In this document: piece by piece, positions 1 through 64,000 of the stretch
Position numbering within the stretch: position 1 is the stretch's first letter
Layout: every line of letters begins with the position of its first letter
Origin: Schizochytrium sp. TIO01
Taxonomy: Eukaryota; Sar; Bigyra; Thraustochytrida; Thraustochytriidae
NCBI GenBank assembly: GCA_004764695.1
Contig: SMSO01000037.1
Coordinates: 3,036,337-3,100,336 of the forward strand
DNA length: 64,000 bases
Direction of reading: 5' to 3'
Translations under genes and position numbers: made by a program
The notes under the pieces: generated by a model
Seen by the model: only the letters and a program-made list of their open reading frames with translations
What the model was told of the DNA's origin: nothing
The model's database searches: none

Positions 1-711
1 TACTAACCACTATTTTCTGAAAAAATAAAATAAAGAATTCTGTAAAAACAAGCCAAAAAAGGAAAAAATTCCGACAGTTGATTTGAGTCTAAAGCTGTTG
101 AAGATGCGCTTTCGTATATTTATGACAAGTTGAAACCTGCGCGGCGTTCCAAAGGGTGCAGCACTTGAGTGACCAGGAATCATTCGTTTACGCGCATTTA
201 ATGTATAGCGACTAGAAAGCTTGAAGATGCGATAACCGGTCCTATATCTTCCTTGTATCCTGTTAAACTCTGCTCTTATGAGATTTATTGGAATGTTATT
301 TTATATGACGCAGGATTGCGACGGCGACGGCATCTGCGAAGGCGTGCAGAAGAGGCGGTATCTGCGAAAACATGCAGGAAAACGCACCATTGCATCCGAA
401 GCACAGAACGCCAGCCTACCATGTTGATACATGCACATTTCTTGAAAATATATGCTGTAGGCCTCTTCGCGACGCCCCATCATCTTCTTTTATTTTTGAT
501 TGTCCTCTTTTAATGCTGATTTGTTTTGGTCTTTTTTGTCCTTTTTTGTCATTCGTACCCAAATCTGAAACGCGCTTGTCCGGACGAATTCACAATAGCG
601 CAAGATCTATGACTATCACAGTGAAGAACCCTTCGTACCTCAAAGTTCTCCAAAACATTCTCAGACTACTTGCTGGCTGAAAAGGCGATGCAGCCAAGAG
701 ACCACGTGAAG
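1..711. other. Non-coding stretch at left edge
   Basis: No convincing gene. Short open frames overlap on both strands and none resembles a known family. Base composition is mixed and no tandem repeat of note is present. Confidence 0.5.
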
Positions 712-894
712 TTAAGCTGCGTCGAAAACCTGAGGGCGCTGTTCTGAAGATGGAGCTCGCTCGAATGATGATGGTGTTGGTTGATGATGCAGTAGGAATC
801 GTGCCGAATTAGAGTTTGAGGCGGTACTGGCCGTGCTGCTGACGACGACGCTGATCAAGATGACGAGGATTAGGGTGATGATGATAGTTTTCAT
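712..894 (-). CDS. Possible small secreted peptide (60 aa)
   Basis: An ATG at 892-894 on the minus strand opens a 60-residue frame. The start reads like a signal peptide: Met-Lys, then an unbroken hydrophobic run (Ile, Leu, Val) to about residue 19, then a Ser/Thr/Ala stretch that could hold a signal-peptidase site. The remaining ~35 residues are polar with Pro, Ser, Gln and one Arg-Phe-Leu-Leu-His-His segment. I recognise no family. The frame lies alone in an otherwise empty region, and an Ile/Val/Thr-rich start can arise by chance from a GAT-repeat-like plus strand, so it may not be a gene. Transcript evidence would decide. Confidence 0.25.
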   Translation of the reverse strand: MKTIIITLILVILISVVVSSTASTASNSNSARFLLHHQPTPSSFERAPSSEQRPQVFDAA

Positions 895-1639
895 GGTACG
901 AACGAACAATCGTGCGCGTGCCTGCACGGGCTCAGGACCAAAACAATCTTCGAGGAGACAACTTAAGCAATAGAAGTCGGTTCTGCACAAGATTATTCTT
1001 CAGCTCAAGGAAATCTTCAACATGGGCCAAGTCCACTGGTTCTCTGACCAGGTTGTTGAAGGAGCTCTTGTTTGTTTGTTTATTTGTTTGTTTGTCCACC
1101 TTCAAGGCGTCTTTATTCCAGTGGTAGCTCTCATTCTTACCTAACAGCTCTAACTAAGCTGCACAATACCTGTAGGCATTATTGGTCGCAAGGTCTTGAC
1201 TCCGTTCGCCAACTTTGGCATTGTCCTAAAATAGTCTCGCCATGCACCAAGGTTCAGTCATTCGCACAAGAAGAAATGTTGTTGAGGTCCGTTTATTGTA
1301 TTATGCCACTTTCCAGGTCTCTGCAAAACCACAACTTCAGGCAACCGTGATATTCGTACAGTTGCACTAGCACGGCGCGAGTAGCCAGCGCTCGCTCGCA
1401 TCATCAGCTAACCTGCAGCAATGCAGTGCTAGTCATTCCGGTGCTTAGGAAAAGGTTGTACATTCTTCGAGGCGACAGAAAGGAGGGGACTCAGGAAACT
1501 AGGGGAAAACATGAAGTATCTATGTACCTATTAGATAGTACGTACCATACATAGATACATCAATGTGAAACAGCGAAGACTGTCGGACGCAGCTTCGCTG
1601 AGACTTGAACTGGTGCAAATCCACATTAGGAAAGGAAAC
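895..1639. other. Intergenic, upstream of the hydrolase
   Basis: Contains a short TTTG-rich tract near 1069-1095 and an inverted repeat at 1516-1558 (separate entry). No supported gene. The hydrolase promoter is presumably in the last few hundred bases. Confidence 0.5.
1516..1558. repeat. Inverted repeat, potential hairpin
   Basis: GTATCTATGTA at 1516-1526 is exactly complementary in reverse to TACATAGATAC at 1548-1558, leaving a 21-base loop that contains the self-complementary GTACGTAC. It lies 82 bp before the hydrolase ATG, so it may be in the promoter or 5' leader. Confidence 0.6.
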
Positions 1640-2650
1640 ATGGCTGAAGAGGAAGCCCCGTCGTGGTTCACAGAGGCTGTGGACCCTGACGATCGTGAAG
1701 AAGGCCGTGTGTGGACAGATGATGGTGTTGAGATCCAGTTCTTGCACTGGCGACCTCTCAAGACACACAAAGAAGATGGTATCAGGGCGGGAAATCTTCA
1801 ACCTTTGATCTTTGTGCATGGAAATGGAGCTAATGCCTTCTGGTACTGCCCTACAGCGCCATTCTTTAGAGAAACTTTCGATGTTTTTGCTATCAGCTCG
1901 AGTGGATGCGGAGATAGCGGTTTTCGAGATTCCTACAACATAGGCCACTTCACAGATGAGATTATGGCAGTGTGCCGGTCCCTAAAGCTGTTCGATAGAC
2001 CCATGAAACCACTTGTTGTAGGGCACTCTCTTGGAGCCGTAGCTTGCACTCGCTTGGCATTAAATCACGGCGAGATGTTCCATGCCATTGTACTGTGTGA
2101 CACGCGTATCGAAGATCGTCCACCGCATTATTTTGACAAGCAAAAAAAACGAAGCATGGCTGAGCGAGAGGCCAGTCCATTGTATAAGGAACGCGACTCA
2201 TTCAAACTGCATCCTCACACAGTAAAGCCAGGAACCCGTTTCAAACTGGCACCTCCTCAAGATACCACCCCTTATGTGCTCGATTATATCGCCAGAATGT
2301 CTGCAGATTTTGAGGAGCGGGGCTGGCGCTGGAAAGGTGATCCTAATCGCTTTCGAAAGCTTGATCTTGTTACAAATCACCCATATATGAACATGGAAAA
2401 TATGCGAAAGGCACAAGCCAAAGTGCCGTTAGCATACATATACGGCGAACAAAGTTTTTTCATAACCTTTCCTTCTATTCGTGAAACTGTGGAAAAGGAG
2501 GCTACGAAGCTTTTTCCAGTAATTCCCATTCCCCACGCAGAACATCATCTCCTTCTCGATGAACCTATTGCTTTTGTTACTGCATTGCGAGCATTGTTTC
2601 TGCTTTGGGCAAAAGATGCTACGCCAGGGCTTCCGTCAGCTCATTTATAA
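1640..2650 (+). CDS. Alpha/beta hydrolase fold protein (336 aa)
   Basis: Predicted serine hydrolase; the substrate cannot be named. An HGNGAN segment near residue 60 sits where the oxyanion-hole His-Gly of this fold lies. GHSLG around residues 128-132 is the nucleophile elbow, with Ser130 as the likely catalytic residue. A His cluster (HAEHH) about 38 residues from the end supplies the catalytic His. The acid residue is less clear: the segment where it is expected reads YGEQSFF, so a Glu or a displaced Asp may serve. The ATG at 1640 is chosen because the frame runs upstream to 1565 without another ATG. No signal peptide or membrane span is seen, so it is probably cytosolic. Family assignment is firm; an esterase, epoxide hydrolase or thioesterase role is equally possible. 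Confidence 0.85.
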   Translation: MAEEEAPSWFTEAVDPDDREEGRVWTDDGVEIQFLHWRPLKTHKEDGIRAGNLQPLIFVHGNGANAFWYCPTAPFFRETFDVFAISSSGCGDSGFRDSYNIGHFTDEIMAVCRSLKLFDRPMKPLVVGHSLGAVACTRLALNHGEMFHAIVLCDTRIEDRPPHYFDKQKKRSMAEREASPLYKERDSFKLHPHTVKPGTRFKLAPPQDTTPYVLDYIARMSADFEERGWRWKGDPNRFRKLDLVTNHPYMNMENMRKAQAKVPLAYIYGEQSFFITFPSIRETVEKEATKLFPVIPIPHAEHHLLLDEPIAFVTALRALFLLWAKDATPGLPSAHL

Positions 2651-3214
2651 GACATCACTTAATGAAAAGTTACGAGGGATAGTCGTATGCATGAAGTCGT
2701 GAGTCTTTTTAGTCATACCCAATTTCTACACGTCACTTTTATGCAGCCTCGTACAATATTGTCACTGTCTTTCATTACCCCGTATCGACTGCCAGTCGAC
2801 AATAAGTTCTAGGGTTCCAGACTGATATTATATAATGTTAACTAGATAATTCTAGTTTCATCTCTGACAACGCCGACGTTCCTTGTTTTTTTTAATCAAA
2901 GTGAGAGAAATACCTTCACTTGGCAAGAGTATTCTCGCACTATTCTTTTGCAACGCTGGCTCGTTGCTGCATCTATCTGGGCAACGAAGAATTATCGCTG
3001 TGCATAACCTGGGAGTTGATTTTTGGGATATGTGTTTTCTCTTTTCTTTTTTTTCTTCTGATAAACTTTGGAATTAAAAGTTTTTGAGAATTTAAAAAAA
3101 CTTGTTTAAAAACAAAAAACAAAAAACTTGTCACTTGGTAAACAAACCAACAACCGTTTGCCGCGAACGAAAGCTAGTTTCGAGCATAGCATCCTGTCAG
3201 AGCGACCAGAGACG
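2651..3214. other. Intergenic, hydrolase to APC13
   Basis: AT-rich, with A/T runs around 3090-3128 just upstream of the APC13-like gene. No further gene seen. Confidence 0.5.
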
Positions 3215-3445
3215 ATGGAGTCCGACAGCACATACATCCCCAAGCAGGACAACCTGGATTTGATCGATGAAGAGTGGACCAAGGACGCTCTTTCAGACGA
3301 TGAGATCGAGCTGGCGCCTGACAATGACCTCACCCTTGACGACCAGGAGGTCGACCCCACTCTCCCAACAACTGCGATGCGCAAAGACGAAGAGGAGGAA
3401 AAGTGGACAGATCTTGGTCTCGAGAGTTTTGTGAACAACAACTAA
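3215..3445 (+). CDS. ANAPC13: Anaphase-promoting complex subunit 13-like (76 aa)
   Basis: A very acidic 76-residue protein with the hallmarks of APC13 (Swm1). Near the N-terminus is LDLIDEEW followed by an acidic Asp-Glu stretch and LAPDNDL. Near the C-terminus is EEEKWTDLGLESF followed by a short Asn tail. Human APC13 is 74 residues with LDLIDDAW near its start and KWTDLALQYL near its end, so order, spacing and length all agree. APC13 is a structural subunit that stabilises the TPR lobe of the anaphase-promoting complex, the ubiquitin ligase driving exit from mitosis. The ATG at 3215 is the first in frame. It converges on the kinesin gene, with 284 bp between the two stop codons. Such short genes are easily missed by automatic annotation. 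Confidence 0.85.
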   Translation: MESDSTYIPKQDNLDLIDEEWTKDALSDDEIELAPDNDLTLDDQEVDPTLPTTAMRKDEEEEKWTDLGLESFVNNN

Positions 3446-3729
3446 ATCCTCAGCTGCCTTTCCTTCACGCAGCTGTTCACCACCAAAGTTTTGCTTTTCT
3501 CACAAGTAAAATTGCTATGTGTTACTCATTCTAAAAGGTAACCTGCTTGGCCCCAGAATCACATCAGGTCACACATCGATTGCAACAGGATGTAATAGTC
3601 GCATGATCTGCTTCCGTTGCTACTGTCGCACATGCCGGACTGTGTACTCTAAACTAAGAATAGAAAACAATTTTGATTACAAAGAAATTCTACTTGAGTT
3701 TCAAACATCGTTGATTCACAATAAATCAT

Positions 3730-6700
3730 TTACTTGGAACTACTCAGCTTACGTGGCTTGCGCGGAGTGTTTGAGCCTGTCAAGGAAGAAAGGGATGATG
3801 TCGAGGCTCCAAGGGAGCGGCTCTGAGCTGCGAGCTGTGAACGCAAATCGTCAACAAGCCGTTTATACTTCTTGAGGTCCGCAGATTCGCCATTTCGCTT
3901 AGCTTGACCAAGCTGTACCTTGCGACAACGAGCAGCGAAGTTTAGTGAGCACACTGACTCGGGCGCGTTTGAGCGCACCGGAGAAATGTTCACGAACATT
4001 GCCACCTTAGAACCACCTTCCAAAGAGTTCTGCAGAAGGTGAGTAAGTTTGCTGTTGCGGTAAGGAACGTGCTGCTGCCGTGCCTTGGAGTCTCCAAGAG
4101 CAGCAATGACGTCACCAAGCGCGGACAAGCTCTTATTGATATTCTGCGCCTCTTTAAGGCGATCTCCTGAAGCATCGGTCTTGGAAATCCGCTCGCTACC
4201 TGCAAGATCAATCAGGTTCAGTTTTGAGGTTGTCTTAGCCCCAGTGATAAGGTTCTCGCCAGAAATATTCAGCATAAATACCAAGTGGGAGCGAGATGAA
4301 CGCTCGTTCATACTGTGCGAACCAACCGAACGATTGCCCTGGGCATTGCGCATAGCGTTGCGCACATCATCCATCGAATCAACTTGCACAGTCTCAAGAT
4401 CTTGCACATAGACTTTGCCATTGGTGGCAACGCGCAAATCAAGCTTCGCGCGGCCTGTGCTTGCGTCCATTGGAGCCAAGAGGTCGCGAACACTTTCATT
4501 ATAAATCTCGAGAATACTGACTGTAAATTCGAATGTTTCTTCCTCACGACGATCTTGCCTCAACTGAAAAAGACGGTGCAACGCGCGCAAATTTACACCC
4601 GGATCCTCTTTGCTGCCTTCCATTGTAAAGGTCTTTCCACTTCCGGTTTGTCCGTAAGCAAAAATGCAAACATCATACCCATCAAGGGTGCTTGTAACCA
4701 ATGGGCTAATGTCCTCGAACACTTCTTCCTGAGTTGACACAGGCTGAAATACAGCATCAAACTCAAAGCGGTTCATCGTAACCTCATCACGTGCCACCTC
4801 GATTTCATTATCCACAGGATAAGATATGACATCCTTTGAACCATCAAGAGACTTGCGGCGCTCCATCTGCAAGACAGGGCGCACGCGACAGTAAACACGA
4901 ATGTTTCCCTTAATGTCCATCAACTCATTGTGGACACGCTTGCGCAACGAGTTCTCACGAATGTATCGACCGCGATACTCTTCTACAACACCAGAGAGAC
5001 GCTCTTCTTGTTCGGCAAGCGCTGCAGCCTTTTCTGCATCAGCTTCCTTCTTAATCTCTGCTGTAGCAATAAGCGCTTCGTCACGCTCAATCTCTGCACT
5101 TTCGACACGCTGATTACATTCTTCGCGAAGTTTGGTCAACTCAGCTTGTTTCGACTCCTCCAGTTGCACAATTTCAGCTTGCATGCGCTCGACAGTGGAG
5201 TGAAAAGTGTCCTCAATTTCTGCACGGATTCGTGCTGCTTCTTCGCGTTCCTCCGCCATGACTGTTTCATGCTCACGCTCCATCAGTTCCTTGAGAGTTT
5301 CAAGCTCCGATAACGCAGTGCTCGACTCCTTTAGCTGAGCAACTGTTTGCTGGAGCTTGGTCTGTAGCGAGGCCGTGGCAACCTCATGATCTTCTTGGGC
5401 CTTTGCCATGATTACCTTTGTTCGTTCAAGCTCGCTTCGTAGCTCCGCCAAAAGAGTCTCTGCTGCGTCCAACGCTGCAATTTTCTCAGACAATTCCTGG
5501 TCCTTTTGTGCGACCTTCGCCTCTGCTTCTTTTAGAGACTCGGCGTTGGCGGCGCGTTCAGTCTCCAAAGCTTGAATCTCATGTTGCTTGGTTTCAATAA
5601 TAATCTGAGCCTCAGACAAGTCCTTTGTCTTGGCCTCAAGGTCCGCATTTACCAAGTCATGACTTTGCTCGGCAGACTCCAAGTCCGCTTTTGCCTTTTC
5701 AATTGCTGTTTCCAAATCCGTCCTTTCAAGTAATGCAGCTTCCAGTTCCTGTGATTTTGCCTCAAGGGACTTCTTCAGTTCACAAAGAGCTTCCGATTGA
5801 CTTGCAGAGGCGGTCTCCATTTCCTCCAAAGTTTGTTGTTTCGCAGCAAGCTCAGTCTTCAACTCAGACAGAGAGCGATCATAATCAGCCGACTGCTGCT
5901 CTCGGACCATTACTTCAGCCTCCAATCGATTTTGGGCTTCCTCAACGTTTCTGCGCAACGTTTCCAGCTCGGACTGTGATGATTGTTCTAATGACTGGAG
6001 AGCGGAGGCTTTCAGAGACAACTCCTCCTGCGCCGCTAGCAGATTACTTTGAAGCTCCGAATCGTTGGCTGATTGCGAAGCCTGTAGCCTTTCCATCTCT
6101 TCACGCAACTTGGTAGCCAGCGCGTTCGCTTTCTCTTCTTCAGCTTGTCTTGAGGTCTGCAATTCCTCAAGTTCTGCGGTCTTTGCTTGCAAGGCTTCCT
6201 CTGCACGGCGAAGGTTACCAAGGAGCTCAGAGGAACTTGAATTATTCTCATCATTAAGACGTGCGTTATCAGTTTCAAGAGAAGACACTTGCGCAGCTAG
6301 CTGCTTCTTTTGCACTTGCAGGGCGGCTAGAGAGGTTTCAAGATCTGACACTTTCGTTTCTGCATCGTCTTGAGCAGCTTTGAGGGCATTCTGTAATTCT
6401 TCGATGTCTGCTACATGTGCTGCCTGTACTGACAGCTGCACGTGCTCAGCTTTGGTCGAAGTACGCAGCGCCTCCAGCTCAGCTGCCTTCACTTCTAAGG
6501 CTTCTTGGGTTGCACTCAAAGATGCTTCCAAAGATGTTATATCTTGAACATGTGCCTTACTTGTAGCTGTTGCTTGCTCAAGGTGAGAGCGCAACTCCTC
6601 CACCTCTCGGTTGCGTTCAGCAAGGCTAGTTTTCACATGAGCTAGAGCAGAAAGCTCTAAAATTTGTTCCTCTTCGTCGTCTTCGTCATCATTTCCCTCT

Positions 6701-7491
6701 GGATCATTTTGCTCACGGTGGATAGAATTGCGGGGATCAGTTTGCAGCAATACTTCAATTTGCTCACGTTGACGCTCAATACGTTTTGCTAGGTCATCAC
6801 GTTCTCGAGCCAGTTCTATGTTCTTCTGGTTTGACTCTTCTGCCTCTTGAGAGAGCTTGGAGTACTCCATGGCCAGAGAATCAAGAGCATTTTCGTCACC
6901 TTCTTCTTTCGCTTTACGCAACTCCTCCAGGCGCTCTAACTGTTCAACCTTTAAATCCTGTGCTCGCATATGCTCCTTCAGTGAAGCAAGCTGGTCTTGC
7001 AGAACCTGTGTTGTCTCTCGATACTCTCTCGCCTGAACCATGGCGTCCATTTTTTCAGAAATGTTGATTTTCATTTGGTTCTCCCAATCCTTGACCCATG
7101 GTGCATCAAAGGCATCTTTGGCCTCCTCTTCGCGGTCTTTTTCCGCATCTCCACTAGCATTGGAATTTTCACGCAAGGAATCGGGGGATTTACCCACGTG
7201 TGGCACCTCGATTTGATTTGTATCAACAGAACTGGTGTCTTTGGTCAGAGCTGCAATGCGTGCCTCTTTCTCTGCAAAGAGCTTTTGGTACTCCCGTAGG
7301 ACCTTGAGCTGTCCGAGCTCCATTTCTACTAATAGCTGCTTATAGACCTCAATCTGCCGAACATGATCTGCATCCTCTTCATCTTCCCCAAAGTTGTTTT
7401 TGACAGCATTCTCCATGCTCTCCACGGCACGCCTCAAGTTGTCTTCCAAGCCGGTCTTGAAGGACCCAAACGCCAGCCTGTTGATGAACAT
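3730..7491 (-). CDS. Kinesin-14 family, C-terminal motor (1253 aa)
   Basis: A long coiled-coil protein with its motor at the C-terminus, the arrangement of minus-end-directed kinesin-14s (Ncd/KIFC1 type). Residues ~30 to ~850 are almost entirely heptad-like Glu/Leu/Lys/Ala coiled coil with one acidic break. The neck-motor junction at ~860 reads GNIRVYCRVRP, typical of kinesin-14. Motor motifs follow in order: P-loop GQTGSGKT (~947-954), switch I NERSSRSH (~1062-1069), switch II DLAGSE (~1095-1100) and the YRNSKLTHLLQ helix. After the motor comes a ~55-residue basic, Ser-rich tail ending KLSSSK. The usual SLGG after that helix is SLEGG here, a small insertion. The start is the first in-frame ATG, within an ordinary-looking leader. 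A single exon of 3.8 kb is notable for a eukaryote. Roles expected from the family are spindle organisation, microtubule cross-linking or minus-end transport. Confidence 0.95.
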   Translation of the reverse strand: MFINRLAFGSFKTGLEDNLRRAVESMENAVKNNFGEDEEDADHVRQIEVYKQLLVEMELGQLKVLREYQKLFAEKEARIAALTKDTSSVDTNQIEVPHVGKSPDSLRENSNASGDAEKDREEEAKDAFDAPWVKDWENQMKINISEKMDAMVQAREYRETTQVLQDQLASLKEHMRAQDLKVEQLERLEELRKAKEEGDENALDSLAMEYSKLSQEAEESNQKNIELARERDDLAKRIERQREQIEVLLQTDPRNSIHREQNDPEGNDDEDDEEEQILELSALAHVKTSLAERNREVEELRSHLEQATATSKAHVQDITSLEASLSATQEALEVKAAELEALRTSTKAEHVQLSVQAAHVADIEELQNALKAAQDDAETKVSDLETSLAALQVQKKQLAAQVSSLETDNARLNDENNSSSSELLGNLRRAEEALQAKTAELEELQTSRQAEEEKANALATKLREEMERLQASQSANDSELQSNLLAAQEELSLKASALQSLEQSSQSELETLRRNVEEAQNRLEAEVMVREQQSADYDRSLSELKTELAAKQQTLEEMETASASQSEALCELKKSLEAKSQELEAALLERTDLETAIEKAKADLESAEQSHDLVNADLEAKTKDLSEAQIIIETKQHEIQALETERAANAESLKEAEAKVAQKDQELSEKIAALDAAETLLAELRSELERTKVIMAKAQEDHEVATASLQTKLQQTVAQLKESSTALSELETLKELMEREHETVMAEEREEAARIRAEIEDTFHSTVERMQAEIVQLEESKQAELTKLREECNQRVESAEIERDEALIATAEIKKEADAEKAAALAEQEERLSGVVEEYRGRYIRENSLRKRVHNELMDIKGNIRVYCRVRPVLQMERRKSLDGSKDVISYPVDNEIEVARDEVTMNRFEFDAVFQPVSTQEEVFEDISPLVTSTLDGYDVCIFAYGQTGSGKTFTMEGSKEDPGVNLRALHRLFQLRQDRREEETFEFTVSILEIYNESVRDLLAPMDASTGRAKLDLRVATNGKVYVQDLETVQVDSMDDVRNAMRNAQGNRSVGSHSMNERSSRSHLVFMLNISGENLITGAKTTSKLNLIDLAGSERISKTDASGDRLKEAQNINKSLSALGDVIAALGDSKARQQHVPYRNSKLTHLLQNSLEGGSKVAMFVNISPVRSNAPESVCSLNFAARCRKVQLGQAKRNGESADLKKYKRLVDDLRSQLAAQSRSLGASTSSLSSLTGSNTPRKPRKLSSSK

Positions 7492-8569
7492 CGTGCCGCA
7501 GAAAACTGTAGTCTAGAAATCAATTTCTGCTATCAGCTCTAGTTTCTAAATATATATCTCAAGAGCACAATAGGCTCTTTGTCTCTCAACTATGAGCTCG
7601 CCAAGCCCCGGCGGCCGGCAATCAAAGAATGTATGCAAGTTCTGGCATTCTCGATGGTCTTCTCAGGACCGTCTCTGCTAGAATCTGCTCCTATTATTTA
7701 TTATAGCCAAGGTCTTACGGTTGTAGACACGCCCAGGTGGTTAGTCCATTAAGAAATCATATAAGGAAAAGGATAAGAGTCCAAGCTGAAAAGACAGCGG
7801 AATAGAGAGAGAAATAGGGAGTCGTTACACAGAGGGGAACACAGGGAGTTAGTTGTGAATACAGATTTTGACTCCAGAGCCAAATTTTCGTTTTTGATTC
7901 CAAGACAGTGACAAATATTGAAGAGAGTGATGATGCCATGGTACGATTGTTGGTTAGAAAGTATGTTGAAGCTGCAAGGGATGCAGATTTGGTTCAGGAG
8001 CAACACAGAAAGATTGCTGGAATAATTGAGGAAAGTATAGATAACATCAGGATTGAAAGGGTATCCTGATGGAACATCGTGGAGTCAGGAAATTGCGCAG
8101 GGACTATGAGTAGTAAGTTTTTTGGCATATTAAAGAAGGGATTTCGCAACATGCTATGATTGATGCTGATACGGGGTGGTAATAGGAGAACACTGGACAT
8201 ATAAAAGTAACTAAAAAATCATTATTTTTTTTCTTCAATGGTTCATTCAATGATGAAATATTTTGAGCAAAATTTTCACAAAAGCTACCTGAGATGGTAT
8301 AGTAGCCAGCAGGAAGCATACCTTACATCAGGAGCAGATGTCTCCAAATACGAGAGGCTAACTTGTATTTGGGTGGCGATAATTGTGCGCTGTTTCTTAT
8401 GAGTGAATGGATGAATGGATGAATGAGTGATTCCACACGAGCGAGACTTTTAAAATTAATGTGAATTAGAATTTCACTCAGTTGTATAAATTTGTCAAGT
8501 ATAGACCACAACATGGCAAATTTTGGTCACGTTAGAGATAGATAGGTAGGTACCGATTTATATCCCATT
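7492..8569. other. Intergenic, upstream of kinesin
   Basis: Contains the kinesin promoter on the minus strand. The plus strand is purine-rich from ~7760 to 8110 and holds a short open frame at 7871-8068 (see findings). No firm gene. Confidence 0.45.
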
Positions 8570-9901
8570 TTAAGCAAACGCGGTGGAGTTAATGTCGCGA
8601 TCGATAGCAATGTGCTGAGCCTTACCAGTAATCTGATCAACCGCATCAATGTGCAAACGCGATTGCTCATTTACAGAAAATGTAACAAGAATTTGCGGCG
8701 TACCACAAGGTTGAGGATCGATGCCAACAAGCTCGAAACTGGCCAGGATATCATTGTCAGAAGCTCTTGGGGAGGTTCCCTGACGCACAGTAATCTGCAC
8801 AGAGGTCTGACCATCAGTGACTGTAGTAAACACCTGTGAGTGCTCAGCAGGGAGGCGCTGACGTTGAGGAATCATTGTGTGGAAATTATCGTTGACGGTC
8901 TCGAGACCAATGGGCAGACGCTGCACTGGAAGCTGCCAGCCCTGAAAGGTGTCTCGCGATGTAGATACTCCGTTAAAGTAGCCATGATTGACCTGAAGGT
9001 TTCCTCGAGGAACGATAGGCTGGGTACGACCATTTGCCCCGGGTGCGGTGAAGCGCTCACGAGCCTCAGTTGCATCTTGAAATGGGGCATCAGAAACCGC
9101 TGAGTGCTGCGGCCCATGCCCACGCTCAACAGGTTGAGGCGGATATGCGGGGTAGGAATCCTTGGCAGTAGTGGTACCATAAAAATAAGCCTTATTTGGC
9201 TCCCATGCAATGCTTTGCGGCAGAACGCGTGGTGCAACATCGTGTGCTACAAAAGTATCTTGACTAGTGGATCGACCCAAGAAGCGCTGGTCCGCGGGCA
9301 TAACGTCCTGAAGAGTTCTACTCGAAGGTCGAATGGGCTTTGCAAGTTCTTGGTTGCCAGGAGCTCCAAAGGCTCCTCGTGTTGTAGTGTCACTGTAGAA
9401 TTGCGAAGACATGCCGACCTTGACATTTGTACTGCGAGCAACAGTACTGGGCTCGGGGCGTGATCCTCCTTGATGCGGAGTGTAGGTATCTCGGGTGGTG
9501 GTAGTGCCATAAAAAGGCATATTGGGAGGTACCATGCGGGCTGGAGCCAAGGATTTAGTCCTCTCCACATTATGCGGAATATAAGAGTCTCCGGACGTGG
9601 TCGAACTGTAGAATGTTGCATTACTTGGTTGGTACTTTTCCTCTGAGACCACGCGATGAGGCTCAATTCTGTGTGGAGTATAGGTGTCTCGAGTCGTGGT
9701 ATTGCCATAGAACTTGCCGTTCTTATCAGTTGCGAGGTTTCCAGGCGGAGCTACATCCTGCTTTCGAGCAAGATGTTCTGCCCCATAGGCCTGGTACACA
9801 GCCTGAGTTGTAGACTCGCCCCTAAAAGTTGGCCTCTGCGCATGCCATACCTGCACCCGCTTGTCGCCTTCTAGGTGCGTGTTTACCAGCTCTCGCTGCA
9901 T
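8570..9901 (-). CDS. SAXO/Mn-like repeat protein fused to Hsp70 substrate-binding domain (443 aa)
   Basis: Two regions are visible. Residues ~20-320 hold about nine degenerate units, 30-45 residues apart, built on Phe-Tyr-Gly-x-Thr-Thr-Thr-x-Asp-Thr-Tyr-x-Pro-His (FYGNTTTRDTYTPH at 64-77, FYGTTTTRDTY at 130-140, FYGTTTAKDSYPAY at 240-253). These resemble the Mn repeats of SAXO/FAM154 microtubule-stabilising proteins of cilia and flagella. Residues ~325-436 match the beta-sandwich substrate-binding domain of Hsp70 in order: LPIGLET (usual LSLGIET), MIPQRQRLP (usual LIPRNTTIP), SQVFTT, ILASFELVGI, GTPQILVTFSV, IDAVDQITGK. The Hsp70 ATPase domain and helical lid are absent. The start is the first ATG of the frame. 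Likely an axonemal or cytoskeletal protein with a chaperone-derived module. The Hsp70 match is strong, the SAXO assignment moderate. Confidence 0.8.
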   Translation of the reverse strand: MQRELVNTHLEGDKRVQVWHAQRPTFRGESTTQAVYQAYGAEHLARKQDVAPPGNLATDKNGKFYGNTTTRDTYTPHRIEPHRVVSEEKYQPSNATFYSSTTSGDSYIPHNVERTKSLAPARMVPPNMPFYGTTTTRDTYTPHQGGSRPEPSTVARSTNVKVGMSSQFYSDTTTRGAFGAPGNQELAKPIRPSSRTLQDVMPADQRFLGRSTSQDTFVAHDVAPRVLPQSIAWEPNKAYFYGTTTAKDSYPAYPPQPVERGHGPQHSAVSDAPFQDATEARERFTAPGANGRTQPIVPRGNLQVNHGYFNGVSTSRDTFQGWQLPVQRLPIGLETVNDNFHTMIPQRQRLPAEHSQVFTTVTDGQTSVQITVRQGTSPRASDNDILASFELVGIDPQPCGTPQILVTFSVNEQSRLHIDAVDQITGKAQHIAIDRDINSTAFA

Positions 9902-11069
9902 CTTATCACTTAAGCCTCAACCGCAAAAACCTCGACTTCAACCCTGCCTCAACGCCGCGCAACTCTGCTACAGCACTCGAGTCACCTCCACAGCCACCAA
10001 GTGAGCGCTAGTCGCACACGCGTCGCGGTTCTGCTAGCCTCCTCGCCGAGCTGGAACCTGAAAATCCGCAAGGCGTTAAACCTATTGGAAGCTTAAGAAA
10101 GTAAAATACTACTTTAAACTCGCATCTACTGCTTCCTCTGCCTCTTTCTCTCTCTCTTACTCCTCATTGATTCGTCCCCTCTTTGATCAAGGTCTTTCGT
10201 TCGTAGTACCTAAGTACCTACTGTGATGCAATGCAGGTATTGTATTCTTCATCACACATGGACTGCGATTGCTAGGAGCAAGCGCCTAGTACCTGGCTAG
10301 TATCTACTCTAGGCTGACCAGAAAAGCTAAACGGAAACATCGGGGCGAAATTTTGGAAAGGAAGAAAGATGGGCGAGGAATTAAAAATTGGCCAAGCGAA
10401 GGAGACCGCTAGCACATGCTCAAGCATGCGTCGTGGGTGAGGTTGCCTTGATTTAATTGCAACATGTACTTTTTGATAATGGCTATAGGAAGGATGGAAT
10501 GAAGGATTAAAGACGTATGTGGCCATTTCGTAGTGCTTCCGTACGAAATGTTATGCAAGGTGTAAAGCAATTAAAAAATAACAGCTCTATGACCGATGAT
10601 ATGAGATGGGCTGGAAAAGAATAGCGTTAGGATATAAAGTTTGCAAAGGCTTGTATGTAAAAGATTAAAGAGAATGTGGGAACCAACTGATTTGTTTTCT
10701 GAAGATCCAGGCCAGGCAACCGTATTTATTGTCGTAGCGAGTAATTACACCACCCTAGAGCTGTTTTCTTGCTGATAAGTTTCGTGAAATCAGACATTCT
10801 AAGTGCAGCGAGGAGATGATCAAGAAATAGTTCCTCCTATTTGAATAATTTATGTGCTTTAGTACGTACGAGGGATTATGTAAACGAAAATACGAATTAC
10901 TAAAAAACGTAGGACAAACACATGGGCAATAATTTCACATCTTAAGCTAGTCAAAAGTGTCAACTGAATACGGAGATGTTGAAAAGCAAATGGCAGACGG
11001 TCCATAACGTTTAGAGGAGAAGGATTCTGACTTTTGAGAAATAAGAAAAAAAGTAAAGCTGATATTTTG
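9902..11069. other. Intergenic, upstream of the repeat protein
   Basis: Holds the promoter of the SAXO-like gene. GTACCTA-type motifs occur at 10204-10219 and 10284-10296. The rest is AT-rich and unremarkable. Confidence 0.5.
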
Positions 11070-12590
11070 TCACAATGAAAGTTTGGGTGTTCGGCGGCTA
11101 CGCGCCTGCATAATAAGTGGTAACAGAAAAGCAGCCTCCTGAGCAATATCTTGATCCCAATCATCATTTAGTTGCGGTGAAGAATTGACAACAGAGTAGT
11201 CGGGATTATTGGCTTGGGCGTTCAAAGAGGAGGAAGATTGTGATGGTCTGATAAGACTCCGAGGTGACAAAGAGTAATCCCTTGGTATAATTACACTTGA
11301 AGAAGAGGAGCTCGATGAGGATGAAGATGAGGATGAGGATGGCAACAAAGAAGAGGCCATAGGGGGTGATGCTCGATCTGATCTAGACGACAGAGTGTAA
11401 GATTCGCCAAGACTTTGCACGAGAGGCCTGGGACGCTTTGCACCAGGATTTTCTCGGTCCCCAGACGTGGAAACAAGGGTCCGTTTTTTAGCAGCCAGAG
11501 CAAGCCGTGCGGCCACAGCCTTTCGTCTTTCTTCCTCCGCTGCCTTTTGTTGCTGCTGTTGTTGTACAATAACAGATTCTGGTGTTGGCAAAGGTGGCTC
11601 ATCAGAATCATCTTGTTGTGTCTGTAAAAGCTGCTGTTGTTGCTGTCCCAAATTGTTTTTTGGGGTTGTTTTAGAAGAGTGTTTAAGTGCTAACGATTGT
11701 GTTTCTTTTTGCTGTTGAGATTGCTGTGGTGGTTGTGTTTGAAAATGTAAAGGGCTTGATGTAGTCTTACGGGGCGGTTGTGTTGCAGAGTTCAAAAACT
11801 TGTTCCTGGAAACTTGCAGCTTCTGCTTTTGCTTCTGTTGGTGAACCTGCCGTGATTTGTTTGTTGTCAAATTAGTGTCACCATCAATCTGAGTCTGAGT
11901 GACATCGCTGCGAAGCTGTTGAGTATTATGCTGAGAAGCTGGTGTTATACTTGTTTGGGTTTGAGAGGCCTGTGGGAGTTGAGTAGCTTGCTGTGAAGTT
12001 CGCTTGGTGACGCTTGGTGGCAACTTTGTCGCCAGTTCTAGCTGTGTTACAGAATCCATGAGTGTAATTGAAGGTCTACCCCTCTCATGAGCCTCAGATG
12101 TCTTGGATCTACCAGACACGCCAACTCTTGCAAACTTTACCCCCATCTTTTGTTTTTGTTTTCGATCATTCGCAGCCACCAAATTCGCAACTGCTGTGCT
12201 ACTGCTTTTTGAAACCATAGATTCCTTGCCAGAAGCTCCAGATTTTTTGGACTCACTGTCTGCAGAGTTTTCTACGTCCAAAATATCATCCTTTGCTCCA
12301 ATTTGAGTTTCCACCCCTGAGTTTTCTATGCTATCTTCTGCGGCATCTTGGCCATCGCAACCAAGGATTAACGCGTCCTGGTCCTTTCCGTGTTCCTTGT
12401 TGGCCCCACCAATTGCCTCATCTTCGATCTGCACGAACGTCTGGCGCTCTCTTGAGACAACTGGCGTCGACGGAACGGCCCCAGGAGCCCTCACTCGCGG
12501 CTTATTCGACTTTGCGAGCCTCGAGGTTGCCTTCATCGCGGCCCATGCCGCAAACTGTTCAGTCTTTGGAAGCGCTGTTGACCTGACCAT
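11070..12590 (-). CDS. Disordered Q/S-rich hypothetical protein (506 aa)
   Basis: Not recognised. The frame is long, starts with ATG and is preceded by a short promoter shared with the divergent peptidase gene, so it is likely real. The N-terminal ~40 residues are basic and Ala-rich with a KPRVRAP segment. The middle (~190-380) is dominated by Gln and Thr, with Gln runs encoded by mixed CAA/CAG. A Ser homopolymer of ~16 residues lies near 430. The last ~45 residues are more ordered-looking, with an acidic NDDWDQDIAQEAAFLLP segment that could be a short helix. Lys/Arg clusters (KKRTLV, AKRPRPL) could be nuclear localisation signals. A nuclear regulatory or RNA-binding role is a guess from composition only. 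Confidence 0.65.
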   Translation of the reverse strand: MVRSTALPKTEQFAAWAAMKATSRLAKSNKPRVRAPGAVPSTPVVSRERQTFVQIEDEAIGGANKEHGKDQDALILGCDGQDAAEDSIENSGVETQIGAKDDILDVENSADSESKKSGASGKESMVSKSSSTAVANLVAANDRKQKQKMGVKFARVGVSGRSKTSEAHERGRPSITLMDSVTQLELATKLPPSVTKRTSQQATQLPQASQTQTSITPASQHNTQQLRSDVTQTQIDGDTNLTTNKSRQVHQQKQKQKLQVSRNKFLNSATQPPRKTTSSPLHFQTQPPQQSQQQKETQSLALKHSSKTTPKNNLGQQQQQLLQTQQDDSDEPPLPTPESVIVQQQQQQKAAEEERRKAVAARLALAAKKRTLVSTSGDRENPGAKRPRPLVQSLGESYTLSSRSDRASPPMASSLLPSSSSSSSSSSSSSSSVIIPRDYSLSPRSLIRPSQSSSSLNAQANNPDYSVVNSSPQLNDDWDQDIAQEAAFLLPLIMQARSRRTPKLSL

Positions 12591-12743
12591 GTGGACTTGA
12601 GGTCATTTTTTTTAATTTTTTTTTTTGGTGAAAAATAAATTTTCATTATTCCTTTCTTCTCAAATCGAAGATACAATTACTTTGCCCACAAAACCGATTC
12701 TTCATTGTATTCGTCTTCGCCTTTCCTCGCCTGCGTAGCAACT
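12591..12743. promoter_or_regulatory. Divergent promoter region
   Basis: Only 153 bp separate the ATGs of two divergent genes, so both promoters and 5' leaders must fit here. It contains a T-rich tract (~12606-12630) flanked by AT-rich sequence. No TATA box or other named element can be assigned with confidence. Confidence 0.55.
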
Positions 12744-15086
12744 ATGAGCATCGCGAGTAGCCGCAGCCGTCGCGAGCATGTCGCTGATGCTCTCCGTACC
12801 CTGTTCCGCGCCGCTGGAGCCTCGCATGTCTCAGCAAGCGCTCGGCGCTCTGCCTGTGGAGGCGTTCTCATCGACTTGCAGCGCTCCCAGACTGATCTCG
12901 TGCGCATGACGCGACTCAAATCCGTCTCGAGGTTTTTGTATGCCACAGAGGACTGCCACAAACTTCCGAGTTTGCCAAGCTCTGAACAGAGCGACAATAC
13001 TTCCAAAGCCGGGTCCTTGCTCAAACTGGGCGTAGTTCCTGAAGAGGTGGGCGGTGTGGTCCTAGAGAGCTGGAGCCCTTTTGGAGACGCCTGCGTAAGG
13101 GTGCGCCAAGGTGCCAAGGAGGCCAAAGAGCTCTGGCTAGAGCTTTGGCGAGGCGATGTTGGACTCGAAAAGGCCACTAAAATATCTGATGCTGCTGGGA
13201 AGATTTACGATGATGTAGTCTTTGGAGGCGTGAGCTGGAACAGAAATTGCGACAAGATTGTCTTTGTGGCCGAGGTGAACAAACCCAAGGCATATGACAA
13301 TGCGTTTGAAATCAAGAAGAAGGCTGAAAGCGATGATCCTTCTGCGGAAAAGAAGAAAAAGGACGCGGAAAAACCTTTTTGGGAGGATAAGTATGAGTAC
13401 AAGGATGACTTTGGAGAAACGCTCGAGGGCAAGCAAAATCCCGGGATCTTTATGTGGGACCTTGAAGGAGAAGACAGTCAAGATGTGCGCCAGATTAAGG
13501 GCATTCCGGACGGCCTTGTTCCGGTTCAGCCAATCTTCGATGAGTCAGGTAATGGTATCCTTTTCAGTGGTATCGACCTGCCTTTGCGTAGATTGGGATT
13601 GAACTTTTGCCTCAACAGAACCACCAAGCTATACCACATGCCCGATGTTCAGCTCAAGAGTATCGATGATCAAAAAGACTCAGAGCCCAACGTAGAATGC
13701 AAGTGTTTGACACCGGATCTTGAGCTTGCGTTTGGTGCGCGATTTTCTGAGGATTTCTCGAGGCTTGTTTTCATGGGTCGCAAAGACCCCTTTGTAAGCC
13801 ACTCCACCTGCTTTGAGCTCTACGTCATTGATATGAAGAACAATGCTGTCGTGAACACGCGCATCGCTACCACTCGCCATGGAGCATACCCAGAATCGAG
13901 TGAATTCGCAGGTCTTTATGGTTATCACATTACCTTTGCCTCCCCAGGTTTCTTGTATAAAGGCAACCGCTGGTTTCTAATGCAGTCTCCTTCTCGTGGA
14001 CAAAATTGCTTGTTTCTTGTGGACCTTGATGGCCAGGATAAGGTCGCATGTGTTCCAGTTCTGGACCGTCAAGATGGTGAGTATGAGCTTCTCAAGGTTT
14101 ATGATGATTTTGCTTTGGTCAGATTCTCGGCCACCTCAGTCCCTTCACAAGTTTACCTTGTTCGTTTCGGCAACGACTCTTCCCCGCTCGAGGGTATCGA
14201 AACCAGCCTTGTTGAGGATGCTGCTCCATCCCCCACACCAGATGGTCCTATCGCCAAGCTTGTGGATGGAGTACGTCAAGCAACAGTCCAACTGGAGAAC
14301 GGAGCTGAAGGCTATCTTTGGCTGCCTAGTGGTGCTATTACAAAGGATCGCAATGTCCCATGCGTAGTGATGGTTCACGGAGGTCCCTTCAGTGCGTCTC
14401 CTCGTGACACTTTTTTGATTCTGCGAAACTTCTTCCTACTTCAAGGCGTCTCCGTTTTCATTGTTAATTACCGCGGATCTATTGGCTACGGTGAGGATTT
14501 TCTCAACGCCTTAGTCGGCGAAATTGGTATTGCGGATGTCTATGACTGCGGCGAACTTGTCCGTGAAGCACTCAAGCAGCATTCTGATGTTTTGGACCCA
14601 GCCCGCGTTGCTGTCTATGGTGGCTCGCATGGTGGTTTTCTGACGGGCTGGCTTGCTGGCCACCCGGAGTACAAGGACCTGTTTTGCGCAGGAGTTCTGT
14701 GGAATCCTGTTCTTAATCTGAACTACAACATCGTGGCAACTGATATTCCAGACTGGGTCCTTGGCTCTGCTGAAGGCAAGCCTATGCACCACGAGATCAC
14801 TGCTGAGCAAACAGACTTGCTCTTCAAGCGCTCACCAGCATCTGTAGCTGCGAATGTGACCATGCCTTGTTTGACCCTTCTCGGAGATTCAGACCTAAGA
14901 GTCCCACCGCACCAAGGCGTCTACTTTCATCATCAGCTGCGCGAGCGTGGTGTTCCTTCGAAATTATACATGTTTCCAGACAGTGGCCATGCCATTGCCC
15001 CGAGTGAGCAGAATATTAACGCAGTCTTTGAGCTCATGCTCTTCTTGCATGAGCATCTGCTTCCCACGGAGTTAGAATCGAAATAA
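12744..15086 (+). CDS. APEH: Acylaminoacyl-peptidase, S9C prolyl oligopeptidase family (780 aa)
   Basis: Releases N-acylated amino acids from blocked peptides in the cytosol. The N-terminal ~500 residues fit the beta-propeller of the family, with an unusually charged Lys/Glu/Asp insertion around residues 190-225. The C-terminal hydrolase domain starts near residue 530 with VVMVHGGPFSASP. The catalytic triad can be read directly: Ser628 in GGSHGG, Asp717 in DSDLRVPP and His749 in DSGHAI. VLWNPVLNL after the nucleophile matches the ARNPVIN segment of animal APEH. The length is close to the 732 residues of human APEH, with a short N-terminal extension. The ATG at 12744 is the first; the frame is open for 13 codons upstream with no other ATG. 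Single exon. Confidence 0.92.
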   Translation: MSIASSRSRREHVADALRTLFRAAGASHVSASARRSACGGVLIDLQRSQTDLVRMTRLKSVSRFLYATEDCHKLPSLPSSEQSDNTSKAGSLLKLGVVPEEVGGVVLESWSPFGDACVRVRQGAKEAKELWLELWRGDVGLEKATKISDAAGKIYDDVVFGGVSWNRNCDKIVFVAEVNKPKAYDNAFEIKKKAESDDPSAEKKKKDAEKPFWEDKYEYKDDFGETLEGKQNPGIFMWDLEGEDSQDVRQIKGIPDGLVPVQPIFDESGNGILFSGIDLPLRRLGLNFCLNRTTKLYHMPDVQLKSIDDQKDSEPNVECKCLTPDLELAFGARFSEDFSRLVFMGRKDPFVSHSTCFELYVIDMKNNAVVNTRIATTRHGAYPESSEFAGLYGYHITFASPGFLYKGNRWFLMQSPSRGQNCLFLVDLDGQDKVACVPVLDRQDGEYELLKVYDDFALVRFSATSVPSQVYLVRFGNDSSPLEGIETSLVEDAAPSPTPDGPIAKLVDGVRQATVQLENGAEGYLWLPSGAITKDRNVPCVVMVHGGPFSASPRDTFLILRNFFLLQGVSVFIVNYRGSIGYGEDFLNALVGEIGIADVYDCGELVREALKQHSDVLDPARVAVYGGSHGGFLTGWLAGHPEYKDLFCAGVLWNPVLNLNYNIVATDIPDWVLGSAEGKPMHHEITAEQTDLLFKRSPASVAANVTMPCLTLLGDSDLRVPPHQGVYFHHQLRERGVPSKLYMFPDSGHAIAPSEQNINAVFELMLFLHEHLLPTELESK

Positions 15087-16556
15087 ATAGAAGATTTGTC
15101 AATCCTGTTCCTATCAACGTGGTTCATCTTATTCTTAGAACCCCCCCCCCCCCCCCCCCTAAGATTATTAAAATTAGCACTGGCATGGAAAATCAAACAA
15201 AACTTAGTTTGTGCAGACCCTACCTGATTGCTTTGGAGATGAAGTCAAAGCTGCTGTGTACGAAGCGTTGTAATAAGAGAGTTTAAGATAAGAACAATTT
15301 CAGAATATTGACAAAAATATGAAATTATCTCACATTTATAAAACTTTTACTTTTGACAACAGATTTGGAGGTTCTCACTGTTGCAAATGTTGCTCGTCGG
15401 CAGCGTTATCTCAAAAAAAATAAAAAATATTAAAGTTTAAGTTTCCATTCATCATCAACTAATTATCGAAATCACCGTCACATATCATCAAATCTCAGAG
15501 ATGAATTTTTCCATGATTACCTCAACTTTCTAATTTCGTATTGGCCACTTTCAAGGTAACTAACCCGACAGTGCCCATGCGCATCCCTAGGATCATACCC
15601 ATTATCCTCTCGAACTACCAGTGTTGGTACTAGGTATCTAGGTACCACCTGCCTAGTATATAACTATTTTGTCAAGAAGAAGAGAATCGAGAGTTGCATC
15701 GCAGCCGCACAATTCAACACTTGAACTTCCGGTTTCGTGCAGTTCTTTGCCGTGTGTTAGATGCACTGCAGCGAGTGCGCACCTTTAAAAAGTTAGTAAC
15801 CACCTAGGAGGTTACTAGCACGAGTACGTAGCCGCAACTTCACTCCTTCAGCACAAAATGATGCGACGAGGGCGGGATACGCCAGCACTCACACAGCTTT
15901 CGTGAGAACGCGACATTCTTCAGCCTACCTGGCCTTTGGTCACCTTAGGGAGAGTAACGAGAACCGTGGTCATGCATACAGGAATCGTCAGAGTGAGGTC
16001 TTTGCTTGCATGAAGGTTTCATGTGGCTGCAGCTTAGAACTTGATGACCTATGGAGGTATTTGCAGCGCAAATTTCTGCAACTGTTATAATTGAGCGGTG
16101 CCGAGATGCACTCACGAAGACTCATATTGTCCATAGGATTAAACCATGAGAAGTTGTGTGTTTGATTTGCATTTATTATTTACATACGACTATAGTATTG
16201 TGAATGATTCATGACATGTCCCTCTCAATAATAACTGAGCTTTTCTCTTCTTTTCTTTTCTTCTTCTTTCGTTCTCTTTTCTCTAAGACTATTGTTATCA
16301 TAAGAGGAGTACAAGTACCTCCTTGTGCTTATATCAGAAGAGAAGAATTGCGAAGAGACGAAAAGCTAAAGTTGCGGAAGAAGAAGTTTGGAGGACTTAA
16401 TGAAACTGGGCGCAAACCACATTGTGACCTTAGCAGGCAAGGCTGAAGTCTCGGGCCTGCAATTGTCTTCTTTTTCTGACCCCTGAAAAGTTTGTAGAAA
16501 CGTTGTTAGGCTTCGCTTGCGTATTCACCTAGCCTCGCAAGACTTGATTCGTCAAG
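15087..16556. other. Intergenic between APEH and folD
   Basis: Holds a C homopolymer at 15141-15159 just beyond the APEH stop, AT-rich DNA to ~15540, and a GGTACTAGGTATCTAGGTACC motif at 15626-15646. No gene recognised. Confidence 0.5.
15141..15159. repeat. Poly-C tract (19 C)
   Basis: Uninterrupted run of 19 cytosines 55 bp after the APEH stop codon. On the minus strand it is a G-run. The length is liable to assembly error. Confidence 0.9.
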
Positions 16557-18169
16557 ATGGGATCTCACGACGAGAATGCCGATGGCCTCAAGGTCGCGGA
16601 AACCCCGGTCAAGGCTCCCGAAGGAGAGACTTCCGCTTCTGCCGCCAAGCCTGTCGATAAGTCCGAAATGACTAACCTTATCGATGGCAAGAAGCTCAGT
16701 GCCGAGATCCGCAATGAGGTGCGCATCGCCGTGGAAGAGCTCATGGAGAAACATGGATTGCAGCCCGGACTTGCAGTCGTGGTTGTTGGCGACCGTCCCG
16801 ACTCTGCGACATACGTACGTATGAAGAAAAAGGCTGCTGCTGAAGTGAACTTCTTGTCGGTCTCTATTGAGCTTGAAGAGTCTGTGAGTCAGAAGGAGAT
16901 TGAGGACAAGATTGACGAGCTCAACGCTCGCGATGACGTTCATGGCATCCTTGTGCAGCTTCCCCTTCCGGCTCATGTGGACGAGAATGCGGTGCTGAAG
17001 CGCATCAAGCTTGAGAAGGACGTTGATGGCTTTCTGGCGCAGAACATCGGCAACCTTTGCCTCCGGGGCGGAGACCCTCCCTTGGCGCTGCCCTGCACTC
17101 CTGCTGGCTGTGTGGAGCTCCTGCAGCGTTCTGGAGTTGAGTGTTCAGGAAAGCATGCTGTTGTGGTTGGTCGCAGCAACATTGTTGGCATGCCAGCTGC
17201 TCAGTTGTTGCTCTCTATGGATGCTACTGTTACCGTGGTTCACTCCAAGACTAAGAATATCGAGGAAATTGTTCGCATGGGTGATGTAAGTTAGAAGAAT
17301 TGTTCTTCTCCTAAGAAGAAAGGGCGAAAGTTATGGCCAATCGACTTGCTCAAATGCTATAATTTTGAGTGAAGGACAAAACGTTTTTGAGCAGAAGATG
17401 TGGATGTGAAAATGTACAACGGAAGACAGTGGCATGGTTTTCTGGAAATGCCTGGCTACTAAATTCACACCACCACTTCAAGGATTCAGAAAGGATCCCT
17501 TTCATACATATTGTTGTTCAAGCTCTTTGGATCGTGCTAATAAATTTGTTTCACGATTCGATTCGAGCGGGGGATTTAATGATAAAGAAAAATCGAGATG
17601 GCGGTGATTTGAGGTAATTGATGCATGCATAAAACAATGACTGACTAACTGAAAAATCGACAAAATCTTTGGTTGCACAAACGCTCAACTTTCCTACCAT
17701 GTGTGTATGCTGGTAACGCACTCAAACTACTTTCGCTTATCCTCGGTTCGGATAATTCTGGATCCCAATTGATATCCTCAAAATTGCTCAATTAAACGAA
17801 CGGCTTTTCGTGGTGGTATTTGCTGCTGTCAAATTGACTTGTATGTGATAAAACAATTTACAGATTGTCATTGCTGCAGTTGGACGCATGGAGTTCATCC
17901 GAGGCTCGTGGATCAAGCCGGGTGCTGTTGTGATCGACGTGGGTATCAACTCGAAACCGGACCCGAAGAAGAAGGCTGGTTACCGCCTGGTTGGAGACGT
18001 TGCATTCGATGAGGTCCAGCCTATTGCTGGACTCATCACCCCTGTACCTGGTGGCGTTGGTCCCATGACTATTGCAATGCTCTGCAAGAACACACTCAAC
18101 TTGGCGCGCCTTTCGATTGGTCTCCCGCGCATACCGCTTCGTCGTGGAGGCTCCCCTAACGATTACTAA
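16557..18169 (+). CDS. folD: Methylenetetrahydrofolate dehydrogenase/cyclohydrolase, two exons (344 aa)
   Basis: Bifunctional FolD/MTHFD-type enzyme: interconverts 5,10-methylene-, 5,10-methenyl- and 10-formyl-tetrahydrofolate. Exon 1 is 16557-17285 (243 codons) and exon 2 is 17864-18169, joined in phase 0. Residues 1-38 are an Ala/Pro/Glu-rich extension without clear targeting character. The catalytic region has [12 protein letters not shown] (Tyr and Lys of the active site), [14 protein letters not shown] and PCTPAG. The Rossmann half has [13 protein letters not shown]; exon 2 continues with IVIAAVGR and ends with the family signature [14 protein letters not shown]. The splice point falls inside the Rossmann domain, exactly where the homologous sequence needs joining. 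There is no formyl-THF synthetase domain, unlike animal MTHFD1. The product supplies formyl groups for purine synthesis. Confidence 0.95.
17286..17863 (+). other. Spliceosomal intron of folD (578 bp)
   Basis: Starts GTAAGT directly after the codons for MGD and ends TTTACAG before the codons for IVIAAVGR. The donor is a consensus match and the interior is AT-rich with in-frame stops. It is the only intron that can be placed with confidence in this window. Confidence 0.93.
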
Positions 18170-18879
18170 ATTTGTCCACCACCTCACTGGCGTACCAAAA
18201 GAGTGCACATTTAGGCTAGTGTAGGTAGGCCACATGGCCTGCTTACGCCTCTGGGTCCCTACATTATGTAGATAATGGCCTGGTCAGCGTTGGTCTTGGT
18301 GCTCGCTGCAATTGCGCTACTCAAATCACAACATACACGGTGATTATGCGGACCTGTTTATCTATAGAATGCGGAGCACGACATAGATTCGGATTGTCAA
18401 AGTCCCTGGGCATTTAACCTGCTTATACGTTCCTTTTCTTTCCTAGAATACAATGCAAGTCGTAAGATGAACACTTGAGAGAGCGCGGCAAAGTCATCGA
18501 TAGTTTTTCTCTCTCGCATAAGTGGTTGATACAGTGATAGATAATAGTGAGCTCCTTTTCCCGTTTGTAGTAAGGCACACGTACTTTGAAAAAGAAACCT
18601 TTTCTCGAGGTGGCGTGTGCCATGCGCCCTTCTTCGAAAGACTTTCCTGCCCAGAGCCTTGCGCTATCCAACTATACTGCTTATGAAATTTTCACCTCCT
18701 CGTTTGTGTCCTGTCTCTAAGATGCCCAAAAACATAAACTAAAAAATCTAAACTCAACACAACTCCTTGTCTCCGCTTGGCAGATAGAATCTTTGGTAAT
18801 AAAAAGATAGTAGTTCAATATGTTCACCTTCGTTTTCACCATTGCGTCCTTGTTCAGTGCCACAGATGTTGACTACCTT

Positions 18880-18989
18880 CTCGGATAAACAGTCCGTCTT
18901 AAGATTCATTGGAAACAAAATAACAAACAATAATTGATTACGCAGAAGCGCAGGTGCCCTATCGCTGCTGTACGATGTTACCTGAGTTT

Positions 18990-19073
<84 letters not shown>

Positions 19074-19288
19074 AGAAACAGTAATAACAAGTTCTGCGGC
19101 ACACATGCTCGGATAAACAGTCCGTCTTAAAATTCATTGGAAATAAAAAACAACAAACAATAATTGATTACGTAGAACCGCAGGAGCCCTATCGCTGCTG
19201 TGCAATTTTACTTGAGTTTACAACCAAAAGAAAAGACAAGAAAAGGAAACAATAATAACAAGAACTCGTGCAGCATATTACATGCCTT
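18880..19288. repeat. Diverged tandem duplication with CAA/poly-A expansion
   Basis: Copy 1 begins at 18880 and copy 2 at 19108, both with CTCGGATAAACAGTCCGTCT. They stay alignable for ~115 bp (through CTGTACGATG... in copy 1 and CTGTGCAATT... in copy 2) to a shared GAGTTTACAAC. Both then continue to a matching AATAACAAG segment. In copy 1 that join is replaced by (CAA)n at 18991-19020 and ~48 A residues at 19021-19068; copy 2 has only a short A/G-rich stretch. Confidence 0.8.
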
Positions 19289-20179
19289 GGAAAATGCTTT
19301 CCCAGAGATTGTGCCACTCATTCCATTCCAAGAAAGTTCAGGTGCGCAACCGCTCTTTGCAGAAAGTTTGGCATTTCTGCAACATCTCACCCTGTCTCGA
19401 ATCAGAGCCGAACTCGTGAAGAAGGCTCTGATAATCAACGATCCATCATGCATGCAATCCCAAAGCCATCCATTTCTCCTACTACTCCATCCTCGCATCT
19501 TCCACGTATCAAACCTCAGCATCGGTACCTGCGCCAGCAGCATTACAATCACATGCAGACAGACCAGCTTCATCCTCCTCCGCCTCTACTAGGTCCCTGT
19601 ACCTCTCGCTCTCACGAATGACAAGAGTTCACAAAGCCATGCGTACATTGCGGCCCTTGTGAGCGCCCAGAGGCCTTTCGTGCGTGTCAGACGAAGATCT
19701 TTGCGAGTGCTCCTTTACTAACGCACCTCCTCGCATGTTTTGGAGTGGAGTGGGCAGCTTTCTCGAGCCTCGGAAGAATCAGTTTCACCTGACCTTTCGA
19801 GGTCCTGGTTTTTACAGGTAAGCGAGTTGACGACTAACTAACTATCTAATTTCATGCATCCATCCATCTTCAGCGCCGAAGGACTCGCAGCGCAGAAGAG
19901 CAAACGAGCAAATGAGCATCGGCTTGGGCAGAAGCTGCTGCGGCCAATACGCGATAGTTGCGGGTTTTGTTGTAGTTTTGTTGTAAAACTAAGTCAACTG
20001 CGGCAGTGGAACTACGGAAGAAACCGCCCGCACTTTGTTGTTGTTTTCACCGCAGAGCTCTCCGCAGGGTCTGTCGAAGTGGAGTTCGCGCAAGAGGAGG
20101 GCGTCTACCTAGTTGTGCCCTCATCGATCCATGCATGCATTCATGTGTGTGCGTACTGGCCGCCAACATTCTCAACACC

Positions 20180-20207
20180 TTCATTTCATTTCATTTCATT
20201 TCATTTC
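20180..20207. repeat. (TTTCA)n microsatellite
   Basis: About five to six copies of a TTTCA pentanucleotide. Confidence 0.9.
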
Positions 20208-20280
20208 AATCCCTTTCCTTTCGAGTCAAATTGGAGTAGGTTTTGACACAAGGCGCCGCAAGTGGAGTCAGCGCGTTCGA

Positions 20281-20330
20281 TTCAACTCAACTCAACTCAA
20301 CTCAACTCAACTCAACTCAACTCAACTCAT
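20281..20330. repeat. (CAACT)n microsatellite
   Basis: About ten nearly perfect copies of a 5-bp unit, 75 bp after another pentanucleotide tract. Confidence 0.92.
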
Positions 20331-20671
20331 TCAGTTCATTCGTCTCTATGGATTTCCTGCCGGAGTCCATATAGCTACACATCTGTGGATTACAAGCTCG
20401 AAGTCGCCTTAGACGTGCTCGCCCAAGAGGAGCGCCGTGGCGCTGTTGCGGAGACGAGAGCGATGGAACCATTTGCGCGCACTTCCTGAGGCGAACCTGG
20501 GCTTGAGTCTGCAGCAGGATCAAGCAAGGGCCCACGCTCACGCTCGCACGATTGGGAGTGAGTGGGAATCTCTACCGGTTCGGCGATGGACCGTTCAATC
20601 ATGTTCCCGATGGCGACGATTGAAGTCCGACATGCCTTGCTCGAGGCGCCTAAGAAGTGCCGCAGGCGTGG

Positions 20672-20780
20672 ATTGATGCCATTGATGCCATTGATGCCAT
20701 TGATGCCATTGATGCCATTGATGCCATTGATGCCAAAGATGTCATTGATGCCAAAGATGTCATTGATGTCAAAGATGTGA
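20672..20780. repeat. 9-bp tandem repeat (ATTGATGCC)n
   Basis: About seven perfect units followed by variants with AAAGATGTC. Being a multiple of three it stays open in one frame as a Met-Pro-Leu repeat, but the surrounding frame is short and not convincing as a gene. Confidence 0.88.
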
Positions 20781-23700
20781 TGATGCTATCGAGGGTAGCT
20801 TTCTCTAGAGCCTAGGAAGGGGAGGCCGCCGCCGATTGGACTGTCGGCGGAGGGCCGTTGTGACTGGCTGTGCAGTCAACTTGACTCCGCATTGCCGAGC
20901 AAAGTTCAAGGTTTCGTCGAGGAAACCTGAATGCGCGGCACCTCAATTAGAAACAGCAGCTCAAATTTCCTGAACGCACTTAATTTTGGTGCTCGCATGA
21001 CATGACATACTTTGTCACTTTCTAATCCTTCTTCTGCTAAGATTAAAAATTAATATTGGAAATTGTAAGTTTAAACATATTTGTACAATTAATAAAAATA
21101 TTTGTGTTTGCTATGTTTATGATTATACTGTAGCGTCGAGTTTTTAATTTAAAAAAAATAAAAAATTAACATAACATTTAGATTAAAAAACAAAATTAAA
21201 ACTTAGTGGGTACATAGATAGGCCTACTCACCAGTTTACGAAAGATTAAATAAATTGAGTAGGTTTCATTGCTACTGTTCTGTCAGTTGTCACCATTCGA
21301 TGCTTTGCGCAGATATATGAGTCTTGTGAAAATGTGAAGAGTACGCTATCTTAGAGAAACAGGGCTTGATATTTTATACAAAATTAAATGACGAATAATA
21401 GCCCCTCTCAAATGCATACAATGACCTACAACCCCCCGAAAGACTTTGCACAGGGTAAAGGATTGTTAACACTTGTTTTCTTAAGTAATTTGAAGAACCT
21501 TTCTAATTGCTCTAAATAGGGAGAGATATGAAGCCATATGTCAAACTTTAACAATGTGTAACTCACGTTGAAATAGTTGTTCCTTGTTTCAACAGCCATC
21601 CAGATGAACAGAATTGGTAAACATATCATATTGAGAAAGTTTGATTTGTAATGCAGGGGAAATGACTCTTTAGAATGACACGATCGTTGACTTGCTTGTC
21701 CTCATTCCTTTCTAATCCTTCAAACCCTAAAAGGAGTATCCTGAATGATAAATCATCAGATATTCCCGAAAATTTTCTCACGAACCAAGTCCACCGATAT
21801 AGTTTTCACATATTTGAGTAAATAAGAAATGTCGCAAACGACCCTGATTGGCAACATCATGTATTTTAGAAAACACCACTAGAATCTTATCAAAGGATCC
21901 TTACTTTAGTTTGGAAATCTTTAAGTTAGATATCTACTGATGATGTATTCACGCAAGTTAAACAAGAACTTTGTGACAATTTTCTACTCGCGGTTATCAC
22001 CAATACGCAGAGATTTATACTAAATACCATGTTTACGTTTGGTTAGCGGCCCTGGCTATTATTCCGTTCGTCTATGATTGAAAGGTTTTATCGTTCCATC
22101 TCAGCACTATATACCTCATTTGAGAGTCCTCCTTCTTCGTTTTGTCAATTTTGAAAAAGAAGGTTGCTTCAAATTTTTCTCGCATAACAACAACGGTTAG
22201 GAAAGGCTATCTTTTATTTTATACTCTTGAATCAATAAACTCAATCCATATTTTCTTTTATTATTAGTTATTTATTTCTTTATTTAAAAATAAAAAATAA
22301 AAAAAAAAAAAATAAAAAAAAACACTAGATTAAATCTCTCTGCATTGGTTCAGATTGTTGAAATAGATTGCCTGGCATGAGCTCTCCTATAACTACAATT
22401 GGGCATCAGCTTGAAATCAGGTACCTAATTTTCGACGACTCAAGTATAAATGATGTCCATATTAAGCCAAAGGGGAGCTCAAAAAGCTGCGTTGAGCTTT
22501 GCAAATTTGGAATCTTCCAAGGACTTGAGACATGTTACGAGATTCTGCAACAATCACTATTCCTGGGACGGCAAGGGCGCCACTCTCAACATCCCTCCCA
22601 GTAAACATAAACAAAAACGACTCGCGTGTCGATTAAACAAGCACGCACACAATCAGGCGAACAAAAAGGAGTCGGGGCGCGGCAATTGCAGCTGATCATA
22701 AGAAGGTATGCCTTCTGCTTCTCTGACCGACTAAAACGCGAAGGGGAGTTGGCCAGAAAGTCGCAAATCTATTTTTACGTCAGCAAATGAAGCTGATTAT
22801 TAGAAAAAACCAACACTGAATAGAGGAATGCGATCGGCAGAGCTTTTTCCTCGCAAGTACACTAAAGTATGTGACATACACTACAAGAAATCATCTCAAA
22901 CAAACGTAGATCGAGTTTTACTCATCTACTGTCCGCCTAGAATGCTATTGAGATTCTTGTTTTTGCTGCTTTTGCCTTTTCTGGATATCTGCGTATCAAG
23001 TCATCAAGTGCAAACTTGTTTGTTGCATGGAAATATAGGTAGCATTCAACTATGTTTTTAAAACCCTAAACGCAACCCTTATTTTGTAGGCTCCTCTTCG
23101 ATGTTTAAGAATTATTTACTCTTACCAAAAATCCTGGAAGCAATTGCTGCCTTCGCTTTGTTTGTCCCAGATGCCATGCGATATTGATCGTATTGCAGTG
23201 ATTATGGATTTAGGCTAATCTAAAGTGCTTGCATTGCTTGCCACTGTATTTCAAAGGCAATAGCTGAGTTTGGCTTGCTAATAACACGATGGCATTCATA
23301 CAGAATCAATTAAGCCATTCATCGAGGCAGAATGTCATCTCTGTCTCTGCGTGTTCTTGATTAAGCAGTGGCGGTGGCATTTTTTCATTTTTCATATCAG
23401 ATATATACATATGATTGAATTTATTATTATTAATGCTAATTCAATAAACAAATAACTAACTTCTATGATATTTTATGCTTCTCTTTTCCTTTCTTGTCCT
23501 TAGAGCCGTGCGTTTTCTCGAGCCTCTACTTTGACTACTAGCGGCCTCCTATGTACCAAATCCCTGGTTTGTGACGCAGTTCATTATCACGAACCACTAT
23601 CGAAGGAGTACCGTGCCTCGGTGCGTCGTCTTTGTTTCCATGTATTATGCACCTACCACAAGCACAAGGAAAAGAAAGAAGAAAGAGAAAACCGCCATAA

Positions 23701-24989
23701 CTTAACTTGATCTCGAAAGCGATTCTAAAAAAGTAGCCAGCAAGAAGACAAAGAAGAAGCAGTAGCAAGTAGATGAGGCCCCTAATGAACGGACCCATCT
23801 GAGCTCATTTCCTATGCGATAAGTTTGCCTGAGATGAAAACGTTGTGCGCGTGAAGGGCCTGGTCTTCGTTGCTTCCCCGTCGTTGTTTCTTTCAAGGAA
23901 AACTAGAGGGAGTTCACAACAGACAGGCAGAGAATGCTTTTGAGACAGCTTTAACTCTCAACTTATAACTTAAAATTTTATCTTTATCTTTTGATTAAAA
24001 CGCTGTGAAGAATATGAATGGAAGGGGAACCCGCCAAGCTTCACAGTGGTCTGCCTGTGCATCATGCATCAGCGCTATCTTTCCCGTCTTTCCAAAGCTT
24101 CGCAGACGCCACAAACCAATCTGCTGAGAGCTCTCTGTCGTACCTATCAGCAGCATCTGAGAGCTCTTCGGTCCCGCTTTCCTCAAATAACACTGTCCAG
24201 AAACAGTCGCATTGATCATTGACTCGTCTCTCTTTCCGAAGACTTGGGCTTCGTTTCGCTCTAAAGGTGCGCTCTCGCCTTCAATCGACCCTTTCATAAA
24301 TCCGACAGACGTCCTGCTTATCGCTCCTACGATTTGGCATAGGAGGCCATTAGGCCCTCTGGAGGCGTCTCATCGCCAGCGCTCACTACTCTGCGCAGTC
24401 CGACGAAGACTTCGCGACATGCCGCGTGAATTGATTATGAGCGCAGGAGCTCAGGAGAAGACTTCTGCTTCTTCTATCACCCACGCTGGCTGATTGCGTG
24501 GTCGTAGGTGTCAGGTCAACGAGTTGTCAACAATCAGCAATCTGATTCTAGATAGAGTTTGGCATTTTTCTGTAATTCTCATTTCTTTCTAATTTTAAAG
24601 TCTTGATAACATTCCACTAGCTAGGTGTTACATTAGGTAATGCTAATGCTAGGTTGGCTTTATTCTATTTTGAACTAAAAAGTTTAATTATGAACTATGC
24701 TCAACTAAACTCTAGCTAGAACGCCGCTATTGCTAACAAAAATATACTATAAATAAAACTTAAAGAAAATGGATGTACAGCTGCTGCTTCCTTCCTTCCC
24801 TACGACGGAAGTAGAAGGAAGCCGGCTAGCACAAACAATACGACTGTCAGTTCTGTATTTAAAACATTGGTTTTCAGTAGCTTTTTTAGAACACTGAAAG
24901 GAAGGAGGGAGTGATTCCTCTCGAGGTGCGCCAAACTTCTTCTGAAATCTGCCAAGAACCCCTTTTGCTGCGGTATCATGGGAGCAGCT

Positions 24990-25075
24990 ATCTATCAATC
25001 CATCAATCCATCAATCACTCAATCATTCATTCATTCATTCAATCTATCAGTCTATCTCTCTATATATATGTATAG
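24990..25075. repeat. TCAA/TTCA/CTAT simple-repeat tract
   Basis: A run of related tetranucleotide-like motifs (ATCAATCC, ATTCATTC, CTATCT) passing into TATATA. Confidence 0.85.
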
Positions 25076-26929
25076 TTGCGCTATGTTTGTAGTGGCTTAA
25101 CGAAAGAGGAACTCAAAGCTGATCGATCTGCCTTTTTCTACGCGGGCGAAGACACCTTTTGCTCAGCATAAATAAGTTTTGATAAAGATGAAGGAGCAGC
25201 TGGATGATAATTAATAACCTGTACTCCCTGAAGTTACAAGCCTTAGACCTCCATAAGTCCGCTGTTCCATCGACCTGATTCACAGACCTGCCTGAGCAGC
25301 TCAATAATCTCAACAATCTCGATCACTCCATACAGAGGCACGTAAAAGGAGAGACGGAGAAGAAGTTGGCGGTGCTTGCTTCCGCTCCTAGCAGCTGGCT
25401 ACCCATTCCAGTAGAAGGTACCCTTGAAGTGAAGAGCCCAGTAAAGAAGAAGGCGCTACTGCATTGAAAGCAGCCAGGAGATATGGATGGTGGTGATAAA
25501 GCAAGCGTACAGCGTATCGAGGTCGCCTCCGCTCCTTTGCACTGCGCCAGAGCGTGTTGCGGAATCGGCCACCGCTGCAAACCGATGACAGCCCCCTTAA
25601 ACAAAGCAAACCACGCACTGGAAGAGCATGCGTGGCAGCAGGGTGAAGAAGAGCGAAGCACCTCAATTTCTTTCTTGGTTTGACTCTTCTTCAATTTAGT
25701 TTTTTGAAAAAAATTAGTAAATTTTAATTGCTAAAGTATAGATATATAAATGGGAGAGACACTTTCCGGCGGGAATGGAAGTTTCTAGTCCCACAGTGTC
25801 TTATAGATAAAGCTGGTGGCTTTTCCACAGCTCACTCTAGTGCGCGCAAGATTGTGCGCGCTGATTATAATTTTGGCCCCGCTCCATAGCTGTGTGCGTG
25901 GACCCTAGGGCTTTGCCTCCACAGTTTTGTTTTGTCCCCGCAGAATGCACCGCAGCAGTGGAAAGGTGAGAGCGGGTGAAAAAACTCGAGCTCAGGTCTA
26001 CTGTGCTTTGCGCAGAATTTCCGCACGACTCTCAAGGTCGTGCCTCGAGATCGTTTCCAATCCTGCCCTGTAGCCATTCCCAACGGATGCCGTGGCCGCT
26101 TATAGTCCCCGAGGTGCTGCGCAGGTCCTCTTACCTGGTCCGCCACCGTCTGTAGCCAGCCTTGGCCATATTGGCCCCCGCTCCCTACGAAAGGGCTTCG
26201 TAGAAGCCGTGAAGAAGGTTTTCCTTTCTTTTCTTTCTTTCTTAATTTATTTTATTTTGGTTTACTTTATTTCAATATATTTTATTTTTGCATACTATTT
26301 ATTTGGATTGATATAGAGAGAGGCGTTTTTAAAAAAATGTTTTCGTGCTTTCTGTGTGATACTTTCTTTCCTTTTCTATTCGGTTCTTACTAGTAGCTGT
26401 GCTTGAGCGCTTCTCGTTTCTTGCGACCTACTTGTCAGCAAACCCCGTTGGGCACTCCGCCGACCGCTCAGACTTCGAAGGCAACTGGAGCCTCGACCGC
26501 TCGTGGTGGCGAGGAGCTTACGTCTCGAGAAGGCAGCTCGGGCTGCGAGCTCCTGGCGCCTGGGAACTGCTCGGGTGGCGATCGAGGAGAACTCGATTGA
26601 CACGCGAGGCGCTCCAAGTTTGGTCTAGGAGAAGCCACAGTTCGCTTCGCCTTAGCCTTTCTTTTTTTCTTCTCTCTCTCTCTCTTCTAATACTTTCTCG
26701 ATTCTCTACTCGATCAAGAATCTCGAGGACGCCTCTCTCGTGTGGAAAGAACCCCGCCTCACGCTCTTTGAGTGGGTCTTGGGTTTGTGGAGGTGATTCT
26801 GCTGCTCGCGACAGCAGAACGACAAAACACCTAGTACTTGCAGCACATATATAGTATAGTATCTGCATTCAGTCAAACAAACAAACACCAGCGCTAGACC
26901 CCGAGGCGTCAAGAACCAGCGAGATCACT

Positions 26930-28030
26930 ATGTGCGACTTTCACATGCATGTGTCGCTTCTGGCGGCGAGCCTGAAAAGGTCTCACATCAGGTTAGTGGC
27001 GATTGATTTTGATGATACCCTGCTTAGTCTCCACACACATTCAAAATGGGAGCTCGGCCCGACCGCGCTAGCTAACAATGTGCGGCCATTCTTCATGGAG
27101 TTTATTCCTGCGGCGCTCAGGAAGGGCATTATTGTCAGCATCGTCACATTTTCCTCCCAGCGAAGACTCATCCAGCAGACCCTTCGCGAGGCATTTGGGC
27201 AGACTGTCGCGCGCCAAATCCTTGTTCGTGGCTATGACGGGTCGTGGACGCCTAGTCCAGCTCAATGCACCCCCAAGAGCTGGCATTCATGCTCGAGGCG
27301 TGGCAAGACTGACCATATTCTCCATGTCGTAACTAAGATTTATAACGATTCAGACGTCGAGGTGAAACCAGAGCAAGTTCTCCTTATTGACGACACTGAA
27401 ATGAATGTTCTCCAGGCACGCTATGATGGTATGTGCGCGATCCAGTTTGATGTACAAGACCCATCTTCGGGCGACGCCTCTGAAAGTAGTATACTATTCA
27501 AAAGACTCATGGCCACATTCCGCGGCAAGTCTGCTAAATCCTATCAAATGTCATCATCTTGGCCTCCTGATGACATGATGCCTCTGCCAAAACACAAGGT
27601 CCACAACTACCAGCTATTCGAGACACCGAAGGGCATTGCAAACACCAGTAAATGGACCAAAATGGGTGATGACGTTGTCTCAAGTGTTGACGATACGGTC
27701 TCGTTGAACTCCAATGACTTTGAATGGGATTGTGACGAGCTTATGATTACTGACGGATCGAGCAGATCCTCAAAGGCGAAGGCATGCGATGCATCTTCGT
27801 CATCGTCCTCTTCTTCTTCGCCTTCTTCCCGATCCTCTTCTTCGACTCCCAAATCCCGATGGTCTTCCTCTCGCAAGACAACAAGCTCTTTAGGAGATGC
27901 TACCTTGTTGACAAAAGATAATCTTAAAAAAGACCCCGATGCAGAGGTGACTCAAGATCACCCTCTTGCTCGCAATGGCGCGAACCACCACGCAAGATGT
28001 GTTCCAGCTGACTCTTGTTCTATTATGTAA
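26930..28030 (+). CDS. HAD-superfamily phosphatase-like protein with C-terminal CaaX box (366 aa)
   Basis: The first ~200 residues carry the HAD phosphatase motifs: motif I DFDDT (residues 26-30, nucleophile Asp26 and acid Asp28), motif II Thr73 in IVTFSS, a candidate motif III Lys126 in GKTDHI and motif IV LLIDDTE (Asp154/Asp155). No cap domain of usual size is obvious, suggesting a protein or large substrate. Residues ~200-350 are low in complexity, with a Ser-rich run near 290-310 and basic patches. The protein ends Cys-Ser-Ile-Met, a canonical CaaX box, with another Cys nine residues before the end. By established rules Met at the last position favours farnesylation, so the protein is probably membrane-anchored. 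The ATG at 26930 is the first. Substrate unknown. Confidence 0.85.
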   Translation: MCDFHMHVSLLAASLKRSHIRLVAIDFDDTLLSLHTHSKWELGPTALANNVRPFFMEFIPAALRKGIIVSIVTFSSQRRLIQQTLREAFGQTVARQILVRGYDGSWTPSPAQCTPKSWHSCSRRGKTDHILHVVTKIYNDSDVEVKPEQVLLIDDTEMNVLQARYDGMCAIQFDVQDPSSGDASESSILFKRLMATFRGKSAKSYQMSSSWPPDDMMPLPKHKVHNYQLFETPKGIANTSKWTKMGDDVVSSVDDTVSLNSNDFEWDCDELMITDGSSRSSKAKACDASSSSSSSSSPSSRSSSSTPKSRWSSSRKTTSSLGDATLLTKDNLKKDPDAEVTQDHPLARNGANHHARCVPADSCSIM

Positions 28031-28938
28031 AACCCTCCAAAAGAGGAGCACTTTTTATTTTCGCTCCAACCTGACAAAATGACGAATCTAGCCTGTGTAT
28101 GTATTATATAGTTCTTCACTTTGTTCACAATGATTAATCTAACATAAACCATTTGATCTGTCTATTTTCTGACCAAACGTTTACTCTTTATCTTTTATTA
28201 TTCGTTGGTTTGTTAGATCCTGGATCTGTTTTTTCTTGTACCCTGCCGGAACAGAACTATTTCAAGCAAATTCCTCGTTTGAATTTTGTTGCTTAATGCA
28301 CACGAAGGAAAATCCGTGTATTTATCTGTTGAATGTTGGCCTCCATCATAAAAGAGGGAAAAGGCACTTGATCGTGCAAAATTAAACGGTTATATAAAAC
28401 ACTAAGTTGAGTTTCAAGAAGGGAACCATATCAACGCAAAGTCCTCTAGATTTTAATAAGAGGAGCCGTAAATATGCTCAGCAATGCTAATCTGCAACAC
28501 TATGATCTCATCTTCCTTATTTCGAGGAGTATGATTGCAAAAACTCTGTAGACAGTTTCTTACTACTTTAATATCAACACGGAAACTGATCAAGGAAAAC
28601 TGATGTCCAAAGTCTTCAATACGTGAGTTTGTCGTTGCACCAGATTTAAAATTATTCGGTAGGAGGTACGACCGTAGAAGTTGAAATCAGCTGAAGGTAG
28701 AGCAGAATTAGAATCGAAAAAGGTTTGATTAATTTGTGGTATCTTCAAGATTAGAATATGGGCTACGCAAATTGCCTAAGTATACCCATATACAATATCA
28801 ATTGTCAGCAAATTGCTTGGTTTGCGGGAACAAACATCAGAAGAAGTACAAAAAGAAGAGAGAAACGATTGAAATCTGTTCTATGTTTTTGTTTGTTTGC
28901 AGAATTGTGTAAGAATTGGGAAAATTGGTCACGTACAT
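28031..28938. other. Convergent intergenic region
   Basis: AT-rich 3' flanks of the HAD gene and the purine gene. No gene or notable repeat seen. Confidence 0.55.
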
Positions 28939-31713
28939 TTATTGGCGGATGGCCTTGTCCAGAGAGCGCTGCATGGAGGCGTTAACATCGCCATCCTCGC
29001 GGGCAGGGAACGGGAAGGACTCACCGGTGATCTTCTCGTAGAGCATGATGTAGCGGCGGGAGAGCTCAGCGACAAGGTCGGCAGGGGCCTCAGGAAGCAC
29101 CTCGTCCTTGTACGGGTCGCAACGCTCCGCGTACCAGAGACGCACGAACTCCTTGTCAACGTGCTGAGGGCTGCGTCCAGCCTCAACGTTGGCGGCATGG
29201 GTTTTATCGTCACCCACCCAGTAGCGAGAGCAGTCGGGGGTGTGGATCTCGTCAATGAGAAGGATCTCGCCGGTCTCGAGGTCACGGCCGAACTCGTACT
29301 TGGTGTCCACGAGGATCAGTCCGTGCTCAGCAGCGGTCTTCTGGCCAAACGCAAAGAGCTCCTGGGCCTTGGCGTGACAGAAATCCCAGTCCTCCTTGTT
29401 CATCCATCCATCACGCACAATGGTCTCGGCATCGATGAGCTCATCGTGCTCGTCACTCTTGGTGGTTGGTGTACACAAGTTCTTCTCAAGCTTCTGGTTC
29501 TTCTTAAGTCCATCGGGGAGCTTGTAGCCACAGTACTCACGCACACCCTTGTTGTAGTGAGTCCACATGGAGGTGCCAGAGCTTCCGGCAATGTATCCAC
29601 GCATGACGAACTCAATCGGGAAGGTCTTGCAACGGCGAGCGAGAGTAAGGTTCGGGTGCACCGGATTGGCCTTGGAGTTGGACGGGTGAAGCTGGTTCTT
29701 GATGATGTGCTCAGTCTTGCTGAACCACCAGAGGGAGACAAGGTTGAGCACAGCTCCCTTGAAAGGAATCTTGGCAAGCGGCCTGTCGAAGGCAGTCAAG
29801 CGGTCCGTAGTCACGAGCACCACGTTGCTTCCATCGTCGTAGCGGTCGCGAACCTTACCAACGTACTTGGCAACCTCAGTCTGACCATTCTTAGGGGTAA
29901 GGTGGAGGTCAGTGGCGTCAACAGTGTGTCCAATTGAGGCATAGATTCTGGGAAGGTATGCGTAAGTCTTGTCCTTGTTGGTGTACTCCTTCAGGTACTG
30001 CTCGTACTTGACGTTCTCAAGGTGAGCCGCCTTCTCATAGACAGCATCGCGCTGGTCCGCGTGGTACGCATCGAGCTGCACACGGAGTCGAGCTGCAAGG
30101 CTTCCTTGAGCTGCTGCGAGCATTCTGATGGCCAAGAGTCCGGCGTTCATCGAGTTTCCAATAGCGACTGTCGCCACTGGCACACCCCTCGGCATCTGCA
30201 CAATGGAAAGAAGGGAGTCGTTTCCACTCAAAGTTGAGGTTTTCACAGGCACTCCAATCACAGGGAGCGGTGTGAGCGCGGCAACCATACCCGGAAGGTG
30301 GGCGGCTCCACCTGCTCCAGCAATGATGGTCTTGATGCCACGAGCCTGAGCCGCCTTGGCGTACTCGTACATGCGGTCTGGGGTGCGGTGAGCAGAGACA
30401 ACGGACAGCTCGAAGGGAACTCCGAACTCGGTGAGCACGTCGGCGGCAGCGCGCATCGTCGGCAGATCCGAGTCACTGCCCATGATAATGCCCACGACGG
30501 GGGCCTCAGAGCTCGAGGACTTGGAGGGGCCAAAGTTGATGACATCAGAGGGGTCAAGCGGCTCGTTGAGGAGCACAAGGCGACGGCGGAGCTCGGGCAT
30601 GTCGGGGGCGGTGACAGTAATGTGACCGAGCTTACGGCCGGGCCTAGAGTCCTTACCGTACCAGTGGATCTTGGCGCCAGGCACAGAAAGCGCAGGCTTG
30701 AAGGAAGCAATGGTCTCCTCTTCAGTGGCAGCACCAAGAATGTTGATCATGGCGGCAGCACCGACGCGGAGGCTAGTGTCACCAAGCGGGAGGCCAGAGA
30801 CAGCGCGAAGGTGCTGCTCAAACTGAGAGGTCACACATGCCTCAATGGTGAGGTGGCCCGAGTTGTGCGGGCGTGGGGCGATCTCGTTGTAGACGACGCG
30901 GTCGCCACCCATCCAGAACATCTCCACAGCAAAGACGCCAGCACCCTGAATAGCGCTCACGGCAAGCTCTGCTACACGCTGGGCCTCGACGCGAGCAGCC
31001 TCCGGCAGGTTGATGGAAGGCGGCACCACAACCACGCGGCAAATGTTGTCGGCCTGACGGGTCTCCACAACATCGTAGCAGACAGTGTTTCCCTCGCGAT
31101 CGCGAGCCACGATGCAAGCAAGCTCAGCCTCAAAGGGAGCCCACTTCTCGAGGTACACGCCGCCAACTTCCACAGCCTTGCCGAGGCTGCGCAAGGCCTC
31201 CTCGATACCTTCAGCGTTCTTGACCACAGCATTTCCGCGGCCGTCATATGCCATGCATCGGCTCTTGAGCATCACAGGGTATCCGCCGAGTCTGTTCTCA
31301 GCTGCGTCACGCACAGCGTCAACAGTGGCGTCCACCTTCTCGTAGTCGATGATGGGGACACCAGAGGCGCCCATGACGTCCTTTTGAACTGCCTTGTCAG
31401 CAATAATGCGCAGAGCAGACGGCGACGGGTGCACGGGGCGTCCCTGACGCTCGAGCTCCTCGAGAGCGTCAACGTTCACGTGCTCAATCTCGACGGTGAG
31501 GACATCTCCAGAAAGGGCGACCACGGCGTCGCGGTCCATAAAGCTACCCTTCACCACGCGGCAAACCGGGGCAGCAGAGGCCTCAGCGCCAGAGGGGTCC
31601 AGGCACACGAGGTCCAAACCAAGGCGTGCACCATCAAGGGCCATCATGCGTCCAAGCTGGCCGCCGCCCAGCACGCCTACGGTGCGAGCCACGCCGTCGA
31701 TGCGGTTGGCCAT
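28939..31713 (-). CDS. Trifunctional purine enzyme PurK-PurE-PurC (924 aa)
   Basis: Three consecutive-step domains in one chain. Residues 1-385 are PurK (N5-CAIR synthetase, ATP-grasp): [12 protein letters not shown] at 13-24 and [11 protein letters not shown] at 277-287. Residues ~405-550 are PurE class I (N5-CAIR mutase): GSDSDLPTM (412-420), SAHRTP (440-445), [11 protein letters not shown] (466-476). Residues ~612-922 are SAICAR synthetase: [24 protein letters not shown] (710-717) and [10 protein letters not shown] (821-830). Together they convert AIR to SAICAR in IMP synthesis. Fungal Ade2 is PurK-PurE only and animal PAICS is PurC-PurE, so this K-E-C order differs from both. No targeting peptide is obvious. 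The ATG is the first of the frame and the DNA is GC-rich with no intron. A long antisense open frame here is a by-product of codon bias. Confidence 0.95.
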
Positions 31714-33734
31714 GGTGGTTTGACTTGAAGGAGATCGCCAACGAAGTCCTACTATCTAAAGGAATGAAGGCGTGAATGCCTGCCTGCCTGCTGCTTCTGC
31801 TGCTGCTGCACTGGCGAGGTGAGTGCTCTCACTCGCAAGCCGCGCTGCGAAGCGAGGCGGATTTGCTTTGCTTTGCTTTCTTTCGCCTTGCCTTGTCCTC
31901 CGTCTGTTTGTCTGAGCCACCAGTGTACCAATCTTCACTTCAACATAATATCCCCTAGTCCATACTAAAACCACATCCCCTTTAATATACTAACAACCTA
32001 TCCCACTCAACCCCATTTGATAACAGACCACGAGTAAGAAAATGTAATGCAATCAATATCTACCCTACAGTATGTATGTACCTATGGTGCTGCTTCACCC
32101 ATGTCATCCATCACATCTGTCCGCAGCGCTCCTCGCATCGCGGCATGCGAAGTATCTTCTGTGGCTCGCTCGCTTCCTTGTGCAAGCCGAGCCTGGCAAT
32201 AGCAGCTCGATCGATGACTGACGAGGGCTCCATTCCTGATCCAAACGCGGGTTCTGAGGAATCCGCAGCACCATTGACTTCCTTCTCATTACCGCACTCC
32301 TAGACATCCCTATATGCCCCCTACTGCGAAAGGCGCTGTTTCCTGTCCACAGCGCGCTTATTATGTTTATGGCGATTCCGGTTCTTCGCAGATGAGACAG
32401 ACATAAAAGACTGCAGTTCGTGCGAGTGTGTGCATTTCATTCACTTCATATCCTTTGCTTTTCGTAGATGATGGACTCCGCAACTGCATAAATCCTACTC
32501 CGAACACCTAACCTCGTTTTCAATCAGCTCCATGGAGCGCAAAGCACCGTGGAGCTCGCTCGCTCTGCGATGGACCTGGACACAGCTGCATTTGCACAGC
32601 GCTGTTGTCAAAAAACAAGCCAATATTGCCTGGATGGGTGGGTTGTTTCATGGAAAGATGGCACTGACAGGTTATTAAAAGCTGGACGCCACTTGGTATA
32701 AAGGACGAATGACTGGCAGGAGCCACACATTCCACCTCCTGAATTACCTTCGATTGACGAGATCGCTGTTCTCGCTGCGTTCGAGGGAGACGCGGCACAT
32801 TGCACCAGGGCAGGTCCTGCGTGGACTTGGAATTTGTTATTTTGTACAGAAGTTGTTCAAGTGACTCCTTCCTTCCCGCCAGTTCCAGTCGGGCTAATGT
32901 CCAACTTCAACTGCAATGTCACTGGATCCATCACCACCACCACCACCACCACCACACCACCACCACCATTATCATCATCATCGGCATCGACATCAGCATC
33001 GACTTCGAAGAGAGCATTGGCATTTGCACAGCTTTGCTAGAAGTCACAATGTGAGGACCCAGGGCGTCCTGCCAAGTGAGCGTTGAGTTGGGATTATTTA
33101 TAGATTGTAGACCTGAGTCCAAGGTCAATTGTGCCTTGAAGAAGGCAGCTCAGCACAGTCAGCAGGAAATGTTTCTGCTTTCATGCTGTTTATAGAGAAT
33201 AATGAGAGTGGGTTGAGGTAGTATTGTTCACGGAACAATGGTGAATACACGCAGAAAAGCACTTGGCCTCACCTACTCGTTCAGACGAGAGAGAATGAAT
33301 AGCCCACCGATCAGGGCTGCTGTGCTTTGGACCACCAAGACTGCACGTAGCGAGAGAGAGCGAAAGGTCTGCGGGAGGGTGGCAGTACCATTCAATCTCT
33401 AGAGCGAGATAGAGATACCCTGGAACTACTAGTACCAACCTACTCCAAACTCAGTCGTTACTGATATTTTGGCAAATTTTAGGAGAAAAAAAAATATCAG
33501 AGCCTCGCCAGGAGATAGCTTGCTTGATGACTGCTCAAGTATATGCCGCGAGCACGGAGTACTCGGAGTAGCTCGCTTCATGAGCATTCCAAAGAAAAAC
33601 TTCATGCATAGGTCAATCATAATAGAAAATAGTAAACGTAGTACTAGTTGAGCATTAATCGTTTTTTATTAAAAAAGAAATGTATGAATGATGTAGAGAG
33701 ATAAATTCTAGGCGCAGCACAGCCATTGTAGATT
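31714..33734. other. Intergenic, upstream of the purine gene
   Basis: The first ~250 bp after the purine ATG include a CTG/CTTTG-rich stretch and should contain its promoter. A (CAC)n/(ATC)n tract sits at 32932-32981. No gene recognised. Confidence 0.5.
32932..32981. repeat. (CAC)n-(ATC)n microsatellite
   Basis: About twelve CAC units followed by four ATC units, with imperfect continuation. Confidence 0.9.
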
Positions 33735-34595
33735 TTATTTAGCGGCAAAGAAATCATGGGCGAGCTCCTCGACAATCATGGCGATACCGTACGCAGTAAA
33801 GGCCACGCAGGAACCGAGAAAAAGAAACTCGGCGCCACTGGAGTACCAGGAAGAGGCTGAAAAGGCGGATTTGAAGCTGCCCAAAATAAAGAGCACAACC
33901 ATAGTAACAACGACGGCGGTACCAAAAAGAAAGTCGTTCGAGGCCTCAGGATACACAAGCGGCACAAGCAGGTACCCGAGCAAGGGCATAGTGCCAAAAA
34001 TCAAAAAGGAAAGAAATGTGATGAGACCATCCATGTATGGGTTCTCGTCATCGCCAGGCACCTTGAGTTGAAGCTCCTCGCACATCATAATGTCAATGAA
34101 AAACTCCTTGTACTTGGCCATAGTCTTCACAACCAGCTCGGCCTTATCGTGGGGAAGGCCTCGCTGCTCGTACAGCTCAACCATCTCCTGAATCTCGCCG
34201 TCCTCGTAGTTGTCAAACTCCCAGACCTCACGCTTGCGCTCCTGCATTACGTGGTCATGGTAGGCAATGGTACTAACGGTGTCTCCAACTCCCATGGAGA
34301 AAGCATCAGCGACGATGTTAGATACACCAAGAATAAGAACAGTTGAAGGTCCAAGAGATCCTCCAGCAGCGCCACCAATGATGGCAAAGCAAGTCAACAC
34401 GCCATCGAGACCACCGTACACGATGGACTTAATTGAGTCACCCATGGTGCGGTGGCCCTCCTCAGCAGCGTGTGCTTTATGTGCTTCGATTGATGCAGAC
34501 ACATTATTGTTATCGTACGCCTGGCGCGCCTTGTTCATGTCCCGCTGCAGGCCATTGCCGCCGTTGCCATTGTTCGTGGTCGACCCGTAGCCCAT
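33735..34595 (-). CDS. VIT/CCC1-family iron/manganese transporter (286 aa)
   Basis: Predicted to move Fe2+ or Mn2+ from cytosol into a vacuole-like store. After a ~50-residue polar, Asn/Gly-rich N-terminus comes SIVYGGLDGVLTCFAII, the first transmembrane helix with the family Gly-x-x-Asp-Gly motif. A second helix region has GVSNIVADAFSMGVGD, the usual metal-site helix of the family. A cytosolic acidic segment with ELYEQRGL and repeated Glu residues matches the metal-binding domain of plant VIT1. Three hydrophobic spans follow, giving five in total as expected. The length is normal. The first ATG is used. The neighbours do not suggest a shared function. Confidence 0.93.
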   Translation of the reverse strand: MGYGSTTNNGNGGNGLQRDMNKARQAYDNNNVSASIEAHKAHAAEEGHRTMGDSIKSIVYGGLDGVLTCFAIIGGAAGGSLGPSTVLILGVSNIVADAFSMGVGDTVSTIAYHDHVMQERKREVWEFDNYEDGEIQEMVELYEQRGLPHDKAELVVKTMAKYKEFFIDIMMCEELQLKVPGDDENPYMDGLITFLSFLIFGTMPLLGYLLVPLVYPEASNDFLFGTAVVVTMVVLFILGSFKSAFSASSWYSSGAEFLFLGSCVAFTAYGIAMIVEELAHDFFAAK

Positions 34596-36948
34596 CTTGT
34601 CAATCTAAAGACGTCTCTGAGACGAGCGTACTAGCAAGTCCACCTCCGCTGCGCAGGCCCTACAGCCGTTATACGTCTGTCCTCACGTCGACGACTGTCT
34701 CCGCAGACGTCCACAACCGCAGCTGCTCTGCGCACGCCGCTAAAACGTGCTTTGATCGATGGAGGGTTTGAGTGCCGAGTCTGTTTCTTCGCTCTATTTA
34801 TCTATCTATCTATCCATATATTGACTTGACTATCTTCCTATACTATCCATCTATCATTCATTCAATCATCCCATCAATCTAAGTATTCACTATAGGACTA
34901 CTTAGATGTATACTATCAATCAATCATTTTAAAAACTTTTGGTTTGACTCTCTACGTACTTTAGCATTATTTATTATGCTTTCTCAAACGAAAAACAACA
35001 ACGATATATAGAGAGGTCTGAATAGTGGTGATTTATCTAAAGAGAAATGAAGAAGAAAAGAAATAAGACTAACCAAACCTAAAGGGATCAACTAAGCTGC
35101 TTCTTTATGTTTCTTGGTCTTCTTCATGACATAGCGTCCTTTTCCTTTTATGAGCTTCAGGCAGCGTAATGAGAACTTGGGAATAAAAAATGGGTTGCAC
35201 CTCAAGACAGCGGTACCTGCGAGAATGGACTTTGCCAAAGCAGGCGATGGATTGCCTGCATGCTCCTTGATGAGGTTTCCTTCGTGCTGGTTTTCCGCCC
35301 TGCGAGTCTTTCCTTACGATAATGTCTTTATTTATTTGTTTATGAATTAGTACTTGGATATCATTATGGTCTCTGGTCGTTGAAAACCTTTTAAATTGAG
35401 CAATCGCTCTTGAGTTCATGTATGGCTACGCATATACTCGCTGTGGCGTACTAGAGACTGCATGCCTGATCATACTATTCTACCCTGTGGTGCATTCCTG
35501 AAGAAGGCACTTAATGCACTATCAACTCCAGTGCTGTAAAAGTTGAAGACAAACCTGTTTGGCACATATACATGCAATCTATAAATTGACTCTGTAAAAT
35601 GTCGCTTGTTGATCTAATGGGGGAAGCTCAGTTGAGTTCTGGAGTATCATAGGCCTTGGTTGCTCTTTATTGCCTCCTAGCAGGATACTTCTAAAGGCTG
35701 AGAATAAAGTTTGAGCTCTGGTCATCGTTGAATACTATATTTGATTTTGTTGTGACCTAAAGGTTGATGAATGAGAACGTATGCATTCCTACATTGTTAA
35801 GGGGAGAAAAACAACTCGTCAACTCAAATAAAAATTTATTGAAAGGGTCTATCGCGTGGTTACTAAAATAAAATCGTGAAAATGGAACAACTTAGCTTGG
35901 CCAAACTTACTTTACATGAGCACTCTACATCAGAACAAATGCAGATGCTAGCAAAAGAAACTGTTCTGGTTGAGTACTCAACGGGTCAGATATTGACAGC
36001 ACCTTGAAGCCAATGAAGTTCGCCCAAGTAGGAAACAGAAGAACACAGCTACTACTGGTGCTCGACGTTGATCTAGCTTTAAAATGCAAAGTGCAAAGTT
36101 TCCATTGTGACTTTGGTGTTGTGTATTTAAATTGACGCTCAATGCAAAAAAAAAACTCCCTGATAACAAGGGGAATACAATAATAACGTAGGGAACCTGA
36201 TGAGTATTATATATAGATAAGGGATCTGTTCTCTGTGCGACTAAGAAGGAAAGTAGTCGGAGGTACAAACACGGACTCCAGAGACTATACAAAATGTAAT
36301 GATAGACAAAGTAACAAAATATAGCCTTTGCCTTGTTGAAGTCGACAGTAGAGGATGTTTTCTCAAGGTACTTTTTCTTTCAATACGGTATAGTTGAGAG
36401 TCTGCACTTGAAGAAGGTAGATGAAATATAAGAGAAGTATAAATATTCACAAAAAATAAGACAATGCATTTGTCCAGGTTCTTACTTAGTTATTGGCAAT
36501 ATTAAGACTCATTTAGAAAAACTTGAAAAATTCCTATCATTAGAATTGGACCAGGACGACTCCTTTATTTCACAAATCGATACACAACTTAAACATACAA
36601 CTCATCGTGTGTGTAATAGAATCCCGGGTAGCATGAATCCATAAGGAAGCATGTATAGTCTTGGTGACTCGTCCCACAATCTTTTTATAGAAAAGATTGA
36701 AAGAAAAGAAAGGAAAAAAATAATAATAAGAAAGGAGTCATAGTATCCGTTAGAATGAAAAAAGTACCTAGTACATTGTGCGGTATTAAAATTCTGCCCA
36801 TTGTAAATTAGTTGTACAGAGACAACCTATTGAATTAGTGTGTTCACGAGCACGCTTGAACAAGCTTGCAGACGAAGAACTTGCACAACGCTTAAGAAGG
36901 TACCGTGACAGATTCTCGCCACCTCCGCGAGAAACAGAAACATCGACA
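34596..36948. other. Intergenic, VIT to PH-FHA gene
   Basis: AT-rich with (TCTA)n-like tracts at ~34795-34825. A GTACCTAGTAC palindrome lies at 36764-36774, ahead of the PH-FHA gene. The frame of that gene is open back to 36790 but has no ATG before 36949. No other gene seen. Confidence 0.5.
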
Positions 36949-38439
36949 ATGTCAACGCTGCAGTGCCACCTTCTATCTTGGAGACTCGACGTAGAGGCAA
37001 AGCGAGCGTGGGTACGATCAAAAGTTGTGACAGATGGTGCGGGCGCATGCAGTGTTTCAATCTTAGAGAATGTCCATCTTGCAGATAACGTTCCTCAAGG
37101 AAATGTGTTGGTGAGTGAAGCTTGGCTTGATGTAGAGGAAGAGTTTATTTTTCTTATTTTAGATTGTGGCAGAGTCGTCATCGCCAAGGGTCAAACTCCA
37201 GAAGACCTGCTGGTTTTCCTCAAAAGCCTTGGAGCACACGCACCAGACCATGCAAGAGAACAAGAGTTGGTTCAGGAATTTAAGGACTGGCAGAACACGA
37301 GCGAATCATTGGACATGGCCCGATCAGAACCTGGCAATATCCTCTCGCTCTGTCCTCTAGCAGCCCCTGGGACCCAATTCCAAGGCCGCCTCACAATCTT
37401 GCCTTCTGGTCATGAAGATCATGCGCCAGTCCAAGGTTACTTTGCGATCTCATCAAATCATCTCTTCCGTTTCATTCGAGATCCTAACGGGACACCAGAA
37501 GAGGCGCTACCACTCTCCCAAGTGACGATCACTGTGGACTCAGGTTTGGTCGAGAGGGGCACTTACGTTTGGACAGTCTCTTCACCTATTCGTACTTGGA
37601 GACTTCGTGCAAAACATGGTACATCCATGCAACAATGGCTTAAATTTCTTGTTGACAATGGTGCTCAAGGGAATCATGCTCTTGCAGAATTAAGAAGTGC
37701 TCAACAAGAAGCCTTAAATCGTATTTGCGAACTTGAGGATATCGAAAACCATCATGAAGCTTCTGCTGTTTTCAAGCAGTACATTCAAGATGAAGGCGTA
37801 GAAGAAGAGCTCGAATTGTTCAAGCAGTTTTCAGCAGTGTTAAAAACTCCGCCTTCCGATGACTCTGATGTAAACGAATCTGATAATCTTGCTGAAGCGT
37901 GTTCTCAACCGGAGGCACCGGGGTTTTTACCATTATTTAATAACCACTACGAAGAATGGCAAAGCCTAATTGATCAAGGTAATTCTCAGGAAGTTCTTCA
38001 ACAAGCTGCAGAGCTTCTCAGGGAACACGTCGAAACCAAAATAGTGCCTCACTTTTTCCACAGCCGTGTTTTCATGAACCTTAAAGATACTATTGAGGGT
38101 AATAGCAAGAAGCGCGGGGAGGTTATTTTTGGTGACAAAGCGCTTTTTATCCAGTCTACTTCAGGAAAGGGAAAGAAAATTTCATATCAGGTTCCTCTTG
38201 AATATGGATCTTTTATGTTAGGTCGTGATGAAAGCTGCGATATTGTGCTCGCCGGACCCAAGGTTTCACGCTACCATTGCAGTTTGCTTGTTGGACAAGA
38301 TGATGTAATTCAAATCTTTGATCTTGGAACTCGAGGTGGAATTTTGCTAAATGGGCATCGTGTAGAAGTTGCCGGGCTCAAACTTTCCGACAAAGTACAG
38401 ATTGGCAAGTTCGAATTGCGATTTGGTTTACAAATATGA
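36949..38439 (+). CDS. PH domain and FHA domain protein (496 aa)
   Basis: A probable signalling adaptor. Residues ~2-100 form a beta-rich region that may be a divergent PH-like domain. Residues ~139-238 look like a clearer PH domain: GRLTILPSG, an FAISSNHLFRF strand pair, and a C-terminal helix containing the expected Trp (MQQWLKFLVDNG). A helical linker follows. Residues ~419-496 are an FHA domain with LGRDESCDIVL, VSRYHCSL and LNGHRV, which hold the conserved Gly-Arg, Ser-Arg-x-His and Asn-Gly that bind phosphothreonine. The ATG at 36949 is the first in frame. Upstream codons are open for ~53 codons and read plausibly (basic, Glu/Arg-rich), so a 5' exon carrying the true start is possible. 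A membrane-recruited phosphopeptide reader is inferred; partners are unknown. Confidence 0.8.
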   Translation: MSTLQCHLLSWRLDVEAKRAWVRSKVVTDGAGACSVSILENVHLADNVPQGNVLVSEAWLDVEEEFIFLILDCGRVVIAKGQTPEDLLVFLKSLGAHAPDHAREQELVQEFKDWQNTSESLDMARSEPGNILSLCPLAAPGTQFQGRLTILPSGHEDHAPVQGYFAISSNHLFRFIRDPNGTPEEALPLSQVTITVDSGLVERGTYVWTVSSPIRTWRLRAKHGTSMQQWLKFLVDNGAQGNHALAELRSAQQEALNRICELEDIENHHEASAVFKQYIQDEGVEEELELFKQFSAVLKTPPSDDSDVNESDNLAEACSQPEAPGFLPLFNNHYEEWQSLIDQGNSQEVLQQAAELLREHVETKIVPHFFHSRVFMNLKDTIEGNSKKRGEVIFGDKALFIQSTSGKGKKISYQVPLEYGSFMLGRDESCDIVLAGPKVSRYHCSLLVGQDDVIQIFDLGTRGGILLNGHRVEVAGLKLSDKVQIGKFELRFGLQI

Positions 38440-38788
38440 TCTCTTTCTCTCTCTCTTAAACGTTATCTTTCCATGTGTTATACTGAGTGTTATATCGATA
38501 TAGAATTTAATATCAATTACTTCAGTACCCCCCCCCCTCTCCCTCACCCCAGCTGAAGGACTTTCTGGCGAGGACAAGAAAAATGATGCTATTATTATTT
38601 TAATTGTAGGTTATTAGTATGTGAATGATAGGGCCACTACAACCACCTGGGGTATTCAGTGCTTTGCAGCTAGCTCAACTTGATTTCAAAAACCACAAAC
38701 ATCATGAGTACTTGATTCCAATTTTGAAGAACATTCACTAGATGTTGACAACGACGCCTCGACACAAAGCGGGCTAGTTAAATCACAT
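38440..38788. other. Convergent intergenic region
   Basis: Short 3' flanks of two convergent genes, with a C-rich run near 38528-38546. Nothing else seen. Confidence 0.5.
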
Positions 38789-40072
38789 TTATTCATCGCG
38801 GAAATAGCGTTCCATGAACTCCTTTTCAGCATCAGACGGGCCGTGTGGTTCATCGGCCCACTCGTCCGCAAATCCCTCCAATTGACGACTCAACTCAGAG
38901 TGACCACGCGTCGGGTCCTCAGCGCGAAGCTGGCGCAGAGATTTACGATACTGCTGGTTCCATGCCATTGCTGCAAGCAAAAACACAATCAGAGCAACGT
39001 ATGCGCCTGAAAGAATGAACTTCTGGCCAGGAGGGATCAAATAGTACGTCGGATGGGTACCTGTGCCGAAGAAGCGATCATACGTGCTAAACGCGCCGGA
39101 GAGCATGATCAGGAAAAAAATCGGATTGTGAATCATACCTTGATATGCCATTGCACCACCTGCTCCAAGGCCAGCTACAAGAAACCACGGAGAGATTGCA
39201 CCTCCGATACGGCCACCATCAAGTTGACCAATCGGAAGCAGATTGAACAAGTTAATCATGATGCCAAAATCTGCCAGGGAGATGAGCATCTGTGAGTCCA
39301 TTTGTACACCAACAACGCTGGTTGCCACAGCTGCTGCTCCACCAAGCACTGGTCCACCAAACGCAACAAGGGCCTCTTCACGCACATCCTTGGGGCGGTC
39401 CTTCATCTCTACAAAAGCTCCCATGAATGGAATGAAAATGGCTGGGCCAGCAGGAATGCCAAGGGACTGCATCACACGAAGATGTCCATACTCATGAATT
39501 CCAATAAGACCAACCATGCCAGCTGCAAAAGGCCATCCATAAAAGATTGCGTAAGCTCCTGTGGAAGCCAGCATTGAAAGGGCAGGCATGAGCTTGGTAA
39601 ACTTGAGAGCTCCAATGACCCATTTCATCTTGGCGCCAAGGATGACAGCTCCCGTCGCCACGGCTCCAATGCCTCGCGACAAAAGGCCAGTTCTCTTAGG
39701 TGGTTCCTCCTCACGGTAGTACTCATCATCATCACGACGAGGTGGTTGACCAGAGGGCGGAGCTCCAGAGCTAAAAGCACGGGTTTGCAGAGCTTGCATT
39801 GGAAGGCCTTTCATCTGCAGTTCAGGTGACCACGCTGCCAGCATCGGCAAATTTCCGCGGGCAGTTTGCTTCTCATTTCTTCTGTTATCCCCTCCAAGAG
39901 CTGCCAGGCTCTGACTGTTCATGTAGCCCATGAAAGAGCGTTCTGAAGCGTGGTTTGCGAGACTCGACCAAGTCGCCGGACCCGCGAACTTGCGAGCCTG
40001 CTGCGAAAACATCCGCACTTGCATCCTGTTTTGTGCACCTGTGGCGTATACAAGTCTCTGAGCTGTAATCAT
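38789..40072 (-). CDS. Site-2-protease-like M50 metallopeptidase, probably mitochondrial (427 aa)
   Basis: Intramembrane zinc metalloprotease of the S2P/M50 family. The zinc-binding HEYGH lies at residues 193-197 inside a hydrophobic helix. The third ligand is Asp285 in NLLPIGQLDGG (277-287), the standard second signature. Several hydrophobic spans flank both motifs. The first ~110 residues are rich in Arg, Ser, Ala and Gln with almost no acidic residues (for example RMFSQQARKFAG), as in mitochondrial presequences, and a charged DDDEYYREEE segment separates them from the membrane domain. The C-terminal ~50 residues are acidic. The ATG at 40072 is the first; the frame continues eight codons upstream without another ATG. 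Plastid EGY-type S2P homologues are an alternative if the cell has a plastid relic. The substrate is unknown. Confidence 0.88.
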   Translation of the reverse strand: MITAQRLVYATGAQNRMQVRMFSQQARKFAGPATWSSLANHASERSFMGYMNSQSLAALGGDNRRNEKQTARGNLPMLAAWSPELQMKGLPMQALQTRAFSSGAPPSGQPPRRDDDEYYREEEPPKRTGLLSRGIGAVATGAVILGAKMKWVIGALKFTKLMPALSMLASTGAYAIFYGWPFAAGMVGLIGIHEYGHLRVMQSLGIPAGPAIFIPFMGAFVEMKDRPKDVREEALVAFGGPVLGGAAAVATSVVGVQMDSQMLISLADFGIMINLFNLLPIGQLDGGRIGGAISPWFLVAGLGAGGAMAYQGMIHNPIFFLIMLSGAFSTYDRFFGTGTHPTYYLIPPGQKFILSGAYVALIVFLLAAMAWNQQYRKSLRQLRAEDPTRGHSELSRQLEGFADEWADEPHGPSDAEKEFMERYFRDE

Positions 40073-41153
40073 CTTGCGAAACTGCGTATTCCGCACTCAA
40101 GCAACCTTGATGTCTTTCGCTTGGTGAAGAGAGCAGGTCAAGATATTTAGCTTTTGTCCTCCAGAAACCAACAAGATGGATTGAAGCAAGAACGAGCCGT
40201 CGAGTGGCCCAAAGTTCGAGATAGCCAACCAGCCAGCAGCTCAGGTTTCACTCAACAAAGAAGCAGCGAGCTTCTGCGAACAACCTTCGCTACGAGAGTG
40301 ATGGGGTACTGCGAGCGGGGTTCACCGATCTCGAGAAGCTCAGTGAGCCTCTGAAATCTCCCAACCAGGATTTGGGCTCAGCTTGGAGACTTTACGATTT
40401 GCGACTTTATAATCATAATTTCAATTATTAAAGTTACTGGCGAATAGAGAGGGATTCCTTATTTCTTTTAATTGAAAGAAAAACAGGGAAACTTGTTTCT
40501 TACTTTCGATCAATGCTGCGCTTCAGCTTGAAACCATCGATAATGTAACTTTTCTTATTTTTAATATTACAAATACAATCTCAAGATCGTTACATGAAAC
40601 TTGTGAAACCTTTTCGAGTTTAACGTCTATAAGGTAGTTTTTATAACGAATCTGGGGAGTGGAATAGCTTGAAAGTAGAATGTCGGCATTTAATAATGGT
40701 GCTCGCGACATACTTCGTAGCCAGCGGTCTTGTAAGCCAGAAAGCTTCTAGCTCTGATGAAGACTGAGCAAAATTGCTTACCACCCACCCAGCTTTCGCT
40801 TTAAGCTTCAGCTTTGTTTTGTTTTGTCTTCAAGCGGCAACAGCAGTAGTAAGTACTCTATTATACAAATTTATATTGAATGATTGAATGAAAATATGTG
40901 GAATTGAGAATCGCTGGTCAGGCACGTCATACCTCGAACTGCACTCGCGACGAGGTCCGAGTTGCTGTTCTTTGATCTGCGACGCGGCTAAGGTCGTTTC
41001 GGACGGTCGTTGTGCTCTATCTCGGGCACATTCTCGGTGCCGTTGTCTTCTGTCTCCAGTGCTGAAGTCGCTCCTCCAGACATTTTACTGGACGGGGCTG
41101 CCGTGGTTTAGCTCATCGTGGGGAGCTCCTGATATCCGAACAGAACAGAAATC
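40073..41153. other. Divergent intergenic region
   Basis: Must contain the promoters of the M50 protease (-) and the desulfurase-TtcA gene (+). AT-rich in the middle (40390-40700), with no repeats of note and no further gene. Confidence 0.5.
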
Positions 41154-44100
41154 ATGAGCGACGTAGAAAACCTTCCCAAACCAGAGTCTGATGTAGACAC
41201 TAAGATTGCTGAGGATAGCAAGCTTCCCCGTGCGTCTGACACTGCTGATCCCGAGGACATGATGGACGAAGAGGATGGCGACGCCTTTCGCCAATTCGTA
41301 GACGTAGACAATGTTCACGAAAGCAATGCCTCTAAAAATGCTCTCTCTGCAGGACAGACCTTCCAGCGACTTCGCGAAAACGTTGTAGGTGCTTTTAGCC
41401 CTGTGGAAACCCCTTTTGGCGAGAAACCTCTCATTTATGCCGACTGGACCGCCAGCGGTAGAGCCTTCGCCCCACTAGAAACCTACATTCGCGACAAAGT
41501 GTACCCCTTCTATGCTAATACCCACACTTCTACAAGTATTACTGGACTGCAAAGCACATGCTTTCGAACTGAGTCTCGCCAGATTATTCAGCAAGCCGTT
41601 AATGCCAACACCCGCAAAGATGTGGTGCTTTTCACTGGCACTGGCGCTACAGGAGCTGTGAACAAGCTGGTCTCGGTATTGGGCCTCGATGTCCCTCTTC
41701 GTATGGATCAGCCGACGCAAGCTCGTCCTGTAGTCTTTGTCGGGCCTTTTGAGCATCACAGCAACCTCCTTCCGTGGCGCGAGTCCAATGCGGAGGTTGT
41801 CACTGTTCCAGAGCGTGAGGATGGCTGTGGAATTGATCGGGTTGCTCTCGAGAAACTCTTAAAGACGTACGTAGATCGACCTCTCTTGGTGGGAGCTTTC
41901 TCAGCTGGTTCGAATGTCACTGGAGTTCTCGAGGACGTCGACCGTATCTCAGCGATCCTGCACCGCCACGGAGCTTTAGCATGCTGGGATTATGCTGCTG
42001 CCGGCCCGTACGCTCGTATTGACATGAACCCTGTTCTTGCTGGAGAAGACCCCGATCGGCCATTTGCCTATAAGGATGCTGTGTTTCTATCTACACACAA
42101 ATTTGTGGGTGGCCTGAACACACCTGGTGTTCTTGTCGCTAAAAAGAAGCTTTTCGGTAATGCGGTGCCTGGCGCAGGGAACGTCGGAGGTGGCACTGTC
42201 TACTTTGTGCGCGAGGATGGACACCGCTATATGTCGAACCGTGTTGAGCGCGAGGAAGGTGGTACTCCGGACGTTGTTGGTGCGATTCGTGCGGGCCTTA
42301 CCTTCCAGCTCAAGCAGAATGTTGGTTGGGAGAACATTGAGAAACGTGATTGTGAGCTTGGCAAGCGTATTGGATCGAAGCTCGGATCCCATTCAAACCT
42401 TGCTTTGCTCGGTCCTGAGTGGCAAGAAGAAGCCCGTTTGCCAATCGTGTCTTTCTTGGTTCGCCATGAGTCTCGGTTCTTGCACTACAACTTTGTATCT
42501 GCTGTATTGAACGACGTCTTTGGCATCCAAACCCGTGGTGGCTGCATGTGTGCTGGCCCGTATGCACAGCGCCTCCTTGGAATGTCGCAGGCTTCCGTTG
42601 AGGCTGTGGAGGAGGAACTCCTCCTCAACCCAAAGCATTCTGAATATCTTCGTCCAGGATTCACCCGCTTCAGCCTATCATATTTTGCTAGCGATGCAGA
42701 GGTAGACTACATTCTTGATGCTGTTTGCGCCGTAGCTGATCATGCCTGGAAGCTTCTTCCACTGTACCGTTTCAACACCCGAACTGGCGAATGGAAGCAC
42801 CGCACTCGCTTCACCAAATTCCCTGGTCGTCTTTGGCTGGACGATGCTAATTTATTGGGCGAGACCTCTTCTGAAGAGAATATTCCTTCAGAAGGCCAAG
42901 CTAGCGCACCTGACTTCACCAAACTCTTTAGCGAGTGTGTTGAGCAAATGCACGCTGCTGTTGCTGAGGCTGAGAAAGAGACAGTTGCAGATCAAACAAA
43001 GCTTTTCACCCCTGAGGCAGCGGTGCTTCGTTGGTTTGTCATGCCTTCCGAGGTGCACAAGGAACTCAATCAAGAAGCTTCTGCCAACGGAGAATCAGCA
43101 GCTACTGGTAGCTTAATGCCTTCTGCAAAAGATACCTCTTCCCCCGCGCAAGAATCTGTGGTCGGTCCTATTGACCCGTACAAATACTGGGCGCAGATCC
43201 GGGAGGGTCTCCCTGTGCAGCCAGCGTCAACAAGCAAGAGCGATGACGGCTTAACAGATGCGGAACGTGCGCGCAAGCGTGCTCCCGAAATGGAACAAGA
43301 GCCGGCCAAGCGTGCCAAGACTGGCAAGAAAGACTTTATCTGTGAAGACAACTCGTGCTTTCGAATTCGTAAAAGTGACAAGTATCCCTTGCGCACAACG
43401 GAGGTTATTCGCAGCGGTCAAGCGCAGCTGATGGAGCAAAACCCTGGTGAGACTATCAAGGTCGTTGATGAAGCAATTGTGCAGGCTGCTCCGCAAAAGA
43501 TTTTGCGACCCAAGATCCCCAAGGGTATCTTGAAGAACGTTGGCAAGGCTTTAGCACAGTGGGACATGATCCAGGATGGCGACCGTCTGCTTCTCGGACT
43601 TTCTGGCGGTAAGGACTCTCTAGCTCTGCTTCATGTTTTGCTCCATGTCCAAGCCAAGGCACCGGTCAAATTTGAGCTCGCCGCTTGTACGATTGACCCA
43701 ATGACTGAGGCATTTGACCCAAGTCCTCTCATTCCCTATATGGAGTCTTTGGGTGTCAAGTATCATTACATGAAGGAACCTATTTTTGACAAAGCAAAAT
43801 CTGGCTCCCTTCGCGGTACTTCAATCTGCAGTTTCTGTGCTCGGATGAAGCGCGGTGCTCTCTATACATGCGCCCGCGAGCATGGCTACAACAAGCTTGT
43901 TCTTGCTCAGCACTTGGATGATCTGGCAGAGACCTTGATGATGGGTCTCTTCCACAATGGTGTGGCACGGTCTATGATGGCCAACTACGAGGAAAAGAAG
44001 GGAGATGTTCGTGTGATTCGCCCTTTGGCCTACGTTCGTGAACATGAAACCAAGGACTTTTCGTATGCTGCCAAGCTTCCTGTAATCAACGAGAACTGCC

Positions 44101-44354
44101 CCGCTTGCTTCGAGGCTCCGCAGGAGCGCCAGCGTGTGAAACGTTTGCTGGCTAAGGAAGAGGCTACTTGCCCAGCTCTCTTTAACAGCTTGCGTAGAGC
44201 CCTTGTGCCTCTTATGGATGCTGATCTCCTGGAGAAGATGGCTGAGGTCACAAAGGAGCGCCAGCAACTGTCCAGTATTCAACAGCGCCGTATCCGTTCA
44301 GCAGTACATAAAGATCAAAAGGTAAAGCAGGACACACCGCCCGAAGAATCATGA
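41154..44354 (+). CDS. Cysteine-desulfurase-like aminotransferase V fused to TtcA-type tRNA thiolase (1066 aa)
   Basis: Residues ~65-540 are a class-V PLP enzyme: TGTGATGAVN (161-170), the Schiff-base Lys316 in STHKFVGG and a cysteine loop RGGCMCAG with Cys464 and Cys466. Residues ~540-780 are a linker with DQTKLFTP, RWFVMPSEV, a basic RKRAPEMEQEPAKRAK stretch resembling a bipartite nuclear signal, and a Cys pair (FICEDNSCF). Residues ~785-1020 match TtcA throughout: PP-loop SGGKDS (817-822), CSFCARMKRG (Cys892, Cys895), AQHLDDLAET, VIRPLAY, and NCPAC followed by ERQRV. In bacteria TtcA uses an iron-sulfur cluster to make 2-thiocytidine at tRNA position 32, with sulfur from the desulfurase IscS. 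Here donor and thiolase appear to be one chain. The first ATG is used; single exon; no mitochondrial presequence seen. Domain calls are firm; the linked reaction is inference. Confidence 0.9.
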   Translation: MSDVENLPKPESDVDTKIAEDSKLPRASDTADPEDMMDEEDGDAFRQFVDVDNVHESNASKNALSAGQTFQRLRENVVGAFSPVETPFGEKPLIYADWTASGRAFAPLETYIRDKVYPFYANTHTSTSITGLQSTCFRTESRQIIQQAVNANTRKDVVLFTGTGATGAVNKLVSVLGLDVPLRMDQPTQARPVVFVGPFEHHSNLLPWRESNAEVVTVPEREDGCGIDRVALEKLLKTYVDRPLLVGAFSAGSNVTGVLEDVDRISAILHRHGALACWDYAAAGPYARIDMNPVLAGEDPDRPFAYKDAVFLSTHKFVGGLNTPGVLVAKKKLFGNAVPGAGNVGGGTVYFVREDGHRYMSNRVEREEGGTPDVVGAIRAGLTFQLKQNVGWENIEKRDCELGKRIGSKLGSHSNLALLGPEWQEEARLPIVSFLVRHESRFLHYNFVSAVLNDVFGIQTRGGCMCAGPYAQRLLGMSQASVEAVEEELLLNPKHSEYLRPGFTRFSLSYFASDAEVDYILDAVCAVADHAWKLLPLYRFNTRTGEWKHRTRFTKFPGRLWLDDANLLGETSSEENIPSEGQASAPDFTKLFSECVEQMHAAVAEAEKETVADQTKLFTPEAAVLRWFVMPSEVHKELNQEASANGESAATGSLMPSAKDTSSPAQESVVGPIDPYKYWAQIREGLPVQPASTSKSDDGLTDAERARKRAPEMEQEPAKRAKTGKKDFICEDNSCFRIRKSDKYPLRTTEVIRSGQAQLMEQNPGETIKVVDEAIVQAAPQKILRPKIPKGILKNVGKALAQWDMIQDGDRLLLGLSGGKDSLALLHVLLHVQAKAPVKFELAACTIDPMTEAFDPSPLIPYMESLGVKYHYMKEPIFDKAKSGSLRGTSICSFCARMKRGALYTCAREHGYNKLVLAQHLDDLAETLMMGLFHNGVARSMMANYEEKKGDVRVIRPLAYVREHETKDFSYAAKLPVINENCPACFEAPQERQRVKRLLAKEEATCPALFNSLRRALVPLMDADLLEKMAEVTKERQQLSSIQQRRIRSAVHKDQKVKQDTPPEES

Positions 44355-46228
44355 AAAGGGCTAGGACACATAATATTGCACATGTAATAACACCAAATAA
44401 TTAAAGAGTGAAATAAGCGCTAGTTTACATGAACTTCAAATTTACAGTTGACTATCATCTAAGATTGCGTGGGGATTAGAAACAAGTCAGTTTCCATATG
44501 TTCTGAAGAACTTTACTTGCACTACTCTTGATAATCAGAAATTCAACTATAGGACAATCATTTGCTTGTTTAATTCACTATTAATTTTCCAGGTTTTTAG
44601 AGATATCATCTCAACATATTAAGTAAAACTTTTGACTTGAATATAAAAAATGAGACAAATATTCGATTTGCATGAGAGATTTTCAAAGAGCTGCCTAATA
44701 GCCGTTCAAAGTTGATCAAACCTTGGGCAGACAGATGTCAATGAAATTTCCAATGTGTTGCTTCATTTCAAGAGCAGGGAAGTTTGGAAAGCAAGGCAAC
44801 TGGACACAGTGGATATATGACAAGTTCTTGTCGACTAGATTCGTCTTTTCTTTCAATGGTTGAACCTTTTCCATCTCTAAATCTGCAAATAAATACTGAA
44901 CTTCTCTTCTCATTATCAGCAGTTCCTCTTTCACAAATTCCATATGGTTCCCTCGCCACGTACCTACAGTCCAAGCTAGATGGACAATTTACTGCAACAA
45001 TTCAGTTTTTGGGGCCATGGACTGTGTCTCGCGCATGCCAATGTTAATTTGTCCCAGGATTTGTGCAAACTCTGGACGGATAGCGAACTATCAAAAGCGG
45101 CCATTAAAACCAGCTGCTCCTTTGCTTTGTCTTTTCCCCACATTGCGCATCGCAATTGTTTCTGCCAACCTAGCTTGCTACGGGTTTACATATTGCACAC
45201 AAAAATCTCAAAGACCCGAGGCTCCGTTCCTCTCCGTTGAGAATGGACGCCGACTCCCCGTTGATACTTCCTTGTTCTATGAACTAACGTAACCGGACAT
45301 TGTACAGGTGTAGACAACCTGCTGACCGCTAAGGAGGTGTACGTGCGGCACCCACACGAGAGGAAGTCCACACAAAGGCTCCTTTGCTAGGGCGTATAAC
45401 TTGTTGTCGAGAATCCAGTATGACAGTTGACACTACTTGGACAATATTTACGGGGGGGAGTCTGGGTTTTTCGAGTGTGAGTCTCTTTTCTGGGCAGTCT
45501 TTGCATATGGGGAAGAAGCTACTAAGTGCAAGCTTTGTCGGCACCGTTTTCACCGTTCCTGGCAAAGATGATCACTTTGATCCTGTTACTGCTATGCTAC
45601 TTTCTTGTGCAAAATTGTCTCATCGATGGGACCATTCACCGCCTCGTAGCAACATTTCAACTATGGTCCTTAGTAACATTTTTTGTTTAAATATTAAAAA
45701 GGAATAAATAAAATATTATATTTTAATATATATAGGCCTATACGATTTAGAAATATAATAAAAAATATTCTAAAGCTAAGACATTATTCGTTGCTTTCCC
45801 AAGTATGTGAAATGCGGAGCTCGTGGTCCAAGATTATCCGACTCTGCGCCAGCCTGCCAGCTCCTCTACCAAGGCTCTATTGTGCACTATATGCTGGGCC
45901 TTTAGTGATCACTCAAGGGAATGAGACATTGGACTACCCCCGTGGCCATTATCATGAGGCATGTGTCATGTGGAGTGAGTATGTGATAGATACTATTGGT
46001 TTCAACACCTGCTGGCCTCTTGAATAATTACATCTTCAATTTTGTTTGTTTGTAGTAGGATGAAGTTGTCTCCCATCATTTACTTCTTTTTTAATGAAAA
46101 CCAAGTCTGTCTCGAATCGAAGAATAGCGGTCTCACCTCCTTTCCTTTGGATTGCTAGTGTAATGAGATACCTTATCTGTTTTTGGTGTGCCTTGTTTTG
46201 CCTCGGTTCGCTGAGGAGTATGAAAGCA

Positions 46229-46297
46229 AAAGAAGAAGAAGAAGAAGAATAAAAGAAGAAGAGGATCCCAGGCCTGTCTATGAAGAAGAAGAAGAAG
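46229..46297. repeat. (GAA)n tracts
   Basis: Two GAA-rich blocks (46229-46263 and 46281-46297) separated by a short unique segment. Confidence 0.88.
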
Positions 46298-47401
46298 TAG
46301 CTCCTACATAAGAAGAGTTGAACACGGTTCGTTACTGTGAGCAACTCGGCGTGGGTACCCGTGCTTTTGAGTTTCCAAGCTTAATAAGCGTCGACAAATC
46401 AGGTATCCAAGGTTAGCATTCAGCTCTTCCAAATGCCTATGTAATTGGAAACATCATTTGTGCTCCGCCATGCTACCTACCCCATACCGCTGCTACTAAT
46501 ACTAGCTAGCTAGGCAGAAGAAAGAAGTCCTGTGTGTTAACAGTCTTTCCGTGGCCCACTGTGGGTACGGCTGCTTAGTAGGCGCTTAGGGACTATTTCT
46601 GGCTCAGGAGCACGGCAGTTGACGTACGCGGTTAGAATCGCTTTCGGGTTTGAGCTGCTCCAAAAGATGCTCCATAAGGACCCCGAAAACTTCCTAATCA
46701 TCGCGTACCCTTCGCATGCCGTAAACCACGGAGCAACAGCCATCCCAAGTAAGTTTTCAACCCACCCCGAATCGCTCTTCGCGTTCCCAACACCACTAAT
46801 CGTTCCGAAAGTCGGAGCCTCCACCTTGGCAGAGAAAGGCCTCTTTATCGTCTTGGAGCCATGTCATTACACCACTTTCGGATTCCACTGAGCGCTCAGC
46901 CATTCGAGGACCCTTCTGCGCGGACGTATCCTTCTGCTTCCGCCATCAAACGCCATCGTCAGTCAATCTGAAGATATGGTTTCTGTCACAAGTCAATCCG
47001 AATTGGAGGCATCATAACAGACACTGACGCACTCACTCATGAGAGCAAAACACAAATAAACAGATAAATAGTTAAAATAATTAATTAGCCGTGGCGCTCA
47101 CTTCTCTCTCCCATCGAAAACCTGGAGAACCAAGCGTCATCTCGCAAACGAGTCATCGCCGCCCATCGCAAAGATCGCAATGGACCTGAAGGCTTTTCCG
47201 GGAGCATCGCAAGCTCTCGAGCAGAGTCATCCATGCCTCAGCCAACCAACCATCCAACCCAAATCAACTTGCTGTCTTGGGGCCTGGTCCCCGAGTACCA
47301 ACCCCAATGAATTCTAATTCTCCGGTGCCTTTTCCCCTTCTTTCTCTTCTTTTAATCTCGAACTTACTATTACAGTACACACCCTGAGCTGGCTTTGAGC
47401 G

Positions 47402-47436
47402 CATACATACATACATACATACATACAATACATACA

Positions 47437-47467
<31 letters not shown>

Positions 47468-47797
47468 CATACATACATACATACATACATACATACATAC
47501 ATACATACATACATACATACATACATACATACATACATACATACATACATACATACATACATACATACATACATACATACATACATACATACATACATAC
47601 ATACATACATACATACATACATACATACATACATACATACATACATACATACATACATACATACATACATACATACATACATACATACATACATACATAC
47701 ATACATACATACATACATACATACATACATACATACATACATACATACATACATACATACATACATACATACATACATACATACATACATACATACA
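47402..47797. repeat. Long (ATAC)n microsatellite, about 396 bp
   Basis: Roughly 99 tetranucleotide units, with two small interruptions near 47427 and 47437 and otherwise essentially perfect. It is open in several frames as Tyr-Ile-His-Thr or Met-Tyr-Val-Cys repeats, which are not genes. Confidence 0.97.
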
Positions 47798-48137
47798 GTG
47801 TGATACACACCATGAAACCTGGTATTTCTTCGGCGGAGACACGCTCTCCCACCGTCCTGCGGACACCTCTGAAGCGATGGGGACCCGAACCAGCCTCAGG
47901 TTCTCCATCTCTTCACCTGTATTATTTCGATTTCGATTTCGTCTCCCTGGTTCACGGGCCCTTTTTGCCGAATAGTTCCTCATCAACTTACAACATTATA
48001 ACTTTTTAATTTTTTATAATAGATGGAAATAGCCGATGGAAAGCCAGGTTGAAAGAAAGAGACCATGCTGATGATTCCCCTTTTCAATCAATAGCCATGC
48101 GATAGGAGACCCTAGTCCCGATCCAGTGCAACGGCGA

Positions 48138-48224
48138 AGAAAGAAAGAAAGAAAGAGAGAAAGAAGGAAAGAAAGAAAAGAAAGACAGAGAGTTTCGCTC
48201 TTTTTCGCTCTTTTTCGCTCTTTT
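48138..48224. repeat. (GAAA)n tract and TTTCGCTC triplicate
   Basis: Purine tract 48138-48192, then three copies of an ~11-bp unit containing TTTCGCTC. Confidence 0.85.
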
Positions 48225-49240
48225 AAGTGACAGAGTTCCTCGTTGCTGCGATAGTAGAAGAGCTCAGGTCCTCGTTTGCAACTCATCTGTAGCTAGCAAG
48301 CTGTCGATGCGGCCTGAGACCGAAGCCGTCCTCAGACATGCTCAGACGGGAGTACGCGATGCAACTCAGAGCCTTCTGAGGTCGGCGTCACCTGTAGAAG
48401 CAGAGACCCCCCTTCTTCAACTCCAATCCGCAGCCAGACATCCAAAACGAGTTCTTCGACAACTTACGGCTAATTTCGCCATATTCTGCCCAGTCATCGA
48501 ATGAAGGATCAAATGAACAACCAATGGCCGTCAACTCAACCAGGTCTCGAGGACCAAAACGGCTGAAAACCATAACTTCTCGAGGGGGATCCGCTGGCTC
48601 GAACCCTGCCGGGAGACTCCGTAGGAAAGTTAGAGGCTCAAGTTTCTAAACAGGTATATGTATTTCAAGAAGTGGAGTGAGTTAGCATTATGAGAAAGAA
48701 AGAAAGAAAGAAGAGAAGAGAAAGAGAGAGAGAGTCATAGAAGACTGCAGGTGACTCGGGGGTGTGTCTTTCATGATTTCCTCGTTTTCAAAAGTCCCAA
48801 ATCAGCATGATTGCAATAATCCACTTCCTGCTACACTGGTCCCCGACCAAGTCCGGGGAGGCCACGCTCTGTCTGCCTGAGTGGATTCCATGGGCGTGCT
48901 TCTCTTAGTGAACACCGCCACCTACAACAGTCATATCTAGCTCATTCACTTTAATTAGTTGATTCATGCAATTGGACTTTTGATTGATAGATAGATAGAA
49001 AGAAAGACATCGCTGCCTTTTCTGTAGTAATGCTCCTTGGCTATTATTTGATACTCTCAGCATAACATAACCGGCAGTTGCGGCAAGTACGCCAACCAGC
49101 TCCTGTCTCGTGACATCGAACTTCGTTACCTTCACGCACCACTCCGACCGATTTGTAAAACTTCAAGCCGCTGCCGACGCCGCTGCCTGCGCGTACCTGC
49201 CTGGCAGAGCTCTTGAAGCAATGCGAGTTAAGCTGAAGTG

Positions 49241-49374
49241 TTTGTTTGTTTGTTTGTTTGTTTGTTTGTTTGTTTGTTTGTTTGTTTGTTTGTTTGTTTG
49301 TTTGTTTGTTTGTTTGTTTGTTTGTTTGTTTGTTTGTTTGTTTGTTTGTTTGCTTGTTTGTTTTATTTGTTTGT
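49241..49374. repeat. (TTTG)n microsatellite, about 130 bp
   Basis: About 28 perfect TTTG units to ~49351, then imperfect units. Open frames on both strands here (Val-Cys-Leu-Phe and Asn-Lys-Gln-Thr repeats) are artefacts. Confidence 0.96.
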
Positions 49375-51232
49375 GCGTTGTTCATGTGTGATCTCGGCAA
49401 GTGTGAAAGACATTTTACAGAAAGCTTTTTTATTACTTTAAAGCAAGCAAACACCATTTTTACCATATTGAGTCGCTTCAGAGATCAAAGGCTTTGGGTG
49501 CATAAGCTGCGGACGTTCCTCACAGACAGACAGACTGGGGCAGAGACCGGAAGCAAGCAGCTTCATAGCTGGTAGTGAGTACGATGCGACCAGATGCTTA
49601 CGGAAGATGAATCAGACTTGGTTTAGAAACAGCATATAATTTATTCGTACTTCTTTTATTAGTATGCTATCTTATAAAGTGTAACACAAATTATAATTAA
49701 TTATAATTTACAAAAACTTTAACTAATTAATTAAAAGTTTCCTATTCACGCTGTACATACCCAAGCTAATGGCTGCACGGAAGTCGATCGACGATATCCT
49801 TGAGTGCAGAAGGCGAAAAGCTGGAGCTGGAGACCAGGCGAGGGACGCGACAGCGGTTGTCTAATTATGCAGGCTGCATGAGTTATTTTAATTTCAATAG
49901 ATAGATAGTCCAAGCTTGATTCCAACACGCTTTGTTGTTGTTCGTAGTACCCAGCAGCTGGAACTTCTTTCAGAGTCTATCTTAGAACAGGGACTGGTAG
50001 AAGCGCTGAAAGCCTTTCGGCCGCTATGTTACGACGGTGGTCGGCCTGTACTTCAGGAGCTATCGGCCAACTCTTCAAGTCTTGGGCTCGCACACAGGAA
50101 CTTTTACAGGTTTCAGAATGTTCTTTGACATCCCCAGCAGCACAATTTTCTGACTTGGGACAGGAGTTTCAAGTTCTTGTTTCAAGTTATTGATTGATGC
50201 TTTCTCTTCATTTCCACCGTGTATAAAAGTTACAATAATATTGAAAAACATTTTTAATTATATAACAACCTATGCTACTACTATTACTACTAATACCACC
50301 AGTAAGTACAGTAAGTACAGGAAAGTAAAAAAGAAAGAGAGAAAAGCTCACCTTAACAGCCACATGCCATACTACAAAGTTATGCTTTCTGATTTTCGCA
50401 CAGGCGAGGGAAGCAAACCCGAAACTTGAGTCTCGTAGCAAAGCAAGGCATTAAAACAAATCTTGAGGAGATCAGGTCCTAGCAGAACATTCTTCAGTTC
50501 TAAACTGGTCACCGAAGCTAGAATCCGTACGGATTGTAAGAAACAAAGAACTCGTAAGTATCAAACAGAGCTAAGTCTCGAGTATGCGTGATCATACTCC
50601 AAGGGAACTTTCATAGAGAGTTACAGTACAAGTATCATCAAGCCGTCTCTATAGTAGAAGGAACTGCATAATAGCTTCCTTTACTCGAGATGTCTGTTAT
50701 CTTCTGAGAGTATCGGGGTTACACTGATACCACGTCTTTACGCACGCCTCAACTCACCTCACAGACTCCTTTGAGCTCAAATAATCTGAGACGCCTATAC
50801 AAACGTGTTCTCAGTATTCTTTGTGCCCCTTCGCGGTTTGAGATCACTAAACACACCATCCTCAAAGACTCGGTGTATTTTAGCGGGTAAAAGCGCTGAA
50901 GGAGTGCTAGGTAATACTATTAGTGCAAAGACTTGAAGTGTTATGCAGCACTTTGAGGGGGAAGCAAGACAAGTACTGGCCACATTTACATTCAACATAA
51001 AAAGGCCAAATTCATCGTGACACTCGCACATGCTTTGGAATATTGATTACCTTGCTTCATTTTGAGTCTGTCAGAAACTGAAAACTAACGAGCAAGATTT
51101 CTATGTCATACGATTATTTGTGGGGATAAGCAGACTCATTGCAAGGACGCAGTAGGTAGAAAGATTACAACTTTTGGAGCTAACGAGCTAAATTTGAAGG
51201 CAAAGAAGCTACAACAAAACTCAATCAAGATC

Positions 51233-53339
51233 ATGGCTAACTCCAAGGAGATTCACCCCTCTTCGGGCAAGAAGCCTGAAGACGTGGAGATGGCAATGCA
51301 AGGTCTGCGTGACGGCGTTATTGGCGCTTTTAAGCCGGCCCAGACCCCATTTGGTCTCAAGCCTGTGGTCTATGCCGATTGGACTGCCAGTGGTCGTGGA
51401 TACGGTCCATTGGAAGACTACATCCGTAATAAGGTTGTACCGTTTTATGCTAACACACATACGACATCTTCTCTGACGGGTCTTCCAGAGTACTCTCTTT
51501 CGTGAAGAGGCTCGCAAGATTATTGGAGACTCTGTCCACGCGACGAGTGATGATCTCGTCATCTTCACTGGCACTGGTGCGACGGGAGCTGTGAACAAAT
51601 TGGTTACCCTCCTTGGACTTGACTTTAGTGGACGTCTGGATATCCGCGAAAGCGCACGCCCAGTTGTCCTGGTTGGACCCTTTGAGCATCATAGTAACCT
51701 TCTTCCGTGGCGTGAATCCAACGCAGAGGTTATCAATGTTCCCGAGCGCAAGAACGGGCCAGGTGCTGATCAAGAAGTTCTTGAACAACTCTTGAAGCAG
51801 TACAAGAACCGCCCTCTGATTGTTGGCTCCTTCTCAGCTGGCTCAAATGTCACGGGTGTTCTTGAGGATGTCAACGGCGTCTCTAGCCTCCTCCATCGCT
51901 ATGGTGCACTCGCTTGCTGGGATTACGCTGCTGCTGGCCCGTATGCTCATATCGACATGAACCCGGAGCTTCCGAAGAATGACCCGAACTATGGACTGGC
52001 CTACAAGGATGCAGCTTTCATTTCTGTACATAAATTTGTTGGCGGCCTCGGCACTCCAGGTGTTTTGGTAGTCAAGAAGAAGCATTGCACTACTGTTGTT
52101 CCTCACGCTGGAAACATTGGTGGTGGCACTGTGGCCTACGTTCGTGAAGACGGCCAACTTTATCTTCATAATGCCATTGAACGCGAAGAAGGTGGTACTC
52201 CGGACATTGTCGGCGCGATTCGCGCAGGTCTAACCTTTAAACTCAAGGAATCAGTTGGTTGGGAGAACATTGAAAAACGAGAAGTGGAGCTGGGTCATCT
52301 GGTGAACTCCAAGCTGGGTGCACATCCCAAAATTTCTCTGCTTGGGCCGAAATGGGGCCAAGGCCCTCGCCTGTCGATTGTGACCTTTGTTATTCGCCAC
52401 GGCAATAGATTTCTGCATCATAACTTTGTCTCAGCTGTGTTAAATGACATTTTCGGCATTCAAACACGTGGTGGGTGCATGTGCGCTGGTATCTACGCAC
52501 GGCGTGTGCTGGGCATTGATTACAAATCGCTGCTTGCCATGGAGACAGAAATGCTCAAGCAACCTGAGATTGCAAGCTTCATTAAGTTTGGTTTCACTCG
52601 ATTCAGCCTGTCGTACTTTGCCAGCGAAGAAGAGGTGAACTTCATCCTTGACGCTGTTCTTGCCGTGGCTGATCATGCCTGGAAGCTCCTTCCCTTGTAC
52701 AGGTATAACACTCACACTGGTGAGTGGAAACACAAATCTCTGAGTAATGAGACCTTGGACCAACTTTGGCTCAAGGACGCAGAGCTCTTTGATGCACAAG
52801 GCCAAAAGCAGCCTTTGGATACTGTGGATTTGCTTCAGAGAGGTCCGACGCCGGACTTTGATCACCTATTGGCCCAAGGAATCGAGGACATGGTCAAAGC
52901 TGCAGAATCGTCCAAGGTTGAGGTACTTGAAGACCAAACCAAATCATTTACTCATGAAACCAACAATATGCGCTGGTTTGTCTTGCCCTCGGAAGTGTAT
53001 TCTCAGATTTGCGAAGACCGTGAGGCAGCTTTGACTTCGGAGACATTTGGTCCAATCGACCCCTCGCGCTATGAATTACTCAGAGCCACCGAAATGCCTC
53101 ACCAGTATCAGCAAGACATCGAGACTATCTCTGTGGAATCTATGTCGGTTTCGTCGGATATCAGCTCTGATAGCCCCAACATGCGCAATCTGTCATCCGA
53201 CGGTTTTCACAAACCGGCCGCAGATGAGCTGAAGAAGAAAACCATTTCAAAGAAGAAATCCTCCGGAAGCAGATTCTTTGGATGGCTTACTCAACTCCGT
53301 AAGCGTGAAACTCAGCTTGCGATTCAAGTCAGAGCTTAA
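51233..53339 (+). pseudogene. Desulfurase-like paralogue without TtcA, with one +1 frameshift
   Basis: Close paralogue of the PLP half of the upstream fusion gene. The first frame (51233-51505) covers the N-terminus through YADWTASGRGYGPLE and FYANTHTTSS, then meets TGA at 51503-51505. From ~51492 a second frame continues with LFREEARKII, TGTGATGAVN, SVHKFVGG (PLP Lys), RGGCMCAG and on to 53339. Aligning with the paralogue, one extra base near 51491 explains everything; the rest is intact for more than 600 codons. The shared linker DQTKSFT...RWFVLPSEV and GPIDP is kept, but the chain ends in a basic Lys/Arg-rich tail in place of the TtcA domain. The start is an ATG with an ordinary context. 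It may be a young pseudogene, an assembly error, or use a recoding event at TCG-TGA; intact codon structure argues against old decay. Confidence 0.75.
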
Positions 53340-53492
53340 GGACACTTGACACACTCCAAAATGTATAAAGAGCAGTGCCGCACTCTGCATGACATAATTT
53401 ACATAAGAAATAATCATCATTCATAAGTCTACATTTTTCAGTTCCGGAAAAATAGTTTCGATCATATGGTCCTATGATTTTCGCTGTTTTAA

Positions 53493-53690
53493 TAGATGAA
53501 GCAGTCTTAGATTGTATTATATGTGCAATTTTAATAGTGCAGAGGTGACTTTCTTTGTAGATGCATAAGCGTTGTATTGCGTCCATTACCTCTGCACTTT
53601 AACTAGTGTAGAGATGATCACCTTTAAAGATGAAGAAGGACTGCATTGGATTCATCATATGTACAATTTAAACAGTGCAGAGTTGACAAA
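53493..53690. repeat. Three degenerate ~67-bp tandem units
   Basis: Units start near 53493, 53558 and 53627. Each begins with an AGATG-like motif, carries a TTG-ATT core, and ends with a sequence like TTTAA-AGTGCAGAG-TGA. The middle unit is the most diverged. They lie ~150 bp after the paralogue's stop codon. Confidence 0.65.
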
Positions 53691-54237
53691 ACCAAAGCAT
53701 GCGTAAGTAGTACTAAATTATACATCTTTTTAGAGAATTAAATTCATACTCAAGGGTCATATTCAAGATCATTCTTTAAGGACTCATTTCCATAACTTTA
53801 TTTTGCAAGCATACGTTAAGATATCGACAAGTATTTGCCTATTCACAAGTCTTGATGAGGCTCAACGTATCCACAAGTTGTAAAATTCGACACCAAGGTA
53901 AAATCGGATTCCTCAATTTAAAACGATTCTCCATATGACGCTCTTAGGCTTCTGAATTCAAGAGATCTCCCCAATTCTATGGGATTTATGCCAACGCCTT
54001 ATGGCGTTACTTACTCCCCTGGCTATTCATTCAAGCATCGATTTCATAACAGAAAGACTTTTCGATTCTCTCCGTTGTCACTTCTGCTTCAAAACTTCCC
54101 TTCTCGTGTGACCACCAAATCGACGCAACTCCGCATGAATTTCGCAAATCCAGCGCGGCTGCTTTCATTCGTCTCTGTCTGAATTAGCAATCTAAATTAG
54201 CCCAGATAACCGGCGCCTGATCCCGGCGTTGCTACGA

Positions 54238-54546
54238 ATGGGCTTTCTTCTCCTCCTCACGTGTGCTCTTGGGACTGTAGGTTGGTTGGCTTACGAATTA
54301 CAACGCGTTACAGGCGCCACTCTAATAACAGCCGCGCTGAGCCCCTTTTCGAGCCATGATGGCATTACTATGCTCACTTCTCCAAGCGAAACAATTTACG
54401 CTGCGTCTGACCGACTCTGTCACAGGTCGCCTTTCTTTATGGCTGCGAATGACGCCGTTGTTGTCCCAAGTGCAAATATCCGAAGCCAATTCGCCATTGC
54501 ATTGAAGAAAACTTTCACCCTTTGCTTCCGTTTTAACAATCAATAA
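54238..54546 (+). CDS. Unassigned small open frame with hydrophobic start (102 aa)
   Basis: ATG-initiated frame whose first ~20 residues are hydrophobic (GFLLLLTCALGTVGWLAY) and could be a signal peptide or anchor. The rest is polar with Ser, Thr and three Cys and matches nothing I know. It is isolated in a gene-poor region with no supporting context, so it may be chance. Confidence 0.2.
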   Translation: MGFLLLLTCALGTVGWLAYELQRVTGATLITAALSPFSSHDGITMLTSPSETIYAASDRLCHRSPFFMAANDAVVVPSANIRSQFAIALKKTFTLCFRFNNQ

Positions 54547-56113
54547 CTTTGTGCACCATAGAAAGAAAATAGAAAATAGAACTTCGAGGTCGCTACCGCG
54601 TTCTAGTCGTCAATCGAAGTGCGTGCGCCTTTCGGAGTTGCGAAGTAAACTTGAGATGTGATTATTATTCCTGAAAAAGCAAAACCTCGAAAACCTTAAG
54701 TAAAGAAAGAGAGCCAAAAGAGCCCGTTTCTCTTTGCAGAAGGTACCTAAAGATATCCAGTCAGTTCTTTCACATTACTTACTTACTGCCGTTCAGAGCG
54801 AATGGGACCTTTCAAGAGGAGACTCCCTTTCAGAGAGTTCCACCATCCGGAGCCTCCCTTGGATCTGCTCTTTCGTGTGGGAACGAGCGATGCTCAAAGG
54901 TCCCTGACAACTCTTCCTTTCCCGGAAACAGGATCGATCGATCCTTCGAAGAAAGCGAATGAATCTGTTTGGTTTTGCCTTCTTTTTTACTTTTAAAAAA
55001 AAAAAAGCGAAGCACAAATCCATCCAAAGTATCAACTTTTTCCCGAAATCTTCAAAGCCTTAGTTGGCCTGAAGATACCTGGTCGAGTGTGGCTTTTCAG
55101 ATTGCGGCTTTTATCAGAATCTGATCACATTTTGGTCTTGGATTGCTGGCGTTGTCAGCGCTTGAACTCAAGTTTTTATTGAGCTTTTGATGCGAATTGA
55201 GGCCAACAAACTTGAGCTAAACGATGCACAATGGAAGCCGCTTATAAAACTCAGATTATGCATTCACTTGGTAAAGTTAGAAACCCATTTGAGTGTCTCT
55301 ATGGGCCGGGTCACCTGTGCTTTTGTAGCACCAAGGTTAGTCTGCTGTCTGTCTCTAACCATGAATTATTTGTAGATCATCATCACACATTAGATAATAT
55401 AAAGCTTTCTTTCACAATAATCTTCAAGTAACGTATATGGAAAGTATTCTTGCTAAGAGCTAACAAAAGGACAGGATCGTGCATCGTTGTTAACCATGGC
55501 AATACTTTAGGCTCAAAGTTGCAAGTAAAAACGCGTCGGAGCCGCGGTCTTCAATTGTATTTGATCGCGTCGCGTCGATGAACGTTGGAAGATTGCCGAT
55601 GCAATGCTATGTTCGCAGAAACTGAAAGGGTTTTCACTTAATTTTCTATTCTCTTTAGAAGGAAAGAAATTATGTTTTTTAATTTATATTTTTTTAACCT
55701 TCAACACCATGATTGCCAGTTAGTAGGTACTTAATAAGATCCCGACTTGATACTTGCAAACGTATGCCTAAGTATATTCGGCACATACCTCGCTTCGCAG
55801 CAAATAGATAAAGGCGCAGCTCTAGAAACAGAGCATGCTTAAACATATTTCTATCTCAGATTTCCAGAGACCGCATTCTTGAACCCCAATTTATGATGGG
55901 AAAACAAGTTGCACCGGTGTTCGATTGTTTTTTTTTAAAGTTAATTATTATGATGATGAGCATGATGAAAGCAATCAAAAAAGCAAAATGAGATGATGTT
56001 AGCCTGTTCTATCGCTGCAGATTTCTCAGTTGTACACATTATCCACGCGACCCAAGTTTTCAATGCAGTTAGTTTGACACTTCTAACAACAGTCTCAGAC
56101 AGCACCTACGCCA

Positions 56114-56272
56114 GAATTGAATTAAATTGAATTGAATTGAATTGAATTGAATTGAATTGAATTGAATTGAATTGAATTGAATTGAATTGAATTGAATTGA
56201 ATTGAATTGAATTGAATTGAATTGAATTGAATTGAATTGAATTGAATTGAATTGAATTGAATTGAATTGAAT
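56114..56272. repeat. (AATTG)n pentanucleotide array, about 158 bp
   Basis: About 31 units, nearly perfect after the first two. Followed 33 bp later by an A homopolymer (~56305-56326). The minus-strand frame of Phe-Asn-Ser-Ile-Gln repeats is an artefact. Confidence 0.96.
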
Positions 56273-59099
56273 GGCTTTGTGTTTTTAAGCACCGTCATAA
56301 AATTAAAAAAAAAAAAAAAAAAAAAACAGAGAAACTTCGGCATTTTACTTTCGGAGTAGAGGCTCAAGAGTGACAGGCTCGCGTATGCTGGTTCATCAAA
56401 GGAGAACTACAACAATTAGGCGATATAGCTGCTAAGAGAAAGAGCATAGAACTACTTAGTCGCAAATGTTGTGTCTGTCATACCTCAGAGCAATCGAGGA
56501 TTGCGCGAGTCGCATCTATGCGTAAAAGTTCGCCATCATTGGGAATGCAATCACGCTCGAAGCGATATTCATGTGCCGCATACATAGATAGTCCTTTGGG
56601 AAGGTCATTCATCTCCGTTCTGCGAACAAAAGGAGAAAACAGTTTGGCACTTATGGAGGGTGCGGTCATACAAGTTGCGACGACATTCATGGCAGTCCTG
56701 CTTCTTCATTTCGGATGAATAATTATGTAGAAGTTACTTTCCCTCATTCCCGCACCTTCATGAAGTCAGATTTGCCCTTCCATGTAGCAACAATACTTCG
56801 AAATGCTTAAATGCTTGTCGTACCAGAAATAACATCGTCATTATGAAAGGTATCGTCAACGGAGAGGCGAGTGCTTTGAATTGTCAAACAAGTTGCAAAG
56901 CCAGATATATCAGACACTGCATTCTTTGAAATATGCTTTCTTAAGTCTTGTGGTTTGTCTCGCTCGCTTCACAACCCATTGTGTGTGGTTGGCTCATTTG
57001 CAGATTTTAGTCGCTTCTCTCGGGCATGTAGGTAGGTACACTGAAGCATGCGCAGCTGAGACCTTGAATGCATAATTCGGAAGCAACTTGCTAAAATCCA
57101 AGCACGTGCCGATTGCTGTTGTTGCTCAGTTTATGCAAATATATGTACCCACAATGCGTTCTTCTCTCCGCTACCTGCATGAACTACTACATCGGCTGGC
57201 ACGGGAGGTTGGCTTTACGCCATCATATTTGTACGCAAAGTTTTCTATTTCGTTTGAAGAAAAACATGGCGTTTTCTAATTCTTACAGGATTGTGAATTC
57301 TGCTTTACAGCGCTGCTATTCCGCCTCTATATGATGGCGTCCTCTCCTGTGCACACCTGGAAGCTCCTGATCTCAGCCTCCACACCTCAAACCTTATTTG
57401 TGGCAATTCTTATGGTGACAATTTACATTATATAGCTAGAAGGGGTCCGCGGATTCGCAGATTCCGCTACTTCATCATGCAAATCAGAGCTGATCCAGTC
57501 CTGGTAGGTTAGCTCTACAGAGCTGCAGAAAGCAATGGCCACATATAGTTGTACGCAAGCACCAGGCAATTGCACCGAAGTCAGAGCAGCTTTAAGTGCC
57601 CAGGTGCCAGGTTTCCATGGCCTGTGTTGCTTTTCCAACCCAAGCAGTGCAAAGCTAAGTGTACGCTCAGCCCGCCGAGGTGTAAACCCTGGCATTTTCA
57701 GTAGCCAAGCACGGTCGATGCGAAGAATTGCAGCTTGTTGAAGCACCGATTGATGACAGCATTGATTCATGCTTCATGCATGCTTCATATTGCTGCACTA
57801 CGTACCTTCACCAGCCAGCAGATAGAATATAGAATTAAGAACCGCAAACAAGTTGGTCATTTTCACGTGCCGATCCTTTTTTGCTCTCGCTAAGTCCTAG
57901 CTACCCACTGATATCTATTAGGAGTAAGCAGAAAAAAGAAAAGAAAAAAAAAACTTTTGCGCGCGCAATACCTGGCGTGGGACAGCATGCGCGCGCGTGG
58001 AACAGCCCCTTGACTCTTGTTTTCATTGGTAGGTAGGCAGAGCAATTCTAGAGCCTGCCCTTCTTCGACAAACGCAGAGTCGTTCAGCCAGGGATTACGG
58101 AGGCCCGCCATCCATCTACCGAAAGGCTCCATCGACGTTCTCAATCTAAGCTATTGAGTTCATGGAATCAGAGTTTGGAAAACTTGGGTCGCCCGTCTCT
58201 GGTTTTTATTTTTTAATAATTTATTTTTGTAACTAAGAATTTTAAAAAAATCATCGGAAGGATCATAGTAATTTCCTGAAAGAAAAGAGACAACCAAACA
58301 AAAAAAAGGGGGAAAAGGAAGAATGTCAAGTAGGCCTCTATACCTACTGGTTTAAGGGAACACTGTGTCGTGTTTAGAAGTCATGGCAGATCAGAGAGGC
58401 CCCAAGGTGCACGATCTGTGTGATCTTCGAGTACACCGCGTGCGCTGAGCACGTAATTAATTTGTTAGCTCAAGCCTGCTCATCACATTTTAATCTACAT
58501 CTCCCGAGATTCGCGATGTTGCCCAGTCATTCTGATCTCGTTTATTTTGTTTGTATTTTACAATTCGATTTTGTTTAATATTTTATGAAAAAAAAAACTT
58601 TTAAAAAGAAACTTGATATCATCTACGATTCAGGGTACCCGCAGTGCTACTGCTCCCCGTAGCTGGCCTCTAAGCGTGCATTTCAAAGATCACTAGGACT
58701 AGAAATCCTCTTCATCCTCCATCGAACTCTATGTCGTGTCCCAGGTTCGCTGCCTGCGAATCGCGGTTTGAGGCCGGGCCTTCTCGCACTATGTTTCTGT
58801 GATGTGGTATGCATCTTGACAGGCATTCTTTCCCACCCACCATCCAATATTTCCTCAATCATTTCTGCTGCTGCGCTCGATCTTTCAAGAGTTCAACTTG
58901 AACTCATTTGTCCTATTTCCAAAGTTACCTTCGTTCTTCTTCCTTTCTTTCCAGCTTGTCAAACTCGATCGCTCAAGTCTTTGACCCACGGGTCCCCCCT
59001 CTCGCCCGCAGCAAACCCCGCATCTCCTTCCTGAAAGAGAACCCGCGCCGTGAAAACTCCGACGGCCCTTTCACCGAAGTCTTTTCCGTCTGTTTGCTC

Positions 59100-59152
59100 T
59101 GCCTTCCTGCCTTCCTGCCTTCCTGCCTTTCTGTCTGTCTGTCTGTCTGTTT
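59100..59152. repeat. (CCTTCCTG)n/(TCTG)n tract
   Basis: Pyrimidine-rich CTGCCTTC units passing into TCTG units. Confidence 0.9.
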
Positions 59153-59367
59153 GTGATGTCGCTATTGCAAGCCTGTCGCAGAACAAGTAGCTGCAGCATC
59201 ATCCATAACCACCGTGGTTCTGAGGGGTTGGCCGCCGAGCCATACTCTTACTGCCGCTCTCACTTTGAAACTTAATTAAAAGTTAAACTTAAACTCCAAC
59301 TTGAAGTCTTCACTTGCATCTTCAACCTGAAGTTCAAGCTCCAGCTCAACTCCAAGTCCTCGTCTTC

Positions 59368-59396
59368 AAAGTTAAAGTTAAAGTTAAAGTTAAAGT
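59368..59396. repeat. (AGTTAA)n hexanucleotide repeat
   Basis: About five AAAGTT units, preceded by a degenerate CTTCAA/CTCCAA-like region from ~59270. Confidence 0.85.
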
Positions 59397-59764
59397 CGAG
59401 AGATTCTGATTGATTTCATACTGCTGTACTCATGGAAGGAGCTTCGAAGCTGTCTCTAGTTGCTTTAAGTTATCTATCTATCCATCTCCGTCGTCACGAT
59501 TTCACGTGCCAGGTTTATAGAAAACGAGCGACCAGACTCGCAGACGTACGGATCCAGCAAGACACGGAGCGCCGCCGCGTTTGCTTGGGAAACGAACGAA
59601 CGTTATGCTCTGCTTGGCAAGCTTGCTGGCAGAGGAACTCGGCGCCTGCCACCGGAGAGGCTGATCGAACGGCCCTTGGAGGACTTCGCAGGCGCACGAA
59701 AGTGATTGAATGATAGAGGGCACGTGCACACCCATCCAGCTAACTAGCTGAGCTGTCTATCTAT

Positions 59765-59845
59765 TACATATATACATATATATATATGTATGTGTATATA
59801 TGTATGTGTATATATGTATGTATGTATGTTTATATGTATGTATGC
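59765..59845. repeat. TA/TATG microsatellite
   Basis: Alternating TATA and GTATG units; frames across it encode Tyr-Met-Cys-Val repeats only. Confidence 0.9.
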
Positions 59846-60740
59846 AGGCGATCGTTGGAGTTCATCGATGATCACTTTAGTTTTCTTATTTCCTTCTTGC
59901 CGCACTTTGACAGCGCACCTTCGGCCGCCATTTATTTGTCTATTTATCTATTTAATTATCTCTGGCCATTTTAGCTGATGATAGCAGTACGCTTGCGTGG
60001 CCAACGAATGGCAATGACGAATAATGCCATGGCAGGATATCTCTGTTTTCTAAAAGTCCTGCTGCGAGTTCGTCTCGACTTCATTTCTTATGCTCTCAAT
60101 GAATAAAATCGAGAGATGGGCTTTTTAGCTCTTTTCAAGACAGACTCGCACGACGCGGCCAAAGACATGCATTAATCCACGAGAGTCCTTTGCTTTGGTT
60201 TTCTTTGCTTAGCTTCAAGAAAGTAAGCAAGTAAGCACGTTAGAAAGAAAGAAGGTTTATGGCGCGTGCTGCAGCTTCAAGCAGACCGTTCGATAGGTTT
60301 GTTTGTCTTCTTCTCCATCCTGGAATGATCTAAATTACTGCGACGCGTGCTCTCTCTTCGTCCAACTGCTCCGTTAATGGCCGGGAATATTTACAATCTT
60401 CGTAACAGTCCTCATATGTGCAGCGATGTGATGGCTTGATGAAAGGAGATCGTCCAAGTTGGACTTCGTTCTGCAATACAAAATAGTCATCGTTCATTTG
60501 TTCGTTGCTGCGTCTGTTCAGAGTGCCCTAATAGGCCCAATTTCGAGTGCCGAGCATCCGAAAAGGCCTAACTGCTCTGGCCGCGCTTTCTTCAGACCTC
60601 CTGTCAGCACTCGAAAGAAGGCGGGATCTCTCAACGGTTGGCGACGGCGAAGAACGATGGAGCCATACTTACTTCGATTGAGCCAACGAGAGAACATCGC
60701 ATTTCGGATGTCGTTTGTTTGCTCTTGAAAGGGTCGATCG

Positions 60741-60783
60741 GTTGGTCTGTTGGTCTGTTGGTTGGTTGGTTGGTTGGTTGGTT
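60741..60783. repeat. (GGTT)n microsatellite
   Basis: About ten GTTG/GGTC units. Confidence 0.9.
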
Positions 60784-61708
60784 AATATCCATTCGCAAAG
60801 AGAATGGAGTGAATGAACTTATATTCAGAATGCCTTCGTAGATGAGGCGGCAAACTTCGTGGCAGATAAAAGAGAAGAAGAAGAAGAAGAGAGCTCAGGG
60901 CCACGGTATACTTCTTTTTTTATGGTTTAATTTTTATTTTTTAATTACATTCTTTCCTTTTTTAGAATAAGCTCTTTTCCAGTGTCTATCTATCTATCTA
61001 TCCATCTCGTGCTTTTCCCAACTGAGAATACTGAGAAAGAAAGTGAGAGGGGAGAGATTGAAGAGCGACACCTCCTCGTGCTTCATAGCGCTTACTAGTA
61101 AGAGTGAATGAAGTTCCAGAAGACTGCGGGAAAGTGGAAAGTGAGAGGGATAAAAAGTGAGTGAGTGAAAGTAAAACTTGAAACACAAAGAGGAACTTTG
61201 AAGAGGGAAGCTTTTGGCTACCTATTGTTAACTCTACGGATCAGGGGCTGCTGTGGCGACTACCTTCCTACAACCTACCTACCTCTCTATCTATATACCG
61301 ATGATGTGCGCAACGAAAGTAGTACCAACGAAATAAAACTAAGCGAAACTACATAAAACTAAATAGAGGAATGAATTGAGCGACGAGGAATGAACAAATC
61401 ATGGTACCTGGTCGCTCATTCCCTGTGAAAACCTGCCGCTTGCTGGCAAGTGGGTGGATGGCCGTGACTTTGATAGGTTTAGAGCGTCATGTGCGTTGGC
61501 CAAAAATCCAAAAGAAGTCGTGGCTTCCGCAGAGCTGAACAGCTATCTCCAAAACATCGCTAACTCCTTTCGATGGTCTAAACTGTAGACAAGATTGTGG
61601 CTTCGTAACAGTCGCATGCATATCATGGTTAACCGCGATACACGCCTCGTGGCAGTTCCTGCGCGTGCCCATAACTATTGGCAGCCTAATTGTGATCCAT
61701 ATCCGGCA

Positions 61709-61818
61709 TCATTCACTCATTCACTCATCCATTCATTCATTCAATCAATCAATCAAACAATCAAACAATCAAACAATCAATCAATGAATGAATCAATGAA
61801 TCAATGAATCAATCATTT
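61709..61818. repeat. ATTC/AATC/AAACAATC compound repeat
   Basis: Passes from ATTCATTC to AATCAATC to CAATCAAA and AATGAATC units, about 110 bp in all. Confidence 0.9.
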
Positions 61819-63012
61819 ATTAGCATGCGGTTGAACGGAATTCGTTGTCCGATGATGACGAGCGAGATCGACTGCAGCGACCAACGCACCTAAATCGCGC
61901 AATTAAAACTCGTAGCAACGTCGGTAAATCTGAGCGATCTTTAGATTCCTGGCTTTGATCGCCTCAAATCTTCGCCTCTTCAACGCTCTGCTCCTCTACT
62001 GACTATAACTGCTGCAAGTTCCGCCAGCCGAGCTCTTTCTTTTGTAGTCTCCGCTGCCTCCCTCCATCAAGTCCATTTTCGAGGTGCCGTTAAACTCCAT
62101 CGCAGTGCTTTCCATTTCGCACGGCACAGCCACTTCGATCCCTCCAAGTCTCAGCAGTGCTTGCTTACTTACGCGTGGATGGCTGGAATCAACAACAACA
62201 ACGTAGTTCTCGCAGACCAAATTGTACCCGAATGACCCGGAGCAGCAAACTTGAGCTCTTCAACTGCCAAGATCTCTTGATCGTCGAGCTTTATGACGAA
62301 TCGTCGATGCGCTTGGAGTGAATGATTTCGCAGAGGCACTTGAGCTCCTGCCAAAGCGAAACCTGGGATGACTCAGGAGCTAGCTGCCAAGCAGATGAAC
62401 AAACAATAAGAACAAACAAACAATAAAGATAAACAGACTGCTAAACATGTTCGCGTGCCATTGATTGAACGATGCAATGGGGGAAACTAAGAGCGTGCAG
62501 TCGCTAGCTAGGCCTATGCCACTTCTAGAGGGGTTGAACTTAACAGCGAGGACCTGTTAATCAAGTCCCTCAAGTAATAGAATTCGCTGTTTACTGTTAC
62601 TTCTATTTTCTTTTTCTTCTGTTTTGGTGAATTTTTTTTTCTTTTCTTTTTTTTCTAATTTACCAATTTTAAGTACTAGTAAGGAAATAACTAAATAACT
62701 AAATAGCTAAATAAATGAAAGAATAAAAATAAGAAACTAGAAAACACTTGAGGACAAAGAATCGAGGAAAGAAGGAACGTACCTTCTTGAAACCTTCCGC
62801 GGTATCGCTCTTCATAGAAAAGCGTCAACGCACCACTCCATATTCAGGTGCTCAGCAGTCGCCTCACTTTAAAGCCCTCCGCAAAACCACTTTTGCACTC
62901 AACGTGGAGGCCAAAAGTGGTGAAATCAGGAAGTCAAGTCCCTTCGACCTCCTATTCGCTCACTCATCGACTACAATGTGCTAGCAACTAACTAGCTATC
63001 CACCTATATAAG

Positions 63013-63071
63013 CAGAAAGAAGAAAGAAGAAAGAAGAAAGAAGAAAGAAGAAAGAAGAAAGCAGAAAGAAG
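63013..63071. repeat. (GAAAGAA)n 7-bp repeat
   Basis: About eight units of a heptanucleotide, ending with a one-base variant (GCAGAAAG) that also appears at the start. Confidence 0.9.
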
Positions 63072-64000
63072 GTGGATGGGAAAGCCGCCTTTCTATTCAT
63101 TTATGCTCTCTGTTCCTGCCATGCACAAAGACTTTGGCCTGAGAGCCATCATTTCTCCCAGCGAGACGGCGTAAACAATCAACTAAGACCTAACTCTTCA
63201 GGACCCTAATCCTTCGAAAGCGCGAGTTTGCATGAAGAGAGAGAGAACGCACGCATTGCTTTTCAAGATTCTATAAGTGCCGGAGCTCCTCATCAACGCA
63301 GCAGGTAAGCTAGCAGTAGCTAGAAGGTACTTAGGACACACTTCAACTGGTACTACTACCCAGCTATCTATAGTAGTAGTCTTTAGGTTCTGGGTAAGAG
63401 TAACCATTTATATATATATAGTTTGATCTGCTTAAGAACCGCTTTGCGAAGGTCCCTCTTCACCTCTCACTTTAGAAAAGCCATCGAATCCTAAAAAGCA
63501 CAACCGGGACGCCTCAAGAACATAGCGCACTGCAACTTACTAAAGCACTTTGACAGACACGCCAGCAGCTACAACCATTATCAGCTCATCCCTCCATCAA
63601 CTAATCAATCAATCGATTAGAGACGAAGTTTGGAGCTTCGATGTCTTCAAACCACAGAACTACTTTCCAACGTATGTACGTATCAATCGAGTTGGAATAC
63701 AAAAAAATAATAAACCTAAAAATAAAATAGAGAATTGATTTTTAGTTTATAAATAGGTACTTCTTAACAGTTGAATCGGTTGTGACTATGAAGCTAGGCT
63801 ATGCTGTGGGTATGGAATGGCCTATTGATGAGGCTACCCAGGACTTGTTTTGCAGCTGTTGCTCTTTGCAAAACTAACCATCATCGCCACTTTAGTATTT
63901 TGAATATTATTTTAACTTATTTATTATTTCCCATTAGAGTGAAAAGTTAAAAATGCGACAACGTCAAATGAGATCGTTTACTGTTCATTCGTCGTCATGA

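Follow-up and report, generated by a model that had tools for sequence, protein, structure and literature searches.

A single open frame joining two enzyme modules lies on the forward strand of the window, the 64,000-nucleotide stretch of Schizochytrium sp. TIO01 contig SMSO01000037.1 that we analysed. An in-frame stop codon at 41130 precedes its ATG, and Pfam assigns aa 94-519 to Aminotran_5 (E 1.7e-31) and aa 812-977 to ATP_bind_3 (E 5.3e-15). The features of the fusion and of its two tandem paralogs are listed here with the evidence for each; rows are those of a 66-row alignment for the PLP half, which includes 65 bacterial relatives, and of a 20-row alignment for the TtcA-like half.

41154..44354, + strand: whole fusion gene, single ATG-to-stop open frame, 1,066 aa
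41154..41357, + strand: acidic N-terminal extension, aa 1-68 (charge; bacterial matches begin at aa 56-72)
41358..43073, + strand: class-V PLP module, SufS-like, aa 69-640 (Pfam, NCBIfam; bacterial relatives alignable over about this range)
42099..42101, + strand: Lys316, presumed PLP Schiff-base lysine (identical in 66/66 rows)
42543..42551, + strand: Cys464-Met465-Cys466 loop (both Cys identical in 66/66 rows)
43074..43493, + strand: linker, aa 641-780 (common to the tandem paralogs until about aa 660-690, different beyond)
43272..43331, + strand: basic stretch, aa 707-726, with weak resemblance to a bipartite nuclear localisation signal
43341..43358, + strand: linker Cys730 and Cys735 (sequence, alignment)
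43494..44264, + strand: TtcA-like PP-loop module, aa 781-1037 (Pfam, NCBIfam, alignment)
43602..43619, + strand: PP-loop SGGKDS, aa 817-822 (alignment to E. coli TtcA)
43827..43838, + strand: Cys892 and Cys895, equivalent to E. coli TtcA Cys122 and Cys125 (20/20 rows)
44097..44108, + strand: Cys982 (19/20 rows) and Cys985 (20/20 rows), equivalent to E. coli TtcA Cys210 and Cys213
51233..53339, + strand: tandem paralog covering the PLP module and the start of the linker, without TtcA; one frame break near 51484
L008 7341-9609, outside the window: second such paralog, without TtcA; one frame break near 8210

The original prediction of one uninterrupted frame was borne out, with a coding signal throughout: scored against eight other large frames within the window, codon log-odds were above zero in every 60-codon window to aa 1050, linker included. 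GC3 amounts to 0.49 for aa 1-690, 0.53 for aa 691-780 and 0.54 for aa 781-1066, and host-like codon use continues over the junction of the two halves. One chain carries, as had been proposed, a desulfurase-like PLP module with most inspected catalytic positions kept and a TtcA-like module with conserved cysteines. We recognised no published description of this fusion among the matches listed in our literature searches, and viral contigs searched with the fusion yielded no relatives of either half. The first 60 residues have a net charge of -14, and by this measure no targeting-like sequence was seen at the N-terminus. In the linker, where one tblastn match stretched as far as aa 754, the predicted cysteine pair is present. 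The basic stretch was rejected as a nuclear localisation signal, as 268 of 2,000 linker shuffles match as well. Between fusion and tandem paralogs dN is 0.29-0.33 and synonymous change is saturated or nearly so, which implies a long-standing constraint on the PLP fold and speaks against the paralogs being old pseudogenes.

By sequence, the PLP half belongs to an unnamed SufS-like family and is not a proven desulfurase. Lys316, Cys464 and Cys466 lie where the original prediction had placed them; His202, Asp279, His315 and Arg505 are likewise identical in all 66 rows, and Arg461 is kept in at least 97% of them. SufS is the best NCBIfam model, the top PDB sequence matches are desulfurase chains, mostly of SufS type, and Cys466 aligned with the SufS loop cysteine in both PDB-chain alignments inspected. 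The module resembles SufS and the group II cysteine desulfurases in its class-V PLP sequence, PLP lysine, loop cysteine and His/Arg positions, but differs from them in its CxC loop, a longer C-terminal part, a score far below the curated cut-off (TIGR01979, 113.5 vs 475 bits) and the lack of a counterpart to the glutamine of the SufS DxAQ motif. Both inspected SufS-type chains have this glutamine, whereas the fusion has Ala282 and its family Ala in 61, Cys in four and Ser in one of the 66 rows. Together with a recurrent bacterial neighbour, an Lrp/AsnC-type regulator, this speaks against taking the half for an established desulfurase. Nor is the two-cysteine loop a special relay of the fusion, as had been suggested, since not one of the 65 aligned bacterial relatives lacks either cysteine, and TtcA neither adjoins nor is joined to the PLP gene at any of the 80 bacterial loci.

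The C-terminal half is most similar to TtcA (tRNA cytidine-32 2-sulfurtransferase, NF007972), with which it shares SGGKDS and both cysteine pairs: this model scores 219 bits, the next, TilS, 65. To call it a full TtcA domain was nevertheless an overstatement, since the half (219 bits) and the whole chain (215) miss the cut-off of 272, while E. coli TtcA reaches 514. The half also differs from TtcA in being joined to a PLP module and in its eukaryotic host. Where most rows of the 20-row alignment read DQxxPG and GHH, which by our own reading are TtcA features, the fusion has DPMTEA and AQH; given these differences and the score below the cut-off, the target base could differ. One review gives residues 122, 125 and 222 as the TtcA cluster ligands in the part available; residue 222 of the E. 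coli K-12 TtcA sequence examined is not a cysteine. No second match to this half was found in the same genome at E <= 1. It clusters with a proteobacterial subfamily, apparently a rare one: members occur in 97 of 100 genomes from a single family, but at E <= 1e-52 in only 2 of 398 Pseudomonadota genomes.

In the bacteria we examined, each half is encoded by a gene of its own. A bacterial link between them found no backing: TtcA was neither beside nor joined to the PLP-half relatives in any of 80 loci, and the halves are not adjacent in the examined genomes that carry both. Among 28 genomes with a PLP-half relative, 12 have a TtcA relative above 100 bits, or 13 if a partial one is counted, and the nearest pair on one contig is about 134 kb apart. 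Long frames (up to 887 aa) containing close TtcA relatives looked like fusions, but in the seven inspected (L199-L204 and L209) the extra part is arginine-rich and stems from the frame lying over an upstream msbA-like gene. In 12 of 20 genomes of that family, which were hand-picked and several of which have short flanks only, the TtcA-like gene has an msbA-like gene on one side and, on the other, a class-V aminotransferase, by eye of the alanine/serine-glyoxylate type. We did not count this aminotransferase as the source of the fused PLP half, because its similarity is weak (best E 1.6e-4 over 51 residues). Around the PLP relatives, an Lrp/AsnC-type gene was present in 18 of the 80 loci, and in 13 of them it lies upstream of the PLP gene, no further than about 350 bases off, and is oriented divergently. 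Cysteine-synthase-like PALP genes flank the relatives in 7 of the 80 loci, and a flavoprotein gene follows in four Halomonas/Vreelandella loci, where transporter-like genes were noted by eye further along.

The two-module architecture suggests a tRNA thiolase that supplies its own sulfur. Our best explanation, to which we give about even chances, is that the fusion is such a self-fed enzyme, probably cytosolic, in which the PLP module supplies sulfur and the TtcA-like module inserts it; the desulfurase activity, the cluster, the hand-over of sulfur, the C32 target and the location are what we infer here. The PLP module would most likely take sulfur from cysteine in the form of a Cys466 persulfide, or else of sulfide. 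The C-terminal module tethered to it would bind ATP via its PP-loop and activate the 2-position of a tRNA base, most likely C32 in view of the kinship with TtcA. Insertion would then rely on a [4Fe-4S] cluster for which three of Cys892, Cys895, Cys982 and Cys985 serve as ligands, and the tie between the modules would shorten the path of the sulfur. In the excerpt available, [4Fe-4S] thiolases are said to draw sulfur from sulfide or a donor (PMC10067955).

Alternatively, and somewhat doubtfully, the PLP module could come from an unnamed class-V family and act as an aminotransferase or amino-acid lyase rather than as a desulfurase for the thiolase, held in one chain for regulation or by chance, with the TtcA-like module drawing on a general pool of NFS1-derived persulfide or sulfide. 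Ala282 in place of the glutamine would fit such an enzyme, as would the Lrp/AsnC-type neighbour, which points to amino-acid metabolism, the flanking PALP and flavoprotein genes and the presence of an NFS1-type gene in the genome. The same holds for the nine genomes from Actinomycetota-type loci, none of which has a TtcA-part match above 100 bits (four have weak ones of 21-38 bits). Still, the PLP lysine, loop cysteine, His202 and Arg505 are invariant, the PALP neighbours may hint at cysteine as substrate and, as a matter of general reasoning, enzymes without a common reaction seldom remain fused with their key residues kept.

It seems quite unlikely that the fusion replaces Urm1-Ctu1 (Ncs6) and, fed by its own sulfur donor, thiolates cytosolic tRNAs at U34 or at both U34 and C32. 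Searches of the 64 Mb genome did not recover CTU1/NCS6 or URM1: PF01171 matched only the fusion and a TilS-type protein, the NcsA model only the fusion (44.6 bits), and there was no match to Urm1 (PF09138) at E <= 1 or to zn-ribbon_14 (PF16503), which we take to be part of CTU1, at E <= 0.1. The TilS-type gene and a separate NFS1-type gene, identified by eye, were each detected as a single open frame. A six-frame search, however, can miss genes split into short exons, and for this relay the searches covered CTU1/NCS6 and URM1. As a probe PF16503 is weak: in a control it matched in 5 of 14 genomes, none above the cut-off. Moreover, the module is far nearer to TtcA than to NcsA (219 vs 49 bits, the latter below the NF047749 cut-off of 500), and the organism may simply be without s2U34. 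A tRNA scan of the genome gave 63 scored tRNA matches from 2,627 candidates. An error of assembly or gene modelling, or a gene in decay, is a highly improbable explanation for the fusion: the frame break in each neighbouring paralog indicates that assembly or cluster is not flawless, but the fusion frame runs for 3.2 kb without a break, its codon signal and GC3 are uniform, and its branch (0.21) is not long compared with those of the other two eukaryotic copies (0.44 and 0.17).

For the self-fed thiolase, ABA3 and bacterial desulfurase-rhodanese fusions may serve as precedents of layout. The background on these and related systems is taken from excerpts of PMC5372739, PMC5372745, PMC8931425, PMC7694415, PMC10067955 and PMC5372717. 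Cytosolic ABA3 carries an aminotransferase class V desulfurase domain and a sulfur-inserting MOSC domain in one chain (PMC8931425). ABA3/MOCOS (NifS-like plus MOSC) resembles the fusion in that a eukaryotic protein combines a class-V PLP sulfur donor with an acceptor domain that inserts sulfur, but its acceptor is a molybdenum-cofactor sulfurase, whereas that of the fusion is a TtcA-like tRNA thiolase module. The desulfurase-rhodanese fusion of Pseudorhodoferax, demonstrated to be bifunctional (PMC8931425), is likewise a natural donor-acceptor fusion, with rhodanese as acceptor. Ctu1/Ncs6-Urm1 represents Fe-S PP-loop tRNA thiolation in the eukaryotic cytosol (PMC5372717, PMC10067955); unlike the fusion, it receives sulfur as Urm1 thiocarboxylate and has zinc-finger motifs, and it was undetected in this genome.

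If our reading is correct, sulfur mobilisation and tRNA thiolation would be united in one chain and a eukaryote would have a source of s2C, a nucleoside that two reviews, one of them from 2020, list only for Bacteria and Archaea in the excerpts used. With both activities in one chain, a single purified protein would suffice to trace how sulfur passes to a [4Fe-4S] thiolase, which matters because the reaction and the sulfur donor of these thiolases are described as incompletely understood in excerpts of PMC10067955 and others. We consider it rather unlikely, as a wider proposition, that in a eukaryote whose Urm1-Ctu1 relay is undetectable, one self-fed enzyme of two bacterial-type parts is responsible for thiolating the cytosolic tRNAs. 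If true, the eukaryotic cytosol would contain 2-thiocytidine, or a replacement route to 2-thiouridine, a ubiquitin-like sulfur carrier would be dispensable, and the organism would offer a natural test of life without Urm1-Ctu1.

Two modules, a class-V PLP enzyme and a TtcA-like PP-loop domain, are joined in one gene of the window:
41154 to 44354, forward strand: fusion gene, 1,066 amino acids in a single open frame that starts with ATG and ends in a stop codon
Residues 69-640, forward strand: PLP half, Aminotran_5 by Pfam
Residues 781-1037, forward strand: TtcA half, TtcA as best model
An in-frame stop at 41130 shortly precedes the ATG. Codon log-odds, scored per 60-codon window with eight large frames from elsewhere in the window as training set, were positive in every such window up to residue 1050, linker included, and exceeded those of the other five frames over the same stretch, in agreement with the uninterrupted frame of the original prediction. 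GC3 is even along the gene, with 0.49 for residues 1-690, 0.53 for 691-780 and 0.54 for 781-1066. Chance does not produce an open frame of 3.2 kb in which two domains match in full. The assembly comprises 64.06 Mb in 37 contigs, with the window lying within contig C36, and judged from gene content the source is a eukaryote. Elsewhere in the window, a 924-amino-acid frame (28939-31713, reverse strand) reads by eye as a three-part purine enzyme with PurK, PurE and PurC (SAICAR synthetase) in series, and at 47264-48009 a short unit is repeated many times in tandem, translating as YVCM in one direction and as YIHT in the other.

The top NCBIfam model for the PLP half was SufS (113.5 bits vs a cut-off of 475), and its top PDB sequence matches were desulfurase chains. 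Scanning prokaryote genomes yielded 101 relatives, and the 80 retained share 43-53% identity with the fusion across the 460-residue query. Phyla in the titles include Myxococcota, Actinomycetota, Acidobacteriota, Chloroflexota and Proteobacteria, and 51 of the 80 stop-to-stop frames, counted by eye, span 560-600 amino acids. A filter on length or on N took out two of the 80, thinning left 65, and with the fusion added the alignment had 66 rows. Lys316 and the Cys464/Cys466 pair, both predicted originally, are identical in all 66, as are His202, Asp279, His315 and Arg505. RGGCSCAGP was printed for 77 of the 80 loci; one of the other three reads GCFCA and two were picked up at an earlier RGG. 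Since the loop cysteines are invariant across the bacterial relatives, the RGGC-x-CAG loop is a mark of the family, and the idea that the CxC is a special sulfur relay of the fusion has to be abandoned. At position 282, 61 of 66 rows have Ala, where both SufS-type chains of the PDB alignments shown have Gln. The key residues are kept but Ala occupies position 282, so that desulfurase-like chemistry is plausible rather than established.

Within up to 8 kb per side of the bacterial PLP gene (less at contig ends), a TtcA relative (E <= 1e-3) was found at none of the 80 loci. Because the PLP gene was absent from the gene calls at 18 of 80 loci, neighbours were counted from all frames. The sole recurrent neighbour was an Lrp/AsnC-type regulator (18/80), which in 13 of these 18 loci lies upstream within about 100-350 bases and points away from the PLP gene; these 13 have gammaproteobacterial titles. 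Cysteine-synthase-like PALP genes occur at seven of the 80 loci. This context suggests a role of the PLP family in amino-acid metabolism. When 28 source genomes, out of the 80, were searched in full, a TtcA relative above 100 bits turned up in 12 (13 with a partial one), with both halves on the same contig in three of the 28 and the nearest pair about 134 kb apart. In a second sample, 112 genomes of the phylum to which L011 (the locus of one PLP relative) belongs, 42 by eye count carried a PLP relative of at least 300 bits and 31 of these also a TtcA relative at E <= 1e-20; only one has both on the same contig, megabases apart. The halves are adjacent in no bacterial locus or genome examined, so that the bacterial data do not speak for an older partnership.

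The TtcA half scored 219 bits with the TtcA model, 65 with TilS, 49 with NcsA and 43 with TtuA. In a 20-row alignment, in which the fusion and E. coli TtcA are joined by 18 bacterial relatives with 26-36% identity to the fusion, the PP-loop, Cys892, Cys895 and Cys985 are kept in all rows and Cys982 in 19. The predicted PP-loop domain with both Cys pairs stands, but to call it a full TtcA goes too far, as its score lies below the curated cut-off of 272 bits; E. coli TtcA reaches 514. A search of 398 Pseudomonadota genomes at E <= 1e-52 brought up closer relatives in two (56% and 49% identity). In the family of the first, 97 of 100 genomes carry a close relative (49-59%), and the PLP half (E <= 1e-40) was found in none of these 97 genomes of one proteobacterial family. 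In a tree of 36 rows, for which the program warned of long branches, the fusion's included, and an unsettled bootstrap, the fusion clusters with the close proteobacterial set (support 100/99); E. coli TtcA falls outside, as do most other rows, and L145, an outlying TtcA-like row, is the neighbour of the close set. By score and grouping, the TtcA half is a member of a TtcA-like subfamily and not the curated equivalog, with C32 as a default guess for its target base.

The L145 protein (genome G029) contains the stretch CWWCSWNRRKAL, has the second Cys pair without its first Cys and sits on a long branch; perhaps it represents another TtcA-like subfamily. In E. coli, ttcA borders on the Rac prophage, just at its edge (L146, 11014-11949), and ttcA or part of it is present on 38 IMG/VR contigs (L147-L184). 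In 12 of the 20 genomes examined from one proteobacterial family the order msbA-like, TtcA-like, class-V alanine/serine-glyoxylate-type aminotransferase is kept (names by eye; loci listed: L189, L190, L192, L197, L199-L204, L206-L210).

Two further PLP modules without TtcA follow the fusion:
51233 to 53339 of the window: tandem paralog 1, about 7 kb past the fusion end
7341 to 9609 of locus L008, beyond the window: tandem paralog 2, about 23 kb past the fusion end
Each has a single reading-frame break (window 51484; L008 about 8210). Compared piecewise with the fusion, dN is 0.29-0.33 and synonymous sites are saturated or nearly so, which implies that the paralogs were long under constraint and hence that the breaks are recent (decay) or errors, if not something else. 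A tree built from 33 of the 65 bacterial sequences, the fusion and pieces only of the paralogs unites the three eukaryotic copies in a single clade (100/100) with a long stem. Fusion and paralogs share the linker until about residues 660-690, and tblastn extended one match to residue 754. The most parsimonious course would be that a bacterial-type PLP gene was duplicated in tandem before a TtcA-like gene joined one copy; that all copies originally had the TtcA part and the paralogs later lost it is a conceivable alternative.

From the observed sequence, conservation and distribution of the fusion we infer every chemical step of a self-fed thiolase. Cysteine would bind the PLP held on Lys316, and Cys466 would accept the sulfur as persulfide, or sulfide would be set free. 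The TtcA module would adenylate its tRNA base and hand the sulfur on via a three-Cys [4Fe-4S] cluster, as described for TtcA/TtuA/NcsA (PMC10067955 among the sources). The linker of roughly 140 residues could let the modules meet within the chain or with the partner chain of a dimer. ABA3 and desulfurase-rhodanese fusions (PMC8931425) are layout precedents; the fusion is a donor-acceptor sulfur fusion of known layout with a new acceptor. Among the matches listed, no description of a PLP-TtcA fusion was found in the open-access literature. A 2020 review assigns s2C solely to Archaea and Bacteria, and a 2017 review gives s2C for Bacteria and Archaea and TtcA for E. coli.

The same genome encodes a second tRNA-enzyme fusion, DUF924 with a TilS-type lysidine synthetase, in one frame:
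670 to 2955 of locus L102 (region G000:C31:3421114-3421692): DUF924-TilS-type fusion, 761 amino acids
The tRNA matches on contig C15 come back about 41 kb further on, and C37 carries several more, a pattern that an organelle genome assembled more than once would give. Judged by eye, a class-V gene (L090) is of NFS1/IscS type and has a mitochondrial-looking N-terminus. The genome contains no second match to the TtcA half; ATP_bind_3 matched the fusion and the TilS-type protein and nothing else, and the NcsA model matched the fusion alone. Urm1 and zn-ribbon_14 gave no match, the latter being a weak probe (control: 5 of 14 genomes, none over the cut-off). The searches with these models were six-frame and may overlook genes split into short exons, though here the fusion, the NFS1-type gene and the TilS-type gene each occupy a single open frame. 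The apparent Urm1-Ctu1 gap makes a bold reading, in which the fusion would act as a replacement, worth testing.
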